The position numbers were made by a program, and so were the translations under genes. From NCBI RefSeq assembly GCF_022129235.1, contig NZ_JADQAI010000004.1, forward strand, positions 62,001 to 126,000: a stretch of 64,000 bases of DNA. The letters are read 5' to 3'. This document shows, in pieces, positions 1 through 64,000 of this stretch (position 1 is its first letter; every line of letters begins with the position of its first letter). The notes beneath the pieces are model-generated. The model searched no databases. It was not told where the DNA came from and worked only from the letters and a program-made list of their open reading frames with translations. This DNA is from Psychrobacter sp. Ps6. GTDB taxonomy: Bacteria > Pseudomonadota > Gammaproteobacteria > Pseudomonadales > Moraxellaceae.

Positions 1-48
1 AGTAGGACAAATCCTTCATATAAGTAAAGTAAAGATAGGCAGATATTC

Positions 49-1134
49 ATGAAAACACCGCACATATTGATGATGGCAGCTGGGACGGGCGGACATGTTT
101 TTCCTGCGCTTGCAGTGAGCGACGAGCTGACCGGTCGCGGTGCGGTTATTCATTGGCTTGGAACGCCAAACGGTATGGAAAACGGTTTGGTTGAACCGAC
201 GGGTTATCCTTTTCATGCCATCAATATGCAGGGGCTGCGTGGTAAAGGGGTTGGTCGTTTAGTTAAGCTGCCAGTAACGTTATTGTCAGCGACGATGGCT
301 GCGGTGAAAGTGATTCGCAGCAATCAGATTGACGTAGTCGTTGGTTTTGGTGGCTATGTAAGTGCGCCTGGTGGACTTGCTGCACGTCTGACCAATACAC
401 CGCTGATTATCCATGAACAAAATGCCATCGCTGGTATGAGCAATCGTTATCTGTCTAAGCTGTCTACCAAAGTATTACAAGCATTCGAGAACACCTTTGC
501 CAATAGTGAACAAGATGCCAAGCTTGAAACAGTTGGCAATCCTGTGCGTAACGCCATCACTGGTGTCGCAGAGCCAACGGTGCGTTATGACGTCAATGAT
601 AGCTCACCGCTTAAACTGCTGGTCGTGGGTGGTTCGCTTGGTGCTCAGGTATTGAATGATACCGTGCCAAAAGCACTAGCGTTACTCAACCAGCCATTTG
701 AAGTCCTTCATCAATGCGGACGCAATAACGAAGCAGCCACCCAGGCGGCTTATAGCGAGCAAGATTTAAGCAAGCATCAGTTCACAGTGCAGCCCTTTAT
801 CGATGATATGGCGGCGGCCTACAACTGGGCAGATATTATCGTTTGTCGCGCTGGTGCATTGACAGTGACTGAAATCCAAAATGTCGGTATTGCTGCTATT
901 TTTGTACCGCTACCACATGCGGTTGATGACCATCAAACCGCCAATGCGCGCACATTGACTTCACATGCTGCTGCGATCTTATTGCCACAGTCAGAGCTAA
1001 CGGCCAAACGTTTAAGTGATGAGCTTAGCGTACTTAGTCGAGAGAAATGCCTTGAGATGGCCAAAAAAGGTCATGCGCTTGCCAATCGTAGTGCGAGTAC
1101 GCAAGTGGCTGATATTATTTGGCAAGCTTTATAG
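49..1134 (+). CDS. murG: UDP-GlcNAc:lipid I N-acetylglucosaminyltransferase MurG
   Basis: Transfers GlcNAc from UDP-GlcNAc to lipid I to make lipid II at the inner face of the cytoplasmic membrane. The 361 residues match the family length. The glycine-rich loop AAGTGGHVFPAL near the N-terminus, GGYVSAPGG near residue 100, HEQNAIAGMSN shortly after, and the C-terminal donor-site motifs CRAGALTVTE and DDHQTANA are all visible. It begins 48 bases into the window and is followed 86 bases later by murC, as expected in the dcw cluster, with ftsW presumably just outside the left edge. The ATG at 49 has only a weak purine-rich stretch (AAAGATAGG) upstream but agrees with the family N-terminus. Confidence 0.97.
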   Translation: MKTPHILMMAAGTGGHVFPALAVSDELTGRGAVIHWLGTPNGMENGLVEPTGYPFHAINMQGLRGKGVGRLVKLPVTLLSATMAAVKVIRSNQIDVVVGFGGYVSAPGGLAARLTNTPLIIHEQNAIAGMSNRYLSKLSTKVLQAFENTFANSEQDAKLETVGNPVRNAITGVAEPTVRYDVNDSSPLKLLVVGGSLGAQVLNDTVPKALALLNQPFEVLHQCGRNNEAATQAAYSEQDLSKHQFTVQPFIDDMAAAYNWADIIVCRAGALTVTEIQNVGIAAIFVPLPHAVDDHQTANARTLTSHAAAILLPQSELTAKRLSDELSVLSREKCLEMAKKGHALANRSASTQVADIIWQAL

Positions 1135-1220
1135 TTTCGCCTTTTGCCACTCGTTATTTTTTACTGATCATATTTTACTGTCCTTTAATTTTTATTATCC
1201 CTTAATAAAGAGAAAATTTT

Positions 1221-2660
1221 ATGTCTACCTCTGCCAAAGCCCTTCCTAAGCGTTTGATTGAAATACCAGAAATGCGCCGTATTCAGCATTTGCATTTTAT
1301 TGGTATTGGTGGCTCAGGCATGTGCGGTATCGCTGAGGTAATGAACAATCAAGGCTATCAAGTCAGTGGTTCTGACATTGCAGAAAGCTTGGTGACCAAG
1401 CGTCTACAGCAGATTGGCATCAAAATATCGATTGGTCATGACTCCAAAAACATTGCCAACGCTGATGTCATTGTCGTGTCATCAGCGATTGATCGTAGCA
1501 ATCCTGAGGTAAAAGCCGCGCTTGAAGCTCGCCTGCCAGTCGTACGCCGCGCCGATATGCTTGGCGAGTTGATGCGCTATCGTCATGGTATTGCCGTTGC
1601 TGGTGCTCATGGTAAAACAACGACGACCAGTTTGCTCACCACCATGATGGCAGAAGGACAGCTAGATCCTACCTATGTGATTGGTGGTAAGCTAAATGCC
1701 TCAGGTAAAAATGCAGCACTAGGTAATAGCCGTTTCTTGGTAGCAGAAGCGGACGAGTCCGATGCGTCTTTTTTATCACTGCGTCCAATGGCAGCAATTG
1801 TGACCAATATCGATCAAGATCACATGGAAACCTATGGCAACAGCTTTGATAATTTAAAAGCCGCATACATTCAATTTTTACATAATATGCCGTTTTATGG
1901 TTTGGCCGTGGTATGCGGTGATGACCCTGAGCTGTATGCAATGATCGATGATATTGGTCGTCCAGTATTGACCTTTGGCCTTGAGCCATTTAATGACGTA
2001 CAAGCTGTCGATTTGGTGACAGAAGGTACCAAGACTCACTTTACGGTATTGCGCCGTGACCGTGAACCATTGCGTCTGACGTTAAACATTCCTGGTACAC
2101 ACAATGTCTACAACGCACTGGCTGCTATCACCATGGCAACGGACGAAGGTGTCGATGATGCAGCGATTGAGCGTGCCTTGCAGAAATTCGAAGGGGTAGG
2201 CCGCCGATTTGAGCAGCATGCCTCGGTCGATATCGATGATGGCAATGTCCTATTGATTGACGATTACGGTCATCATCCAAAAGAAGTTGACGCAACCATC
2301 AAAGCCGCTCGCCAAAGCTTTCCTGATCGCCGTTTAGTGATGTTATTTCAACCGCATCGTTATAGCCGTACCCGTGATTGCTATGACGATTTTGTTGAAG
2401 TGCTATCAAGTGTTGATGAGCTGCTACTATTGGATGTATATTCAGCAGGTGAAAGCCCGATTATAGGCGCTGATACCAAGTCATTAGCACGTAGTATCCG
2501 TCTGCGCGGTGAAGTTGAACCGACGATTATTGACAAAGACAATCTTGCCCCTGTGATGCAGCGTTTATTAAAAGCCAATGACATGCTTATCACGCAAGGC
2601 GCGGGTAATGTGGGGCAGATCGCTATTGATTTGGCTGCCAATAATCTTTACATCAAGTAA
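1221..2660 (+). CDS. murC: UDP-N-acetylmuramate--L-alanine ligase MurC
   Basis: Adds L-alanine to UDP-MurNAc, the first amino acid of the cytoplasmic peptidoglycan stem. Length 479 aa is normal. The N-terminal Rossmann motif [14 protein letters not shown] (about residues 28-41), the Mur-ligase P-loop [10 protein letters not shown] (about 128-137), the central [10 protein letters not shown] segment and the C-terminal DYGHHPKE motif are present, covering the three Mur-ligase domains. It sits between murG and ddl, 23 bases before ddl, so the two are probably co-transcribed. The start ATG follows AGAGAAAA. Confidence 0.97.
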
Positions 2661-2683
2661 GCTAAAATTTAGGAACCATCTTC

Positions 2684-3784
2684 ATGACGACTAATAATAA
2701 AGAAAACATGAGTACTCAGAATCTCGCTATCGATGATACCGAAGATAAGTCAGCCATTAGCAATCCAGAACCAGCATTGGCGGCGGCTGCACAAGCAGGA
2801 CAAAGCGACGCGAGCATTTCGCCAAATGAAAAAGCGAATGAAAAATCTATCAGTACGATGACTGGTCATGTAAAAGATGCCGCTCAGTTTGGTAAAGTCG
2901 CTGTGATCTATGGTGGTAGCAGCAATGAGCGCAGCGTGTCTTTGGATAGCGGTGCGGCCGTACTGCAAGCACTGCAAAACCAAGGTGTCGACGCCACTCA
3001 TTTTGACCCTAAGCATCAAGACATTACAGAATTGCGTGAGTACGATCGTGTGTTTAATGTCTTGCACGGTCGTGGCGGCGAAGATGGCCTATTGCAAGGT
3101 GTACTACAGTGGTTTGATATACCGCAAACGGGATCTGGCATTTTGGCATCAGCGCTGGGTATGGACAAAGTGCGTACCAAACAACTATGGCAAGGTTGCG
3201 GCTTATCCACAGCGCCGTTTTCATTATTGACGGCTGATACCGACTGGCAGCAAGTGGTCAACATGCTAGGGCTACCACTTATTATTAAACCCGTTCATGA
3301 AGGTTCAAGTATTGGTATGACCAAGGTCAACCATCTTGATGAGCTACCTGCTGCCTATGCCACAGCAGTGCAGTGTGGTGATGCCGTGATGGCTGAGCGC
3401 TGGATCACAGGCCGTGAGTTTACGATTGTGATTATCGATGACGAAGCTTACCCTGTCATTCGCCTTGAGCCTGCTGATATCACAAACTTCTATGACTTTG
3501 AAGCTAAGTACAATCGTAACGATACCAGCTACTATATTCCTTGCGGATTGAGTGCTGCTGATGAGAAGCATCTGCAAGATTTAAGTCTGGCGGCATTCCG
3601 TGCAGTGGATGCAAAAGGCTGGGGACGTATTGACGCCATGCAGGATGAAGCAGGGAATTTTTGGTTGCTTGAGATCAATACTGTGCCCGGTATGACCAGT
3701 CATAGTTTGGTACCGATGGCAGCCAAAGCTCGAGGCATGGATTTTGATACGTTGTGCTGGCACATATTATCGCAGACAGTCTAA
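2684..3784 (+). CDS. ddl: D-alanine--D-alanine ligase with N-terminal extension
   Basis: ATP-grasp ligase that joins two D-alanines for the peptidoglycan stem. Core motifs are KVAVIYGGSSNERSVSL (start of the usual domain), KPVHEGSSIGMTKV, ERWITGREFTIV and the C-terminal Mg/ATP site EINTVPGMTSHSLVP. At 366 aa it is roughly 60 residues longer than typical DdlB because of a polar, Ala/Ser/Glu-rich N-terminal segment. The ATG at 2684 has a good AGGA 9-10 bases upstream. A downstream ATG in MTGHVKDAAQ would remove most of the extension, so the extension may be over-called. It ends the murG-murC-ddl block, and ftsQ follows only after a 513-base gap. Confidence 0.95.
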   Translation: MTTNNKENMSTQNLAIDDTEDKSAISNPEPALAAAAQAGQSDASISPNEKANEKSISTMTGHVKDAAQFGKVAVIYGGSSNERSVSLDSGAAVLQALQNQGVDATHFDPKHQDITELREYDRVFNVLHGRGGEDGLLQGVLQWFDIPQTGSGILASALGMDKVRTKQLWQGCGLSTAPFSLLTADTDWQQVVNMLGLPLIIKPVHEGSSIGMTKVNHLDELPAAYATAVQCGDAVMAERWITGREFTIVIIDDEAYPVIRLEPADITNFYDFEAKYNRNDTSYYIPCGLSAADEKHLQDLSLAAFRAVDAKGWGRIDAMQDEAGNFWLLEINTVPGMTSHSLVPMAAKARGMDFDTLCWHILSQTV

Positions 3785-4297
3785 TTTTTTGATGTGATGT
3801 TCATCGTATTTATCATAATTTTTTAACAATGAGTCTGATGACAATCACTTCGAGTAAATGAGCCATGTTAAAGCATGGGCAATGATAAATTATGTAGAAG
3901 TTTATAACTGCTCAGCTTTATCACTTTTGTAGCATGGCGATTTTAGCCAAAAAAGTCGTTAATGTGTCACTAGAGCTGCTATAACACAGTTTCATGTAAA
4001 CTTGTGTAAATTCAAGGCTGCTAGCGAGCGTTACGCTATTGTTTGCCTATAAAATACGTTAATATTGTAAGAATAGCTTTGTTTTAGTAATATTTACGTT
4101 TTTTGTAGGGATAACCTATAAGTTATTCATAACCTAAGAAAAATGTTACGTTTAAATAAGAATAATCGCTGACTATCAGTATTTTTATTGACAGTCTTTG
4201 ATAATATATTGCCTTAATAAGCTTCTGCAAAAACTTGCAGGTTTACATCAATAATTAGCATGATCAGTTTTATGCAAATATAGGGACAAAGGTCGTT
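3785..4297. other. Intergenic gap between ddl and ftsQ
   Basis: 513 bases without a convincing ORF or stable terminator. The right half is AT-rich and includes a TTGACA hexamer at 4188-4193, but no well-spaced -10 follows it, so I do not call a promoter. A small GCAAAAACTTGC hairpin lies near 4227. Such a long gap inside the dcw cluster suggests that ftsQ has its own promoter here. Confidence 0.6.
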
Positions 4298-5092
4298 ATG
4301 GCTCAAACTGTCAACGAGGTAACTGACTTGATGAGTGATAAAGCCGGTCGCCCAGTATCTAAACTCCAACTACCGACCTCGGCCCGATATCTTTTTATGA
4401 TATTGGTATTAGGATTATTGGTACTAATATTGATAATGGGTGGTAAAGCGTTACGTGATGCACCGCCTGCTGAGATTCATGTCAGCAACCAAGGGCTCTC
4501 TACCGCTCAATATAACTCATTGCAGACAGTGATGGACCAGCAAAAGGTCAGCAGTTTTTTTACTTCTGATTTGCAAGCATTAAGAGATATTACGACAAGC
4601 CTTGCATGGGTTGATCAAGTGAGTATCTCTCGAGACTGGCAACGCGGCATTGTAGTTACTGCACTACCTAAGCAAGCAGTCGCTAATTTTGGGACAGAGC
4701 GCTTGGTTGATGCAAAAGGATCTGTGTTCGTTCCTGCTGATAGTAATGACTTGACGCAAGAGCGCTTTGCTACTCTGCAAGGTGAAATGGCTCAAGCGCC
4801 AGTCATTATGCAGCAAATGCAGCAAGTCAATGATTGGTATGCGCCACTTGATATGCAGGTTGAAGACATTATTTTGTCACCAAGAATGACTTGGCTCATT
4901 CGTTTTGATAATGGTTTGCGCGTCATCGTCGATAATGAGAATACCGCACAAAAACTACTGAATCTAAGCCAGTTACTGGGTAATCAGTTAAGCGGACGCC
5001 GAGATGAGATGCAGTCTGTAGACTTACGCTACAAGAACGGTTTTACGATTGCTTGGGATATGTCAGCGCCGCCAGTTGATGAGCCCAAATAA
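4298..5092 (+). CDS. ftsQ: Cell division protein FtsQ
   Basis: Bitopic membrane protein of the divisome that links early cytoplasmic proteins to FtsB/FtsL in the periplasm. The 264 aa start with a short cytoplasmic region, then one hydrophobic segment (about residues 32-49, FMILVLGLLVLILIMGG), then a POTRA-like region containing FTSDLQALRDITTSL and WVDQVSISRDW, as in the family. The C-terminal part includes the FtsQ-type segment DNGLRVIVDNE. It lies between ddl and ftsA as in most proteobacteria. Sequence conservation in this family is low, so the call rests on topology, POTRA pattern and position. Confidence 0.93.
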   Translation: MAQTVNEVTDLMSDKAGRPVSKLQLPTSARYLFMILVLGLLVLILIMGGKALRDAPPAEIHVSNQGLSTAQYNSLQTVMDQQKVSSFFTSDLQALRDITTSLAWVDQVSISRDWQRGIVVTALPKQAVANFGTERLVDAKGSVFVPADSNDLTQERFATLQGEMAQAPVIMQQMQQVNDWYAPLDMQVEDIILSPRMTWLIRFDNGLRVIVDNENTAQKLLNLSQLLGNQLSGRRDEMQSVDLRYKNGFTIAWDMSAPPVDEPK

Positions 5093-5250
5093 TTAAAGCA
5101 ATACTGATGAGTGATTACTTGAGTCGAAACTGTTTGCCCAAAATGAATAATATATGTACAACATCATAGCGTATTAACAGCGCTTTTTTTTAATGATTCA
5201 ATAGGATGGCGTTATTTGCGCTCCTATTTAGTAATAATTTGTCTGGTACC

Positions 5251-6543
5251 ATGAAATATAACGAAAATTTGGTTGTTGTCCATCTAAGTGCCACGGCAGT
5301 GTATGTCGTAATTGGCAATGTTGTCTCTGCAAAAGACATTCGTATCTTAGGCGTAGGGCAAGTTAAAAATAGCGATTTTTATCAAGGCCAAATTAAGCAT
5401 CGTGAACGCCTACAAGGTGCTATCAAGCAAGCCATCCAAGAAGCAGAGGATACTGCCAATTGCCGCGTGCATAGCGTGTGGTTGACGCTCGCAACACCTG
5501 AGCTATCTAGTAAAAACAGTGCTGGAGAGGTGAGGGTTGAGGACGAGTTCGTACGTGCCAAAGATATGGTACAGGCCTTGTCTAATGCCAAGTCGCGCGA
5601 TCTGCCATCCGATTACTATCTCATGCATTGCTGCCAGCAAGGTATCTATGTTGATGATCAAGACTTCATGGTCGACGATGTGATTGAGATGATGGCACAT
5701 AATATCACTGTGATGTACCACATGATGATGATGCCTGTCGCTAGCCGCCAAAATATTCAAAAACTACTACAAAGCTGCGATGTTGGTATTGACCATATCG
5801 TATTTGATGCAGTGACCAGTGCTGAATATAGCCTAATGCCTGAAGAGCGTCAGCAAGGGGTTTGCTTAGTAGATATCGGTGCTAGTACGACCAGTATCTG
5901 CGTCTACAAAGAAAACAAATTGATTTTTACGCACTGCATTGCTACTGGCAGCCATGAAGTGACAATGGATATCTCCGCTGATTTTGGTATATCGATGATT
6001 GAAGCTGAGAAACTGAAAAAGTCTCATGGTACCGCTGATGCCAATAGTGTCGACCCAAGCTCATTCTTTTTGTTTAAACCGCAAGGATCGAGTGATGAAA
6101 TCAACATCGGTATCTATAATTTAGCACGTATCATTGAAGCGCGTTATGTGCAGATATTCACTGAAGTCGCTCGTCAACTGCATGAAGCAGGTTTAATAGG
6201 CTATATTGACAAAGGTATCGTGCTGACAGGTGGCGGTAGTACGATTAAAGGAATGATACCGTTTGCTAAACGGCTGCTCAAAATGCCAGTGGTATTGACC
6301 AATACACATCCTGCTATTAGTGCTTACAATCATTTTGATAACGATGAGTCATTTAAACAGCTTAATAGTCAGGTCAATGACCGGGCTTACCAAACAGCTT
6401 TTGGCACACTATTATATAGTCAAAGTGAGCAGTTTCACCGCAGTGAAAAAAGCGAACCTGATACGATTCAAAAAAATCGAGTCACAGGGGTCTTTCAAAG
6501 CGCAGGCAAACGCTTTGCTGATGTGTTGAAAAAAATACTATAG
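5251..6543 (+). CDS. ftsA: Cell division protein FtsA with altered phosphate-1 motif
   Basis: Actin-like protein that tethers FtsZ to the membrane. Visible are the phosphate-2 type motif VDIGASTTSICVY, the adenosine-side motif LTGGGSTIKGM and a C-terminal amphipathic tail, FQSAGKRFADVLKKIL, typical of the membrane-targeting helix. The usual N-terminal phosphate-1 motif (DIGT-K) is not recognisable: the equivalent stretch reads VVVHLSATAVYVV. I prefer the ATG at 5251 (MKYNENLVV, 430 aa), which aligns with the family N-terminus. An upstream in-frame ATG at 5206 would add 15 residues but has its purines directly abutting the codon. ftsZ follows after 270 bases. Confidence 0.93.
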   Translation: MKYNENLVVVHLSATAVYVVIGNVVSAKDIRILGVGQVKNSDFYQGQIKHRERLQGAIKQAIQEAEDTANCRVHSVWLTLATPELSSKNSAGEVRVEDEFVRAKDMVQALSNAKSRDLPSDYYLMHCCQQGIYVDDQDFMVDDVIEMMAHNITVMYHMMMMPVASRQNIQKLLQSCDVGIDHIVFDAVTSAEYSLMPEERQQGVCLVDIGASTTSICVYKENKLIFTHCIATGSHEVTMDISADFGISMIEAEKLKKSHGTADANSVDPSSFFLFKPQGSSDEINIGIYNLARIIEARYVQIFTEVARQLHEAGLIGYIDKGIVLTGGGSTIKGMIPFAKRLLKMPVVLTNTHPAISAYNHFDNDESFKQLNSQVNDRAYQTAFGTLLYSQSEQFHRSEKSEPDTIQKNRVTGVFQSAGKRFADVLKKIL

Positions 6544-6813
6544 ACATACCTACCAAATATGTAGAGCATAAACGCTTTTGTAGGATGCTCTTAAATAAAG
6601 TAAGCAAAAATTGAAGTCATATTGAAAGCAATGCGCTAAACAGTAACAGTAATACCTTAAGCGATGATGACCTATTATGGTCCGCGCTGAACTATTTGAT
6701 CCATAGCCCTGTTTTATTTAAATACATTTATATATAGTATGTCGATAGCGCGCCATATGAGTGCGTTACTACGTATCGACCTACACGCTATCTGCAACTG
6801 GAGAATCTTTTTT

Positions 6814-8019
6814 ATGTCAAAATACACCATGCCAGATGATAACCAGCTTCAAAATAACGGCCAAGCGAGCTTCACTGTATTCGGTGTTGGCGGCGGCGGC
6901 GGTAATGCGGTTGAACATATGGTACAACAAGGGATTAGAGGTGTAACGTTCGTCTGTGCTAATACAGATAAGCAAGCGCTAGATCGTCTGACTGCACCGC
7001 ACAAACTACAACTGGGTGCAAAAACGAACCGTGGTCTAGGTGCAGGTGCAAATCCAGAAGTTGGTCGTGAAGCAGCAGAAAGCGAAGAAGAAGCTATCCG
7101 TGCATTGCTTGAACACTCAGATATGGTATTTATCACTGCTGGTATGGGTGGTGGTACAGGTACAGGTGCAGCACCAGTGGTTGCACGTATTGCCAAAGAA
7201 ATGGAAGTATTGACGGTTGCTGTTGTGACCACACCATTTAAATTTGAAGGTGGCAAACGTATCAAAGCTGCGAAAGCAGGTATCGAGCAGTTGACCAATT
7301 TCGTTGATTCAATTATCACGATTCCAAATGATAAGTTGATGAGCGTATACGGCAACATCTCTATGCAAGACGCTTTCAAAAAAGCGGACGATGTTTTGCT
7401 ACATGCGGTTCAAGGTATTGCAGAGACGATCGCTAGCGAAGGTATGATCAATATTGACTTTAACGACATTCGTACGGCAATGACAGCTAAAGGTCATGCA
7501 ATGATGGGTATTGGCCGTGCAAGCGGTGATGATCGTGCGCGTCAAGCCACCGAAAAAGCCATCAGATCACCACTACTTGATGATTTACGTCTAGAGAATG
7601 CCAAAGGCTTACTTGTCAACGTGATTTCTTCTGAGTCACTATCACTCGATGAGATGAGCAAAATCAGCATTATTGTTGAAGAAATCACTGATATCGACGA
7701 TGCTCATATTTTCTACGGTTCTGTAATCGATGAAAAAATGGGTGATGACTTGCATGTGACGGTTATTGCAACGGGTCTGACCTTAGATGAAAACGCAGGC
7801 CAAGAGCCAGAAGTGGTTGAGCAACCTGTTCCTTCTGTGAATAGTACACAACCTGTCGATCCTAATGTACATACCAGTGCATTAAATAGCCAGAAGAAAT
7901 CACAAGCTCAACTGCATCAAGATAACGTTAATACTGCACGCCCAAGTGCGCCTCAAGAGCAGACAAAAACCAAAACCAACAGCATCCAAGACTATCTGAA
8001 GCGTCAACAGAACAAATAG
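6814..8019 (+). CDS. ftsZ: Cell division GTPase FtsZ
   Basis: Tubulin-like GTPase that forms the Z ring. Shows the nucleotide-binding start VFGVGGGGGNAVEHM, the tubulin signature GGGTGTGAAPVVA, the synergy-loop region NIDFNDIRTAM, a Gln/Ser-rich flexible linker and a short C-terminal conserved peptide ending IQDYLKRQQNK that would bind FtsA. Start chosen at 6814 because GGAG lies at 6800-6803 and the protein then begins MSKYTMPDD. The ORF extends 25 codons upstream without homology. Length from this start is 401 aa, normal. A strong terminator follows. Confidence 0.97.
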   Translation: MSKYTMPDDNQLQNNGQASFTVFGVGGGGGNAVEHMVQQGIRGVTFVCANTDKQALDRLTAPHKLQLGAKTNRGLGAGANPEVGREAAESEEEAIRALLEHSDMVFITAGMGGGTGTGAAPVVARIAKEMEVLTVAVVTTPFKFEGGKRIKAAKAGIEQLTNFVDSIITIPNDKLMSVYGNISMQDAFKKADDVLLHAVQGIAETIASEGMINIDFNDIRTAMTAKGHAMMGIGRASGDDRARQATEKAIRSPLLDDLRLENAKGLLVNVISSESLSLDEMSKISIIVEEITDIDDAHIFYGSVIDEKMGDDLHVTVIATGLTLDENAGQEPEVVEQPVPSVNSTQPVDPNVHTSALNSQKKSQAQLHQDNVNTARPSAPQEQTKTKTNSIQDYLKRQQNK

Positions 8020-8036
8020 TTTTTTAGTATTCAGTT

Positions 8037-8069
8037 AAAAAAAGCCAGCGCTCAAACGCTGGCTTTTTT
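8037..8069 (+). terminator. Intrinsic terminator after ftsZ
   Basis: AAAAAGCCAGCG and CGCTGGCTTTTTT form a GC-rich stem with a six-base loop and a T run. It begins 18 bases after the ftsZ stop and separates the division genes from lpxC. Confidence 0.92.
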
Positions 8070-8335
8070 GTGTCTGCATAGAAAATACTAGCTTATAAAA
8101 GAAGAACGACAAAATCAGGAGTATCGCAAAATGTTTCTGATCGAAAAATATGTCCAGAATTTAGTGTTTTAAAGCGTTTAATAGGGCATAAAACTGTGAA
8201 AACATATGGTGAGATAATGACGATAAGTGTTATCAATCAAAGAGATAAGGAAATTAACGCTTTTTATTTGTAGCGAATATGGGGGAGGTAGTGGTACACT
8301 ATGTCAATTGTAACAAAATATGTGAGAAGACAGCC

Positions 8336-9253
8336 ATGAACCAAAGAACCATAAAGACAGCGATAGCCGTTACAGGTACTGGTCTCCATAGTGGTCAGCC
8401 TGTTGACTTGGAGTTTCATCCACAGCCGGTTGATACTGGTATTGTTTTCGAGCGCTCTGATATTGTAGGCAGCGAACCTATTCCAGCAAGTGCTTTTTTG
8501 GTGCAAGACACGATGATGTCATCAAACTTAGTATTTGGTGGTACGCGCGTAGGTACGGTTGAGCACTTGTTAAGTGCGATCGCTGGGCTTGGCGTAGATA
8601 ATCTATTGATTCGTGTTTCTGCTTCAGAAATACCGATTATGGATGGTAGTGCCGCTCCTTTTGTTGCTTTGCTACTTGATGCAGGATTCTGTGAACAAGA
8701 TGCTTTAAAGAAATTCATTAAGATTGTACGACCAGTACGAGTCAAAGTAGATGATAAATGGGCAGAGCTACGTCCTTATGACGGGTTTGAATTGAACTTT
8801 GAGATTGACTTTGATCACCCTGCTATTGACAAAAATTTTCAACATGCTCAGTTGCAATTCTCCACCCAAAACTTTATTGAGCAGCTAAGCGAAGCACGTA
8901 CTTTTGGCTTTTTGCGTGATATCGAGGCAATGCGCCAGAACAATTTGGCCTTGGGCGGTAGTATGGAAAATGCCATCGTCATTGATGATACCAATATTCT
9001 TAATGAAGAAGGCCTACGCTTTAATGATGAATTTGTTCGCCATAAAATTTTAGATGCGCTCGGAGATTTATATCTGATTGGTTATCCTATCGTCGGTCGT
9101 TTTAATGCCTACAAATCTGGTCATGCATTAAATAATTTGTTAGTGCGTGAAATACTCTCTGATGAAAATAACTTTGAAATTGTAACTTTTGATGACAATG
9201 TAACATGCCCAATCGAATATTCACCGCTAAATGGTTTAGCAGTTGAAGGATAA
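8336..9253 (+). CDS. lpxC: UDP-3-O-acyl-N-acetylglucosamine deacetylase LpxC
   Basis: Zinc deacetylase that catalyses the committed step of lipid A synthesis. Motifs seen: TAIAVTGTGLHSGQ at the N-terminus, the zinc-ligand region TVEHLLSA, EIPIMDGSAAPFV, ARTFGFLRDIEAM, and the second zinc motif FVRHKILDALGDL followed by the catalytic-His segment AYKSGHALNN. The ATG at 8336 follows GAGAAG. An in-frame ATG at 8279 has no family support. Length 305 aa is standard. It follows ftsZ, the usual gammaproteobacterial order. Confidence 0.97.
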   Translation: MNQRTIKTAIAVTGTGLHSGQPVDLEFHPQPVDTGIVFERSDIVGSEPIPASAFLVQDTMMSSNLVFGGTRVGTVEHLLSAIAGLGVDNLLIRVSASEIPIMDGSAAPFVALLLDAGFCEQDALKKFIKIVRPVRVKVDDKWAELRPYDGFELNFEIDFDHPAIDKNFQHAQLQFSTQNFIEQLSEARTFGFLRDIEAMRQNNLALGGSMENAIVIDDTNILNEEGLRFNDEFVRHKILDALGDLYLIGYPIVGRFNAYKSGHALNNLLVREILSDENNFEIVTFDDNVTCPIEYSPLNGLAVEG

Positions 9254-9415
9254 ATACAGGAATATACACGAAGTATCGAAACATTTACGCAATATTACAT
9301 AGCAACGCTATAATTACATTTATATAATATGCAATATTTTGAATATAAAGTCTATAGCATTTTGTGAATTTTATTCCAAGGCAGAGTGCGTAAAAGCTGT
9401 AGGTGATTTCCAAAT

Positions 9416-9468
9416 CATCTATTGGTTCTATTCATAAATTGAATGTCACCAATAGATGGTTTTTTTTG
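9416..9468 (+). terminator. Intrinsic terminator after lpxC
   Basis: CATCTATTGGT and ACCAATAGATG pair perfectly over 11 bp across a 21-base loop and are followed by a run of T. It lies in the otherwise empty 298-base gap between convergent lpxC and the dciA-like gene. Confidence 0.85.
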
Positions 9469-9551
9469 TTTAGGACATTACAAAAAGGCAGCGTTATCAA
9501 TCTCATTTCACGGTTTTGTTTACATAACTTTACATTGTAATATCTGTATTT

Positions 9552-10067
9552 TTAGTGATTTGCTAGGCGTAGGAGGGCTTTTTTTAGATTTTCATCAGTG
9601 GTGACATGCTCTGCAGCCTGTGATATAGTCCGTTTTGTGTTTTGGCTAAGAGCCTGATTTTCATTGGCTTTACAAGGTTTGGACAAGGTTGCTGATAACG
9701 CTGATGATTGTTTAGATGAATAATTATTAGCAGATGTTTTAGCTACTACAACGCGAATTTGCTTGAGTTGTTTAAATGTAATTGACTGCTCTGTTAATAC
9801 TTGCAAATACGCGTTTTGTAAATAGCGAATATGATTAGCCGCTGTCATCGAGCCTACACTGAGTATTAACTGCTCAGAGGTTAAGCCTACGACCCAACAG
9901 GTATTGAGGATTTCCTCAGGTAGACAGTCTACCAGCAGCTCTTTTACCTCATTGGTCGCTTCTATATATAGCTGCATGTTATTAGCAAGAGTTTGAGGTA
10001 GCGCACTACCAGCAAACGCTTGATGATCTATAAGCTGGGCAAGCCGATTAGGCTGTTTTTTTGACAT
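9552..10067 (-). CDS. dciA: DUF721 / DciA-like replicative helicase loader
   Basis: 171 aa protein whose first ~120 residues match the DUF721/DciA pattern: a short helix, a central beta-strand block (WVVGLTSEQLILSVGSM) and the AANHIRYLQNAYLQVL helix followed by a basic strand. DciA proteins load or operate DnaB helicase in bacteria lacking DnaC. The C-terminal ~50 residues are Ser/Asn/Lys-rich and probably disordered. Position supports the call, because a DUF721 gene neighbours lpxC in Pseudomonas. Here it is convergent to lpxC rather than in line with it. The family is divergent, so function is inferred. Confidence 0.7.
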   Translation of the reverse strand: MSKKQPNRLAQLIDHQAFAGSALPQTLANNMQLYIEATNEVKELLVDCLPEEILNTCWVVGLTSEQLILSVGSMTAANHIRYLQNAYLQVLTEQSITFKQLKQIRVVVAKTSANNYSSKQSSALSATLSKPCKANENQALSQNTKRTISQAAEHVTTDENLKKALLRLANH

Positions 10068-10312
10068 CGTGATGACTCATCTATTAGGTGACAAACTCGA
10101 TATGTAGAATAGACATGCTAAAAGCGATATATAGCAAAATTTTATGAGGTAGTTGACTAAACGGGCGATGATACTGGTGTTAGTCACTATAAAAGAACGA
10201 GCTGTTGTGATAAAGATTTTATCATGTTTGTTTAATGATTATATCTTCTAAATTAATTGATGTTTCGTCACGGATGACGAGCAGACTTGTATTAACAATA
10301 GGTAGTAAATTT

Positions 10313-11041
10313 ATGAAACAAGCTTTATTAATTTTGTCAGTATTGGGAATGGGTATCGCACAGACGAGCGGTGCTGCTGAAACAACCTTTCAACCAAATA
10401 ATACCTTGAGTCATACCATCACAAATATTTCTACTTCTGCGAACTATGGTTCTAGTCGCAACATCTACAGCACTAACAGTGGTGCTCATGTATATAGCAA
10501 CGATGAGATCAGTCAAGCCATTGACAACCTAAGCGCTCATGCTAAGCAAAAAGAATATCAGCTTGCGTCACTCACTAGCCGTTTATCATACGAGCAGCGT
10601 CAACAGCAAGCAAGCCGTGTACCTGACCGCAATTCTGCTCCTGCTATCGCAGCGGCAAACGCATCACGAGTCGCACTATCTAGAAGTTCTGGCTACTGTG
10701 CCCGCTATGTACGTAAAGCGCTACAGTCAGCAGGTTACGAATTTACGCCTAATCCTTCAGCTTATCAATATGCCTCTCGTGGCACACTAGCCCAAGCAGG
10801 CTTTACCAAAATCAGTAACGATATGGAACCTCAAGTTGGTGACGTCGTTGTCTATAACCGCACATCAAGCCGTCCACATGGTCATATCCAGATTTTTGAT
10901 GGCAATGACTGGGTATCTGATTTCCGTCAAAACAGCATTAGCCCATATAGCGGTAACTACAGCTATACGACATGGCGTGACTCGCGGTATGTTGATGATG
11001 CATCAGACCGTGGTATCTACCTTGCGATGGCTGACAATTAA
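10313..11041 (+). CDS. Secreted CHAP-domain peptidoglycan hydrolase
   Basis: 242 aa from the ATG at 10313, which gives a clear signal peptide (MKQALLILSVLGMGIAQTSG, cleavage after AQTSGAA). The ORF can be extended to 10235 but that would bury the signal sequence. The middle is Ser/Asn/Gln-rich. The last ~115 residues contain the Cys motif SGYCARYVRKAL and the His motif RPHGHIQIFDG, the catalytic pair of CHAP/NlpC-P60 amidases or endopeptidases. It probably acts on periplasmic peptidoglycan. The precise bond cleaved cannot be told. AGGTAG precedes the start. Confidence 0.8.
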   Translation: MKQALLILSVLGMGIAQTSGAAETTFQPNNTLSHTITNISTSANYGSSRNIYSTNSGAHVYSNDEISQAIDNLSAHAKQKEYQLASLTSRLSYEQRQQQASRVPDRNSAPAIAAANASRVALSRSSGYCARYVRKALQSAGYEFTPNPSAYQYASRGTLAQAGFTKISNDMEPQVGDVVVYNRTSSRPHGHIQIFDGNDWVSDFRQNSISPYSGNYSYTTWRDSRYVDDASDRGIYLAMADN

Positions 11042-11074
11042 TTGTCAGTTAAATGAATTAAAAGTTTTCTCCAA

Positions 11075-11113
11075 ACTCAGTAATGCTCTTTATGACATTG
11101 CTGGGTTTTTTTT
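11075..11113 (+). terminator. Intrinsic terminator after the CHAP gene
   Basis: CTCAGTAATG pairs with CATTGCTGGG (two G-U pairs) across a ten-base loop, followed by eight T residues. Confidence 0.7.
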
Positions 11114-11174
11114 GCTTTAAATAATGATATCTAAGAATAGCCATATCTAAATAAGCGCAGCTCGTAGAAGGAAA

Positions 11175-11900
11175 TCAAAGCACAAATTTTGGCCAATAGT
11201 CGCGATTATGAAAATCAGGCGGGGAGGCATGCTGAGGGGCAAAATATAAACTAGTCTCACCGAGCTGTAAAATAACACAAGGATGTATCTGCTCAATAAT
11301 CGTATTTGCAATGGCGTATTTTTGATTAGGAAATTCGACTAGAGGAATGTTAAAGCCTCGCTCATAGTAATGAAGCGAATACGCCTCCGGTGATTTATCA
11401 AATAACGCTTTCTGTATTATGTCCTGTGTATTTATATTATCCGTCCACTCAATAGAAGCACGTGTATGTCCATCAGCCTCGTATAAAGGTGTTGGTGGTA
11501 ATGTGGCAGGTTTACGATAGCTTTTAAACTTATAGAGTGCATAGCGGCCATCAGGGTTGGTATTAATCTCAATGTAAGATTCAGCGTCTTGAATCTCAGT
11601 AATGTCTTTATCACTTGAAGTGTCACCAGCGATAAAGCATTCAAGGCAAGTTTCTTCCCATAGATAGTCAGCAAATCTTACTTGGGTTTGCTGCCAAGTC
11701 GGCCAAACCAATTGATTGGCTAATATTTGACTGGGTAAAGCGATTTGATAGGTCAACTGTAATTGCAGTGCTGGCTGTCGAACGATCTTAGCGTTCACCT
11801 TGACGCAAATACGCTGTAACTCTTCTACTGTCACATCCAGTTGCTGTGCGTCACTTTCCAGCGTCTCGGTGGCGATAACAAGATTAAAAAATTGGTTCAT
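11175..11900 (-). CDS. DOMON-like domain protein
   Basis: 241 aa soluble protein without signal peptide or membrane segment. The pattern LTYQIALPSQ, a LW/CLECFIA segment, YIEINTNPDGRYALYKF and a C-terminal PDFHNRDYWPKFVL resembles the DOMON-like proteins often found in proteobacterial genomes. That family folds as a carbohydrate-binding-like beta sandwich of unknown ligand. The conserved E-CLECF and NPDGRYALY residues support it. It stands alone between a terminator and a MITE-like repeat. Molecular role unknown. Confidence 0.65.
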   Translation of the reverse strand: MNQFFNLVIATETLESDAQQLDVTVEELQRICVKVNAKIVRQPALQLQLTYQIALPSQILANQLVWPTWQQTQVRFADYLWEETCLECFIAGDTSSDKDITEIQDAESYIEINTNPDGRYALYKFKSYRKPATLPPTPLYEADGHTRASIEWTDNINTQDIIQKALFDKSPEAYSLHYYERGFNIPLVEFPNQKYAIANTIIEQIHPCVILQLGETSLYFAPQHASPPDFHNRDYWPKFVL

Positions 11901-11959
11901 TGTTTAACAAACTCTGTAGTACTTTTAAAAAGTAATGGAAAATGATTCAACCGACTAAA

Positions 11960-12017
11960 TAGGGCGTATCCCTAATTCAAACGTTTATCACCATTTTTAA
12001 AATAGGGACACGCCCTA
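11960..12017. mobile_element. Short MITE-like element, internal-deletion copy
   Basis: A 58-base element bounded by 15-base inverted ends TAGGGCGTATCCCTA and TAGGGACACGCCCTA (one mismatch). Its ends and adjacent bases (AATTCAAACGTTTATCAC and ATTTTTAAAATAGGGA) match the 174-base copy at 59693-59866. TA at both outer ends is compatible with a TA target duplication. No coding capacity. Confidence 0.75.
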
Positions 12018-12060
12018 GGCTGATACGACAAACTAAGTAAATCCAAAACCAGCAGACAAC

Positions 12061-12096
12061 ATAAAAGCCGCGAGCAAGATGCATCGCGGCTTTTAT
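12061..12096 (-). terminator. Intrinsic terminator for yhbY
   Basis: Perfect 13-bp stem ATAAAAGCCGCGA / TCGCGGCTTTTAT with a ten-base loop. On the minus strand the stem ends in a short T run. It lies 65 bases downstream of the yhbY stop. Confidence 0.85.
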
Positions 12097-12160
12097 AATT
12101 ACCGTCATTATTTAAGCTGATGCGGCGTACTGTTACTCAAACAAAGCCTGTCATGACATA

Positions 12161-12472
12161 TTACTGCGCGTGACGTGCTAGGTTAGACAGTTTAGGGTTG
12201 GCATTTGGGTTTTGACGTAGCAATAATGCCATACGTCCAATAGAATGAACCAAAGACGCATTAGCCGCTTTAGCAAGTTCAGCGCCAACGATGTCGCGCT
12301 CTTCTTTTGTGCCAGCAGGCAGTTTTACTTTGATAAGCTCATGATCTGTTAGCGCGCGATCAATCTCTTCGGTAATGGTTGGGGTAATACCCTTGTTGCC
12401 GATCATAACGATAGGCTTTAGCTCGTGACCGATGCCTTTTAGACGTTTGATGGTAGCGTTATCGAGTTGCAT
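12161..12472 (-). CDS. yhbY: Ribosome assembly RNA-binding protein YhbY
   Basis: CRM-domain protein that associates with pre-50S ribosomes. The 103 aa from MQLDNATIKRLKGIGHEL carry the CRM signature GNKGITPTITEEIDRAL and LIKVKLPAGTKEERD, covering the whole single-domain family. The start at 12472 is chosen because the 14 residues encoded upstream have no family counterpart. It is divergent from rlmE, as yhbY is from rlmE-ftsH in Escherichia coli. Confidence 0.93.
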   Translation of the reverse strand: MQLDNATIKRLKGIGHELKPIVMIGNKGITPTITEEIDRALTDHELIKVKLPAGTKEERDIVGAELAKAANASLVHSIGRMALLLRQNPNANPKLSNLARHAQ

Positions 12473-12806
12473 AGAATTCCTAGGTGTTGGTAAAAATAAA
12501 AATGGTACTGTCAAAAACAGTTAGTGATCATTATAGATAATCTGTGACCATCTTGCATGAGATCAGCAGGATTTTGCACGATTTTACGTGACGAAAATGT
12601 TAAACTGAATGTTTGGTACATTATAAACGCTACTGCCTTATAAAACAGTTATTTAACCAATAGAATTTGGTCAGTTTGCGACCAACCATGAATAAAAAAT
12701 TTGATTAACACCGTATTTAGAATAATCCGCAACGGATTAGTATCAGTTTGTAAGTGATAGCGCAATTAAAGCAGCTAGATTTAGTCAAGCAATAGGAGCA
12801 GGTATT
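12473..12806. other. Divergent yhbY / rlmE intergenic region
   Basis: 334 bases carrying the divergent promoters of yhbY and rlmE. AT-rich. I see no terminator, RNA gene or clear operator in it. Confidence 0.6.
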
Positions 12807-13439
12807 TTGGCCACGCGTATCGAAAACAAAAAACTATCAAAGAGCAGCAGTGCTTGGATGAAAGAGCACATTGACGATCACTATGTACAGAAAGCTCAAA
12901 AAGATGGCTACCGTGCCCGTGCCGCCTATAAGTTATTAGAGATTAATGAAAAAACCAACCTGATTAAAAAAGGCATGACGGTTGTAGACTTGGGTAGTGC
13001 GCCTGGCAGTTGGTCTCAAGTAGCGGGACAGTTGGTTGGTGACGACGGTATCTTGATTGCCTCTGATATTCTGGCGATGGATGCTTTGCCTGACGTTACC
13101 TTTATTCAGGGTGACTTTCGTGAAGCTGAAGTGTTTGATGCCATTATGGCAGAAGTAGGCGATAGGCAAGTCGACGTGGTATTGTCTGATATGGCACCCA
13201 ATACGGCGGGAAATAGCGCTATCGATCAGCCGCGTATGATGTACTTATGCGAGCTGGCAGTGGACTTTGCTTTATCAACCTTACCCAAAGGTGGCGCACT
13301 TATTATGAAAGTGTTTCAAGGTGAAGGTACACAAGAATTACGCAAGCAGATGCAGCAGGATTTTAGTAAGATTCGTAGTATAAAGCCAGGTGCTTCGCGA
13401 CCGCGATCAAAAGAGATGTTTTGGATAGCGATTAAATAG
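12807..13439 (+). CDS. rlmE: 23S rRNA (uridine2552-2'-O)-methyltransferase RlmE
   Basis: Heat-shock methyltransferase (RrmJ/FtsJ) that modifies U2552 of 23S rRNA during late 50S assembly. The 210 aa hold the SAM motif VVDLGSAPGSWSQVA and the K-D-K-E tetrad regions RARAAYKLLEI, VLSDMAPNTAGN, GALIMKVFQGEG and a C-terminal RPRSKEMFWIA. It starts at TTG 12807 with GGAG about ten bases upstream. It precedes ftsH, the same pairing as in E. coli, but here across a 400-base gap. Confidence 0.96.
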   Translation: MATRIENKKLSKSSSAWMKEHIDDHYVQKAQKDGYRARAAYKLLEINEKTNLIKKGMTVVDLGSAPGSWSQVAGQLVGDDGILIASDILAMDALPDVTFIQGDFREAEVFDAIMAEVGDRQVDVVLSDMAPNTAGNSAIDQPRMMYLCELAVDFALSTLPKGGALIMKVFQGEGTQELRKQMQQDFSKIRSIKPGASRPRSKEMFWIAIK

Positions 13440-13839
13440 TTTTAACATCAATAAGTTGCTGCTATTGTAAGCGATATAATGAATCACCATAGACTATTAT
13501 TATCATAGGGTGAAAATCGCTACAATCGTTAACTGAATAATCATGAAAGCTGCTTGAATTATACGGGTTGGCACCACATATCATGGTATATTACCTTTGT
13601 TTTTAGCATATGTTTTAGGCAAAGTCGTCTGATAATAAGCGTTTTATAAGCTCAATGATGATAAGTTTGCACTTATATTGTATTGATTACTTGTAAAAAC
13701 AGTCTTTATGCTATTTATATATCATACAAGTCTAAGTGAAGTTTTTTTGATATTAGGAAGTTTATCGAAAATGAGTAATACGTTTATAGACGTCACGTGT
13801 TTAGTAAACACACCAATAAGTAAGGGATGGGAATAACTA
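13440..13839. other. Intergenic region upstream of ftsH
   Basis: 400 AT-rich bases between rlmE and ftsH with no ORF. Contains a sigma-32-like promoter (separate entry). No terminator for rlmE is obvious, so some read-through into ftsH is possible. Confidence 0.55.
13553..13581 (+). promoter_or_regulatory. Candidate sigma-32 (heat-shock) promoter of ftsH
   Basis: CTTGAA at 13553-13558 and CCACATAT at 13574-13581, separated by 15 bases, resemble the RpoH consensus CTTGAA...CCCCATNT (one mismatch in the -10 box). ftsH is a known RpoH target in E. coli. The predicted start site would leave a leader of about 250 bases. Confidence 0.45.
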
Positions 13840-15735
13840 GTGAGCGACATGGTAAAAAATACCTTATTGTGGCTGGTGGTAATCGGCGTTTTGGTGCTGG
13901 TGTTTAGTGGCTTTGATCAATCATCTGAGCCAGATAACCTTAACTACTCTGAGTTTGTGACCGCTGTGTCAGAAAACCAAGTAGCCAGTGTCGAAATCGA
14001 CGGCGAACAGATCACCGGCGAGAAGAAAAATGGCTCATCTTTTGAGACCATTAGACCAGCTGTGACAGATGACCAGTTGATGCCAATGCTACGTGAGAAC
14101 CAAGTCGAAGTCCAAGGGACCGCACCAAAGCGCCAAAGCGTATTGATGCAACTACTGATAGCCAGTTTCCCAATTTTACTGATTATTGGTCTGTTTTTAT
14201 TCTTTATGCGTAATATGCAAGGCGGCGCTGGCGGTAAAGGCGGCGGCCCAATGAGCTTTGGTAAGTCAAAAGCGAAGATGTTGACGGAAGACCAAATCAA
14301 GGTAAATTTTGAAGATGTGGCTGGTTGTGAAGAAGCCAAAGAAGAAGTCGTTGAAGTGGTCGATTTCTTACGTGATCCGGATAAATTTACCAAACTTGGT
14401 GCAACGATTCCTCGTGGTATCTTAATGGTGGGTCCACCGGGTACGGGTAAGACATTGCTAGCAAGAGCCATTGCTGGTGAAGCTAAAGTACCATTCTTCT
14501 CAATCTCAGGTTCTGACTTTGTTGAGATGTTCGTTGGTGTAGGTGCATCACGTGTACGCGATATGTTCGAGCAGGCGAAAAAGAGCGCGCCTTGTATTAT
14601 CTTTATCGATGAGATTGATGCGGTCGGGCGTCATCGTGGCTCTGGTATGGGCGGCGGTAATGATGAGCGTGAGCAAACGTTGAACCAGTTATTGGTTGAG
14701 ATGGATGGCTTTGAGGGCAATGAAGGGGTAATCGTCATTGCAGCGACCAACCGCGCTGACGTATTAGATAAAGCGCTATTGCGTCCAGGTCGTTTTGACC
14801 GTCAGGTACAAGTAGGCTTGCCAGACATCAAAGGCCGTGAGCAGATTTTAAAAGTGCATTTAAGAAAACTGCCAAACACTATCAGTGTCGATGCAGGTTC
14901 TCTTGCTCGTGGTACGCCAGGATTTAGTGGTGCGCAATTAGCAAACCTTGTTAATGAAGCGGCATTATTTGCGGCGCGTCGCAACAAAACCAGCGTCGAT
15001 ATGAATGACTTTGAAGATGCCAAAGATAAGCTATACATGGGTCCTGAGCGTAAATCGATGGTGATACGCGAAGAAGAGCGCCGTGCGACTGCGTATCATG
15101 AAGCAGGCCATGCGCTAGTAGCTGAGCTACTGCCAGGTACTGATCCTGTGCATAAGGTCACTATTATGCCTCGTGGTTTTGCGCTTGGTGTTACTTGGCA
15201 GTTGCCTGAGCACGATCAAACCAGCATGTACAAATCTAAGATGTTAAGCGACATTGCGATTTTGTTCGGTGGTCGTATCGCTGAGGAAGTCTTTATCAAT
15301 CAGATGTCAACGGGTGCTTCAAACGACTTTGAACGTGCAACCAAAATGGCACGCGCAATGGTCACGAAGTACGGTATGTCTGATGCACTAGGTGTCATGG
15401 TGTATGAAGATGATGACAGCTCGCAAGGATACTTTGGCGGCGGTGGTCGTACGATTTCAGAAGCCACGCAGCAAAAGGTCGATGAAGAAGTGCGCCGTAT
15501 GCTAGAAGAGCAGTACGATATCGCTCGCGAATTGATTGAAGCCAATCAAGATAAAATGCATGCAATGGTCGAAGCGCTCATGAACTGGGAAACCATTGAT
15601 CGTGACCAATTGCAAGATATTCTAGCAGGTGAAGAACCGCGTCCACCAAGAGTCTATCAGCATAACGAAGTTAACTTGTCAAAAAACGACATTAAAACGA
15701 CTACTTCTACACCGCCACCATTACCAGCGATGTAG
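13840..15735 (+). CDS. ftsH: ATP-dependent zinc metalloprotease FtsH
   Basis: Membrane-anchored AAA+ protease that degrades LpxC, RpoH and misfolded membrane proteins in its well-studied relatives. It has two N-terminal membrane segments (about residues 6-24 and 104-124), Walker [14 protein letters not shown], Walker [13 protein letters not shown], the SRH region [21 protein letters not shown], and the zinc site HEAGH. Length 631 aa is normal. The GTG at 13840 reads MSDMVKN, and an ATG three codons on is an alternative. The substrate gene lpxC lies 5 kb upstream. Confidence 0.97.
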
Positions 15736-15758
15736 TACATATCTGATTTGTATTTGAT

Positions 15759-15788
15759 AAAAAGCCCTTTATGAGAAAGGGCTTTTTT
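15759..15788 (+). terminator. Intrinsic terminator after ftsH
   Basis: AAAAAGCCCTTT and AAAGGGCTTTTTT form a tight hairpin with a five-base loop and T tail, 24 bases after the stop. Confidence 0.92.
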
Positions 15789-15899
15789 ATTGCTTTCATT
15801 TTATGAAGGGCTTAGGACGTCATAAGATTTACTGGTATCATAAGCACAGATAACGAACCCTCGAGCTATTTTATACAATTTATTTATGATGGATCGGTC

Positions 15900-16820
15900 A
15901 TGTCATTATTTCAGCCTTTACCCAACTACAAGATATCAAGCCGTAATAAAACCTTGAATTTGTCTGAGCCGCATATCATGGGTATCTTGAATGTAACGCC
16001 AGATTCATTCTCAGATGGTGGGCAGTTCAATGCGGTAGAAAGTGCCGTTGCTCATTGTCAGAGAATGATGGATAACGGTGCTACTATTATTGATATTGGT
16101 GGCGAATCTACTCGTCCCAATGCAGATGCTGTAGCGACTGCTGAGGAGCTACAACGGGTTGTGCCAGTAGTACAAGCTATACGCCAGCATTGTGGAGACG
16201 GTATTTGGTTGTCTATTGATACCAGCAATCCAGAGGTCATGCAGGCAGCGTTTGATGCTGGTGCTGATATTTGGAACGATGTCAGAGCACTAAAACGTAC
16301 TGGCGCTGCAGAACTGGCCGCTAGCCTCGATATTCCTGTCATGCTGATGCATATGCGCGGTGAGCCAACGACGATGAACAATCTGGCACAGTATGACGAT
16401 GTGATTGATGAAGTGAGCACAGAACTGACCGCACGTATCGAAGAGGTAATGCGCCTTGGGGTTAAGCAGGAAAATATTATTATTGATCCAGGTTTTGGTT
16501 TTGCCAAAAACTATGAGCATCATTGTGCTTTATTAAGTCAGTTGGATAGCTTACGGGCATTGGGTTTACCAATGATGTTTGGTATTTCACGTAAGCGCTT
16601 TTTGGCAGAGGTATTGACCAATAGCGGTCTCAAAGTATTGCAAACCACTCAAGCGACAGAACGAGATGCAGTAGGGACTGCTGCTGGGATATTTGCGCTA
16701 CAACAAGGTGCAAGCATCATCCGCACGCATAATGTAGGGATGATGCAGCAAGCAGTGGCCTTATGGAGTCAATTAGCGACGTACCATCATGAGCATCGTA
16801 TTATTAGTACAAATGCTTGA
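15900..16820 (+). CDS. folP: Dihydropteroate synthase
   Basis: Condenses 6-hydroxymethyl-dihydropterin pyrophosphate with p-aminobenzoate in folate synthesis and is the sulfonamide target. The 306 aa TIM-barrel carries MGILNVTPDSFSDGG, IDIGGESTRP, VSTELTARIEE, IIDPGFGFAKN, GISRKRFL and the C-terminal IIRTHNVGM. It follows ftsH, as folP follows ftsH in E. coli, but a terminator separates them. glmM is not next to it. Confidence 0.96.
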   Translation: MSLFQPLPNYKISSRNKTLNLSEPHIMGILNVTPDSFSDGGQFNAVESAVAHCQRMMDNGATIIDIGGESTRPNADAVATAEELQRVVPVVQAIRQHCGDGIWLSIDTSNPEVMQAAFDAGADIWNDVRALKRTGAAELAASLDIPVMLMHMRGEPTTMNNLAQYDDVIDEVSTELTARIEEVMRLGVKQENIIIDPGFGFAKNYEHHCALLSQLDSLRALGLPMMFGISRKRFLAEVLTNSGLKVLQTTQATERDAVGTAAGIFALQQGASIIRTHNVGMMQQAVALWSQLATYHHEHRIISTNA

Positions 16821-16925
16821 TAAAGATGCATCACGATAAGCATATAAATGCAATATTTACAATCCAGTTCTCCACCATGATTGAATATCACATCAAAAAC
16901 TATTGAAATAAAAGAGAGTATCTCT

Positions 16926-17207
16926 ATGACCAGTATCACTCAGCCAGAACCGACCAATGAGCAGCGCCGTATTATTTATCAAGCTCGTCGCGGCTTAAAA
17001 GAGTTAGATTTTTATATCGATCCTTATGTCAAAGAGCTATATCTGACAGCAGATTCTGCTGAGCAAGAAACCTTTGCCCAAATGCTCACCCATGAAGACC
17101 CTGATCTATTAGATTATTTTACCAATCAGAATCGTCCAGAAGAAGATGACATATGGGCGCTAGTCAATAAGATAAAAACATGGCGTCATACCAAAGACTT
17201 GGTATAG
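16926..17207 (+). CDS. sdhE: FAD assembly factor SdhE
   Basis: Small (93 aa) protein that promotes covalent flavinylation of succinate dehydrogenase. It matches the family: an RRIIYQARRGLKELDFYIDP helix pair with the RRGxxExD-like signature, then FAQMLTHEDPDLLDYF and a Trp near the C-terminus (DDIWALVNKI). The ATG at 16926 follows AAAGAGAG. The ORF can be opened upstream but without homology. It lies 28 bases before a small membrane gene, matching the E. coli sdhE-ygfX arrangement. Confidence 0.88.
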   Translation: MTSITQPEPTNEQRRIIYQARRGLKELDFYIDPYVKELYLTADSAEQETFAQMLTHEDPDLLDYFTNQNRPEEDDIWALVNKIKTWRHTKDLV

Positions 17208-17235
17208 ATGCTGTGCAATTGATTGGCATATATAG

Positions 17236-17685
17236 ATGACATTAGTAACGTCTCTACGCATTGATACAGCTATCCAGCCTGCCAGTTACTTACGTTGGCT
17301 GCTGTATGTTAGCTTGGCCGCCATCATGATTGTGTTGGCATGGCTGGCCTCTTTAGCGTTTTGGCAGTACCTAATTATCTTTATAGTGTCAGCAGCGGTT
17401 GCAAGTTATCTAGCCATATCTCGACCAACCATACTGCATCTTAGCCAACCACCCCTTGGTCAGCGTATGGATAAACAATGGCAGTTGTTGATGCGAACAG
17501 GCCGCGGCGATGAGCTATGGCAAGCGCATTTAATCTCTGTCAACCGCTATCAATTGGCAATGGTTTTTGAGTTCAGTATCGTTGAGCCTTATCAGCGATC
17601 TTTATCAATGACTATATTTCGCGATCAAGTAAGCCTTGAGCAATGGCGAGAGCTTAGTATTTTAGCCAATATCAATAAAGGTTAA
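17236..17685 (+). CDS. Small inner-membrane protein, possibly CptA/YgfX-like
   Basis: 149 aa with a polar start, two closely spaced hydrophobic helices (about residues 22-41 and 44-62) and a soluble Trp/Gln-rich tail (WQLLMRTGRGDELWQAHL, MTIFRDQVSLEQWREL). This topology, and its place 28 bases after sdhE, fit the YgfX/CptA family, which is encoded beside sdhE in enterobacteria. Sequence identity to that family is not obvious by eye, so the family call is inference from topology and neighbour. Confidence 0.55.
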   Translation: MTLVTSLRIDTAIQPASYLRWLLYVSLAAIMIVLAWLASLAFWQYLIIFIVSAAVASYLAISRPTILHLSQPPLGQRMDKQWQLLMRTGRGDELWQAHLISVNRYQLAMVFEFSIVEPYQRSLSMTIFRDQVSLEQWRELSILANINKG

Positions 17686-17931
17686 ATTTGCTAATTAGTC
17701 TTCATATCTTTATTCAGTTTTTCTCTCTTTTTTATGAGCTTACGATTACCTACATGCCATAACAAAACAACTATCTCGATGCTCAAAGAGTTTTGTTATA
17801 TTAAAAGTCAATAACAAAGCACATAAACCGACTGTCTTATTTTTCAAATTTATACAAGCGAAAAGCAAGTATTTATAAGATTAGGCAGTAGGTTTTTATG
17901 ATAAATAATATGACAAAAAGAGGAATAGAGT

Positions 17932-18645
17932 ATGAGCTTATTAGGGAATTTGGTCAGCCAAGTCGCACGTAGCGCAATGAATCCAGACGATGCTCAGCGC
18001 AACCCAGTCAACCAACGCACCGACCCACGTCGTACTGGCGGCTTGGGCGATATATTAGGCAGCGTATTGGGCAGCGGTAGTCAAGGAGGTGGCTATAATC
18101 CGCAGCAATACGATCGTAAGCCAGATAATGGCTTCGGGCTAGACGATATCATTGGTGGTTTGGCTGGTGGCAATCAGCGTGGTAGCGTCAGCTCAGGCGC
18201 TGGTGGACTGGGAGATATCTTAGGTAGTGTGTTGGGCGGTCAGCGTAACAGTAGTGGCTTTGGCGGCAAAGGGATGCTTATCGCTGTCCTTATGCCAATG
18301 GTGCTGAGCTGGATCAAGCGTAATGGCGGTATAGGCGGTGCATTATCAAAAGTTACTGGCATGGGTCATGCTGAACAAGCACGCTCTTGGATGAGCACGA
18401 ATGAGGTCAATGACAACTTGGACCCGAATGAAATAAACCAGCTGTTTGACGAAAACGAAATCCAGCAAGTAGCAGCGCGCACGGGTGCAAACGAAGCAGA
18501 AGTACGTCAAGGTTTGGCTGAATTACTGCCTGAGGTGATGAACCAGCTCACGCCTAATGGCAATCTAGATAATGAGGCTGAAGCCAACGAAGAGATTGAT
18601 CAAATTATCAGTCAGCTATCTAATCGTCTCGGTACTTTAAAGTAA
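17932..18645 (+). CDS. YidB-like (DUF937) protein
   Basis: 237 aa. The N-terminal half is Gly/Ser/Asn-rich with three repeats of the motif GLGDILGSVLG / GLDDIIGGLAG. Then comes a hydrophobic stretch (GMLIAVLMPMVLSWIKRNGG) and a C-terminal domain with SWMSTNEVNDNLDPNEINQL and a helical ARTGANEAEVRQGLAELLP. This fits the YidB/DUF937 family, whose function is unknown. It has AAGAGGAATAG before the ATG and its own terminator, so it is probably monocistronic. Confidence 0.75.
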   Translation: MSLLGNLVSQVARSAMNPDDAQRNPVNQRTDPRRTGGLGDILGSVLGSGSQGGGYNPQQYDRKPDNGFGLDDIIGGLAGGNQRGSVSSGAGGLGDILGSVLGGQRNSSGFGGKGMLIAVLMPMVLSWIKRNGGIGGALSKVTGMGHAEQARSWMSTNEVNDNLDPNEINQLFDENEIQQVAARTGANEAEVRQGLAELLPEVMNQLTPNGNLDNEAEANEEIDQIISQLSNRLGTLK

Positions 18646-18680
18646 CGGATTGAATTAAAAAAGCTTAGAGTCATAAATTT

Positions 18681-18710
18681 AGAGTACGTTTGACGACGTG
18701 CTCTTTTTTA
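18681..18710 (+). terminator. Intrinsic terminator after the yidB-like gene
   Basis: AGAGTACGT pairs with ACGTGCTCT (one wobble) with a short loop and TTTTTT. It separates the gene from convergent recX. Confidence 0.8.
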
Positions 18711-18735
18711 TGTCTATTGTAATAGTATTAAGGTT

Positions 18736-19821
18736 TTAAAATCGCTCATCTAACGTCTCCACTGTATAGTTGAGCGCTGCAAAGCAGATATCTGTATTGA
18801 ACCCTCGATACTGCAAAAATCGCAGTTGTTTGGCTTTGTCTTTTTGCTCAGTAGGTATGTCATCACCGTATTTTTTAGTACGGGCTACCACAGCGAGTTT
18901 TAGCCAATCTACGCCATCGACCAAATTATCTGCACTGTCATCGACAAATTCGCTAAATTCTTCAGAGTCGCTATTTGCCATATCAATCAATTCATCGATA
19001 TTGCCTGGCATAGCGATTTGTTTACGATAGAACTCTTGCTTGATTCGCCCGCGTCCACGACCTTTACGAATATTCTCACGTATGAGCATTAGGGTAGTAC
19101 GATAATCGCTCTGATAGCCTTTTTCCGCGAACTCATCGAGTAGGGCATCGATTTTTTCTGGGTCTTGTTCTTTGTCGATCAGTTTTTGTTTGAGCTCAGC
19201 CTTGCCATATTCACGGCGTGACAAGTAATAGAATGCGAGCCAACGTAGTCGGCTTTCAGCTTTAATGGCATCGATTTCTGCTTGTTTTTGTTCAGGGGTA
19301 CGTAAGTAAGCTTTGAGAGCGGCTGGTATATTATCGTCTTGGCTGTCTATATCACTATCATTAGCGGTAGACAATTCGGATTCATGATCCGAGCTTCCTG
19401 AAGACGGTTCAATACTATTGTCTATAGCTGAACTATCCTCTGTCTCATCACGATGAGCGCTGAGTTTGACTTCTGCCAGCATCTCTTTGATGGTTTGTGC
19501 TTCAGGTGGCTGATAAGCAGGTGTATTACTTGGCTCAGCGGTGAAGTTAGCAGCTGGATGAAAGCGCTTTTTACGTTTTTTGGATTTGGAGGTCTTTTTT
19601 ATCTTAGCAGAAGATTCTTCAAAATACGCTGTATCAACAGTAGGCTCACTAGTGCTTGAATCATCTTGAGCTGGGTATTTGGAAGGCCTGCTAGATTTAC
19701 CTGATTTTTTAGATGTGTTTTGATAGGAGTGTTTAGTAGGTTTTTTTCGTTTGCTATCAACAGAACTAGCTGAGTCGGTTTCCGACTCAGCTAAGATTTC
19801 AGCCAATGTTTTAATTTTCAT
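18736..19821 (-). CDS. recX: RecX-type recombination regulator with long disordered N-terminus
   Basis: RecX proteins bind RecA filaments and modulate recombinase activity. The C-terminal ~195 residues have the family's three-helix repeats: AFYYLSRREYGKAELKQKL, IDALLDEFAEKGYQSD, RGRGRIKQEFYRKQI, and a final KAKQLRFLQYRGFNTDIC block. The first ~165 residues are low complexity, with Lys/Arg-rich patches (KSKKRKKRFH) alternating with Ser/Asp/Glu-rich stretches. Most RecX proteins total about 150-200 aa, so this one is nearly double. It lies 52 bases downstream of recA in the same direction. Confidence 0.88.
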   Translation of the reverse strand: MKIKTLAEILAESETDSASSVDSKRKKPTKHSYQNTSKKSGKSSRPSKYPAQDDSSTSEPTVDTAYFEESSAKIKKTSKSKKRKKRFHPAANFTAEPSNTPAYQPPEAQTIKEMLAEVKLSAHRDETEDSSAIDNSIEPSSGSSDHESELSTANDSDIDSQDDNIPAALKAYLRTPEQKQAEIDAIKAESRLRWLAFYYLSRREYGKAELKQKLIDKEQDPEKIDALLDEFAEKGYQSDYRTTLMLIRENIRKGRGRGRIKQEFYRKQIAMPGNIDELIDMANSDSEEFSEFVDDSADNLVDGVDWLKLAVVARTKKYGDDIPTEQKDKAKQLRFLQYRGFNTDICFAALNYTVETLDERF

Positions 19822-19852
19822 AATAAGTCATGATTATTTATAGCGGTCACTG

Positions 19853-19877
19853 ATAATGGTTACTAGCAAACCATTAT
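19853..19877 (-). other. Hairpin overlapping the recA stop codon
   Basis: ATAATGGTT and AACCATTAT pair perfectly across a seven-base loop, and the arm covers the recA stop codon. There is no T run, so it is not a classical terminator. It could reduce read-through into recX or protect the recA message. Confidence 0.4.
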
Positions 19878-20926
19878 TGTACAGATTCAGGTGCCAGTTC
19901 TACATCGTCAGTTTCAGGCGCTTTGCTATCTTTTTTCGTACCAAGTTTTTCGTCACGAATTTTATCTTCGATCTCTTTGGCAATAGCAGGGTTTTCTTTT
20001 AAGAATAGGACAGAGTTCGCTTTACCTTGACCGATTTTTTCATCGCCATAGCTGTACCATGAACCTGCCTTACCAACCGCGCCAATCTCGACGCCCAAGT
20101 CAATCACTTCAGCCAAATGGTTGGTACCTTCGCCATAAGTAATTTCAAACTCAGCTTGGCGGAAAGGTGGTGCCATTTTGTTTTTGATGACTTTGACACG
20201 GGTTTGGTTACCGATGATCTCATCACCATTTTTGACCGCGCCAATGCGGCGAATGTCCATACGGACAGAGGCGTAAAACTTAAGGGCATTACCACCAGTT
20301 GTAGTCTCTGGGCTACCAAACATAACACCAATTTTCATACGGATTTGGTTAATAAACACAACCATACAATTAGAGCGTTTGGCATTACCAGTAATCTTAC
20401 GTAGCGCTTGGCTCATCAGACGCGCTTGCAGACCCATGTGTGAGTCACCCATCTCGCCTTCAATTTCTGCACGCGGAGTCAAGGCAGCAACTGAGTCAAT
20501 AACGATCATATCGATCGCGCCTGAACGCACGAGCATGTCAGTAATTTCAAGCGCTTGCTCACCGTTATCAGGTTGCGATAGTAGTAAGTCATCGGTATTG
20601 ACGCCCAGCTTGCGTGCATACACAGGGTCAAGCGCATGCTCAGCATCGATAAACGCACAGGTGCCGCCTTGTTTTTGACACTCTGCGATTGCTTGCAAGG
20701 TCATTGTGGTTTTACCTGAGCTCTCAGGGCCGTAGATCTCGATGATACGACCTTTTGGCAATCCACCAATACCAAGTGCGATATCTAGACCAAGAGAACC
20801 TGTTGAGACCACATCGGCATCAAGAATGGCTGAATCATCACCCAGATGCATGATGGTATTTTTACCAAATTGCTTTTCAATTTGACCTAATGCCGCTTTG
20901 AGGGCTTTGGCTTTATTGTCGTCCAT
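19874..20926 (-). CDS. recA: Recombinase RecA
   Basis: DNA recombinase and co-protease. The 350 aa protein has Walker [29 protein letters not shown] (Walker B/L1 region), [20 protein letters not shown] (L2) and an acidic C-terminal tail ([13 protein letters not shown]). It begins [21 protein letters not shown], as expected, with AAGGAATCC upstream. The ~1 kb upstream gap holds its promoter. I could not recognise a LexA box there, in keeping with reports that Moraxellaceae lack canonical LexA. Confidence 0.98.
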
Positions 20927-21405
20927 ACTGGATTCCTTTTTTGATAATTGATTTGGCGCTATAGATAAAAGATTTATACGTCTAAGAGTGATAACTGGTG
21001 CATACTGAGCAGCGCTAGTAAGGTAAATAACATAGCTATTAGCGCTCTGACAACTGGCTTAAATAAACAGGTTGTCATACGACTGCTATCAGTAGTAATA
21101 TCGAGATATCGCTCTACTATACAGTAAAATTAAATAACGAGAGAAGTAAAAATAAGTTCATAATCAATCACAGTTACAATAGATTTTGAGTCGGATATTG
21201 ATGACTAATAGTTATCTGAGTCTCTGTAATGCTATTGATTCGATAGAGTGATTATAACAAAATCCAAGCGCTATATTGAGTCTTGGACGACGCTAAACGA
21301 CACTGAATGTCGTACGATATAAGAGTGAGGATTCACGAAGATAGCCATTTGTTCAAATGTGTTTTTGAACCTGATAACAGCTATGTTTGTCAATAGACTT
21401 ATGAG

Positions 21406-21414
21406 TTGTCCACA
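21406..21414 (+). promoter_or_regulatory. DnaA-box-like 9-mer TTGTCCACA
   Basis: One mismatch from the consensus TTATCCACA. It is embedded in the near-palindrome GTTGTCCACAAC on the left side of the AT-rich tract. Confidence 0.45.
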
Positions 21415-21612
21415 ACAAATAATGTGTTTATTTTTATTGATTGTGAAACATTATAAACGGCTAAATTATTTTTGAAAATATTTAAAATAATTTTTTATGG
21501 CTTTGTATTTGATATAAGTATTTGATTTAAAATAATTTTTTAATTGTACAAAAAATGAACGATTTTACCTTATCCTTTAAGTTTCCTAGGCATATAGTTG
21601 TCAAGTGGTGAC

Positions 21613-21621
21613 TTATACACA
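21613..21621 (+). promoter_or_regulatory. DnaA box TTATACACA
   Basis: Exact match to the consensus TTATNCACA, 12 bases start-to-start before the next box in the same orientation. Confidence 0.6.
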
Positions 21622-21624
21622 GGG

Positions 21625-21633
21625 TTATCCACA
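21625..21633 (+). promoter_or_regulatory. Perfect DnaA box TTATCCACA
   Basis: Exact match to the high-affinity DnaA box, in tandem with the preceding TTATACACA and about 70 bases right of the AT-rich tract. Confidence 0.65.
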
Positions 21634-21901
21634 GCTTATGGGGAGAACTCTCGAAGCCCTTATGGTATCTATGCTTGCGTGTATAGGTTATATATTGCAA
21701 GCTTCCAATGTTGTGTGTCAAAGATGATTTTTCATCGACAAATGGGGCCCTAGGCGCTATGTTTCACATAATTACAATTTATGATTCTTTCACGTATTAC
21801 CATACTATAGGGCTTTGAAGTCAAGAGTATGACGAGATAAAAGCAACCAACGACCCGCTAAGCATATTTATAGCCATGATAGCAAGCTTATAAACGGGCA
21901 C

Positions 21902-21933
21902 AAAAAAGCGGCTAAATAGAATAGCCGCTTTGT
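21902..21933 (-). terminator. Intrinsic terminator after trmB
   Basis: AAGCGGCTA and TAGCCGCTT form a nine-base-pair stem with a seven-base loop. On the minus strand the stem runs into TTTTTTG. Lies 30 bases beyond the trmB stop. Confidence 0.85.
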
Positions 21934-21962
21934 CAAAATTATCGATAGCAAGATTGTGTTTG

Positions 21963-22802
21963 TTAGTCTTTGATATAGATCAAATCCCAGACCCCGTGAC
22001 CACGCTCAAGACCGCGACGCTCAAACTTGGTCATTGGACGAAAGTCAGGACGGTCGGTAAAGTTGCCTGCGCCTGCTTTATTGGTCAATCCAGCAAAACC
22101 ATCCAATACCTCAACCATCCAAAATGCATAATGCTCCCAGTCAGTGGCTGTATGAAACCAACCGCCTTGTTTTAGACTGCGCGTAACGATAGCCATACGC
22201 TCAGGACTGACGAAACGGCGTTTGTAATGACGCTTCTTTTGCCATGGATCAGGAAAGTATAGCTGAATACGGTCAATATGATTTTCTGGTAGTTGCTTCA
22301 GCAATTGAATAGCGTCGCCATTGATGATTTTGACATTGCTTAAGTCTTGCGTTCCTGCCATGTAAGCGCATTTACCAATACCTGGCTCGTGCACTTCGAC
22401 ACCGACGAAATTGCGCGTGGGCTCTGCGGCTGCCATCTCGATAAATGAATCACCCAAACCAAAACCAATCTCTAAGGTCAGCGGTGCGTCAGAACCATTC
22501 GGGCTATCAGCGAACAATGCTCGCAAGTCATCAATACCTGAAAGGTCGCCATCGCCGAAACTGTTATTGACCAAATACTCAGAAAATTCTGGTGCGGTGA
22601 GTGCTAGCTCGGCGTTTTTGTTCATATGCGTGCGCCGTTTCATGAACGTATTAACGATGCGAATGTGTTTGTCAGAGCTAGGTTCAATCTCTTGGCTAGC
22701 GTTTGCAGCCGTATCGATAGGCGCACTAGTATTATTAGAGGTTTGCTCATCAGTAGTATCATTACTATTGATGCTGTCATTGATATCAGAATGTTGACTC
22801 AT
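21963..22802 (-). CDS. trmB: tRNA (guanine46-N7)-methyltransferase TrmB
   Basis: Makes m7G46 in the tRNA variable loop. The SAM motif [33 protein letters not shown], the catalytic-region [19 protein letters not shown] and the C-terminal [17 protein letters not shown] are all clear. Length 279 aa includes an N-terminal ~45-residue Ser/Asn/Asp/Thr-rich extension before the family starts at [13 protein letters not shown]. The RBS at the called ATG is weak. A later ATG within the family region (MKRRTHMNK) would remove the extension. Confidence 0.94.
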
Positions 22803-22999
22803 AGGATTTGTAAGGCTTAATTAAGTGAGTGAGGTTGGCTCATTATAAGTTAAATCCATACAACTGTGAACGTGCAATCCTATTTTAGCGCGTTTGCTGC
22901 TCAGTTCTGTCGTTTCTCTATCCTAGATATGGTTTTTAGCGTTATCATAGTGTCATCGTTAAGAGATATTTTTTCTGAGAGTCAGTAGAGCGTATTGCC

Positions 23000-23929
23000 A
23001 TGCTATTTATTGAGACGGATTCACCGCCACCGTTTTATCAAGAGTCATTAACACCTGCTAAACGCAAGCAACTGGATCAATGGTTTATCGGTGATCGTAC
23101 CCAGCGCTATTATCTCAAGCGCTTTGAGCAGTTTGATCGGCAAGGCTATCTGTCGCCAAAATGGCATTGGGCCGCATTTTTTATGACGTTTCCTTGGCTG
23201 CTATACCGCAAGCGCTATATGGATGCCATTGTATATAGCGTGGCAGGGTGGTCATTTATTCAGCTTAATGTTGCTATCGTCTTAGTTGCCTTTGAGTTTG
23301 TGGCGATGTCTTATGTACCAGACGTTTATCAAATGGCGACGCGAATCGGTATTGCTGCGATTATTTGGTTGTTTTGGTCTGCTATGGTGGCACGCTGGAC
23401 AGATGCATATTATTACCGGATGGCGCGACGTGAGATTGCAGATGCAATTAACGATTATCCGCGAGATGAGGCGGCACAGCAAGCACATTTGAAAAAAGAA
23501 GGCGGCGTTAGTTTATTTGGATTGGCATTAGGGTTTGGTTTTTTTGCCTTTGCATTATTGGTCATTAAGGTGCAGTTTTTACCTATTATTGCCAAACCAA
23601 AAGAAAATGAAGTGCTATTTGATGCTTATGATATTGCCAAAAATGCCCAAAACCGAGTAGCGTTGATTTATCAGCAGACAGGGCGGTGTCCTGTAGATTT
23701 GCCACTCAGTACCGAGGAGCAACAGGTGCGCATGTATGTCGATACTCAAGCTGCTGGCGTGCCGATGACTGATTGTGCAGTGATTGCAACGATTCAAAAT
23801 GTGACGTTCCCAATCCGCTATCTGAACGAGCAGACATTGGTTTTTTATCATATACCAGACAGTGATAACTGGGACTGCACAAGCTCACTGAATAAAAAAC
23901 AAGCCCCTAAAAACTGCCTGTCTGACTAG
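23000..23929 (+). CDS. DUF2628-like membrane protein with pilin-like C-terminal domain
   Basis: 309 aa. The N-terminal region (KWHWAAFFMTFPWLLYRKRY) and hydrophobic segments at about 75-103 and 113-131 look like DUF2628-type small membrane modules. A further membrane helix spans about 171-190 (LFGLALGFGFFAFALLVIKV). The remaining ~115 residues read like the globular part of a type IV pilin: an AKNAQNRVALIYQQTG helix and a terminal Cys-loop with DNWDCTS at about 290-295 and APKNC ending at C306. The first half is probably an anchor and the tail periplasmic. Function unknown. It converges on the antiporter gene. Confidence 0.6.
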   Translation: MLFIETDSPPPFYQESLTPAKRKQLDQWFIGDRTQRYYLKRFEQFDRQGYLSPKWHWAAFFMTFPWLLYRKRYMDAIVYSVAGWSFIQLNVAIVLVAFEFVAMSYVPDVYQMATRIGIAAIIWLFWSAMVARWTDAYYYRMARREIADAINDYPRDEAAQQAHLKKEGGVSLFGLALGFGFFAFALLVIKVQFLPIIAKPKENEVLFDAYDIAKNAQNRVALIYQQTGRCPVDLPLSTEEQQVRMYVDTQAAGVPMTDCAVIATIQNVTFPIRYLNEQTLVFYHIPDSDNWDCTSSLNKKQAPKNCLSD

Positions 23930-23952
23930 GAGCTATACCTATCTAGTTTTTG

Positions 23953-25839
23953 CTAGTGTTTAGAGTCTGTTGCGGTATCGTCTGTTTCGTCAACTGGTGT
24001 CGCTTGGCTCTTCAAGGCTTCGTAGAAATCGGTCAAATCCATCTTGCGCGCTTTGCCGATATCTTCATCAAATAGGCTTTCAAGCTCTGCCATCGCTGAT
24101 TGTGCGGACTCAATCATGCTGGCTTCATCATCGTAAATGGCTTGCTGACGCTCAATCAGGTCGTCATCATAATCACGGAACGTTTTCACTGTTTCTCGAG
24201 CTTTTTCTGGAGAGATACCGAGTAGCTGTAGCGACTCACGTGACATGTCTAAAGATGACAAGTAAGTCTCACGCCAAATGTGACGCACACCAACTTCGCG
24301 CAAGCGGTAGTAATGCTGACGATCACGCGCTCTGGCTAATACAATCAACTCAGGATAGTTTTTGCGTAAATACTGAGCGGTGGTGATAGAGCGCTCTAGG
24401 TCATCGATTGCCAAAATAAAGACACGCGCCTTTTGAATACCTGCCGCTCGTAGAATCTCAGGGTTTTTTGGGTCGCCGTAATAGACTTGATTACCAAATT
24501 TACGTACGAAATCTACTCGGTTGGCAGAACGTTCAATGGCTGTGAATTCAATGTTATGCATACGAAGCACACGACCGATGATCTGACCGACTCGGCCAAA
24601 GCCTGCGATGATCACCTGATGCTCATGATCAGGAATGGTGTCATATTCTCGACTTGGTTTGCGCTTGGCAAATAATGGTTCGCCTATTTTTTCTAATAAC
24701 AAAAAGGCTAGCGGTGTCAGTGCCATCGAGATCGTAACGACAAGGTTCAGCGTATTGGCAAGATCAGGACGTAAGACATTTTGGGCGGTGGCGACACTGA
24801 ACAGGACAAAGGCAAATTCACCGCCTTGAGCCAAGGTCACACCCAATCTGATACTCGTTGGCCAGCGGTTACCGGATACTTTAGCGATGGCTGCAATCAC
24901 TGCAAACTTGATAAACATTAAAGCGAGGGCACAGCCAATAATAAATATCGGCTTGGCCAAAATAAGTTTCACGTCAGTGAGCATACCCACTGACATGAAA
25001 AATAGACCTAATAGCAATCCTTTAAACGGCTCGATACTGGCCTCTAACTCGTGTCGATACTCAGAGTCGGCTAACAACACACCTGTCAAAAATGCACCTA
25101 GTGCCATTGATAGACCAATTTGCCCCATCAGAATAGACACGCCCATGACGATAAACAACGCGACCGCCGTTAGTAATTCTGAAGCACCGCTTGAGGCCAC
25201 AAATTTAAAGAAGGGTCGAACCACATAACGACTGGCAAAAATCAAACCAGCAAAGACTGCGAATACTTTCCCAAAGTAGAGTAAATCGTAGCTTTGCTCA
25301 CGAACTCCTGATAAGAACGGAATGACCGCTAATAAAGGAATAACCGCAATGTCTTGGAATAGCAAGATAGTAAAAGCTTCGCGGCCATGTGTGCTTGAAA
25401 GCTGCTGTTTTTCGGTCAATATCTGCAGCACAAAAGCGGTCGAGGAGAGTGCCAAACCAAAGCCAACGATAAAAGCGGTATCTAGCTGTAAGGCGAAAAA
25501 ATGGTGCAATAGCCCCATCAATAGCGTACCAGTCAGCCCAACCTGTAGACCGCCAAGAACGAATATAGAGCGGCGCAGCGCCCAAAGCCGTGAGGGCTGT
25601 AGCTCAAGACCAATAATGAACAGCAGCATGACCACGCCAAACTCTGAAAAGTGCAATAGACTTTCAGCGTCACCCGCCACATCCAAACCGCTTGGACCCA
25701 GTATAAGCCCTGTGATGAGGTAGCCTAGGACCGTTGCAATACCGAAGCGTTTACCAAGGGGAACAAAGAGCAGCGCTGCTCCCAAAAAGATAGTGGCTTG
25801 TAACATTAGATTTGGTGAGCCGGCGGCGGCAGCGAACAT
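23953..25839 (-). CDS. CPA2 monovalent cation:proton antiporter with RCK domain (KefB/KefC type)
   Basis: 628 aa inner-membrane transporter. About the first 380 residues are a 12-13-helix Na+/H+-exchanger fold (for example GYLITGLILGPSGLDV, MGQIGLSMALGAFLTGVLLADSEYRHE, with the typical GAFLAG-like motif). An RCK/TrkA-N domain follows, starting HQVIIAGFGRVGQIIGRVL, with its nucleotide-binding glycines and acidic residue (AIERS). The tail is charged. It resembles glutathione-gated K+ efflux systems. The usual KefF/KefG ancillary gene is absent nearby, so gating is uncertain. GAGGA precedes the ATG. Confidence 0.88.
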   Translation of the reverse strand: MFAAAAGSPNLMLQATIFLGAALLFVPLGKRFGIATVLGYLITGLILGPSGLDVAGDAESLLHFSEFGVVMLLFIIGLELQPSRLWALRRSIFVLGGLQVGLTGTLLMGLLHHFFALQLDTAFIVGFGLALSSTAFVLQILTEKQQLSSTHGREAFTILLFQDIAVIPLLAVIPFLSGVREQSYDLLYFGKVFAVFAGLIFASRYVVRPFFKFVASSGASELLTAVALFIVMGVSILMGQIGLSMALGAFLTGVLLADSEYRHELEASIEPFKGLLLGLFFMSVGMLTDVKLILAKPIFIIGCALALMFIKFAVIAAIAKVSGNRWPTSIRLGVTLAQGGEFAFVLFSVATAQNVLRPDLANTLNLVVTISMALTPLAFLLLEKIGEPLFAKRKPSREYDTIPDHEHQVIIAGFGRVGQIIGRVLRMHNIEFTAIERSANRVDFVRKFGNQVYYGDPKNPEILRAAGIQKARVFILAIDDLERSITTAQYLRKNYPELIVLARARDRQHYYRLREVGVRHIWRETYLSSLDMSRESLQLLGISPEKARETVKTFRDYDDDLIERQQAIYDDEASMIESAQSAMAELESLFDEDIGKARKMDLTDFYEALKSQATPVDETDDTATDSKH

Positions 25840-25929
25840 CTGGAATCCTCAGAAATTAGGACAAAATAAGCAATTTAAAACGGATATAACTAAAATTAGT
25901 ATCACGAAAAAATATAAAATCAACATATA

Positions 25930-26634
25930 TTATTTTTTGCGATAAATCTTCCAAACACCATTATCTGCAAGTGAATTGTTATAAGCATCGTTGCGGCGCT
26001 TGCGCGGTGTTTGCCTGCTATCAACAATCTTAAAATCAGGCAAAGCATGGACGATAAGGCCAGTACGATAAAAACGTACCCGTTCAGGCTCTAGCATCTC
26101 ACCCTTGCTATCGCGGCAAAAAACATAAGCACGTAGGTCAATAAATTCACGATGAGCGACCAAACGCGCTTCGTCATCATTATCCAGTACCGCTGTCATA
26201 CGGGCAACTTCATCATCAGTGTAGTGTCCACATTTATCAGTCAGCGCACCAACTGAGCCAAAGCTTTTAGATTCCTTGGCTCGCGTTTTGGTTAAATGTA
26301 GGCGCTGAACATGGTAGATAAACTGCGGTATCTCAAGACTGGCTGGGAGCGGCAGATAATCAGGTGGCATATTGGCCGCTGGATAAAAATCCTTGGCGCG
26401 CTCAAGTAGATTTTGCCAGCGCTGCTGATAAGTCTGTACCTCTGCTAAGTTGCCTTCATAGATAGGCATATCGCGAATCTGGCGCAAAATATCAGGCGGA
26501 AATTGCTCATGACGAAAGTTTGCAATGTCCTCTTGCAACGTCGATAGCAAAACTTTGGCGTGTTTTTTGCCGTCTTTTGACGTAGGATCATCGATATAGT
26601 CTGGGGCGACAAAGGGTGCTGAGCGTCTAGACAT
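25930..26634 (-). CDS. Hypothetical protein
   Basis: 234 aa, not recognised. It is soluble, charged and without signal peptide or membrane helix, and is rich in aromatic and basic residues. Segments include a helical LSTLQEDIANFRHEQFPPDIL, LPLPASLEIPQFIYHVQRLHL and a basic C-terminus (RQTPRKRRND, ending KIYRKK). One CGHY and one FCRDSKG motif supply the only two cysteines, too few for a zinc finger. It lies 90 bases upstream of the antiporter gene in the same direction and may share its transcript. Confidence 0.7.
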   Translation of the reverse strand: MSRRSAPFVAPDYIDDPTSKDGKKHAKVLLSTLQEDIANFRHEQFPPDILRQIRDMPIYEGNLAEVQTYQQRWQNLLERAKDFYPAANMPPDYLPLPASLEIPQFIYHVQRLHLTKTRAKESKSFGSVGALTDKCGHYTDDEVARMTAVLDNDDEARLVAHREFIDLRAYVFCRDSKGEMLEPERVRFYRTGLIVHALPDFKIVDSRQTPRKRRNDAYNNSLADNGVWKIYRKK

Positions 26635-26870
26635 AATGTTATATCATCAATGGATCGTGAAAAGGGGTAGTCAGTCTTAAGTATACAGAATTTATATCAA
26701 AAATATGGTCGAGAGATAGGGTTTTTCATCACTTTTAACATGCTATTACAATCGTAGAAACAAGTTTGAGGCAAACTTAAGCGAAATATTCTTATTTTAT
26801 TGGCTCATAGGTTTTTATTTTTAATACTATATAAGACAACAATGATTTATGGCCAATCAGATTATTGAGA

Positions 26871-27176
26871 ATGACCTTTATGAGCAACTACTCATCAGAA
26901 CTGATAGTCTGTCCTAAGTGGCGAGCCTCATTGAAAATCATTGGCAAAATAGCCTTTATCGTCATTTGTACCGGAGTCATATTTGCACTTGGGTTTTGGT
27001 TGCTGATGATGTCAAACATGGGCTCAGTCTATTTGCCAAATATCTGCAATGGCTGTCTAGATGCTTCGATCAGAATGACATTACTCGTGGTTGGTATCGG
27101 TATTTGGATGTTGGTGGCTGCTTGGATTATTTGGCACATATTGCTTTATTTCTATCATCTAATGAAAAGTAACTAA
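26871..27176 (+). CDS. Small two-helix membrane protein
   Basis: About 100 aa. Two hydrophobic stretches (residues about 25-46, IAFIVICTGVIFALGFWLLMM, and about 66-92) are separated by a short loop with a Cys pair, LPNICNGCL, that could face the periplasm. A third Cys (IVCPKW) is near the N-terminus. Possible ATG starts are at 26871 and 26880, and neither has a strong SD. No family recognised. It stands between divergent/convergent neighbours without an operon partner. Confidence 0.55.
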   Translation: MTFMSNYSSELIVCPKWRASLKIIGKIAFIVICTGVIFALGFWLLMMSNMGSVYLPNICNGCLDASIRMTLLVVGIGIWMLVAAWIIWHILLYFYHLMKSN

Positions 27177-27213
27177 TAATTGGTCAGGTTTTGATCAACG
27201 CTGATATTTGCTT

Positions 27214-28383
27214 TTAATGATTATGTCCAATATGACTGTTGCCAGTAGATGATTGCCCTGCAATATCGCAAACAAGAGCCTCACTATGTGAGCTGTTTTG
27301 TGGATGTGACAAGCTTTCTACTTGAATAGTCGCATGATGAATACCGAGCGCTGATAGGCTTTGTTCAAGATTGGCAATGAGGCTGCTCGACTCATGAATA
27401 CTCATTTCTCCATCTACCACCACATGGCAAGATAGCGCGTTCAAGCCGCTAGTAATGCTCCAAACGTGTAGGTCATGGACTTTTTGTACTTGAGGGTGTG
27501 CGAGTAATTTTTGCTCAATGTTGACTAGCGATATGTTGGCAGGGGTGCCTTCCATTAATATATGCACAGAATCACGTACGACACGGTATCCACTGACTAA
27601 TATAAGAATGGCGACAATCACGGATGCCATGGCATCTGCCCATACCCAACCAAATCCCATCATCAACAGCGCAGCGATAATAGCAGCAACAGAGCCCAGC
27701 AGATCGCTCAGTACGTGCAAATAAGCACTTTGCATATTGAGATTGACAGGTTCTTTGTTATCGGGTGTTTTTGTTAATGCGACATCGTTACTACCATGAT
27801 TGTGCCCGTGTGACTCCCCACCTTGACTGCCTCGGTGCATGAGCCATGCAACTAAGATATTGACCAGCATACCGACAGTGGCAACGATTAGCATACCTTG
27901 GGTTGCGATTTCTGGTGGAGAGTTAAAGCGTTTGATCGCTTCATAAAAAATCATCAAGGCAATGATAACGAGCGTGGCGCCATTGAGGGTCGCGACCAGT
28001 ATTTCAAAACGCTTATAGCCAAACGTTTTTTGATGCGTGGCTGCTTTTTCGCCAATTTTGAATGCCATTAGGGTGGCGCCAAGCGCGATGGCATCGCTTA
28101 ACATATGCCCTGCATCGGATAGTAATGCCAAGCTACCAGTGAGCCAGCCGCCGATAGCTTCAATAAACATATAACCGGTGATAATAATAAAGCTAAAGAG
28201 CAAGGTGCGCTGGTAACCCTTGGTGTCTCGTGATGCTGTCTGCTGTTCTAAATGATCATCATGGTCGTGACTGTCCTCGTGATTATGAGTATCGTTACGG
28301 TCATAATCGTTACTTGAGTGCTCATGGCTATCATTTTGATGACGATGATTGTGCTCTTCAGGGTTTGGATTATTCTGATTCAT
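27214..28383 (-). CDS. Cation diffusion facilitator (CzcD/ZitB-type zinc exporter)
   Basis: CDF-family divalent metal/proton antiporter of about 389 aa. The N-terminus is very His/Asp-rich (about 15 His in the first 45 residues), followed by six membrane helices with the zinc-site motif SLALLSDAGHMLSDAIAL in TM2 and WADAMASVIVAILI in TM5, a His-rich loop (SHGHNHG), and a cytoplasmic domain with VHDLHVWSITSGLNALSCHV. This is the typical Zn/Co/Cd efflux type. ATG 28383 preferred, with an in-frame TTG four codons upstream. No metal regulator is adjacent. Confidence 0.92.
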   Translation of the reverse strand: MNQNNPNPEEHNHRHQNDSHEHSSNDYDRNDTHNHEDSHDHDDHLEQQTASRDTKGYQRTLLFSFIIITGYMFIEAIGGWLTGSLALLSDAGHMLSDAIALGATLMAFKIGEKAATHQKTFGYKRFEILVATLNGATLVIIALMIFYEAIKRFNSPPEIATQGMLIVATVGMLVNILVAWLMHRGSQGGESHGHNHGSNDVALTKTPDNKEPVNLNMQSAYLHVLSDLLGSVAAIIAALLMMGFGWVWADAMASVIVAILILVSGYRVVRDSVHILMEGTPANISLVNIEQKLLAHPQVQKVHDLHVWSITSGLNALSCHVVVDGEMSIHESSSLIANLEQSLSALGIHHATIQVESLSHPQNSSHSEALVCDIAGQSSTGNSHIGHNH

Positions 28384-28609
28384 AACAACACTCAAGTCAG
28401 CGAATAGCTAGGTTAAGTAAACAGTATCGATTGTAGATCGAGTAGACGTGAGATTTTGATCACATACCATTTAATGAGGGTTATAAATTTAACATAGCCA
28501 AGTATCAGAAGCTGTAACGACGAAGTAAAAATAACCAGAATGCAAAAATCATAAATATTACAAAAATTACAATGCCATGCGAAACACCTACGAATGATAA
28601 ATGCCGGTT

Positions 28610-30898
28610 TTACCAACCAATGGGGTCAATGTCTAAGGTAAGCTTGAGATATTTAGCACTTGGTAAGGCAAGTACGGGCTGCCACCATTGATGCAATACA
28701 TGGTGCAGTTGCTGCCGGTTTTTGGCTAAGAGCAGCAGCTGTGCATGATAGCGGCTATTTTTTTTACTCATCGGAGCGTCAATCGGGCCGAGGACAGCCA
28801 AATTATGGGCGCTTGGCAGATGAGAAATGGCGTCTTTGAGCGCTTGAGTGGTGGCTGCCAGCGTCTTGCCCTCACAGCGTATGAGTGCGGCATGACTGTG
28901 AGGCGGTAAGCCCATCATTTTACGTTCTTGCAATAGCTCACGGGCAAATGACAAGTAGCCATCTTTGACCAGTTTTAACAGTAGCTCGTTGTCAGGCTGT
29001 AGAGTTTGGATCAATACGCGACCAGATTTGTCGCCTCGACCAGCACGGCCTGCTACCTGAATCATGAGCTGTGCCGTATGCTCTGGTGAGCGAAAATCTG
29101 CTGATAAAAATCCGCGATCAGCATTAGGCAAGCAGACCAGCGTCACATTAGGAAAATGATGACCTTTAGCGACCATTTGTGTGCCGACTAATATAGCAGG
29201 ATTGCCTTGGTGAATTTGCTGATAAATGTTCTCCCAGCTGTCTTTACGCCTTGTGGTATCACGGTCAATTTGAATAATCGGATAGAGCTCTTTACTGGTT
29301 TGGGGGTTGGCAAAGATCGCATGCAGGTTTTCACTGAGTCTGGTAGTACCCATGCCTTTGGCATCTAGGTTTTGACTGCCACAATCAGGGCATACTGTAG
29401 GAATATAAGCTTGCCAATCGCAATGATGGCACTTTAAATAAGAGCTACTTGAATAGCCGCTGCGCTGCGCTTGACTATTATAGTGAACGGTCAAATGAGC
29501 GTCACAGCGGGGACAATCTGCCTGCCAACCGCAAGCCTCGCACAATAAAACAGGGGCATAGCCACGACGATTCAAAAATATCAATACCTGATCACCGGCT
29601 TCTAGCGTTTGCTTGATTGCCCCAATCATGGAGTCTGTCAGCCCCGTGTCATAGCGAGCGCCATCATCCTGCGCTTGCTGGTGAGTGCTTTGCAGGCGCG
29701 CATCAATCAGTTGCATGGTTGCAGGCTTGGCATTGCCGGGACGAGTCAATAGTTGACACTCTACCAGTTTGCCATCTTCGACCAGTTTAAGATGCTCAAG
29801 AGAAGGCGTTGCCGTACCTAATATGACTGGAATGTTGTGCTGTAGGCCGCGATAGAGTGCGACATCAGCCGCATGATAACGCAGTGTGTCTTGCTGTTTA
29901 TACGAGCCATCATGCGCCTCGTCAACGACGATCAATCCCAATGCTGCAAATGGATAGAGCACTGCTGAGCGCGTACCGATGATAATTTGTGCATGACCGG
30001 TGCGGCAGTCTTGCCAGCCTTGCAAGCGATGGGTATCAGTCAAGCCTGAATGCAACAAAACAATATGAGCGGCAAATCGACTGGCAAAGCGTGCACGTGT
30101 CTGCGGTGTGAGACCAATCTCAGGTACCAAAATAAGTACTTGCTTGCCTGCTTCTAGTACCGCCTGCATCGCTTGTAGGTAGACTTCAGTTTTGCCGCTA
30201 CCAGTAATACCATTTAATAAAAAGCCAGTATAGATTTCAGACTCATGTGCAGCAACGATGGCATCAACGGCAAGTTGTTGCTCATCATTGAGATTAAGTG
30301 GCATTTTTGCCAATTTCATGGGAGAAGGGGATTGCTTGGTTTGGATATAGCGCTCAATTAGACCTTTGTCTTCGAGCGTTTTTAAAAATGCTCGCTGCAT
30401 ACCTTCTAGTAGCAAAACATCTTCGCTAGCACCGCGCTCACCATGTAGCTTTAACATGTCAAACTGCTGTTTTTGCTTCTTTGCATTGGCACGAAAATCA
30501 TCATCAGTGATATGTGGCAATATTCGCCAATGAGTAATTAGCAGATCTAGTGGCTTGCCTTGGCGGACAAGGCTTGGCAGGATGACGGCTAAGACATCGC
30601 CGAGCGGATAATGATAATAGCGCGCCAGCCAATAGGCCAGCTTGAGCATGCTGGGATCCAAAATAGGGTCAGCATCCAAACACTTATTAATCGGTTTGAT
30701 TTTATTGACGGGTACACTGCTCTCATCTTCAGAAACATGAGCAATCACGATACCAATTAAGGTTTGACGACCAAATGAAACCTCAACGCGGCTTCCAATT
30801 GGCGGCATAAGACGGTCTGGCGAAGCAAGCATATCCGCCGGTAAGCTATAGTCAAACACTCGATAAAGGGGTACGGGCAGCGCAACTTGTACCAACAT
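28610..30898 (-). CDS. priA: Primosomal replication protein N' (PriA helicase)
   Basis: Restarts stalled forks by binding D-loops and loading DnaB. The 762 aa protein has the 3'-binding N-terminal domain (VALPVPLYRVFDYSLP), Walker A LLNGITGSGKTEVYL, DEAH as LIVVDEAHDGSYKQQ, the zinc-binding Cys clusters (CEACGWQADCPRC, CHHCDW, VCPDCGS) and the helicase motifs ILVGTQMVAKGHHFPNVTLV and QVAGRAGRG. Downstream in the same direction as ridA/spoT/rpoZ/gmk. A 13-bp palindrome lies in the ridA-priA gap. Confidence 0.97.
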   Translation of the reverse strand: MLVQVALPVPLYRVFDYSLPADMLASPDRLMPPIGSRVEVSFGRQTLIGIVIAHVSEDESSVPVNKIKPINKCLDADPILDPSMLKLAYWLARYYHYPLGDVLAVILPSLVRQGKPLDLLITHWRILPHITDDDFRANAKKQKQQFDMLKLHGERGASEDVLLLEGMQRAFLKTLEDKGLIERYIQTKQSPSPMKLAKMPLNLNDEQQLAVDAIVAAHESEIYTGFLLNGITGSGKTEVYLQAMQAVLEAGKQVLILVPEIGLTPQTRARFASRFAAHIVLLHSGLTDTHRLQGWQDCRTGHAQIIIGTRSAVLYPFAALGLIVVDEAHDGSYKQQDTLRYHAADVALYRGLQHNIPVILGTATPSLEHLKLVEDGKLVECQLLTRPGNAKPATMQLIDARLQSTHQQAQDDGARYDTGLTDSMIGAIKQTLEAGDQVLIFLNRRGYAPVLLCEACGWQADCPRCDAHLTVHYNSQAQRSGYSSSSYLKCHHCDWQAYIPTVCPDCGSQNLDAKGMGTTRLSENLHAIFANPQTSKELYPIIQIDRDTTRRKDSWENIYQQIHQGNPAILVGTQMVAKGHHFPNVTLVCLPNADRGFLSADFRSPEHTAQLMIQVAGRAGRGDKSGRVLIQTLQPDNELLLKLVKDGYLSFARELLQERKMMGLPPHSHAALIRCEGKTLAATTQALKDAISHLPSAHNLAVLGPIDAPMSKKNSRYHAQLLLLAKNRQQLHHVLHQWWQPVLALPSAKYLKLTLDIDPIGW

Positions 30899-30962
30899 AA
30901 ACGGCTTCGCAGTCTTATCAGATTAATATGGATGTGAAATAGAGAAAAAGAGGCAGAGACCA

Positions 30963-30989
30963 ATAAGCTTAGCATGATGCTAAGCTTAT
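30963..30989. repeat. Perfect 13-bp palindrome between ridA and priA
   Basis: ATAAGCTTAGCAT and its exact reverse complement ATGCTAAGCTTAT are separated by one base. No T run follows on either strand, so it is not a standard terminator. It lies 64 bases upstream of the priA start. Confidence 0.6.
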
Positions 30990-31054
30990 GATGGATTGAC
31001 TGTTATAGGATTATCTAAATAATAGAACTATATAAACAAAAATTGCTATCAGTT

Positions 31055-31435
31055 TTAGTCAATATATAAGATAGATTCGATTTCGACCACGCCACCTTTA
31101 GGTAGGGCTGCGACTTGTACGGCAGCACGAGCAGGATATGGCTCGCTTAAGTTCGCCACAAATACTTCGTTTAAAACCGCAAAGTCACTTAAATCAGTCA
31201 AAGATACATTAAATTTAACCACGTCATTGATACTGCCACCAGCCGCTTCACAGATCGCTTTAATGTTTTCGAACACTTGCTCAGCCTGCGCTTTAAAACC
31301 TTCTCTTAATTCCATGGTTTCAGGGTCAAAACCAAGCTGACCTGAAATATAAACGGTGTTGCCAACTTTCACGGCTTGTGAGTAAGTGCCTACAGCTGCG
31401 GGAGCTTTATCCGTTTGGATCGTTTGACGAGTCAT
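31055..31435 (-). CDS. ridA: RidA family enamine/imine deaminase
   Basis: Hydrolyses reactive enamine/imine intermediates such as 2-aminoacrylate. The 126 aa have the family pattern: YSQAVKVGNTVYISGQLGFDPETM, NIKAICEAAGGSINDVVKFNV, and the conserved PARAAVQVAALPKGGVVEIE with the ligand-binding Arg. It lies 144 bases downstream of spoT in the same orientation, an arrangement common in gammaproteobacteria, where this gene follows spoT. Confidence 0.93.
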   Translation of the reverse strand: MTRQTIQTDKAPAAVGTYSQAVKVGNTVYISGQLGFDPETMELREGFKAQAEQVFENIKAICEAAGGSINDVVKFNVSLTDLSDFAVLNEVFVANLSEPYPARAAVQVAALPKGGVVEIESILYID

Positions 31436-31579
31436 ATTGTGTCCTTTTCGTATTTTATTGGGTGGTCTGTTGCACGCTAATCAGCAACAGTACCTATTAT
31501 TGTTTTAGAGATTATCAAAATCTCAGCGTGATGCGTTCAAATCTGACTAGACAAAGAGCTTGCTAGACAGACAGGGTTA

Positions 31580-33778
31580 TTATAATTGATATAGCCGTAT
31601 GATGTTAGGGAAGCCGAGTAATGAGCGCAGCTCACGAATGCCTTGAGCCAAGTGATTGCGACTGCGCACGATGATGTGGATGATAGTATCACTATTACGC
31701 ACGTCAACGGTCTCAACACCCATATGCAGCTGGCGCAGATGATAAATCACTTCACTGATTTGCTCATCGCTAAGCGCAATAGACAGCTTTAAGTAAGCAG
31801 GAAAACGAATTTTGCCGCTATTTTTTATATCATGCTCGTCTGTTTCACCTTGTTTTACAGCATTGTCACTACGCCAACGCAGTTGAATCACCTGATAGGG
31901 ATTGTCCTTACGAATGTCGTCAAGCGAAAAGCATTTGTGTCGATGAACGACCAAGCCGTGCCGAGATAAGTGCCCAACGATAGGATCACCATAGATTGGA
32001 TGACAGCAGTTAGCAAAATCAAGCTCAACCCCAGAGGCATTGGCGATCAGCTGCTGTGGCTGTGTCATGTCTTCGTTGTGTGCTTTGGCTTGCACGTCAC
32101 TGACTTCATCGTTAAACAAACGAGTGACTACAAGCTGTGGCAGTAGTGTACCTGAGCTTATTTGTTCGAATAGGGCGTTTTTTTCAGTCACACCGCGCCA
32201 TTCAGTCAGATCTTTCCAATCATCTTCTGTTAGGTCATCGAGCGTTTTTTGATAGGTTTTGAGGGCACGATCTAACGCTTGACGGCCATGATGCTGCTTG
32301 TCAGCGGTAGATAAGTCTTTGAACCAACGTAATATCTCTTCACGCGCTTTGTTGGTCACCACAAATCCTAACCATTCTGCTTTTGGTTCTGAGTGACTGT
32401 TTATCTCAATTTCAACGGACTGTCCGTTTTTTACCACGGTACCGAGTTTTGCTGCTTTATCATCGATATTGGCACCGACAGCGACGTTACCGACCATAGG
32501 CCCGACTGCGTAAGCAAAGTCTAGCGCGGTTGCCCCTTGTGGTAGCTCATAAGCACGACCTTGCGGGCTATAACAAATAATCTTACTCGAATGCAAATAA
32601 TCCATTAGCTCATTAATAGTCGAGACCGCTGCCGAAAAGTTAGGACTGTTTTCATTTAAGTTGTCTTCATCGACCAAGTCTTTCATGTTACGCAGTGACG
32701 CTTGAATAACCGATTGACTCACATCAGAAGCATGCTCTGCACCGATAACACCGAGCCTTGCAGCACTTTGCATTTGCTTGGTCAAGATCGTCACTTTTAC
32801 GACATCGTTGTCGCGCTCGTAAATGAGCGTGAGTGATTGATTGCCACCTGGTAACGGCCTGCGAATGTTATCCGCAATATGCGTATCATCAATTTGATAC
32901 TTTTTAATAAGGTAATACGCCAACTTATCACAAGCTTCGATATTGTCGAGGACAATCTCAAATGCATAGTGACGTAGCAGCGTGTTGATTTCTCCGCGAT
33001 TGCGGAAAAACTGACGGTAAATAACCACGCGGTTGTCTAATACTTTGACCAGTCCGTTGAGCCCCAAGTTATTGAGCACGATACTCAGATAACGATGAAT
33101 GGCTTCTCTTTGGAAATTACGCCCAAGTCCATGCTGTAGCAGCTTGTCAGATATCTTGTTGTACATGTCAGAATCAAGGTTACGATAACACAGCACCTCA
33201 ATATAATCAGCGATATCATTAAGACCCATCAAGCGTGCAAATGGCACATAAAAATCTAACGTTTCTTGTGCTGTCGTACGTTGTTTTTCAGGGCGCACGG
33301 CATCAAGCGTGGACATATTATGCAGACGGTCAGCAAGCTTAATGATCAGTACACGTGGATCTGCGAGTGTGGCTGTTAAAATTTTGTGAAAGGTCGCTGC
33401 TTTGTTTTGTTGTTTATTATGAGATGACGATTTTAGCTTCGTCACACCATCGACCAGCCTAGCCACTATCTTGCCATAGCGCTGCTCGAGCTGCTCGTCA
33501 CTCACGTCGGTGTCTTCGACCGTGTCATGCAAAATCGCTGCAATAATCGTATCTCGATCTAAGCGAAAGCCAGCCAGTATCTCAGCCACTGCGATAGGGT
33601 GAGTGATATAAGGTTCCCCTGATTTACGCTTGTCTTTAATGTGCGCAATATCACCGAACTCACAGGCATCAACAATGTCACGGCGCTCAGCAGCAGTGAG
33701 ATAACCGACTGAACGCAGCAAGTTATATTGAGCGTCATCGACGAGATGATGACTGAGTTTGGGTAGGGTTTGACTCAT
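31580..33778 (-). CDS. spoT: SpoT-type (p)ppGpp hydrolase with degenerate synthetase domain
   Basis: 732 aa Rel/Spo homologue. The hydrolase half is intact: PYITHP (H60), ILHDTVEDTD (HD at 84-85, ED at 88-89) and the later KLADRLHNMSTLDA. The region that should be the synthetase lacks the expected DYI-PK-NGYQSLHT and EVQIRT motifs. It reads IRRPLPGGNQSLTLIYER and VKVTILTKQM instead, so the catalytic Glu is missing. TGS (AYELPQGATALDFAYAVG) and ACT domains follow. It is therefore predicted to be hydrolase-only, as shown for Acinetobacter SpoT. It sits in the gmk-rpoZ-spoT-ridA order. Confidence 0.93.
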   Translation of the reverse strand: MSQTLPKLSHHLVDDAQYNLLRSVGYLTAAERRDIVDACEFGDIAHIKDKRKSGEPYITHPIAVAEILAGFRLDRDTIIAAILHDTVEDTDVSDEQLEQRYGKIVARLVDGVTKLKSSSHNKQQNKAATFHKILTATLADPRVLIIKLADRLHNMSTLDAVRPEKQRTTAQETLDFYVPFARLMGLNDIADYIEVLCYRNLDSDMYNKISDKLLQHGLGRNFQREAIHRYLSIVLNNLGLNGLVKVLDNRVVIYRQFFRNRGEINTLLRHYAFEIVLDNIEACDKLAYYLIKKYQIDDTHIADNIRRPLPGGNQSLTLIYERDNDVVKVTILTKQMQSAARLGVIGAEHASDVSQSVIQASLRNMKDLVDEDNLNENSPNFSAAVSTINELMDYLHSSKIICYSPQGRAYELPQGATALDFAYAVGPMVGNVAVGANIDDKAAKLGTVVKNGQSVEIEINSHSEPKAEWLGFVVTNKAREEILRWFKDLSTADKQHHGRQALDRALKTYQKTLDDLTEDDWKDLTEWRGVTEKNALFEQISSGTLLPQLVVTRLFNDEVSDVQAKAHNEDMTQPQQLIANASGVELDFANCCHPIYGDPIVGHLSRHGLVVHRHKCFSLDDIRKDNPYQVIQLRWRSDNAVKQGETDEHDIKNSGKIRFPAYLKLSIALSDEQISEVIYHLRQLHMGVETVDVRNSDTIIHIIVRSRNHLAQGIRELRSLLGFPNIIRLYQL

Positions 33779-34133
33779 AAATGACGATCCTATTTTCCAT
33801 GACTGACTGACTTGATCCTGGATCGAAGTAAGCAGTGAATGGTGACTGAATATTGACCAACCATACGTAATTTAAGTAGGGATAGGCCATCCTCTAATTA
33901 ATCGCAAATCGCATTCAATGTCAACTGATAAGCGAGTAGGCGATGAAAAAATTTGACTCAGTGGGCTATTTTGATAGATAAATGGCTATCAAAACAGCAA
34001 ATACAATACAGTTACAACCAAAAAACCACAGCCTATGCTGTGGTCTTTGTTATCAATAAAGGTCATGTTTATCTTATAAAGCCATTATCAGCTTCAAAGA
34101 CTTGATAAAACAAACCTTATCAAGAATAGCTTT
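33779..34133. other. Intergenic region between rpoZ and spoT
   Basis: 355 bases containing a strong minus-strand terminator for rpoZ (34019-34045). The remaining 240 bases upstream of spoT presumably hold its own promoter. No ORF or other structure seen. Confidence 0.6.
34019..34045 (-). terminator. Intrinsic terminator after rpoZ
   Basis: ACCACAGC and GCTGTGGT pair over a four-base loop. On the minus strand the stem runs into TTTTT. This uncouples spoT from gmk-rpoZ. Confidence 0.85.
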
Positions 34134-34394
34134 TTAGAAGCTATGATCGCCTGATAATGCCAAATCAAGTGAGCTTGTTGCAAAGTTATGCTCTGGTTGA
34201 TTTAGAATGTCGCGGGTGATTTTGCCAGCGGCAATTTCACGTAACGCCAATACTGTAGGCTTGTCGTTATCGACATCAACCAACGGCTCGGCAATACCTT
34301 TGGCCAATTGACGGGCGCGTTTGCTTGCGACCAAAATTAGCTCAAAGCGATTATCAACATTATCCAAACAATCTTCAATCGTCACTCGTGCCAT
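34134..34394 (-). CDS. rpoZ: RNA polymerase omega subunit
   Basis: 86 aa protein that stabilises the beta-prime subunit. [32 protein letters not shown] and [13 protein letters not shown] are the diagnostic omega motifs. It lies 174 bases downstream of gmk and upstream of spoT, the standard gammaproteobacterial order. In other bacteria omega helps form a ppGpp site on RNA polymerase, consistent with its spoT neighbour. Confidence 0.96.
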
Positions 34395-34568
34395 AAATAG
34401 CTACCTCGGTTGTTTTTATTAGCCACGGACCTTGCCCGCCACTCAATAAAAATAATATCAAATACATAAAGGGGGATAACTAAATATTATAGCATTTTTT
34501 GCCAAGTCGCGTAGTTGCTTTTTATATCTACTTATTAGATAAGCAACTGACGAGCATTGTAGCCTAGT

Positions 34569-35195
34569 TTACTCTTCTACTTGCTTATTTAGCAAGTTGC
34601 TAATCGTGCGATGATAACGTTGTTGCTGACGGCTAAGGGTTTGTCTATCCGCCACAATAATCGCTTTTAGCTCAGCTAAGGCTACGTCAAAATTATCATT
34701 GATCACCACATAGTCAGCATTCACGTATTGTGCCATTTCGGTGACCGCGCCAGCTAGACGGCGCTCTATCACCTCTACAGAATCCTGCGCACGGGTTGAG
34801 AGACGTTGGCGCAATGTAGCAATACTAGGTGGTAGAATGAAAATCATAATGGCATCGGCAAAGATATTTCTGATTTGCGTCGCCCCTTGCCAGTCAATCT
34901 CCAAAATAACATCAATACCCGCCGCTAGCTGGGTACGTACACTTTCCTCTGACGTGCCATAGTAGTTGCCAAATACTTCTGCATGCTCTAAAAATAGACC
35001 CGCATTGATACCATTGGTAAAACTCTCGGTATCTATAAAATGATAGTGCTGACCATCAATCTCGCCTGGGCGTGGGGTGCGAGTCGTATGTGAGACACTG
35101 ACCGTTAAGTCGTTGGTCGTAGCAAGCAGTTGCTTAACCAGTGAGGTCTTGCCTGTACCTGAGGCGGCAGTAACAATAAATAATGAACCTGTCAT
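34569..35195 (-). CDS. gmk: Guanylate kinase
   Basis: Phosphorylates GMP to GDP. The 208 aa contain the P-loop [19 protein letters not shown], the GMP-binding [18 protein letters not shown], and [11 protein letters not shown]. The C-terminal lid/CORE region with [22 protein letters not shown] is complete. It heads the minus-strand gmk-rpoZ group and is divergent from ispH. Confidence 0.96.
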
Positions 35196-35548
35196 ACAAT
35201 TTATCCTAAGAGAATATGTGCTAGTAAAATGCGTCTTAGTAATAGACTAAAAAACGATTCAGTCAATGGTAGAGACTGGAAAAAAGAAAAAATGCCATCA
35301 TGTATGGCGATAGAAATCATAATAGTTGCGTCATTATAAACTGCTTTTATGTGAGATAAAGCGGGTTTTGCAATATGTAGTTAGCATGTTGATGTTTGCA
35401 CCTGACATATTGCAATGAGCGCACTGCTATTTTTGAGGGCAATAAAATTAAATTATGCTAAAGTAGAGCATTGATTTTGCCCCAACTTTTGAATCAAAGC
35501 TTTTATACATAAGCTTTAGATATAAATTATCCGACGATAGGCCTTTTT
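35196..35548. other. Divergent gmk / ispH intergenic region
   Basis: 353 bases with the promoters of gmk and ispH and a perfect 11-bp inverted repeat at 35368-35415 (separate entry). No ORF seen. Confidence 0.6.
35368..35415. repeat. 11-bp inverted repeat in the gmk-ispH promoter region
   Basis: TTGCAATATGT at 35368-35378 and its exact reverse complement ACATATTGCAA at 35405-35415, 26 bases apart. Could be paired operator half-sites or a long-loop hairpin. No T run. Confidence 0.5.
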
Positions 35549-36505
35549 ATGCAAATTTATCTTGCTAATCCCCGTGGATTTTGTGCTGGTGTGGACCGTG
35601 CGATTGCGATTGTGAATGAAGCACTAACACGTTTTGAGCCACCCATCTATGTCCGTCATGAAGTTGTACATAATAAATTTGTGGTGTCGGATTTGGCCAA
35701 TCGGGGCGCGGTGTTTGTTGAAGAGCTTCACGAAGTACCGGACGGGTCTGTGGTGATTTTCTCTGCTCACGGCGTCTCTAAAGCAGTCGAAGATGAGGCT
35801 GGTCGTCGTGATATTACTGTATTTGATGCCACTTGCCCTTTGGTCACTAAAGTACATATCGAAGTGGCAAAATTTGCACAAGACGGTATGGATGCGGTAT
35901 TGATAGGACATGCCGGACATCCGGAGGTCGAAGGCACTATGGGTCGATTTAATGCAAAAAACGGTGGGCAAATCCATTTAGTGGAAGATGAAGCTGATGT
36001 TGCTGCTCTAACTGTGGAAAATGCCGAACGCTTGGCATTCGTAACCCAAACGACCCTATCGATGGATGATACGGCTCGCGTTATTGATGCACTGCGTGAA
36101 AAGTTCCCTAGTATTCAAGGCCCTCGCAAAGATGACATTTGTTATGCCACCCAAAACCGCCAAGATGCGGTCAAAGATTTGGCCAGTCGCTGCGAAGTCG
36201 TTTTAGTTGTCGGCTCGCCAAACTCGTCAAACTCTAATCGTCTGCGCGAGCTAGCAGAGCGTATGAACTGCCGTGCGTATCTAATCGATAACGCTAGTGA
36301 GATGGATAAGCGTTGGTTGGATGGTGTGCAGAGTATCGGTGTGACTGCTGGTGCATCCGCGCCTGAAGTGCTGATCCAAGAAGTGTTACAACAGTTGCAG
36401 GACTGGGGTGGCGATCTGCCTAGTGAGCTATCTGGTATTGAAGAAAACGTAACGTTTAGTTTGCCAAAAGCCTTACGGATTCCTATCACCCAAGTTGGTA
36501 AGTAA
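35549..36505 (+). CDS. ispH: 4-hydroxy-3-methylbut-2-enyl diphosphate reductase IspH
   Basis: Iron-sulfur enzyme that makes IPP and DMAPP in the last step of the MEP pathway. The three cluster cysteines are in [22 protein letters not shown] and [10 protein letters not shown]. Substrate-site motifs [19 protein letters not shown] and [13 protein letters not shown] are present, and the length of 318 aa is normal. Good AGGCC-like sequence before the ATG is lacking, but the N-terminus [14 protein letters not shown] fits the family. Confidence 0.97.
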
Positions 36506-36558
36506 TTAGGACACGCCATCGTATTTGTATGAATCGTCATTTATATGGATAAGCTCGC

Positions 36559-36807
36559 ATGAAAGAACCAAAAGCCAGATTTGTATTGGCAGAAGCCACG
36601 CTCGCTGAAGTGAATAAGCAACTGAAACTCAATATGCTCGTGATGGTGGCAGTGGTCTTTGTACTGTTTATGAATATCATGAAGTTTATGGCAGAAAAAA
36701 GCGTTCTTTATGCTGTACTCGCAGTCATAATGATTTGCTTACTGTTTTTCATACAAAAAGCTCGCGGTATTCTTATACTAAGAAAACAAGAGCTTACCCA
36801 TAAATAG
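36559..36807 (+). CDS. Small two-helix membrane protein
   Basis: 82 aa. A charged, helical N-terminus (KEPKARFVLAEATLAEVNK) is followed by two hydrophobic segments, about residues 27-45 (MLVMVAVVFVLFMNIMKFM) and 50-66, and a basic tail (LRKQELTHK). No family recognised. It lies 53 bases after ispH and 54 before the thioesterase, all on the plus strand, so the three may be co-transcribed. Confidence 0.6.
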   Translation: MKEPKARFVLAEATLAEVNKQLKLNMLVMVAVVFVLFMNIMKFMAEKSVLYAVLAVIMICLLFFIQKARGILILRKQELTHK

Positions 36808-36861
36808 ACAGTACAAGCATAAATAAAAAATATAGGTGAAAGTGCCAAATATAGGATAGCT

Positions 36862-37677
36862 ATGACTGCTTATTACAAATTTATTAAACGCGAACAGCCA
36901 GAGGACGACGTCAGTGTGGCGTATTATCAGCCAACCAAGCATGCACAAGGCGCTTGGAATGAGCACGAGCAGCATATGGCACCAGCGACAGGTCTTCTGA
37001 CAGCTGAGATTAATAACTTTGCGCCGCAAGCCAATACCCGTATTGCTCGTATCAGTCTTGATATTTTAGGCCTCATACCGCTCGATGACTTTACCATTAC
37101 TACTCGCTGCATCCGACCCGGTAAAACCATTGAATTGATTGAAGCGGTTATGAGTAGCCGAGGCCGTGATGCCATCATTGCAAGAGCATGGCGACTGATT
37201 ACGCAAGATACCAGTGAGATTGCCGGACTTGAAGATCAACCAGCAAAATATAAACCTGAAGAGTTACCCGTTTGGGAAGACATGAAAGGCTGGCCGGGCG
37301 GCTTTATTGAAAGCGTACGTCTAGTGGCGACAGAGGATCGTCGACCCGGACGCGGCATGGTATGGATCACCAATGATATCGATATGGTGGAAGGTGAGCT
37401 GACTGATGATTTGGTGCATCTATTAGGTATGGTCGATACTGCCAATGGTGTTGTACCAAGATTGGGTCTTGGATTGTCTAAGTTAGAATGGATGTTCCCT
37501 AATACGGATTTGCAAATCCATATGCATCGCGCTCCGAAAGGTCGTTGGTTAGGTATTGAAGCCGTACAACAGTATGGCGATGATGGTATTGGCTTGACCA
37601 GTGCAGTATTGCACGATGTATACGGGCCGTTCGGTCGTAGTGAACAAATTCTCACCATTCGTCCGATGCCACGTTAA
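36862..37677 (+). CDS. Thioesterase-superfamily protein (TesB-like double hotdog)
   Basis: 271 aa soluble protein. The N-terminal half (ARISLDILGLIPLDDFTITTRCIRPGKTIELIEA) has the acyl-CoA thioesterase hotdog pattern. The second half (LGLGLSKLEWMFPNTDLQIHMHRAPKGRWLGIEA, then a GIGLTSAVLHDVYGPFGRSEQ segment) matches the C-terminal hotdog, where a D/G-rich turn ends the strand. This is the two-hotdog arrangement of TesB-like proteins. Substrate unknown. AGGA sits before the ATG. Confidence 0.8.
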   Translation: MTAYYKFIKREQPEDDVSVAYYQPTKHAQGAWNEHEQHMAPATGLLTAEINNFAPQANTRIARISLDILGLIPLDDFTITTRCIRPGKTIELIEAVMSSRGRDAIIARAWRLITQDTSEIAGLEDQPAKYKPEELPVWEDMKGWPGGFIESVRLVATEDRRPGRGMVWITNDIDMVEGELTDDLVHLLGMVDTANGVVPRLGLGLSKLEWMFPNTDLQIHMHRAPKGRWLGIEAVQQYGDDGIGLTSAVLHDVYGPFGRSEQILTIRPMPR

Positions 37678-37826
37678 AAGAGAAAGAATTATTTATCTGG
37701 TGATTTTGGAAAACGAAACGATATGTTGTAATCAATTAATTATACAAATATTGGAGAAATGGTTTTAATAGTAACTAATAAGAAGATATTACCAACCAGA
37801 CGATATCAATCGACATAGAGGTTATT

Positions 37827-37901
37827 ATGAAAGCACATACTCAATTTTCAAAAAAACTAACGACTATTTGGGAGTTATTGATAGAAGTTTATTCAGAATA
37901 G
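37827..37901 (+). CDS. Possible 24-residue small protein
   Basis: An ATG seven bases after GAGG begins MKAHTQFSKK, continues LTTIWELLIEVYSE and stops at 37899-37901, 42 bases before an intrinsic terminator. SD, ORF and terminator together suggest a small transcription unit. The peptide has a basic N-terminus and an amphipathic acidic C-terminus. No family known to me. Conservation in related genomes would decide. Confidence 0.3.
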   Translation: MKAHTQFSKKLTTIWELLIEVYSE

Positions 37902-37943
37902 TGGTTAGCTTTTGTTCTTACGCTAAAAAACGATCGATACTAG

Positions 37944-37977
37944 AACACCGCCTTGACAAACAAGTGCGGTGTTTTTT
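37944..37977 (+). terminator. Intrinsic terminator upstream of htpG
   Basis: AACACCGC and GCGGTGTT pair, extended by CTTG/CAAG with one bulged T, followed by TTTTTT. It ends transcription from the thioesterase side or from the small ORF at 37827. Confidence 0.85.
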
Positions 37978-37996
37978 ATTGAATAGAGCTTTTGAG

Positions 37997-38024
37997 CTTG
38001 AATTTTTTCTCAATGACCCTATTA
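37997..38024 (+). promoter_or_regulatory. Candidate sigma-32 (heat-shock) promoter of htpG
   Basis: CTTGAA at 37997-38002 and CCCTATTA at 38017-38024 are separated by 14 bases, close to the RpoH consensus CTTGAA...CCCCATTT. htpG is a classical heat-shock gene. It lies just after a terminator and about 115 bases before the start codon. Confidence 0.55.
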
Positions 38025-38139
38025 GTATAGACAGTTTAACGGTATCACATACGGCAGGTTCTCTAACATTATGAGAGCGGCCTTAGTGAGTATATCGTTA
38101 TCTGATAATAGGTCTTTCATAGAATTTAAAGGAGTTTTT

Positions 38140-40101
38140 ATGAGTGAAGCAACTCAAGCTGAAGGTCTGAATCCAGAATTAAAAAAACATACGTTTGAAG
38201 CGGAAGTGGCGCAGTTACTGCATTTGGTCACGCATTCACTATATTCTAACGCGGATATTTTCGTCCGTGAGCTCGTATCTAACGCGTCAGATGCTTGTGA
38301 TAAGCTGCGCTTTGAAGCGACCAATGATGACAGCCTTTATGAAGATGATGGCGAATTAAAAATCCGTATTGCTATCGATGAGGAAGCTAAAACCATCACC
38401 TTTACCGATAACGGTATTGGCATGAACGAAGCGGATGCCATCGAAAACTTGGGTACGATTGCTAAATCAGGCACCAAAGCATTTTTGGATAAACTGTCTG
38501 AATCACAAAAACAAGATGGTCAATTGATTGGTCAGTTCGGTGTTGGTTTCTACTCTGGTTTTATCGTGGCTGATACTATCAGCGTTGAATCGCGCAAAGC
38601 GGGTGAGCCTGCGGATAAAGGCGTGCGCTGGGTGTCAGATGGTACTGGTAGCTTTACTGTTGAGCCTATTACCAAAGACGCGCGCGGTACAGCGATTACT
38701 TTGCACCTAAAAGAAGAATATAGCGAGGGCGAAGATAACTACCTAGATCGCAGCAAAATCAAGCGTTTGGTCAATAAATACTCTGACCATATCAGCTTGC
38801 CTATTCAGATGCGTAAAGAGATCTGGCAGGAAGACGTAAAAGAAGACGAAAACGATGATACGCCTGCTGGTGGCCAGATGGTACTCACTGATGAGTGGGA
38901 GACCATCAATAAAGCCAGTGCACTATGGACTCGCTCAAGCTCTGAAATCGACGATGATGAGTATGTCGATTTTTATAAGAATATCTCTTATGACATGGAT
39001 GGGCCGCTTACTTGGACGCATAACCGTGTCGAAGGCCGTGTACAGTATACGCAGCTTTTATATATCCCTAAAAGAGCACCGATGGATCTATACACTCGCG
39101 AGCAGCAGCACGGTCTAAAGCTTTATGTAAAACGCGTCTTTATCATGGATGAAGCTGAGCAGCTACTACCGATGTATTTGCGTTTTGTGAAAGGGGTCAT
39201 CGATTCAGCCGACTTGCCATTGAACGTGAGCCGTGAGCTACTACAAGAGTCGCGCGATGTAAAATCTATCCGTGATGGTAACGCCCGCCGTATCTTGACT
39301 TTGCTGGCCAGCCTTGCCAATAGCGAAGACAGTGAGAAGCAAGAGAAATTTGCCCAGTTCTATGCAGAGTTCGGCGATGTCATCAAAGAGGGCTTGGGTG
39401 AAGACGCCGGTAATAAAGAACGTATTGCTAAGCTATTACGTTATGCCACCAGCACGCAAGATGGTCTTGAGACCAGCTTTGAAGATTATAAAGGCCGTAT
39501 GAAAGATGGGCAAAAAGCGATCTACTACCTCACCGCTGATAATCTAGCTGCCGCAAAAAACAGCCCGCAACTTGAGCTGTTTAAGAAAAAAGGCATCGAG
39601 GTTATTTTGATGACCAGCCGTGTCGACGAATGGGCAATGAACTTCTTAACCTCATTCGATAACACGCCGCTGCAAAACATCGCGAAAGGCGCAGTAGATC
39701 TAGGCGATTTGCAAGATGAAGCAGAAAAAGCCGAAGCACAGAAGGCCGAAGAAACTTTAAAGCCTGTCGTTGATAAGCTTAAAACTGCGTTAGGTGAGCG
39801 TGCTAAAGATGTCAAAGTCTCAACGCGTTTGGTTGATAGCCCTGCTTGCTTAGTCGTTGGTGAAGGTGAGCTATCACCGCAAATGATCCAGATGCTACAA
39901 CAAATGGGTCAGGATGTGCCAGCAAGTAAGCCAACGCTAGAGGTCAACCCTGATCATCCACTGATTAAGAAGCTTGAGAGCAGCGAGCAGTTTGATGATT
40001 TGGCGCAAGTCATTTTTGATCAAGCATTGTTAGCAGATGGCGGTCAGTTAGAAGATCCAGCCGCTTATCTAAAGCGCGTTAATGAGCTATTGATGAGATA
40101 A
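38140..40101 (+). CDS. htpG: Molecular chaperone HtpG (bacterial Hsp90)
   Basis: ATP-dependent Hsp90 chaperone. From ATG 38140 (AAAGGAG five to seven bases upstream) it has 653 aa. The GHKL ATPase motifs are clear: [44 protein letters not shown] and [15 protein letters not shown]. The middle domain has [17 protein letters not shown] with the conserved catalytic Arg, and the C-terminal dimerisation domain is complete. The start at 38071 given by the longest ORF lies upstream of the SD and is rejected. Confidence 0.97.
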
Positions 40102-40118
40102 TGTCTGGTAATTGATGT

Positions 40119-40153
40119 AAAAGGAGGTCTTGTCTGCAAGGCCTCCTTTTTTA
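40119..40153 (+). terminator. Intrinsic terminator after htpG
   Basis: AAAAGGAGGTCTTG and CAAGGCCTCCTTTT form a 14-bp stem (one wobble) with a TCTG loop and T run, 18 bases after the stop. Confidence 0.93.
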
Positions 40154-40418
40154 TTGAGGTTTATGGTCATATTTGAATGAATTTTACAAATCATCCTTAT
40201 CCTCTTGACCGACAATCCGTTACAATCGCGATAGATTAGCGAGCTAAACTATTAGTTAATGCTAGTCATCTTCGATAAACATTCCATCGTGAATTCAATA
40301 TAAATAGATGTCTACAGCCGTGAAAAAATCGTAAGTCGATTACATAAAACGGCGACGACATCATGATAGTTATCATTGGGTCATTTTATTTTTCTCGACT
40401 GGCTAGAGGTCTAAGTCT
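40154..40418. other. Intergenic region upstream of the C13 peptidase gene
   Basis: 265 bases after the htpG terminator. No ORF or strong hairpin. It must hold the promoter of the peptidase gene. Confidence 0.5.
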
Positions 40419-41900
40419 TTGTCACTTACGTCGTTAAAAACCGTATCGCTCCAGCGTTTTTCGCTCAATTTCGCTGCCAATATTATCGCAACTTTGTGGA
40501 TGTTGGTGGGTTCAACTCGGGCGTTTTCTTGGGTAAAGCCCACCTTTATACAGTTTGCTGTATTTGCCTTATTGGCACTTGGTAGTAATGTCCTATTTTC
40601 GTGGTTAGCGGCTGAAAGTAGCAGTACGTTCAATGAGCAAGGCTTGGTCAGTTATTTGATCTGGCCGATGATTATTTTATTAAGTGGTATTATCTTGGCA
40701 CGGCGAGCGAGCAATCAGACACTGGTTTTTGTGCCTGTTGTTCTTTGGTTGGTTGCTGATACTTTATCCGCATTACTACAGAGTTTGGTACAGTTTTTTG
40801 GTAGCTATGGCTGGTTACCTGAATGGAGTTACTCGTTTTTACCCATACTATTTTTGGTATTGTTTTTATGGCAGACGCTCGCTTTGCTATGGATTTTTTC
40901 TCGTCGCCTGCGCATACCATGGTGGGAGCGAATTATTATCCTAGTTGGTGCCGTGGCATTGTTGACGATCTGGCAGCGCAATGTCGCTGATCAGCCTATC
41001 TTTAAGCAAATTCCGGTAGAGCCTGTGTTAGAAGAGGCAGCACTATATGAGCAGCCCCGGCTGTTGCAGCAAGCATTAAATAGTATAGACCCAAGTATCG
41101 ATGGCAAAACCGACTGGTACTTTATGGGTGTGGCGGGGTTCTCTGGTCAAAACGTCTTTCGTTCTGAGATCAATAAGGTACGCGAGCTGTTTGATGTGCG
41201 TTTTGGGACCAGCGGGCACTCGTTGTCTTTGATTAACAATACCTATAGTTGGCTGGATGAGCCAATCGCAACCAAAACCAGTATCCTACGCGGATTGAAA
41301 AAAATTGGTCAGCAGATGAATGCTGATGAAGATGTGTTGTTTTTGACGTTGTCTTCACATGGTAACGAGGATATCGTTCAGTTAGCGAATCCGCCAATCG
41401 CGATGGATAATCTCGATGCCACATGGCTGCGCGAAGCGTTGGATGCGTCAGGTATTCGCTGGCGGGTGATTGTGGTTTCTGCTTGTTATTCAGGGTCGTT
41501 CATCGATGAACTGGCGTCTCCGACCACAGTGGTAATAACGGCATCAGCCGCTGATAAAGCATCGTTTGGCTGTACCAATACGGCTGAGATGACGTATTTT
41601 GGTCAAGCATTTTTTGCTGAAAGCTTGCGAGGAAATACCAGTTTTGAGTCCGCTTTCAAGGATGCTCGTATACGTGTCAATGAGCGTGAGAGCGCAATGG
41701 GATTTGAGCCATCAGAGCCGCAGATGGTAATCGGTAGTTTGATGGAAACCGCCTTACCTGCGTTTGAGCAAGTGCTGTTTGATAAAGCGCGACCTTCAGT
41801 TGCGAGTATTACGAATAATACTGCTTCTACGACCGTTAATGTTTTACCTGAAACTACTACTAATCTATCGGTAGGCGAAGTAGATGCAGCTATCGAATAA
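40419..41900 (+). CDS. Membrane-anchored C13-family (legumain/caspase-like) peptidase
   Basis: 493 aa. The first ~185 residues hold about five hydrophobic helices (for example FAVFALLALGSNVLFSWLA, IWPMIILLSGIILA, FLPILFLVLFLWQTLALLWI). The C-terminal half is a soluble caspase-fold domain: WYFMGVAGFSGQNVFRSE, the catalytic His in LTLSSHGNED (H314) and the catalytic Cys in VVSACYSGSFID (C356), followed by ITASAADKASFGC and the FAESLRG region. These match bacterial peptidase C13. The TTG at 40419 follows AGAGG. The ATG at 40500 would remove the first helix. Substrate unknown. Confidence 0.82.
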   Translation: MSLTSLKTVSLQRFSLNFAANIIATLWMLVGSTRAFSWVKPTFIQFAVFALLALGSNVLFSWLAAESSSTFNEQGLVSYLIWPMIILLSGIILARRASNQTLVFVPVVLWLVADTLSALLQSLVQFFGSYGWLPEWSYSFLPILFLVLFLWQTLALLWIFSRRLRIPWWERIIILVGAVALLTIWQRNVADQPIFKQIPVEPVLEEAALYEQPRLLQQALNSIDPSIDGKTDWYFMGVAGFSGQNVFRSEINKVRELFDVRFGTSGHSLSLINNTYSWLDEPIATKTSILRGLKKIGQQMNADEDVLFLTLSSHGNEDIVQLANPPIAMDNLDATWLREALDASGIRWRVIVVSACYSGSFIDELASPTTVVITASAADKASFGCTNTAEMTYFGQAFFAESLRGNTSFESAFKDARIRVNERESAMGFEPSEPQMVIGSLMETALPAFEQVLFDKARPSVASITNNTASTTVNVLPETTTNLSVGEVDAAIE

Positions 41901-41998
41901 ATATGAGAAATGATCTAGTAACTGGCAAATGCTAGTATCAAATAACAAGCACTTATTAAACGCTATCGTTGGTTTTTTGAATAAAAAGGATATCACTC

Positions 41999-42889
41999 AT
42001 GCAAAATTCTTATAGTCATAGTTTGTCTAACAATAAGCAGCTTACGCAAAAAAGTGTGAATCGCTGTTTTGATGGTGAGCAGCATTATTATAGCCATGAA
42101 TCAAAAGCCACCCAGTCTCCAATGACGTTCAGTATTTATTTGCCTGACGAAGCGTTGGCTGGACGACGTTGTCCTGCGATATTGTATCTATCAGGTCTGA
42201 CGTGTAACGCAGACAATGTGACGCATAAAGGGCACTTTCAACAAAAATGTAGCGAGCTTGGTATTATTTTTATTGCCCCTGATACCTCTCCACGTAGCCA
42301 TGCTGATATCGATGTGGCTGATGATGAGCGCTATTTTGTTGGTCAAGGTGCAGGTTATTATGTAGATGCCACTCAAGCACCATGGGCGCAGCATTTCAAT
42401 ATGGAAACCTACATCGTTGATGAGTTGTATGATTTGCTACGTGTAGAGTTCCCAATTATCAATATGGGTATCATGGGACACTCAATGGGCGGACACGGGT
42501 CATTGTTATTAGGCTTCAAGCACCCCAGTAAGTTTATTAGTGTCTCAGCCATGTCGCCTGTGTGTGCAGCCAGTGAGTCGTCATGGGGGCAACAAGCGTA
42601 TACCGAGTATTTCGGCGAAGACAAAGCCCTGTGGGAACACTTTGATGCCTCAAAAGTCATTGCAAACTCAGGTCAGCAGTATGTCAGTATTTTGGTGGAT
42701 CAAGGCGGCGCTGATAACTTCTTAGCAGAAGGTCAGCTACAGACTTCTAAACTCCAAGAGGCCTGCGAAAAAGCCAAGCAACCACTGACACTACGTTATC
42801 ACGCTGGACATGATCACAGCTATTATTTTATACAAAGCATGATGAATGATCATATCGAGCATCATTGGCATATGGCTCAACTGAGTTAA
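41999..42889 (+). CDS. fghA: S-formylglutathione hydrolase
   Basis: Esterase-D family enzyme that hydrolyses S-formylglutathione in formaldehyde detoxification. It has YLSGLTCNADNVTHKGHFQ, IAPDTSPRS, the nucleophile elbow IMGHSMGGHGSLL, and the Asp/His of the triad in LVDQGGADNFL and YHAGHDHSYYFI. Length 296 aa is slightly long because of a 20-residue polar start. AAAGGA precedes the ATG. The usual partner, glutathione-dependent formaldehyde dehydrogenase, is not adjacent. Confidence 0.93.
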   Translation: MQNSYSHSLSNNKQLTQKSVNRCFDGEQHYYSHESKATQSPMTFSIYLPDEALAGRRCPAILYLSGLTCNADNVTHKGHFQQKCSELGIIFIAPDTSPRSHADIDVADDERYFVGQGAGYYVDATQAPWAQHFNMETYIVDELYDLLRVEFPIINMGIMGHSMGGHGSLLLGFKHPSKFISVSAMSPVCAASESSWGQQAYTEYFGEDKALWEHFDASKVIANSGQQYVSILVDQGGADNFLAEGQLQTSKLQEACEKAKQPLTLRYHAGHDHSYYFIQSMMNDHIEHHWHMAQLS

Positions 42890-42953
42890 GATACCGTGCA
42901 GGCGACCGTGATACATTTTTGACGATCTCATTCATGCTCAACAGGTGACTTTT

Positions 42954-43397
42954 ATGGCAAGTTATCAAGATTTGACCGCTTCTAATATAAAAGATAAATC
43001 AGAAGATGCAGGCTCTACAAAGGCTACTATGAAGGCTGATATGGATGCAGCTTTGGCAAAAAATCAACATGATGTCGATAGCGACTACGTGTCCGAAGGG
43101 AAAGCAAAAGAGTATATCGCAAAAACCGTCAACGACGCTGGCAATAGAGTACTTGATGACGTACAAATATCTCGCGTGATAGAGATGGCATGGGAAGATA
43201 GAACGCCATTCGGTGCGATAGAGCATAGCTACGGTCTCGATGAGACTGCGGTTATCAAACTCATGCGCCAAGAGCTAAAGCCGTCATCCTTTCGCTTATG
43301 GCGTCAGCGAGTGAGTAATCGCGCTACCAAGCATGAGGCAAAGCGCTCTTTTGAAGTTGGCCGCGCTTATTGTAAGACCCAATACAAGCAGCGCTAA
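42954..43397 (+). CDS. TIGR03643-type conserved protein
   Basis: About 147 aa. A polar N-terminal ~60 residues of low complexity is followed by a conserved ~70-residue helical core: ISRVIEMAWEDRTPFGAIEH, SYGLDETAVIKLMRQELKPSSF and LWRQRVSNRATKHEAKR. That matches a widespread uncharacterised family (TIGR03643) of about 70-90 residues that looks like a helix-turn-helix. ATG 42954 has AGGTGA upstream. Function unknown, possibly DNA-binding by its fold pattern. Confidence 0.75.
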   Translation: MASYQDLTASNIKDKSEDAGSTKATMKADMDAALAKNQHDVDSDYVSEGKAKEYIAKTVNDAGNRVLDDVQISRVIEMAWEDRTPFGAIEHSYGLDETAVIKLMRQELKPSSFRLWRQRVSNRATKHEAKRSFEVGRAYCKTQYKQR

Positions 43398-43507
43398 ACA
43401 ACTAAGTATTTAACACCAATATGTCAAAGGCTCGCAGCATATGTGAGCCGATTAGAATTTTTTAATTTACCAATATTTTATATAAACATGACTTAGGTAG
43501 CCCAATT

Positions 43508-44197
43508 ATGAACAGTCCTGCTAAACCTTATCTTATTGCACCGTCGATCCTCTCAGCTGATTTCGCGCGGCTGGGCGAAGAAGTGGAGAAGGTACTAGAG
43601 TCGGGTGCCGATGTGATTCATTTTGATGTAATGGACAACCATTATGTACCCAATTTGACGTTTGGTAGCATGATTTGTAAGGCATTGCGTGACTATGGTG
43701 TTGAAGCGCCAATTGATGTGCATCTGATGGTTTCACCTGTCGATAGTATGATTGAGCAGTTTTTGGAAGCAGGGGCGAGTATCGTTACCTTTCATCCAGA
43801 GGCCAGTCATCACATTGATCGCTCACTTCAACTTATCAAAGATGGCGGTGCAGAGTGCGGTTTGGTATTGAACCCAGCGACCCCATTACATTATCTTGAT
43901 TATGTCATGGATAAAGTAGATCAGATTTTATTAATGAGTGTGAATCCTGGCTATGGTGGACAGTCGTTTATCGATAGTACTTTAGATAAAGTCCGCCAGG
44001 TACGTCAGCGTATCATTACTAGTGGTCGAGACATTCGATTGGAAGTTGATGGTGGTATTAAAGCCAGCAATATCCGTGCGATTGCTGAAGCAGGCGCTGA
44101 TATGTTTGTTGCGGGTTCTGCGATTTTTAATCAAGAAGATTATAAAGCGGCTATTGATGAGATGCGCGCAGAGTTGTTATTAGCAAACAACAGCTAG
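43508..44197 (+). CDS. rpe: Ribulose-phosphate 3-epimerase
   Basis: Interconverts ribulose-5-phosphate and xylulose-5-phosphate. The 229 aa TIM barrel shows [49 protein letters not shown] and [11 protein letters not shown] with the family's metal-binding His/Asp residues. AGGTAG sits before the ATG. It is monocistronic or starts the small-gene block that follows. Confidence 0.97.
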
Positions 44198-44301
44198 CAA
44201 GTGTTGGATGGTTAATAAACGCTATTAGCCATTCAACAATACTATTAAAATGTGCTATATAACTTATGACTAGATAACGGTCAGTCACGTAAAGGTGAAA
44301 T

Positions 44302-44697
44302 ATGGACACAAAACATTCTAGCAGTTCGGCAGACCCTTCTGAGCAAGCAAACTCTCATGAAGCGTTGAATCAGCAGGCTAGGCAGTCAAGAAGTGAGACA
44401 CCGCAACGTAGCTTAGTGCCCAAAAGCATTACCATTGGCATGGCTATGTTTGCACTGGTACTTAGCTTGGCAGGTTATGGCTTTCGCCTGATGGTGGGTG
44501 ATGATGTCGGAACAGTGTTGCGCCATGCAGCGGTCATTGTGCCTGCGTTCATGTTAGGTATTCCACTATTTTTTTTAGTGGGTTCTCGCATACTCAATAA
44601 AGTCAAAGGCCTGCATATCGAGAGTTGGAATGCCATTAGTTTGGGCTATTTGACCTCTTGTATATCGATGCTATGGCTGATGGGTACTTATAGTTAA
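44302..44697 (+). CDS. Hypothetical membrane protein, 131 aa
   Basis: A Ser/Gln/Glu-rich N-terminal ~45 residues (low complexity, cytoplasmic) is followed by three hydrophobic segments: about residues 49-66 (ITIGMAMFALVLSLAGYG), 76-96 and 108-127. SD AGGTGA before the ATG is good. No family recognised. It is 105 bases downstream of rpe and 115 before the next membrane gene. Confidence 0.6.
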   Translation: MDTKHSSSSADPSEQANSHEALNQQARQSRSETPQRSLVPKSITIGMAMFALVLSLAGYGFRLMVGDDVGTVLRHAAVIVPAFMLGIPLFFLVGSRILNKVKGLHIESWNAISLGYLTSCISMLWLMGTYS

Positions 44698-44812
44698 ATG
44701 CTTTAGCAGATAGTATCTATTCATAAATATAGCGTTGTAATATTCTCATAAGCTATTTTCTATACTTTTTTAATCGTTAAGCCTTGCTTTGTAAGTATGG
44801 CTGGAATTTTAT

Positions 44813-45124
44813 ATGCGAATTGTACCGGCCAGTATTGCCAAAATTATATATCCTAAAGACTTACCAAATGGCCTGTTTACTAGCTTAATCATAGCTTGTC
44901 TTTTGATGGGGCTCGCTTCACTGCGTAACGGGACAGATTTACAGGGTTGGCTCAATGTTATTGAGAACTGGCTGCTGATGTTATTGATACTTCCGACTGC
45001 AACGGCGACTGTTGCTCTGCCTTTTAAATACCGTGATCCCACCCTTGAGCTAAAGCTGGTCTATTACCTTGGGATGTTCGTTGCTTTCTTATTTACGTTA
45101 GCGAAACTGCGCTATTGGCGCTAA
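44813..45124 (+). CDS. Hypothetical membrane protein, 103 aa
   Basis: Three predicted membrane segments (about 22-39, 49-67, 84-98), short charged loops, ending in KLRYWR. No family recognised. The middle has LNVIENWLLMLLILPTATATVALPF. Weak SD. Same direction as its neighbours; function unknown. Confidence 0.55.
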   Translation: MRIVPASIAKIIYPKDLPNGLFTSLIIACLLMGLASLRNGTDLQGWLNVIENWLLMLLILPTATATVALPFKYRDPTLELKLVYYLGMFVAFLFTLAKLRYWR

Positions 45125-45345
45125 TGTGTCCTTATTGCAAGGTATCTAGGTTTGTTTTTATAGTGAAGACTTATGTGATAGCCCTTGAATTCTAGTGTTA
45201 AAGCGTCCATTGTATGAGTAAGACAGATTTACCCGCGTTACTGTAAGATGATAGATTTGCCGAATGAGTTTGTTTTCAATCAATAACTGCTTTGCAATGA
45301 CTAGTTTCTCTACCAGTACTAAACGGGATAATAAGGAACATATTA

Positions 45346-45657
45346 ATGCCATATGATATCGATAACGATATAGAAGTAGACAACGAAAGTAGCGATCAAT
45401 TTGCAGGGTTCGCCAAAGAAACCACATTAGAGCTGGTGGAAGCAGATGATGGTAGATTGTTGTTGCGTGATGCCGAGCAAGACGAAGCGCCGCTAATGAC
45501 TATCGACTTTTCTGACAAACTAAAAGAGCTACTTGGTAGCGATACTCAAGCCATTGGTCAACATATGATTCATGCTGCGATTCAGGTTATTATGCAAAAG
45601 CAGATGAGTAAGTGGCATGCGCATGTGTATGATAAAGAACCAACGCACTACAGTTGA
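45346..45657 (+). CDS. Hypothetical acidic protein, 103 aa
   Basis: Soluble and strongly acidic at the start (MPYDIDNDIEVDNESSDQFAG) with a compact second half: LRDAEQDEAPLMTIDFSDKL, DTQAIGQHMIHAAIQVIM and a C-terminal KWHAHVYDKEP. AAGGAACA precedes the ATG. No family recognised. It converges on rpmG and shares the bidirectional terminator at 45704-45737. Confidence 0.6.
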   Translation: MPYDIDNDIEVDNESSDQFAGFAKETTLELVEADDGRLLLRDAEQDEAPLMTIDFSDKLKELLGSDTQAIGQHMIHAAIQVIMQKQMSKWHAHVYDKEPTHYS

Positions 45658-45703
45658 TCTTTAGGGTATTAGCGAGCTGAAGATAGCTAAATATACAAGC
45701 ATG

Positions 45704-45737
45704 AAAAAAGGGTTTATCAATTGATAAACCCTTTTTT
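45704..45737. terminator. Bidirectional intrinsic terminator
   Basis: A perfect 34-base palindrome, AAAAAAGGGTTTATCAA plus its exact complement, gives a stable hairpin with T runs on both strands. It serves the plus-strand hypothetical gene and minus-strand rpmG. Confidence 0.93.
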
Positions 45738-45768
45738 CGTTCAAATAGTACCATTTATAAAATGGAGA

Positions 45769-45924
45769 TTATTTGATTTTAGCTTCTTTAAAGATCACGT
45801 GCTGGCGTACTTTTGGATCAAACTTTTTGATTTCCATTTTGCCAGGCATAGTGCGCTTGTTTTTAGTAGTGGTGTAGTAATACCCAGTACCAGCTGTTGA
45901 TACTAATTTAATTTTATCTCTCAT
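45769..45924 (-). CDS. rpmG: 50S ribosomal protein L33
   Basis: 51-residue protein beginning [19 protein letters not shown], continuing [17 protein letters not shown] and ending [14 protein letters not shown], a complete L33. It is of the non-Cys type, lacking the CxxC pairs of zinc-binding versions. It lies 127 bases downstream of rpmB in the same direction, the conserved rpmB-rpmG pair. Confidence 0.96.
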
Positions 45925-46051
45925 GATAGCTTTCCTGTAAATGAGGGGTCTTCAAACGATAGGTACGTGTCTAGAAGAATAAGTCGCTACCTACAATGTA
46001 GCAAAACGGCAGCTAAATAATGAGAGTCATCACTCAGCTGCTATTTTTAAC

Positions 46052-46288
46052 TTAAACTTTTTGACCTTGTGCGCGTAGATCCGCTAACACTTTATCGATA
46101 CCAAGTTTGTCAATGATGCGCATACCTTTGGTAGACACACGTAGACGTACAAAGCGGTTTTCAGACTCTACCCAAAAACGATGGTTGTGAAGGTTTGGTA
46201 GAAAGCGACGACGGGTTTTGTTGTTTGCATGCGAAACATTATTACCCACCATAGGGCGCTTTCCAGTCACTTGGCAAACTCGAGACAT
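46052..46288 (-). CDS. rpmB: 50S ribosomal protein L28
   Basis: 78 aa with [39 protein letters not shown] and [13 protein letters not shown], a full-length L28 of the Cys-poor type. It heads the rpmB-rpmG operon. The intergenic spacer has no terminator, so L33 is co-transcribed. Confidence 0.97.
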
Positions 46289-46773
46289 GGCGAACTCCTA
46301 ATCTATGAGGTATGAGTTTTTCTCATACCAGTCTGGGCAAGTTGCACGTTTTTGCGGCATGGACACAGCAAGCGGCAGCTTTGCACCAAACAAAACTATA
46401 TGAAGGTTGAGCTGGTTTTGCTGTTATCTAAAGGCAAATAACAGGCTGACCAATTCAGAAAATTTTAAAGCCGACATTTATACCATAAAACAAATGAATA
46501 CTCAAATATTTTTACAATAACTGTTGGATTAAAGGAGGGCTATTATACCCTGAAATAAGCGCGCTATGTTGTTGATTGTTTAATAGTAAAGATTAATTTT
46601 TAGTTGTAAGTTATAACAAAAGTCAGTAAAGTTGCTGTTATATATTTAATACAATCTGTTAATACATCGGTATCACTGTAAATCTAAGTATCATTACCAA
46701 TATTCTTCAATTCTGTGTAATGGTTTTCTGCCTTTTTGCTCGAATAAATTACTGCTCATGCGGAGTCAAAAAC
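46289..46773. other. Divergent region between rpmB and the giant lipoprotein gene
   Basis: 485 AT-rich bases containing the promoters of both flanking genes. A CTGTTAT/ATAACAG hairpin near 46420-46455 is the only notable structure. The ORF track of the lipoprotein gene reaches into it from 46720 but without an SD. Confidence 0.5.
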
Positions 46774-49700
46774 ATGTCATATAGCTCATTGCCTTTTACT
46801 TCTAAGTTATTTCAACTTACTTCTTTGACTTGCGCGCTAGCGTTAGCAGGTTGTGGTGGAGGCGGTGATGGTGACACTGTAGATTCTGTTGCACCTGCAC
46901 CTGACTTAGGGGTTCAGCAGCCTGGCGAAAATAATGGTAGCGATGGCGGCGGAGAGCAAGTGCCAGAGGTTGAGCCTGATTTCTTTTTACAAAAGCTTAG
47001 TACATTACCTACTATCATCGAGCTATCTGATGAGCAGGCTCTTTTCAATGTTACAGTTAAAGCTGCCGAGGTAGGATCAGGTGGTGCGATGATTGGCAAA
47101 GCAGTTACTTTAAAAGTAGTGGATTCTGAAACTAATGGTATCACTATTGAAGGTCAAAGCACTCAAGTGACTGATAGCAATGGTAATGCTGTATATACAC
47201 TAAAGCTGAATCCACAGGCAGTTGCAAATAAAGAAACACTAATAACAGAAGGCTTCACATTGATAGCTACTGCGAATAAAGCGGACGGTACAGCTATCGC
47301 ACCGCAGGAGTTAAAAGTTTCTGTTAGTAGAGAAGGGAGCGGTGATGGTACCCAAGTTATCGAAAGCAAACTCATTGTGAAATCTAGCATTGATACAAAT
47401 TCCGTATCTAACAATCTCTTGAACCCTTATGGAGATAGTGCGGTATTCAGTGTTCAACTTAAAAACGAACAAGGTGCATTGGTTCCAAATGTGGCAGTAG
47501 GTTTGGGACTAGGTTCTATAAAAGGGGTGTCTGTTGAAGCAGCGAGCCAAAACACAGATGCTCGAGGTAATGCAAACTTTATAATACAAATAGATGAAAA
47601 CCTGTCTGCTGCTGAACGTAATACACTTCTACAAGGTATTAACTATGCTATTAGTATCAAAGAAGACAGCGGTGCGACCAAGCTAGTAAATGGAAAGTTA
47701 TCTGTCGCATTACCGATATCTGACTATAATTTAAAAGTTTCAGGAAATTCAACACAGCTTAGTGCTTATGGTGATACACAGCAGCTTACTATCACTGCCT
47801 CACCTAAAAATACAAATGTATCGACTCAAATTAATGGTGCAAAGGCAACAATCAAATTAAATGATGCTCCTAAAGGTGTGAGTCTTGCGAGTGAACAGTT
47901 GGTGTTAGATACCAATGGTCAAGCGACGGTAGCATTAAACATATCACCAACATTGAGCGTCACCGAACGTCAGGAGCTTGCAGACAAAAGTATTAGTTAT
48001 ACTATCGTACTCACAGAACCGAATCGTTCGACAGCAACAGTAAGCTCTTCTAGCGTAGTTATTGTTCCAACTGCGAAGTACAAAATCAACTTCAACGAAA
48101 GCAGCAAAAAAGAGCTATCAAGCTCAGGTGGTAGTGCGGTCATTAGTTTCCGTGTTAATGATAGCCGCGGCGGTGTAGTTGCAGGGCAAAAGGTAATAGC
48201 AAGTTTACCAGCAAGCCTAGCGTCTGCAGGTCTATTAACCTTAGAGAATAATTCAGAACAGACCACTAATGCTAAAGGTGAAGTTAGCTATACGGTACGA
48301 GTTCCTAATAACCTAACAGTGTCACAAAAAGCGAAGCTCGAAAATGCAGGTAGTTTTGCATTGACTGCAAATATAACAGAAGCATCGGGGGTACCGAGCA
48401 CCGTTAATAGTGAGAGTATTCGTATCGGTTCAGATATCGGACAAAGCGATATTACATTGACTGCGCAAAGCGTACCTGCAATTGCAAATATACTAGATGA
48501 GCAGTTTGAATTGCAAATCCTAGGTAAGCGTAAAGATGGCAGCGCTGCTGTGGGACGTACAGTTAAGCTTGTCATTAACGAAGGCTTTACGACAGGTATT
48601 ACCATTCAAGGTAACGAACAAACCACAAATAGCAATGGCGTGGCAGAATTTACCGTTCGTATCAGTCAGAATCTGACCCAAGCACAGCGTGATGAACTAA
48701 TAAAAACAGGTATTGCTTACACCGCAGTATTGACTGATGAAGATGGTACTCAATCCAAAATTATTCAGACAGTAAACGTTGAGCAGCCAGTAACGAGTAT
48801 ACAATTTGCTTCTATTACAACTCCAGAAATTAGTGAATTAGGCGGTAACGGTAACATTGGTGTGAGATTGACATCCAAAGCGAGTAGTGCTCAGCCAGTC
48901 AAAGACAAAGCAGTTACTATCCAGCTAGGTGCAAAAGCATTAGAGTACGGTGTTACAGTTACTCAAACTACAGCGACTACAGATTTTAATGGTGAGGCGA
49001 TTTTTGCTATTAATGTACCTGAAGGTTTGACAGCTGTACAGCGAGAGGATTTAAAGAATACAGGTATCAACTATCAGCTAACTTATGTTGAAAACAACGT
49101 TTCTTATAAGTCAGAGATACAGAAAGTAAAAATCACTACGCCTAACGTTAGTTTAAATATCTTGAACGCCACCAATAACATCGATAATCAAGCAGGATAT
49201 ATCCTAAACAATGTGGGTAGTACTGCCACTATCCAAGCACAGCTAAATAATCAGTCATCTGGTGAGCAAGTCACTAATCAGACAGTGAAGTTGATATTTG
49301 ATAATCCACAATTAGCAAGCCTGCTCACAGTAAATGGTCAGCTTGGATCATCAAATATCATTGCTAGTACAAATGCCAATGGTTTGGTTAGCTTTAATGT
49401 TGTAGTTCCAAATAACTTGAATGATGAGCAAAAAGAAGCGCTTAGCAAGCAAGTATTGACCGCCACTTTGACAGAGACATTGACTGGCAAGCAACAACAA
49501 ATCAAGGTTAAAGTTCAATCTATGACAGCGGCTATCTCTTTACTGGGTAATCCAGTAAGTGCTTTAAACCTAAATGGTGGTGAAACACAGGTTGAAGTGA
49601 TAGCAGAAGATAACAAAGGCAATGTGATTAGCGGACAAAAAGTATTCCTCGCACTGCCAGCATCTGTTGCTAGTAAAGGGATTACTTTGGTTTCAGGTGG

Positions 49701-52464
49701 CAGTCAGACTACTGATGATTCAGGCAAAGCAGTCTTTACTATTGCTGTACCTAATAATCTAACCGATGCTCAAAAGGCGGCAATAGGCGAAAGCTTTGTG
49801 GTGGCATTATCAGCAGCTGATAGTAGTGGGAACATTGTGACGCAGACAAGTACTGTTGAGACAGTGATTCCAGATCTTAATGGTACGTCTGAAAGCCTTG
49901 CCATCGGTGCAAATAAAGTCGTCAATACCAGAGGAGATACATTCAAGGTCTTTGTGCGAGTTGCTAATAACATCAAAGGCAACGCTGACAATGCCGACAA
50001 GACTATAGGTATTGCCAATCGTAAAGTTGAACTATATGTTGACGATTTTCTACAAACTGGCGTAACTATTAGCAATAACATTGTTACAACTAATGGTGAC
50101 GGTGTGGCAACTTTTGACCTTACATTGGAAGATGGTGCTAGCGTTAACCAAGAAGTTCTAAAAAAGGATGGTATTCGATTAACAGCGAAAACGATAACAG
50201 CAGAAAATGTCGAGCTAGAGCAAAAATACACTGTCGCAGTGGATACGTCTACAATTGAGAGTTACCAGCTAATAGCGTCTTCTGATAAGCCAACATTGAC
50301 TACAGGTGGCGACCAAACCCAAGCTTCATTCATCGTAACAGATAATAACGGTGGTATTCTCACAGGTGTGCCAGTACAGTTAAGCATCGAAAACCTAGAG
50401 TCAAGCGGAGCAGCATTGACCACATCGAGCACAGTTGTAAGCGATAGTAGTGGTCGGGTTGATGTGGGTGTATTGTTAGCAGCTAATAGTATCAATGCTC
50501 GCCTGAATCATAGTGTCGTGATTAATGCCAAAATCGTCACGCCGCAATATGATGTAGATGGTAATGTCAATATGCAGGTGCGTGAACAAAAGTCTCTGAG
50601 CTTATCTGCAATTGGTACAACACTCACCCTTACAGCATCTGAGAAAAACCTCAAGGATAATAGTACAACCACCCTGTCTTCTACTTTAACTGATGGGACG
50701 GGACTTGCGATTGCAAATGCCAATGTAGAACTCATTGATACTGACGGTAACCTTATTGCTGATGATGCAACCGCGATCACTGATGCAGAAGGTAAAGCTA
50801 GCTTTACTGTCAACGAAAGTGATTTGAGCTTTGATAGCAATGGTAACTTACGTGTTTTTGTGAGAGCAGTGGGTGAGCGAGAGCTGACCACGCAGCGTAG
50901 TACCAGTAGCATTGATTTGGTTAAGGTATCGCAAGCAGGTATTAGCTTCATCGATATTGAAGATGTTTACGATGTTAATATGGCTCAGAATATTAATATA
51001 CAGATTCGCACTAACTCTGTAGCTGAGGCGAATGCACTTATTGGTAAGCTCTTAGAAGTACAAACAACGATTGGAACGTTTGCGAACAATGATGTCATCT
51101 CGACCCAAGCGATAACAGCTGCGAATATTCAAGGTAATATTATTACAGTTCCAGTCGTACTGAATTCTCCACTTGCTGGCACAGCAGTATTGCAGGCGAC
51201 GGTACTTGGTGAGATGAATAACGGTCAGCTCAAGTATCAAACAACCGTGGATACGCGTTTTAGAGCCACTACGCCAGCTAAGATACTGTTCCAAGCGGTA
51301 AGATCAGTGATTACGCCAGGTAGTAGTACCGAGCTTGTCGCAACCGTCAAAGATAAAAATGATGTGCCTGTAGAAGGACAGACAGTCGTCTTTAGCCGTG
51401 CTTCTGATTCCTCAGCAGGACGATTGTCTGCTGCAACTGCTATTACTGATAGTAAAGGTCAAGCACGTGTAGTGTATTTGGCAAACGCCAGCTCACCGAT
51501 CAATGGTGTGACTCTAAACGCTCGACTATTGAATGACCCTAACAATATTGGTAGCAAGTCCACTACTATTACCGTGTCAAAAGATGCTGTTTATACGACA
51601 TTGACGTTTGCTAATAAAATATCTTCTGACGACATCTACTACACAGTTCGTGGCTCGATATCGGTTATGGATGGCTCAGGACAGGCCGTTGCTAACAAAG
51701 AGGTATCCATCAAGTCTTATGCAGTGGAGTACGCACAAGGTCGCGTGTGTCTGCTAGATAGTAGCACTTCGTATCAAGGGGCTAATATAGTAGATGGAGA
51801 AGGTAACATCAGTACGCCAGAACCTAAAACATTCTCTGAAAAATCTGCCATTTTGTTACGGTCTAACTGGATTACGAGTGAAGACAGTCCGGAGTATAAT
51901 TACATCTTGGATAATGACGATGATGTAAACAACAATGGTGTACTGGATACCATTAACCCAGTTGCTATTATTGGTGGAACATTTGCTGATGACGGCTATT
52001 CTTTTATCACTGACGCAGAAGGACGTGCTGATTTCCAAGTTCGCTATCCTATCCGCTATTCAAACTGGGTAAAAGTCAGATTCGATGCATCAACCTTCTT
52101 AAATGGTAGTGAAAACACCCAAAGCCTGAACTATTCGCTACCATACTTGGATGGTGACTTGGATATCGTTGATGATACCTTATTCAGCCCTTGGATCGCA
52201 GATGCGAGCCCGTTTGGTCCAGGTAATGCAACCTGTGTGAATAGCTTGAGTGTTAATATCGATGCCGAAAAAGATACTACGAAAGTGATACTTTCACCAT
52301 ATCAGCCAAGCTATGCAGTATCGATTAATGGTGTCGGACCAAATACACAATCGCAAGGTTATAACAGTTATATTGTAGACTTCAATCAAGCGTTTGAATT
52401 AGGGGCCACATTAGGAATCGTTAGTAACGGAGTAGGTTTTACCAGAACTATAAAGGTTGAATAA
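46774..52464 (+). CDS. Giant repetitive Ig-like-domain lipoprotein
   Basis: About 1896 aa from ATG 46774 (GGAG at 46762). The signal peptide ends in the lipobox LALAGCGG, then a Gly/Asp-rich linker, so the protein is predicted to be lipid-anchored, probably outer-membrane and surface-exposed. The rest is about a dozen Ig-like (Big-type) repeats of about 110-120 residues. Each carries a turn of the type TTDxNGxAxF followed, in most, by a helix of the type NLTxxQRxxL and a strand (GIxYTxxL). The last ~400 residues lose this helix and end in a compact non-repetitive domain (SSTSYQGANIVDG onward) with a DDDVNNNGVLD Ca-like loop. Likely an invasin- or intimin-like adhesin. No catalytic motif seen. 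Confidence 0.8.
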   Translation: MSYSSLPFTSKLFQLTSLTCALALAGCGGGGDGDTVDSVAPAPDLGVQQPGENNGSDGGGEQVPEVEPDFFLQKLSTLPTIIELSDEQALFNVTVKAAEVGSGGAMIGKAVTLKVVDSETNGITIEGQSTQVTDSNGNAVYTLKLNPQAVANKETLITEGFTLIATANKADGTAIAPQELKVSVSREGSGDGTQVIESKLIVKSSIDTNSVSNNLLNPYGDSAVFSVQLKNEQGALVPNVAVGLGLGSIKGVSVEAASQNTDARGNANFIIQIDENLSAAERNTLLQGINYAISIKEDSGATKLVNGKLSVALPISDYNLKVSGNSTQLSAYGDTQQLTITASPKNTNVSTQINGAKATIKLNDAPKGVSLASEQLVLDTNGQATVALNISPTLSVTERQELADKSISYTIVLTEPNRSTATVSSSSVVIVPTAKYKINFNESSKKELSSSGGSAVISFRVNDSRGGVVAGQKVIASLPASLASAGLLTLENNSEQTTNAKGEVSYTVRVPNNLTVSQKAKLENAGSFALTANITEASGVPSTVNSESIRIGSDIGQSDITLTAQSVPAIANILDEQFELQILGKRKDGSAAVGRTVKLVINEGFTTGITIQGNEQTTNSNGVAEFTVRISQNLTQAQRDELIKTGIAYTAVLTDEDGTQSKIIQTVNVEQPVTSIQFASITTPEISELGGNGNIGVRLTSKASSAQPVKDKAVTIQLGAKALEYGVTVTQTTATTDFNGEAIFAINVPEGLTAVQREDLKNTGINYQLTYVENNVSYKSEIQKVKITTPNVSLNILNATNNIDNQAGYILNNVGSTATIQAQLNNQSSGEQVTNQTVKLIFDNPQLASLLTVNGQLGSSNIIASTNANGLVSFNVVVPNNLNDEQKEALSKQVLTATLTETLTGKQQQIKVKVQSMTAAISLLGNPVSALNLNGGETQVEVIAEDNKGNVISGQKVFLALPASVASKGITLVSGGSQTTDDSGKAVFTIAVPNNLTDAQKAAIGESFVVALSAADSSGNIVTQTSTVETVIPDLNGTSESLAIGANKVVNTRGDTFKVFVRVANNIKGNADNADKTIGIANRKVELYVDDFLQTGVTISNNIVTTNGDGVATFDLTLEDGASVNQEVLKKDGIRLTAKTITAENVELEQKYTVAVDTSTIESYQLIASSDKPTLTTGGDQTQASFIVTDNNGGILTGVPVQLSIENLESSGAALTTSSTVVSDSSGRVDVGVLLAANSINARLNHSVVINAKIVTPQYDVDGNVNMQVREQKSLSLSAIGTTLTLTASEKNLKDNSTTTLSSTLTDGTGLAIANANVELIDTDGNLIADDATAITDAEGKASFTVNESDLSFDSNGNLRVFVRAVGERELTTQRSTSSIDLVKVSQAGISFIDIEDVYDVNMAQNINIQIRTNSVAEANALIGKLLEVQTTIGTFANNDVISTQAITAANIQGNIITVPVVLNSPLAGTAVLQATVLGEMNNGQLKYQTTVDTRFRATTPAKILFQAVRSVITPGSSTELVATVKDKNDVPVEGQTVVFSRASDSSAGRLSAATAITDSKGQARVVYLANASSPINGVTLNARLLNDPNNIGSKSTTITVSKDAVYTTLTFANKISSDDIYYTVRGSISVMDGSGQAVANKEVSIKSYAVEYAQGRVCLLDSSTSYQGANIVDGEGNISTPEPKTFSEKSAILLRSNWITSEDSPEYNYILDNDDDVNNNGVLDTINPVAIIGGTFADDGYSFITDAEGRADFQVRYPIRYSNWVKVRFDASTFLNGSENTQSLNYSLPYLDGDLDIVDDTLFSPWIADASPFGPGNATCVNSLSVNIDAEKDTTKVILSPYQPSYAVSINGVGPNTQSQGYNSYIVDFNQAFELGATLGIVSNGVGFTRTIKVE

Positions 52465-52493
52465 TATTAGTCAATATTGAAAGTTGATATTTT

Positions 52494-52527
52494 AAAACCC
52501 TTGACCACATGTCAGGGGTTTTTGTTT
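52494..52527 (+). terminator. Intrinsic terminator after the giant lipoprotein gene
   Basis: AAAACCCTTGAC and GTCAGGGGTTTT pair over a five-base loop (one wobble) with a T-rich tail, 30 bases past the stop. Confidence 0.85.
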
Positions 52528-52657
52528 TATGGAGTTAAATAACCAAAAACAACTAACTCGCTCAGCAAAGCATCGCAAAAAAGATTAAAATAACCGGCTT
52601 ACTACGCTGCCAGCAATTTTTCAGCGATCAGTCATCACTTCTTATATTGGGCGTATT

Positions 52658-53587
52658 ATGTCAGACAATACCAAACCGGTTTCATCATCAAATACAACAA
52701 ACACAGCCTCACAGAGCAAGCAGATCCCTAGCTTTACTGATACAGCGACGCTACTCATTAAATGCAAAGATCAGGCTGGCATCGTGCAAGCAGTCTCTGA
52801 ATTTATTCATCGTTACGGCGCGAATATCATCACCTTAGATCAGTATTCGACGGCTCATGAAGGCGGTCAGTACTTCATGCGTTTGGAGTTTGCTTTGGCA
52901 GGTCTGAGCGATATCATCGATAACTTTGAGGCCAGCTTTGCGCATACTGTGGCTAAGCGCCATAACATGGACTGGCGTCTACATAACAATGCCACGAAAA
53001 CCAAAGTAGGTATTTTGGTGTCAAAGTTTGATCACGCGTTATTAGACTTATTATGGCGACATCAGCGTGGCTTGCTAGATTGCGAGATTACTTGCGTGGT
53101 GAGTAACCATCCTGATTTACAACAAGCGGTTGAAAACTTCGGCATTACCTTTCACCATGTGCCCGTGACCAAAGAGAATAAGGTAGAAGCGGAGAAGCAA
53201 ATTCATAAGCTGATGGTAGGTAATGACTTACTGGTGTTAGCGCGTTATATGCAGATTCTATCGTCTGATTTCGTGAAGCGTTGGCCGATGCAAGTGATTA
53301 ATATTCATCACTCATTTTTGCCTGCGTTTGTGGGTGCAGATCCTTATCGTCAGGCTTATGATAAAGGCGTTAAGCTCATTGGGGCAACTGCGCACTATGT
53401 CACAGCGGAGCTTGATCAAGGCCCTATCATTGAGCAGGATGTGCACCGCGTGACCCACCGCCAAGGGGTAACAGAGTTGCGTGCGATTGGACGTGATATC
53501 GAACGCAATGTATTGGCTCGTGCTGTCAATTGGCATGTGCAAAACCGTGTGATTGTGGCAGGTAACAAGACCGTAGTTTTTAACTAG
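52658..53587 (+). CDS. purU: Formyltetrahydrofolate deformylase
   Basis: Hydrolyses 10-formyl-THF to formate and THF, balancing one-carbon pools. It has an N-terminal ACT domain (TATLLIKCKDQAGIVQAVSE) and a C-terminal formyltransferase fold with TKVGILVSKFDHALLDLLW, the VINIHHSFLPAFVGADPY motif and GATAHYVTAELDQGPII, including the catalytic Asn-His-Asp triad type. The length of 309 aa includes a ~25-residue polar start. A bidirectional terminator follows. Confidence 0.95.
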   Translation: MSDNTKPVSSSNTTNTASQSKQIPSFTDTATLLIKCKDQAGIVQAVSEFIHRYGANIITLDQYSTAHEGGQYFMRLEFALAGLSDIIDNFEASFAHTVAKRHNMDWRLHNNATKTKVGILVSKFDHALLDLLWRHQRGLLDCEITCVVSNHPDLQQAVENFGITFHHVPVTKENKVEAEKQIHKLMVGNDLLVLARYMQILSSDFVKRWPMQVINIHHSFLPAFVGADPYRQAYDKGVKLIGATAHYVTAELDQGPIIEQDVHRVTHRQGVTELRAIGRDIERNVLARAVNWHVQNRVIVAGNKTVVFN

Positions 53588-53616
53588 TAAAATTCCGTAA
53601 AAAACCAATTCAAAAG

Positions 53617-53660
53617 TAAAAAAGGCGGTCAGTAGTAACAGTTACTGACCGCCTTTTTTA
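53617..53660. terminator. Bidirectional intrinsic terminator
   Basis: TAAAAAAGGCGGTCAGTA and TACTGACCGCCTTTTTTA form an 18-bp perfect stem over an eight-base loop, with T runs in both directions. Shared by purU and the ypjD-like gene. Confidence 0.93.
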
Positions 53661-53672
53661 TAATGTGATATT

Positions 53673-54464
53673 TTATATCAGCATTTCCAAAACAAACTTA
53701 CTACCCACAAAGCCAATCGCCAACAGAATAAAGGCATAAATAGTGATATTCGCCGCACGTTTGCCTCGCCATCCTGCGCGCCAATTGCCAAGCAGCAACG
53801 TACCAAATAATAACCACGATAGCAGACTAAATACTGTTTTGTGCACAATGTGCTGTGCCATCAAATCTTCGACATAGATAAACCCGATGCCCAGTGCGAT
53901 ACTAAGCAGCACAAAGCCCACCAAAAGCATATCGAATAATAGACTCTCCATACTTTGTAATGAGGGTAATTTATTGACCCAAAATCGGTGAATGGTATGA
54001 TGCTTAAGCTCGCGAATTTGTAGACGCAAAAATAGCGCTTGTACTGCCGCCATCAACAGCACACAATAGGCCGCTAATGATAATAGGATATGAGTTTCAA
54101 GACCGACACTGACGTCAGTAAGCGGTTGATAGGGTGCGCGGCCAATATAGCCGACGGTCATACCTATTAGTGCAGTAGGCGCAGCCAAAATACCAAGGCT
54201 CAGAATAGGGCGGTACAGACAAAACAGCAGATAAAAGAATAAGAAGAATAAACTGGTCAGGCTAATGATATTGAACAAATTGAAATTCAGACCATAAAGC
54301 GTCACAACATATGGATAAAGTAAGGTCGCATGTGCGGCCATCCCTACCAATAAAAGCCCCAAACTGATGCCTTTATGAATAGGTTTGTCCTGAATCAGTG
54401 CCCAACCAATGTGGAGACTGACTAAGACATAGGCCATGCTAGCAAGTAAGAATGCAAGGTGCAC
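53673..54464 (-). CDS. ypjD: Cytochrome c assembly-family membrane protein (YpjD-like)
   Basis: 263 aa with about eight hydrophobic helices. The central segment TDVSVGLETHILLSLAAYCVLLMAA and the terminal KTVFSLLSWLLFGTLL-NWRAGWRGKRA match the CcsA/HemX-type cytochrome c assembly family. Its position divergently upstream of ffh is the conserved ypjD-ffh arrangement. Exact function is unknown. E. coli YpjD is an uncharacterised inner-membrane protein. The WGTRW-like haem-handling motif of true CcsA is not obvious. Confidence 0.78.
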   Translation of the reverse strand: MHLAFLLASMAYVLVSLHIGWALIQDKPIHKGISLGLLLVGMAAHATLLYPYVVTLYGLNFNLFNIISLTSLFFLFFYLLFCLYRPILSLGILAAPTALIGMTVGYIGRAPYQPLTDVSVGLETHILLSLAAYCVLLMAAVQALFLRLQIRELKHHTIHRFWVNKLPSLQSMESLLFDMLLVGFVLLSIALGIGFIYVEDLMAQHIVHKTVFSLLSWLLFGTLLLGNWRAGWRGKRAANITIYAFILLAIGFVGSKFVLEMLI

Positions 54465-54929
54465 AGATAAAAAGCCTCATCTTGAACTGAGCATAAACTG
54501 CCGCTCAATGTGTCGCTAAAATAGTATTATCAGAATGATTAGAATAATCGTCCAATTTATCATAAAATGGGTGCCAGTTGAGTACCATCTTGATTATTCC
54601 TTATAAATGTTTGCCAAGGCTGCAATGAGCAAAATATAAAATCAGTCGCTTATAAATAGTCACTGACAAGAAATCACTGATAAGAAATCACTTATAAAGA
54701 TAAGAACTGAGTCTTTTGCAAAACCACTATAAGTTTTGAGCCGTGTTGATGCTATAGTATTGATAATATGATTTTTTATACATTTCTTATCAGAGAAACT
54801 CCAGTATTTGATAGTCCATCCTAATAGTATTGATGAACCATTTGAATCGTTTGATTCGCCACTATTTTATTGAAAGCTATTTTAATTGCGTATTATTTAA
54901 TTGAAAACCATTTTAATTGAGAGTTATTT
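54465..54929. other. Divergent ypjD-like / ffh intergenic region
   Basis: 465 AT-rich bases with two sets of short tandem repeats (54661-54688 and 54871-54932). No ORF or RNA gene seen. Confidence 0.6.
54661..54688. repeat. 14-base tandem repeat upstream of ffh
   Basis: CACTGACAAGAAAT and CACTGATAAGAAAT in tandem with a degraded third copy (CACTTATAAAGAT). One mismatch between the first two. Confidence 0.55.
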
Positions 54930-54932
54930 ATG
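54871..54932 (+). repeat. 31-base tandem repeat overlapping the ffh start
   Basis: Two 31-base units, the first beginning TGAAAGCTATTTTAATTGCG and the second TGAAAACCATTTTAATTGAG. The second unit runs into the ffh start codon at 54930 and supplies its SD-like GAGAG. Confidence 0.6.
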
Positions 54933-56474
54933 TTTGATACCTTAACAGAACGCTTATCGTCCAGCCTACGTAATATCGTGGGTACGGGGCAGTTGACCGA
55001 AGACAATATCAAAGACACCCTGCGTGAAGTACGTATGGCATTGTTAGAAGCTGACGTAGCACTGCCTGTCACTCGTGATTTCGTCAAACGCGTCAAAGAG
55101 CAAGCACTGGGTGCTGAAGTGCTCAAAGAGCTAGCACCCGGTCAAGCCTTTGTCAAAATCGTACACGATGAGCTGACCGAAATGATGGGCAGTGCCAACC
55201 AGCAGCTAGAGATGACAGGGAAACCACCTGTTGTTTATTTACTAGCAGGTTTGCAAGGTGCTGGTAAGACCACGACGGCTGGTAAATTGGCAAAATATCT
55301 ACAAGAACGCCAAAAGAAAAAAGTCATGCTGGTATCGGCTGACGTCTATCGTCCAGCTGCGATCAAACAGCTTGAGCAAGTCGCAGGTCAGGTAAATGCT
55401 AAGTTTGTGAATTCAAGCACGGATGAGAATCCAATTGATATCGCAAAGCGTGCCATCGAAGAAGCCAAAATCCAGTATCAAGATATTCTGATCATTGATA
55501 CCGCGGGTCGTCTACATATCGATGATACCATGATGGATGAAATTAAGGCTCTAACGGCTGCGGTTAATCCATCTGAGACACTATTTGTCGTCGATGCAAT
55601 GACGGGTCAAGATGCCGCCAATACCGCAAAAGCCTTTAATGATGCGTTGCCATTGACGGGTGTTATCTTAACCAAGACTGACGGTGACGCTCGCGGCGGC
55701 GCGGCGCTCTCTGTACGCGCTATCACAGGTAAGCCAATTAAATTCTTGGGTCGCGGTGAAAAACTCGACGAGCTAGAGCTGTTCCACCCTGAGCGTATTG
55801 CCCAGCGCATTCTTGGTATGGGTGACGTACTGAGTTTGGTCGAAGAAGTTGAGCAAAAAATCGACCGTGATAAAGCCGAAAAAATGGCGAAAAAGATGCA
55901 AAAGGGCGGTGATTTCGACCTTGAGGATCTATTAACCCAGTTCCAGCAGATGAAAAGTATGGGCGGCATGGCAGGCTTCTTAGATAAGATGCCAGGTATG
56001 GGCGGCTCAGACATGCAAAAAGCCGTCGAAGATGCCAAACCAGAAGAAAAGGTGCGTGAGATGGAAGCATTAATCAACTCAATGACGCCTTTTGAGCGCA
56101 AAAACCCTGATAAGATTAACCCAAGTCGTAAGCGCCGTATTGCTGCAGGTTCAGGTCGTGAAATCCAAGACGTCAACCGTTTGCTTAAGCAGCATAAGCA
56201 AATGGCAAAAATGATGAAAATGATCTCAAAGCCTGAAGGCATTAGTAAAATGATGAAGTCTATGCAAGGACTAATGCGTGGCGGCAGCGCAGGCGGCGGT
56301 GGCGGCGGTCCATTGTTTGGCGGCGGCCAGCAAAGCGCTAAGGATGTGAACCCAGAACAAATGGCTAAGCAAATGGGACTGGATCCGAACAATATGCCAA
56401 GCACCGAAGAGATGCAAAAGCAGATACAAGAAATGCAAAACCAAGCGCCTAAGAAGTTTAAAACACGCTTTTAA
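54930..56474 (+). CDS. ffh: Signal recognition particle protein Ffh
   Basis: SRP54 homologue that binds signal sequences and 4.5S RNA and docks on FtsY. 514 aa: N domain (FDTLTERLSSSLRNIVG), G domain with P-loop LLAGLQGAGKTTTAGKLA, DTAGRLHIDD and LTKTDGDARGGAA, and a Met-rich M domain (about 330-460) with RKRRIAAGSGREIQDVN and KQHKQMAKMMKMI. The tail is Gly-rich, then KKFKTRF. This tail is a little longer than usual. A terminator follows. Confidence 0.97.
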   Translation: MFDTLTERLSSSLRNIVGTGQLTEDNIKDTLREVRMALLEADVALPVTRDFVKRVKEQALGAEVLKELAPGQAFVKIVHDELTEMMGSANQQLEMTGKPPVVYLLAGLQGAGKTTTAGKLAKYLQERQKKKVMLVSADVYRPAAIKQLEQVAGQVNAKFVNSSTDENPIDIAKRAIEEAKIQYQDILIIDTAGRLHIDDTMMDEIKALTAAVNPSETLFVVDAMTGQDAANTAKAFNDALPLTGVILTKTDGDARGGAALSVRAITGKPIKFLGRGEKLDELELFHPERIAQRILGMGDVLSLVEEVEQKIDRDKAEKMAKKMQKGGDFDLEDLLTQFQQMKSMGGMAGFLDKMPGMGGSDMQKAVEDAKPEEKVREMEALINSMTPFERKNPDKINPSRKRRIAAGSGREIQDVNRLLKQHKQMAKMMKMISKPEGISKMMKSMQGLMRGGSAGGGGGGPLFGGGQQSAKDVNPEQMAKQMGLDPNNMPSTEEMQKQIQEMQNQAPKKFKTRF

Positions 56475-56510
56475 GCCATCGTGATGTATACTGAAAGCAT
56501 TTTATATAGG

Positions 56511-56541
56511 CCCTAAAGCTACCCAAGCTTTAGGGTTTTTT
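56511..56541 (+). terminator. Intrinsic terminator after ffh
   Basis: CCCTAAAGCT and AGCTTTAGGG pair over a five-base loop with TTTTTT after. Confidence 0.92.
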
Positions 56542-56738
56542 ATGGTTAGCTATGGATAATTACAGATGAATAAAGTGTGGAAAACGTAGAAATTCATAAA
56601 ATTCATTTAGCCTAAATGCTATGATAGGCGCTGTTTCATTCTGTCTGAATTTTGATAGTACATAAATAATAAATAGCTATTAAAAATTATTAGAATCTGA
56701 CAAGCCTATTTAGAACGCCAAAAGTAAAAGCCGAGGTT

Positions 56739-57443
56739 ATGATGTTTTTAGCAATGGATACCGTGTTCGACCAGTGTTCGATCGCGATTTTAGATTCGAG
56801 TGGACAGGTACTGTCGAGCCATACCGAAACAGGTAAACGCCAGCAGACTCAGCAGATTTTACCGATGATTGATGCGGCATTATCTGAGGCGCAGTTACGT
56901 CTTGCTGACATACAAGCCTTGATATTTAATCGCGGACCGGGTGCGTTCAGTGGTATTCGTATCAACACTGCCGTGGTGCAAGCGTTATCTGTCGCGCATG
57001 ACTTGCCTTGTGTTGGTGTCTCTAGCCTACAAGCGATTGCACAATCTGTGTATCAACAGTACGGGCTGACCCACCTTTATAGCGCTCTTGATGCTCGTAT
57101 GCAGCAAGTCTATTTTGGACAATATGAGTTGGTAGTTGACGAGCAGTTAGGTTATAGCATTATGCAGCCAGTCTTGGCTGATGGCAGTGATAGTACAGAG
57201 CAACTACTAGATTATGATAGTAAAACAGCGCTCAATCTTCCTATCGTGGGGAATGGCGCGATGCTATTAGCACGACATGATCAGCAAGTGTGCCATGAAG
57301 ACGTTTGGCCAGACGCTGTTATCATCGGGCAGCTTGGTGTTGCCCAATTTGCAAACGATGGCGGTACAGAAGCGTCACAGGCATTACCAAAATATCTACG
57401 CAATCAAGCTTGGAAAACGCTCAAAGAACAAGGTAAAGCATAG
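56739..57443 (+). CDS. tsaB: tRNA threonylcarbamoyladenosine biosynthesis protein TsaB
   Basis: Partner of TsaD in forming t6A37 on ANN-decoding tRNAs. The 234 aa have the ASKHA-like start MFLAMDTVFDQCSIAIL, the family motif LIFNRGPGAFSGIRI, GVSSLQAIAQ and ALDARMQQVYFGQY. GAGGTT precedes two adjacent ATGs. The gene is followed by uppP after 85 bases, with no terminator between. Confidence 0.93.
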   Translation: MMFLAMDTVFDQCSIAILDSSGQVLSSHTETGKRQQTQQILPMIDAALSEAQLRLADIQALIFNRGPGAFSGIRINTAVVQALSVAHDLPCVGVSSLQAIAQSVYQQYGLTHLYSALDARMQQVYFGQYELVVDEQLGYSIMQPVLADGSDSTEQLLDYDSKTALNLPIVGNGAMLLARHDQQVCHEDVWPDAVIIGQLGVAQFANDGGTEASQALPKYLRNQAWKTLKEQGKA

Positions 57444-57528
57444 CTTTTGAGTATCTTTTAAGCATTAATCAATATAAAACCAACGTTAATATAGGACAGC
57501 CAATCGGCCTGTTTTTAGGAAAGTCATT

Positions 57529-58371
57529 GTGGATATACTGTTATTCGTTCAAGCTGTCATCATGGGTATCGTGGAAGGTATCACTGAGTTTTTACCTATC
57601 TCTAGCACGGGATATTTGATTCTATCAGCAGATGTGATGGGATTTTGGACCAAAGAAAAAGTAGATCTGTTTGTGGTCGTAGTACAGCTTGGCGCTATTT
57701 TGGCAGTGATTTATGATTATTGGGGTAGACTCTGGCAAGCGTTGATGGGACTCATAACAGGTAAAGCAGAAGGCATGACCAATCCAAGGCAGCTGGGACT
57801 GAGCCTGATTGTCGCGACCATTCCTGTAATGATTGTTGGCTTTACCTTTGCCGATGAAATCAAAGCGTATTTATTCAATCCTATTGTCGTTGCGATTATG
57901 CTTATCATCGGCGGTCTGCTCATATTCTATGTGGAAAAACGCCCTAAAACCATCATTGCAAAAGAAGCAGAAGATGTCAGTATAAAAACGGCCCTAATGA
58001 TTGGTCTGTTTCAATGTCTGGCTCTGATACCAGGGACGTCGCGTTCGGGAGCCACTATTATTGGGGCGCTATGGCTTGGGGTCTCACGTAAGGCATCTGC
58101 TGAGTTCTCATTCTTTTTGGGTATTCCTGTCATTGTAGGCGCGGCATTATTAGATTTGCTCAAACACGGTGATGTACTGAGCAATCGTGAAGACTGGTTG
58201 GTGCTCGGTATCGGCACCATCGTTTCATTTGTCGTGGCGCTACTCTGTATTCGCTTGCTTGTAGCATGGGTGAGTCGCCGTGACTTTACCATTTTTGCTT
58301 GGTTACGCATTATTACGGGTGTTATCGTGTTGGTTGCGGCTTGGGGCTTTGGTTACCAAATGGCGGGCTAG
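57529..58371 (+). CDS. uppP: Undecaprenyl-diphosphatase UppP (BacA)
   Basis: Integral membrane phosphatase that recycles undecaprenyl pyrophosphate for wall synthesis and confers bacitracin tolerance. Motif GIVEGITEFLPISSTGYLIL near the start and the second conserved motif ALIPGTSRSGATIIGALWLGVSRKAS are exact family hallmarks. 280 aa with about eight membrane segments. GTG start at 57529 with TAGGAAAG before it. Confidence 0.96.
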   Translation: MDILLFVQAVIMGIVEGITEFLPISSTGYLILSADVMGFWTKEKVDLFVVVVQLGAILAVIYDYWGRLWQALMGLITGKAEGMTNPRQLGLSLIVATIPVMIVGFTFADEIKAYLFNPIVVAIMLIIGGLLIFYVEKRPKTIIAKEAEDVSIKTALMIGLFQCLALIPGTSRSGATIIGALWLGVSRKASAEFSFFLGIPVIVGAALLDLLKHGDVLSNREDWLVLGIGTIVSFVVALLCIRLLVAWVSRRDFTIFAWLRIITGVIVLVAAWGFGYQMAG

Positions 58372-58428
58372 ATTTGCGTTATGATTTAACACGCCAGTAA
58401 TTTATAGTGAAAATAAGCAGCAAATAGG

Positions 58429-59331
58429 ATGATGGTTATGACCGATGTGCCCCAAACGTATGACGAGACAGGTGCTGTTGTACATTGTCAGTTGTTCTAC
58501 GTCAATGACAGCCAGCAAGCACAGATTGAGAGTCTACAGTCATTAATAGCTGAGCACAAACTACCAATCGTCTTAGAGACTGAACTCTCCACGGAAAAAT
58601 TAACACAGAAACGTCGCCAGCAACTGAGCCAAACATCCTCTCAACCTATTTTGCTGCTTGATGAAAAAGATAAGCTATCATGGATTAGTGATGGACTGAG
58701 CGTGTCACCAGAGTGGGATAAGCTGCAACGCCGCGTGGTGAGTGCTGGTCGTAAGTCGGAGCTATTACTGCAAGCAGCAAAGATTACCGCAGATAGCCAT
58801 GTTATCGATGCAACGGCTGGCTTTGGCCATGATAGTCTGATATTGGGCAGTACAGGTGCCCAAGTCATTATGCTTGAGCAGCAGCCGCTAATGGCGCTGC
58901 TGTTACTTGCAGAACAAGAGCGTATGAGCGCGCTACCTAATTGGCAAAAGCTGATGAGCCGTCTACATATTACTAATGCTGATGCGCTAAGTTACTTTAC
59001 CGAGACTGGCTCTGTAGAAAATAAACAAAGTACTATTGATGTGGTGTATCTTGACCCTATGTTTCCAGAGGATAGCTACCAAGACAGTAAGACAGGCAAA
59101 GGCGCAAAAGTAGGTAAGCACATGCAGGCGCTGCATCAATTGGCTTGTCCACCAACGCTAGAGGAAGAGCGCCAACTGCTAAATAGCGCTAAGGCAATTG
59201 TGAGTCGAAGCGCGCAAGGACAAGGCCGTGTGGTCGTGAAGCGTCCGCAATTTGCACCATTGCTGGCTGAACAGCCGGCTAGCGAAAGCTGGCATAATGA
59301 AGCGGTGCGCTTTGATGGGTATTTTGTCTGA
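58429..59331 (+). CDS. rsmJ: 16S rRNA (guanine1516-N2)-methyltransferase RsmJ
   Basis: Methylates G1516 of 16S rRNA. The 300 aa show the SAM site VIDATAGFGHDSLILGSTGA, MLEQQPLMALLL, DVVYLDPMFPEDSYQDSKTG, GKHMQALHQL and the C-terminal VVVKRPQFAPLLAEQPAS, all typical of the RsmJ (DUF548) family. The N-terminal ~100 residues are a divergent region with ILLLDEKDKLSWIS. ATG codons at 58429, 58432 and 58438 compete. An SD-like AGGATG fits the last one best. Confidence 0.92.
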   Translation: MMVMTDVPQTYDETGAVVHCQLFYVNDSQQAQIESLQSLIAEHKLPIVLETELSTEKLTQKRRQQLSQTSSQPILLLDEKDKLSWISDGLSVSPEWDKLQRRVVSAGRKSELLLQAAKITADSHVIDATAGFGHDSLILGSTGAQVIMLEQQPLMALLLLAEQERMSALPNWQKLMSRLHITNADALSYFTETGSVENKQSTIDVVYLDPMFPEDSYQDSKTGKGAKVGKHMQALHQLACPPTLEEERQLLNSAKAIVSRSAQGQGRVVVKRPQFAPLLAEQPASESWHNEAVRFDGYFV

Positions 59332-59448
59332 TAGCGATTGTTTGATGTTGATCAGACAGCCACTGTTTGTGATAAATGAGTGGATAAGTATCAATGTACC
59401 TAATCCATAGGCTTGAGTATTTAGAATACATGTATTCAGGAGCAGGAA

Positions 59449-59688
59449 ATGTCAACGCTAATCATTTGGGTCATGGGTGCAGGCTTACTGTTGGTCAATA
59501 TCATGTTGCGTACTCAAGTGCTCAGGCTTGAAGCGCGTCTAAAAGAATTGAGCAATCCACAAGAGCAATTGGCATTTTTGCGTCAACAAGCAGCACACAA
59601 AGATAAAATCCCTGCGATTAAAGCGTTACGCAAACAGTATCCTGAATTGTCTCTAGTCGAAGCCAATAACTTATGGCAACAAATCTAA
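59449..59688 (+). CDS. Small membrane-anchored protein with L7/L12-tail-like C-terminus
   Basis: 79 aa. One N-terminal hydrophobic segment (LIIWVMGAGLLLVNIML) would anchor it, followed by a charged, helical LRLEARLKELSNPQEQL and a C-terminal IKALRKQYPELSLVEANNLWQ. The last part recalls the helix-turn-helix of the ribosomal L7/L12 C-terminal fold, which is reused in many unannotated proteins. This is inference from pattern only. AGGAGCAGG before the ATG is a strong SD. Confidence 0.65.
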   Translation: MSTLIIWVMGAGLLLVNIMLRTQVLRLEARLKELSNPQEQLAFLRQQAAHKDKIPAIKALRKQYPELSLVEANNLWQQI

Positions 59689-59692
59689 CGAT

Positions 59693-59866
59693 TAGGGCGT
59701 GTCGCTAATTCAAACGTTTATCACTAAATGGGCTAAAATGGCTAAATATTTACCAAATGGCGTCAAATAGCTGGTCAATATCTCGATATTGTCTGCACTA
59801 TTTTCCTTGTTTGTCTGTGATTTATCTCATTTTTATCACTATTTTTAAAATAGGGATACGCCCTAG
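59693..59866. mobile_element. MITE-like element, full copy
   Basis: 174 bases without coding capacity bounded by inverted ends TAGGGCGTGTCGCTA and TAGGGATACGCCCTA (mismatches in the inner part), with TA at each outer edge. Both ends match the short element at 11960-12017. Lies between the small anchored gene and ubiA. Confidence 0.75.
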
Positions 59867-59909
59867 TAAAAAAGCATATAACACTCTTTATTGACGATAA
59901 TAAGAAGCC

Positions 59910-60827
59910 ATGACATTTAAAGACAAACTACAAGCCTATATCCAGCTCACGCGTTTTGATAAACCAGTGGGTATTGAGCTCTTACTATGGCCGACATTAT
60001 GGGGCGTACTGTTAGCTGCCATGGGTCAAGCACAGCAGCAAGGAGTTGCAGCAGGTCTACCAACGCTCAAGATATTTGCGATATTTGCGCTCGGTGCGAT
60101 ATTTATGCGCGCCGCTGGTTGTGCGATTAATGATTTTGCTGATCGTAAAGTAGATGGTCATGTAACTCGCACCAAAGGTCGTCCATTAGCAGATGGACGT
60201 CTATCTGGTAAAGAAGCCATTGCTGCATTTTTAGTACTGGTATTACTCAGTGCCAGTTTGCTGTTTTTCTTACCCGTTGCCGTATTTTATTGGTCATTGG
60301 GTGCTGTTGTCTTGGCCTTTATTTATCCATTTATGAAGCGCTATACCCATCTGCCGCAAGTATTTTTAGCAGCTGCTTTTGGGTGGGCCATACCGATGTC
60401 TTATGTGGCGGTGCAGGGCGCTCCCGATATTTGGTGCTGGCTATTATTCTTTGCTTATATGTGCTGGACGGTGGCCTATGATACGCAGTACGCAATGGCT
60501 GACCGCGAGGATGATCTCAAGATTGGTGTCAAATCAACGGCGATATTATTTGGGCGCTATGATGTGATTATTATCTCAATTCTGCAAATGCTATTTTTGC
60601 TGATGATGGGCGCGGCTATGTGGCATTACTTTGCCCCAACAGCGCTAGGCGTGACACCCGTATTCGGATTGGCATTGGTAGCGATGATGTTTGCCAAACA
60701 AAACAGCTCGTGTGCCAGTCGCAATGCGCAGGCTTGCTTTCAGGCATTCTTAGCCAATATCTGGGTAGGACGCTATGTTTTTGCGCTTATTGCAATTGCT
60801 TGTGTATGGACGACTCTAAATGGATAA
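59910..60827 (+). CDS. ubiA: 4-hydroxybenzoate octaprenyltransferase UbiA
   Basis: Prenylates 4-hydroxybenzoate in ubiquinone synthesis at the inner membrane. The 305 aa have about eight helices and both Asp-rich motifs: [20 protein letters not shown] and [13 protein letters not shown]. The usual partner ubiC is absent upstream. The stop overlaps the ATG of the DUF4112 gene by eight bases (ATGGATAA), so the two are translationally coupled. Confidence 0.96.
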
Positions 60828-61497
60828 ATTTAAGAAGTTACCGAGATTTAAAGCAAAAAAATCCTCCGCTACAAATGGCTCAGGCGTCGATTATCAGGCA
60901 AAACTTGCTGAGCATGGACTGACACGCGAGCAAGTTATCGCCACCGAGCGTAAACTGGCAAAGTTTGCTAATACAATGGATTCTCTTGTCCGCGTGCCTT
61001 TTACCAAGCAAGGCATGGGTGCAGATGCGGCACTCTCTACCATTCCTCTCGCAGGGGATGTCGCAGGGCTAATATTGACCAGCTATGCTTTTATACTGGG
61101 TCGTCAGCTGGGTGTTCCTGCCGATAAAATGACACCCGCTGTTAGACTGGCGCTGATTGATATGGTCGTTGGTATTGTGCCGGGTATTGGAACATTGCTA
61201 GATATTTTTATTCGTCCTAGCCGCAAGACATTGGGTATCGTACACGAGCATTTGCACGATGAGTATGGTATCACCGAGACGATGCATATGGATCGGCCTT
61301 TTTTGCATCAGTCATTAGAAGACAAGCAGCAGCAAAGCCGCTTTGGCGCTTTTTGGCGCAATCCCATAGTGGCTTGGCTGTACTTGCATATCCCTGACAT
61401 GTTGGGACTCATCGTGATTGTATTTGTCGGTTGGGGGATATGGACGGCCATAAGTTGGTTGGTCGGACTTTTTGGTCAATCAACTGGGTTTGGTTAA
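60820..61497 (+). CDS. DUF4112-type membrane protein
   Basis: 225 aa. A basic N-terminus is followed by a hallmark pattern of DUF4112 proteins: [58 protein letters not shown]. Hydrophobic segments at about 75-95, 108-126 and, at the end, [18 protein letters not shown]. Function unknown. It overlaps ubiA by eight bases, suggesting a membrane or quinone-related role, but this is only context. Confidence 0.82.
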
Positions 61498-61559
61498 ATA
61501 AAATTATCTACCAGAAAGTTAAGTAAATACGAGTGAGTAGAGACCAGTAAATAGAGATA

Positions 61560-61598
61560 AAAAAAGCGGCAACGATAGTAACGTTTGCCGCTTTTAAT
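61560..61598. terminator. Bidirectional intrinsic terminator
   Basis: AAAAGCGGCAACG and CGTTTGCCGCTTTT pair with one bulge over a seven-base loop, with T/A runs on both sides. Ends the ubiA operon and, on the minus strand, the lipoprotein gene. Confidence 0.85.
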
Positions 61599-61637
61599 TA
61601 TTTAAGATAAGACTTTCAAAAAGGATGCAGTTAGTAC

Positions 61638-62282
61638 TTATTCGGTGACGACTTCTGCTTCAGCACTGATAGCATCAAAGCTAGTGACTTTATTGTTTTG
61701 GATAAGATCAATGGTGCCACCACCTGCATGACTCACCAATTGAATACTACCATCGGCTGAGCGATAAGTGGGGTTGTTACCTTGTCCTTCTGGTGCGCTG
61801 AGTGTCATTTTGGGCTGGTTGGGGCGAGTGACGATGGCATTGAGCAACCCTGCAGCTGACGTTTCAAAAACGACCGATAAGGTATCGCCTGCTTCGCTTT
61901 TGTAGCGCACATCAGTGATTTGTGCGCCTTTAATGGCCTGTTTTGGATGGGGCGCTGTACCAGTATTACTTGGTGCAGCGACAGTGCCTCCAAGATCTTG
62001 CTCTAATTCAGTCAAGCTCACATCACGCTCTGAATTAGCGTCAGTCTGTGATGGGTTCTGAGCATTCTCTATACTGTCATCTGCTGCTTCATTGACATTA
62101 ATATTTGTGGTGACAGGCGTGGTTTGTGTTGACGTTTCAGATGGTGTTTCGGTAGGTGCTTCAGGTTCTGGCGTTTCTTGACAGGCAGTTAGCAGAAATA
62201 AACTCAAAAAAACAGCAGAAGCCTTGAGACAGTGAACCTTAGCATTTGTTGAGCTTGGTAATTTTAAGAAGAAAGTGGTCAT
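61638..62282 (-). CDS. Predicted lipoprotein
   Basis: From ATG 62282 the protein has 214 aa with a signal sequence ending in the lipobox FLLTAC, then a Thr/Glu/Pro-rich linker (PEPEAPTETPSETSTQ). The folded C-terminal ~110 residues have beta-rich TDVRYKSEAGDTLSVVFETSA and VTRPNQPKMTLSAPEG. No known domain recognised. The 19 residues ahead of MTTFFLKL on the longest ORF are rejected. Envelope location is inferred. Confidence 0.75.
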   Translation of the reverse strand: MTTFFLKLPSSTNAKVHCLKASAVFLSLFLLTACQETPEPEAPTETPSETSTQTTPVTTNINVNEAADDSIENAQNPSQTDANSERDVSLTELEQDLGGTVAAPSNTGTAPHPKQAIKGAQITDVRYKSEAGDTLSVVFETSAAGLLNAIVTRPNQPKMTLSAPEGQGNNPTYRSADGSIQLVSHAGGGTIDLIQNNKVTSFDAISAEAEVVTE

Positions 62283-62364
62283 AATCAGGTTTATCCGTTG
62301 ATAAAGCGCTATATAAATGTGGCAATTTGCGAGGGTCAACCTGCCAGTTAATGACCCTATATTA

Positions 62365-62799
62365 TTACGTATTGACCGTAATAACCAGCTTGCGCTGTCC
62401 GCTATATCCAGTCACGTCTCTATGCTCACATAAGTAAACCCCTTGCCAAATACCTAGACCCAATGCACCATCAATCAGCGGAATGGTTAAACTAACGCCT
62501 AGCATCATGCTTTTAAAATGAGCGGGCAAGTCATCTGACCCTTCTAGTGTGTGGCGGTACTCTAGCTGATCGGCTGGGGCGATTTTATTGAGCCACTCTT
62601 CAGTATCTAGTCGGACGTCTGGGTCGGCATTTTCATTAATCGTAAGACTGGCTGAGGTGTGCTGCAAAAACAAATGAACCAACCCTGCTTTATCAGAGTG
62701 AGGTATTAGCTGAGCAACGGCTGCTTCGATAATCGGCGTGATGATATGAATACCGCGCGCATAAGTAGGTAGGGTAATGGTGGTTTGATGATAGCTCAT
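62365..62799 (-). CDS. YjbQ family (UPF0047) protein
   Basis: 144 aa beginning MSYHQTTITLPTYARGIHII. The family's GLVHLFLQHTSASLTINENA, AHFKSMMLGVSLTIPLIDGALGLG-W-G-Y-CEHRD motif and C-terminal strand RKLVITV are complete, including the His/Glu residues grouped near the putative metal site. These proteins complement thiamine-phosphate synthase in E. coli, but their main role is unsettled. Fits the standard length of about 140 aa. Confidence 0.88.
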   Translation of the reverse strand: MSYHQTTITLPTYARGIHIITPIIEAAVAQLIPHSDKAGLVHLFLQHTSASLTINENADPDVRLDTEEWLNKIAPADQLEYRHTLEGSDDLPAHFKSMMLGVSLTIPLIDGALGLGIWQGVYLCEHRDVTGYSGQRKLVITVNT

Positions 62800-62905
62800 G
62801 ATGCTTATCTCATTGTCGGAATGAACATTAAATAAAGATATCAAAAGATAATATGAATCGTCGAAAGCGCTGTTTTGATTTACATAAATATCATTCTAAA
62901 TGATA

Positions 62906-64000
62906 TTAAGTCAGCGGCGTCTGTAGACGGGTACGATTGGGTGATAGACGTGCGAGCATCGCATCGGATAGTGGCGCAAACAATCCTAGCATCATACCCG
63001 CTAATGCTTCAGCGCAGATGGGCGCCAACGCATACCCTTTTGCTCCCATTGCACTCATGGTCCAAATTCGCTGACTGTTGGTTAGCTGCCCAACGATGGG
63101 ATGATAATCAGGCGTTTGGGTGCGAATGCCAGCACGCCCTTGCCATAGGCTCGTATCGACTGGCACGATAGATTGCATTTCAGGAATAGCAGCAACGAGC
63201 TTGTCCCGGCTAATCTGATGCTCGTCATCTCGTATGTCAGTACTCGTATCATTGCGGATAAAGCTTGCCCCTAGTAATAGATAAGGCTCGCCAGCGGTGA
63301 CAGTGTTTAGCTCATCATCGCCAGTCTGTGCGTTAAATAGCGCACAGTACCCACTATATTTAAGCGGTATTTTTGGCAAACCTTTCAGTTGCTCTACGTC
63401 AGGTGTAAACCAAGACAGCTGCCCACGAATTTTACGGCAATCAAAAATACGCTTATCTAATTGATGACTCTCAAAAGCGGCGCAAATAACGACATTATCA
63501 GCAAAAATAGAGACAGTTTCCTGATTTTGATCACTGCCTTCAATACACACTTGCTGTTCAGTTTCGTTAATTTTACTCACGTTTAATTGCTGAAAACGAA
63601 TGAGTGGATGTGTCAATATAATAATTTTCAATGCTTGCGGGTTGACCAAACCAGACTGGGGTAAGTATAAGTTCTCTGATAAGTCTTGCTCTTTTAGTCC
63701 ACTAATATTCTGCGCTTGCTCATGGGATAGGGTAGTTGCCATCTCATCAGGATAATCTGCGATTTGCTCGGTGCCAATATTGGCTTTTATCAGTAAATCA
63801 AGCGCACCAGTCGGTTCAAGTACTGGCGCTGTATTGAGCTTTATTGCTTTTTGATTGAGGTCTCGGTACAGCCTGCTGCTATAAAGGTAACCGATGGTAT
63901 GTAAATGCTCATCAACGTGGTGAATAGGCGTCATTTTGGGGGCAAGCAAGGCTCGAGGATTGCCTGAAGCCCCTGCCAAAGGCACTGATTTATCCAATAA
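62906..64000 (-). CDS. mnmC: MnmC FAD-dependent oxidoreductase domain, 5' part beyond window
   Basis: The coding frame is open to the right edge, so the N-terminus lies outside. Visible is the D-amino-acid-oxidase-like MnmC domain: [16 protein letters not shown] (the MnmC-specific loop), the FAD-domain segment [21 protein letters not shown] and the C-terminal [20 protein letters not shown] plus [18 protein letters not shown], which bind FAD and close the active site. MnmC finishes mnm5s2U34 in tRNA wobble positions. Whether the usual N-terminal methyltransferase is fused cannot be judged. Confidence 0.85.

Follow-up and report, generated by a model that had tools for sequence, protein, structure and literature searches.

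The recA-trmB gap and the layout of the element

The DNA analyzed here, referred to as the window, is a 64-kb stretch (C114:62001-126000) of the 3.48-Mb Psychrobacter draft genome G000. In the window, recA and trmB are separated by 1,036 bases (20927-21962), in line with the gene-free interval of about 1 kb reported in a preliminary description of this DNA. The gap contains no open reading frame of at least 70 amino acids, except for one that enters trmB from the gap's last 33 bases, and an Rfam search of positions 20900 to 22000 with E values up to 1 yielded no match to a structured RNA. An extremely AT-rich tract at 21440-21560 had also been proposed; its A+T content is 84%, and the five most AT-rich 121-base segments of the 64 kb start at 21425-21436. 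The three DnaA boxes named in the same description, TTGTCCACA, TTATACACA and TTATCCACA, are present on the plus strand (Table 1), and the starts of TTATACACA and TTATCCACA are indeed 12 bases apart. Box cluster and AT-rich tract are thus real, but they constitute half of a larger element, of which the IHF site, the Fis site and an inverted third box had been missed. Along 21515-21647, the order is IHF consensus, Fis consensus, box III, box II and inverted box I. The IHF and Fis strings are those given in PMC4245941 and PMC8682772. Read from III to I, the core is TTATACACA-GGG-TTATCCACA-GCTTA-TGGGGAGAA. A search of the window with profile R1 (described below) at E values up to 10 gave a single match, which was the element. 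Judged by its sequence, the stretch appears to have been built with precision as a place where DnaA and two DNA-bending proteins dock.

Table 1. Features of the recA-trmB region in window coordinates; distances are counted from box III
Feature	Position	Strand	Remarks
recA	19874-20926	-	TIGR02012, 552 bits; neighbor of the element on one side
Fourth DnaA box TTGTCCACA	21406-21414	+	8 of 9 matches to TT[A/T]TNCACA; -207
AT-rich tract	21425-21560	.	holds the IHF and Fis consensus sites
GTGAAACAT motif	21443-21451	+	in 72 of 78 genus loci
Whole IHF-Fis-core element	21514-21649	+	profile R1, 100.2 bits
IHF-binding consensus TAAGTATTTGATT	21515-21527	+	TAAnnnnTTGATW, 0 mismatches; -98; predicted
Fis-binding consensus GTACAAAAAATGAAC	21546-21560	.	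GnnYAnnnnnTRnnC, 0 mismatches; -67; predicted
DnaA box III TTATACACA	21613-21621	+	
DnaA box II TTATCCACA	21625-21633	+	3 bp past box III
DnaA box I, inverted, degenerate	21639-21647	-	TTCTCCCCA on the minus strand, 7 of 9 matches; 5 bp past box II
trmB	21963-22802	-	TIGR00091, 165 bits; neighbor of the element on the other side

Two other features of the gap were noted. An inverted copy of the GTGAAACAT motif, ATGTTTCAC, is located at 21759-21767, and the two inverted motifs lie about 310 bp apart, one on either side of the element; the motif resembles a parS half-site, and GTGAAACA likewise resembles parS. Further conserved blocks at 21093-21152 and 21233-21312 lie closer to recA than the element does. 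ACGACA...TGTCGT forms an inverted repeat in one of them, which also has minus-strand hexamers similar to TATAAT, and the two blocks are perhaps the promoter and operator region of recA.

Conservation within the genus and separation from recA

Single DnaA boxes are not enriched: TTWTNCACA was found 8 times in the window against 8.5 expected, and TTATMCACA 39 times in the genome against 33 in the reversed control. For the tandem pair, about 0.003 occurrences are expected from base composition in 3.48 Mb, and one was found in the window's genome. The preliminary description had listed a lack of the boxes in related genomes among the findings that would speak against it; they proved to be conserved, with the pair present in 103 of 105 genus genomes and absent from the reversed control of each. 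The two genomes without it (G081 and G086) are 77% and 92% complete, and G086 retains two partial DNA matches. Alignment of 58 non-identical loci revealed a conserved block at about 21387-21690, flanked by poorly conserved DNA. The register was then counted over 78 distinct genus loci. The IHF consensus with at most one mismatch occurs at -96 to -101 in 77 of them (at -98 in 73) and is free of mismatches in 60, the Fis consensus stands at -67 with no mismatch in 74, and box I has 7 or 8 of 9 matches in all 78. A fourth box (8 or 9 matches, plus strand, -225 to -190) was found in 65 loci; the other 13 have none with at least 8 matches. One more Psychrobacter record (L093) has the same element and a recA 98% identical over 330 residues to that of the window. 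A record titled Streptomyces cinereus (L095) is probably contaminated, because its recA is 82% identical to the window's.

The position of the element could suggest that DnaA, IHF and Fis regulate recA transcription. In all 60 loci of a first set (L033-L092, from 59 genomes), the pair was located by motif 402 to 836 bp upstream of recA, with trmB on the far side in 59 and a contig end in the remaining one. In 20 further genus loci (L229-L248) from 16 more genomes, recA is still a neighbor in 9 and trmB in 13, so that recA adjoins the element in 69 of the 80 genus loci read. However, three of these loci (L237, L242 and L243) have neither recA nor trmB within 2.1 kb, and four genomes (G040, G045, G047 and G056) carry two copies of the element, with recA absent from the stretches of about 8 kb around both. 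Copy A adjoins trmB (tblastn) on one side and rlmH on the other (by a profile match in L229 and by eye in the other three). Copy B lies between genes for a PfkB-family kinase and a histidine phosphatase (profiles for L230, by eye in the other three); where one contig carries both copies, as in three of the genomes, they are 123 to 137 kb apart. A Psychrobacter recA with 6 kb of upstream DNA (L094) gave no R1 match up to an E value of 10; trmB was not found on this contig piece. The promoter-like blocks nearer to recA are separate from the element, and outside the genus the element stands next to unrelated genes in other genera, for instance with an SLT transglycosylase gene on one side and ttcA on the other in an Acinetobacter-like locus (L177) and with an SLT gene beside it in genus g7 (L199). 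Since four genomes have a copy next to trmB without recA, control of recA is very improbable. Its separation from recA in several genomes, and from the recA-proximal blocks, likewise led us to reject a recA leader or promoter element. At the class level, elements of two different families lie near priA and a globin gene (L309, priA by profile; L320, priA by eye); the window has priA as well, at a distance of 7 kb.

Distance from dnaA and reach beyond the genus

The preliminary description had seen the layout of a replication origin in the AT-rich tract next to DnaA boxes and offered a DnaA-regulatory or titration site as the more cautious reading. The cautious, DnaA-regulatory part holds, but the origin fails on the location of dnaA, on GC skew and on distance. 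In G000, dnaA is located at C1:74766, on a contig other than C114, and an AT-rich gap within 450 bp upstream of it carries four TTATCCACA boxes (C1:74350-74584). We regard this gap, by eye between rpmH and dnaA, as oriC; it has DnaA boxes and AT-rich DNA in common with the element, but it adjoins dnaA and its box layout differs. GC skew in the window is positive in 10 of 10 2-kb steps to the left of the site and in 19 of 21 to the right, and near zero at the site, without a switch. In a one-contig relative (G066), sampled as 20 stretches of 20 kb, skew is positive over the first 1.46 Mb and, except at 1.92 Mb, negative between 1.6 and 3.04 Mb. Its sign thus changes at dnaA, where the skew origin lies, and near 1.5 to 1.6 Mb, not at the element. 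The element of G066 is 571 kb from dnaA; the surrounding 20 kb have an overall skew of -0.046, one side being close to zero, and show nothing comparable to the switch at dnaA. Because dnaA lies on another contig with boxes of its own, skew does not switch and 571 kb separate element and dnaA in the relative, the site is not oriC, and a chromosomal or accessory origin can practically be dismissed. A different cluster of four TTATMCACA boxes within 241 bp (L007 1260-1560; G000 C1:67536-67776) was observed 7 kb from dnaA, in a gap between two riboflavin-type genes (named by eye); these boxes are mixed with parS-like TTTCATGTGAAACA sequences.

The distance to dnaA was expressed as a fraction of the chromosome, whose size was in most cases taken to the nearest 0.1 Mb; G596 was left out for its broken dnaA match. 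Among the matches listed, the distance amounts to 0.17-0.28 for 16 elements of 13 genus genomes, 0.22-0.31 for seven elements of five Acinetobacter-like genomes and one other family genome, and 0.20-0.50 for 16 elements of the order. At the class level, 6 of 13 placed elements among the matches listed lie within 0.08 of dnaA; therefore, the origin-distant position characterizes the family and order samples and not the class in general. In closed or nearly closed genomes, the element read from III to I points with fork movement in 16 of 16 genus and 6 of 7 other family elements; the figures are 14 of 16 for the order and 5 of 13 at the class level, all counts ignoring shared descent.

To follow the element further, we used R1, a sequence-only profile of 37 elements of the family, mainly Psychrobacter rows and with E. 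coli excluded. Counting matches at E values of at most 0.001, with weak ones included and with some nearer genomes contained in the wider samples, R1 detected the element in 291 of 299 family genomes (16 of 16 genera), 236 of 244 order genomes (110 of 113 genera), 162 of 185 class genomes and 134 of 200 phylum genomes, 48 of these 134 being labeled as the same class or closer. The matches listed for the other 86 include both strong, full-length ones and weak or core-only ones. Because Psychrobacter rows dominated the training of R1, a genome that it misses may still carry the element. The order is that of GTDB, which we take to be Pseudomonadales (Moraxellales in NCBI), and we infer that genus g15 is Acinetobacter. 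Applied with default filters to 1.33 Mb from 100 loci, R1 gave good matches to two Psychrobacter elements and to L099, a gammaproteobacterial metagenome-assembled genome (47.5 bits); the highest score outside elements was 8.9 bits, compared to 100 at the window element. A profile built from genus rows only recovered every one of the 50 loci fetched from outside the genus (29.9 to 62 bits), while reversed decoys scored at most 3.7 bits and 1.19 Mb of other DNA, apart from L099, at most 9.4 bits. In all 50, box I has at least 7 matches; 43 carry IHF (at most one mismatch) between -96 and -101, and 42 carry a mismatch-free Fis site between -65 and -67, an agreement to be expected because these loci had been fetched as the best R1 matches.

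A less biased test employed 32 tandem pairs from 30 loci outside the genus (L192 and L205 give two pairs each), selected solely by the presence of the pair. In 13 of them, an inverted box I follows at +26. IHF or Fis is in place in 11 of these 13 (both in 9), several of which are close relatives of one another, compared to 0 of the 19 pairs without box I; L181 and L195 have box I and lack both sites. In shuffled upstream DNA, IHF appeared in 0.9%, Fis in 0.25% and both in 0.004%. Box I has 7 to 9 of 9 matches in 52 loci elsewhere (L285-L336, of which L285, L290 and L325 belong to the same family), and weak box III sequences are common outside the family. A DnaA-titration site without catalytic effect was also considered. 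Titration would account for three or four clustered and conserved boxes, but it has no need of fixed IHF and Fis sites or of an inverted box I, which it alone does not explain, and three or four boxes are few against 39 TTATMCACA sites in the genome; we consider it quite improbable. Multiple matches were also seen: one order genome has four listed R1 matches in tandem, about 410 to 440 bp apart (G510:C33:42635-44050), and family f223, of the same phylum and not labeled as the same class, has up to nine per genome among the matches listed (e.g., G748), many of them near full length.

A DARS-type reading compared with E. coli DARS1, DARS2 and datA

DARS1 and DARS2 of E. coli have a three-box core with equal spacing, in which box I is oriented opposite to II and III (PMC5742627). 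The III-3-II-5-I spacing with inverted box I at 21613-21647 is the same as theirs. The DARS1 core reads TAATACACA-TGG-TTATCCACA-GGAAT-AGTGGATAA and the DARS2 core TTCTTCACA-ACT-CTATCCACA-GAAAA-GGTGAATAA; box I has 8 of 9 matches in both, compared to 7 of 9 in the window. The DARS2 core was placed from the deletion primers quoted in PMC4585315, which put boxes I to III at about 2969135-2969170 and ruled out a box cluster at NC_000913 2969485 as the core. This second III-3-II-5-I-like cluster (about 2969450-2969485; L226), between the DARS2 core and mutH, scored 10.9 bits with R1. R1 aligned DARS1 with 24.9 bits (model positions 33-137), DARS2 with 17.7 bits (3-134) and datA with 13.7 bits over part of the model (58-125).

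We therefore assign the element, with a probability of roughly 0.7, to the DARS type, that is, to DnaA-reactivating sequences that would convert ADP-DnaA to ATP-DnaA. This reading is based on the shared core spacings, on the scores of DARS1 and the DARS2 core with a profile built without E. coli against a background of 8.9 bits, on the company of IHF or Fis with inverted box I in 11 of 13 pairs versus 0 of 19, on the recovery of 50 of 50 loci outside the genus by genus rows only, and on the position of the genus elements at 0.17-0.28 of the chromosome from dnaA together with the presence of a Fis gene in the genome (103.4 bits; cutoff, 99). Counted against it are the degenerate box I of the genus (7 or 8 of 9), a Fis/IHF order unlike that of E. 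coli DARS2, the 98-bp IHF spacing shared with datA, the often weak box III outside the family, and the 6 of 13 class elements near dnaA.

The main rival is a datA-like site, at which DnaA flanking an IHF bend would hydrolyze its ATP (DDAH) and lower ATP-DnaA, because in datA, too, the IHF site (TAACCTATTGATA) starts 98 bp ahead of a DnaA box, and because most genus loci (65 of 78) retain a fourth box beyond IHF. The IHF consensus (21515) is accordingly placed between DnaA boxes (21406 and 21613), as in datA, where boxes 7, 2 and 3 surround the single IHF site (PMC5742627) and which promotes ATP hydrolysis (PMC8682772). However, the cluster downstream of IHF shows DARS spacing, whereas datA has TTATTCACA-3-inverted box and no third tandem box, and its R1 alignment is partial. 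Moreover, 13 of 78 genus loci have no fourth box of at least 8 matches, and datA is near oriC (PMC4585315), in contrast to the genus elements. A datA-like function is thus unlikely.

For a DARS-type element, events can be proposed by analogy with E. coli. Boxes III and II would be occupied by adjacent ADP-DnaA molecules, and a further one would bind box I head to head; IHF would bend the DNA at -98 and Fis would bind at -67, shaping the complex such that the DnaA molecules on II and I could meet. Their head-to-head contact would loosen ADP, and apo-DnaA would depart and take up ATP, with ATP-DnaA rising before the next initiation. We infer from the work on E. coli (PMC4245941, PMC8682772 and PMC5742627) that the proteins would bind, that DnaA would exchange its nucleotide and that initiation would respond. 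A DnaA-like frame of 268 residues at G000 C114:269535 (50 bits) would fit as a candidate for Hda.

The details of DnaA reactivation are known from E. coli, and its near relatives are described as sharing the process. With a conserved element that can be searched for and that most of the family, order and class genomes sampled contain, the generality of DnaA nucleotide-exchange control becomes testable, for instance in Acinetobacter baylyi and Pseudomonas putida. Exact coordinates for mutants are supplied, and the fixed register limits structural models of an IHF-Fis-DnaA complex. A search of open-access papers by title and abstract opening brought up no description of a DARS for Psychrobacter, Acinetobacter or Pseudomonas; PMC4245941 ties the DARS2 core to gammaproteobacteria related to E. 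coli. The kind of element is known, while its register, with Fis within the spacer between IHF and core, and its breadth appear to be new.

E. coli DARS2 (rppH-mutH region, 455 bp) resembles the element in its III-3-II-5-I core, in which box I is likewise inverted, in the presence of consensus sites for both IHF and Fis flanking the core at its box III end, and in its location away from oriC, but its gene neighbors differ. By consensus search, which may differ from the published coordinates, the IHF-like sites of DARS2 stand at -87 and -71, with one mismatch each, and a Fis site without mismatch lies farther out than IHF, at -125; the order is hence core-IHF-Fis, whereas in the element Fis (-67) lies between IHF (-98) and the core. 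Given the order core-Fis-IHF, the element is a DARS variant and not a strict DARS2. In DARS1 (bioD-uvrB, 101 bp), the core is the same, TAATACACA-TGG-TTATCCACA being nearly identical to the window pair, and the R1 alignment places a Fis-site-like AGTTAAAAAATAAAA upstream; relative to R1, however, DARS1 has a 28-base insertion, and the IHF part has no R1 match. DARS1 works without protein factors (PMC4585315). The odds are about even that IHF(-98)-Fis(-67)-III-II-I is an ancestral DnaA-reactivation module of Gammaproteobacteria. If so, there would usually be one or a few per genome, beside different genes by genus; the rigid register would mean a single defined IHF-Fis-DnaA complex; and, for Psychrobacter and the family it belongs to, the location of the element between one third and three fifths down the replichore could time ATP-DnaA production by gene dosage. 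DARS1 and DARS2 would then be altered descendants of this module, and E. coli would therefore be the exception.
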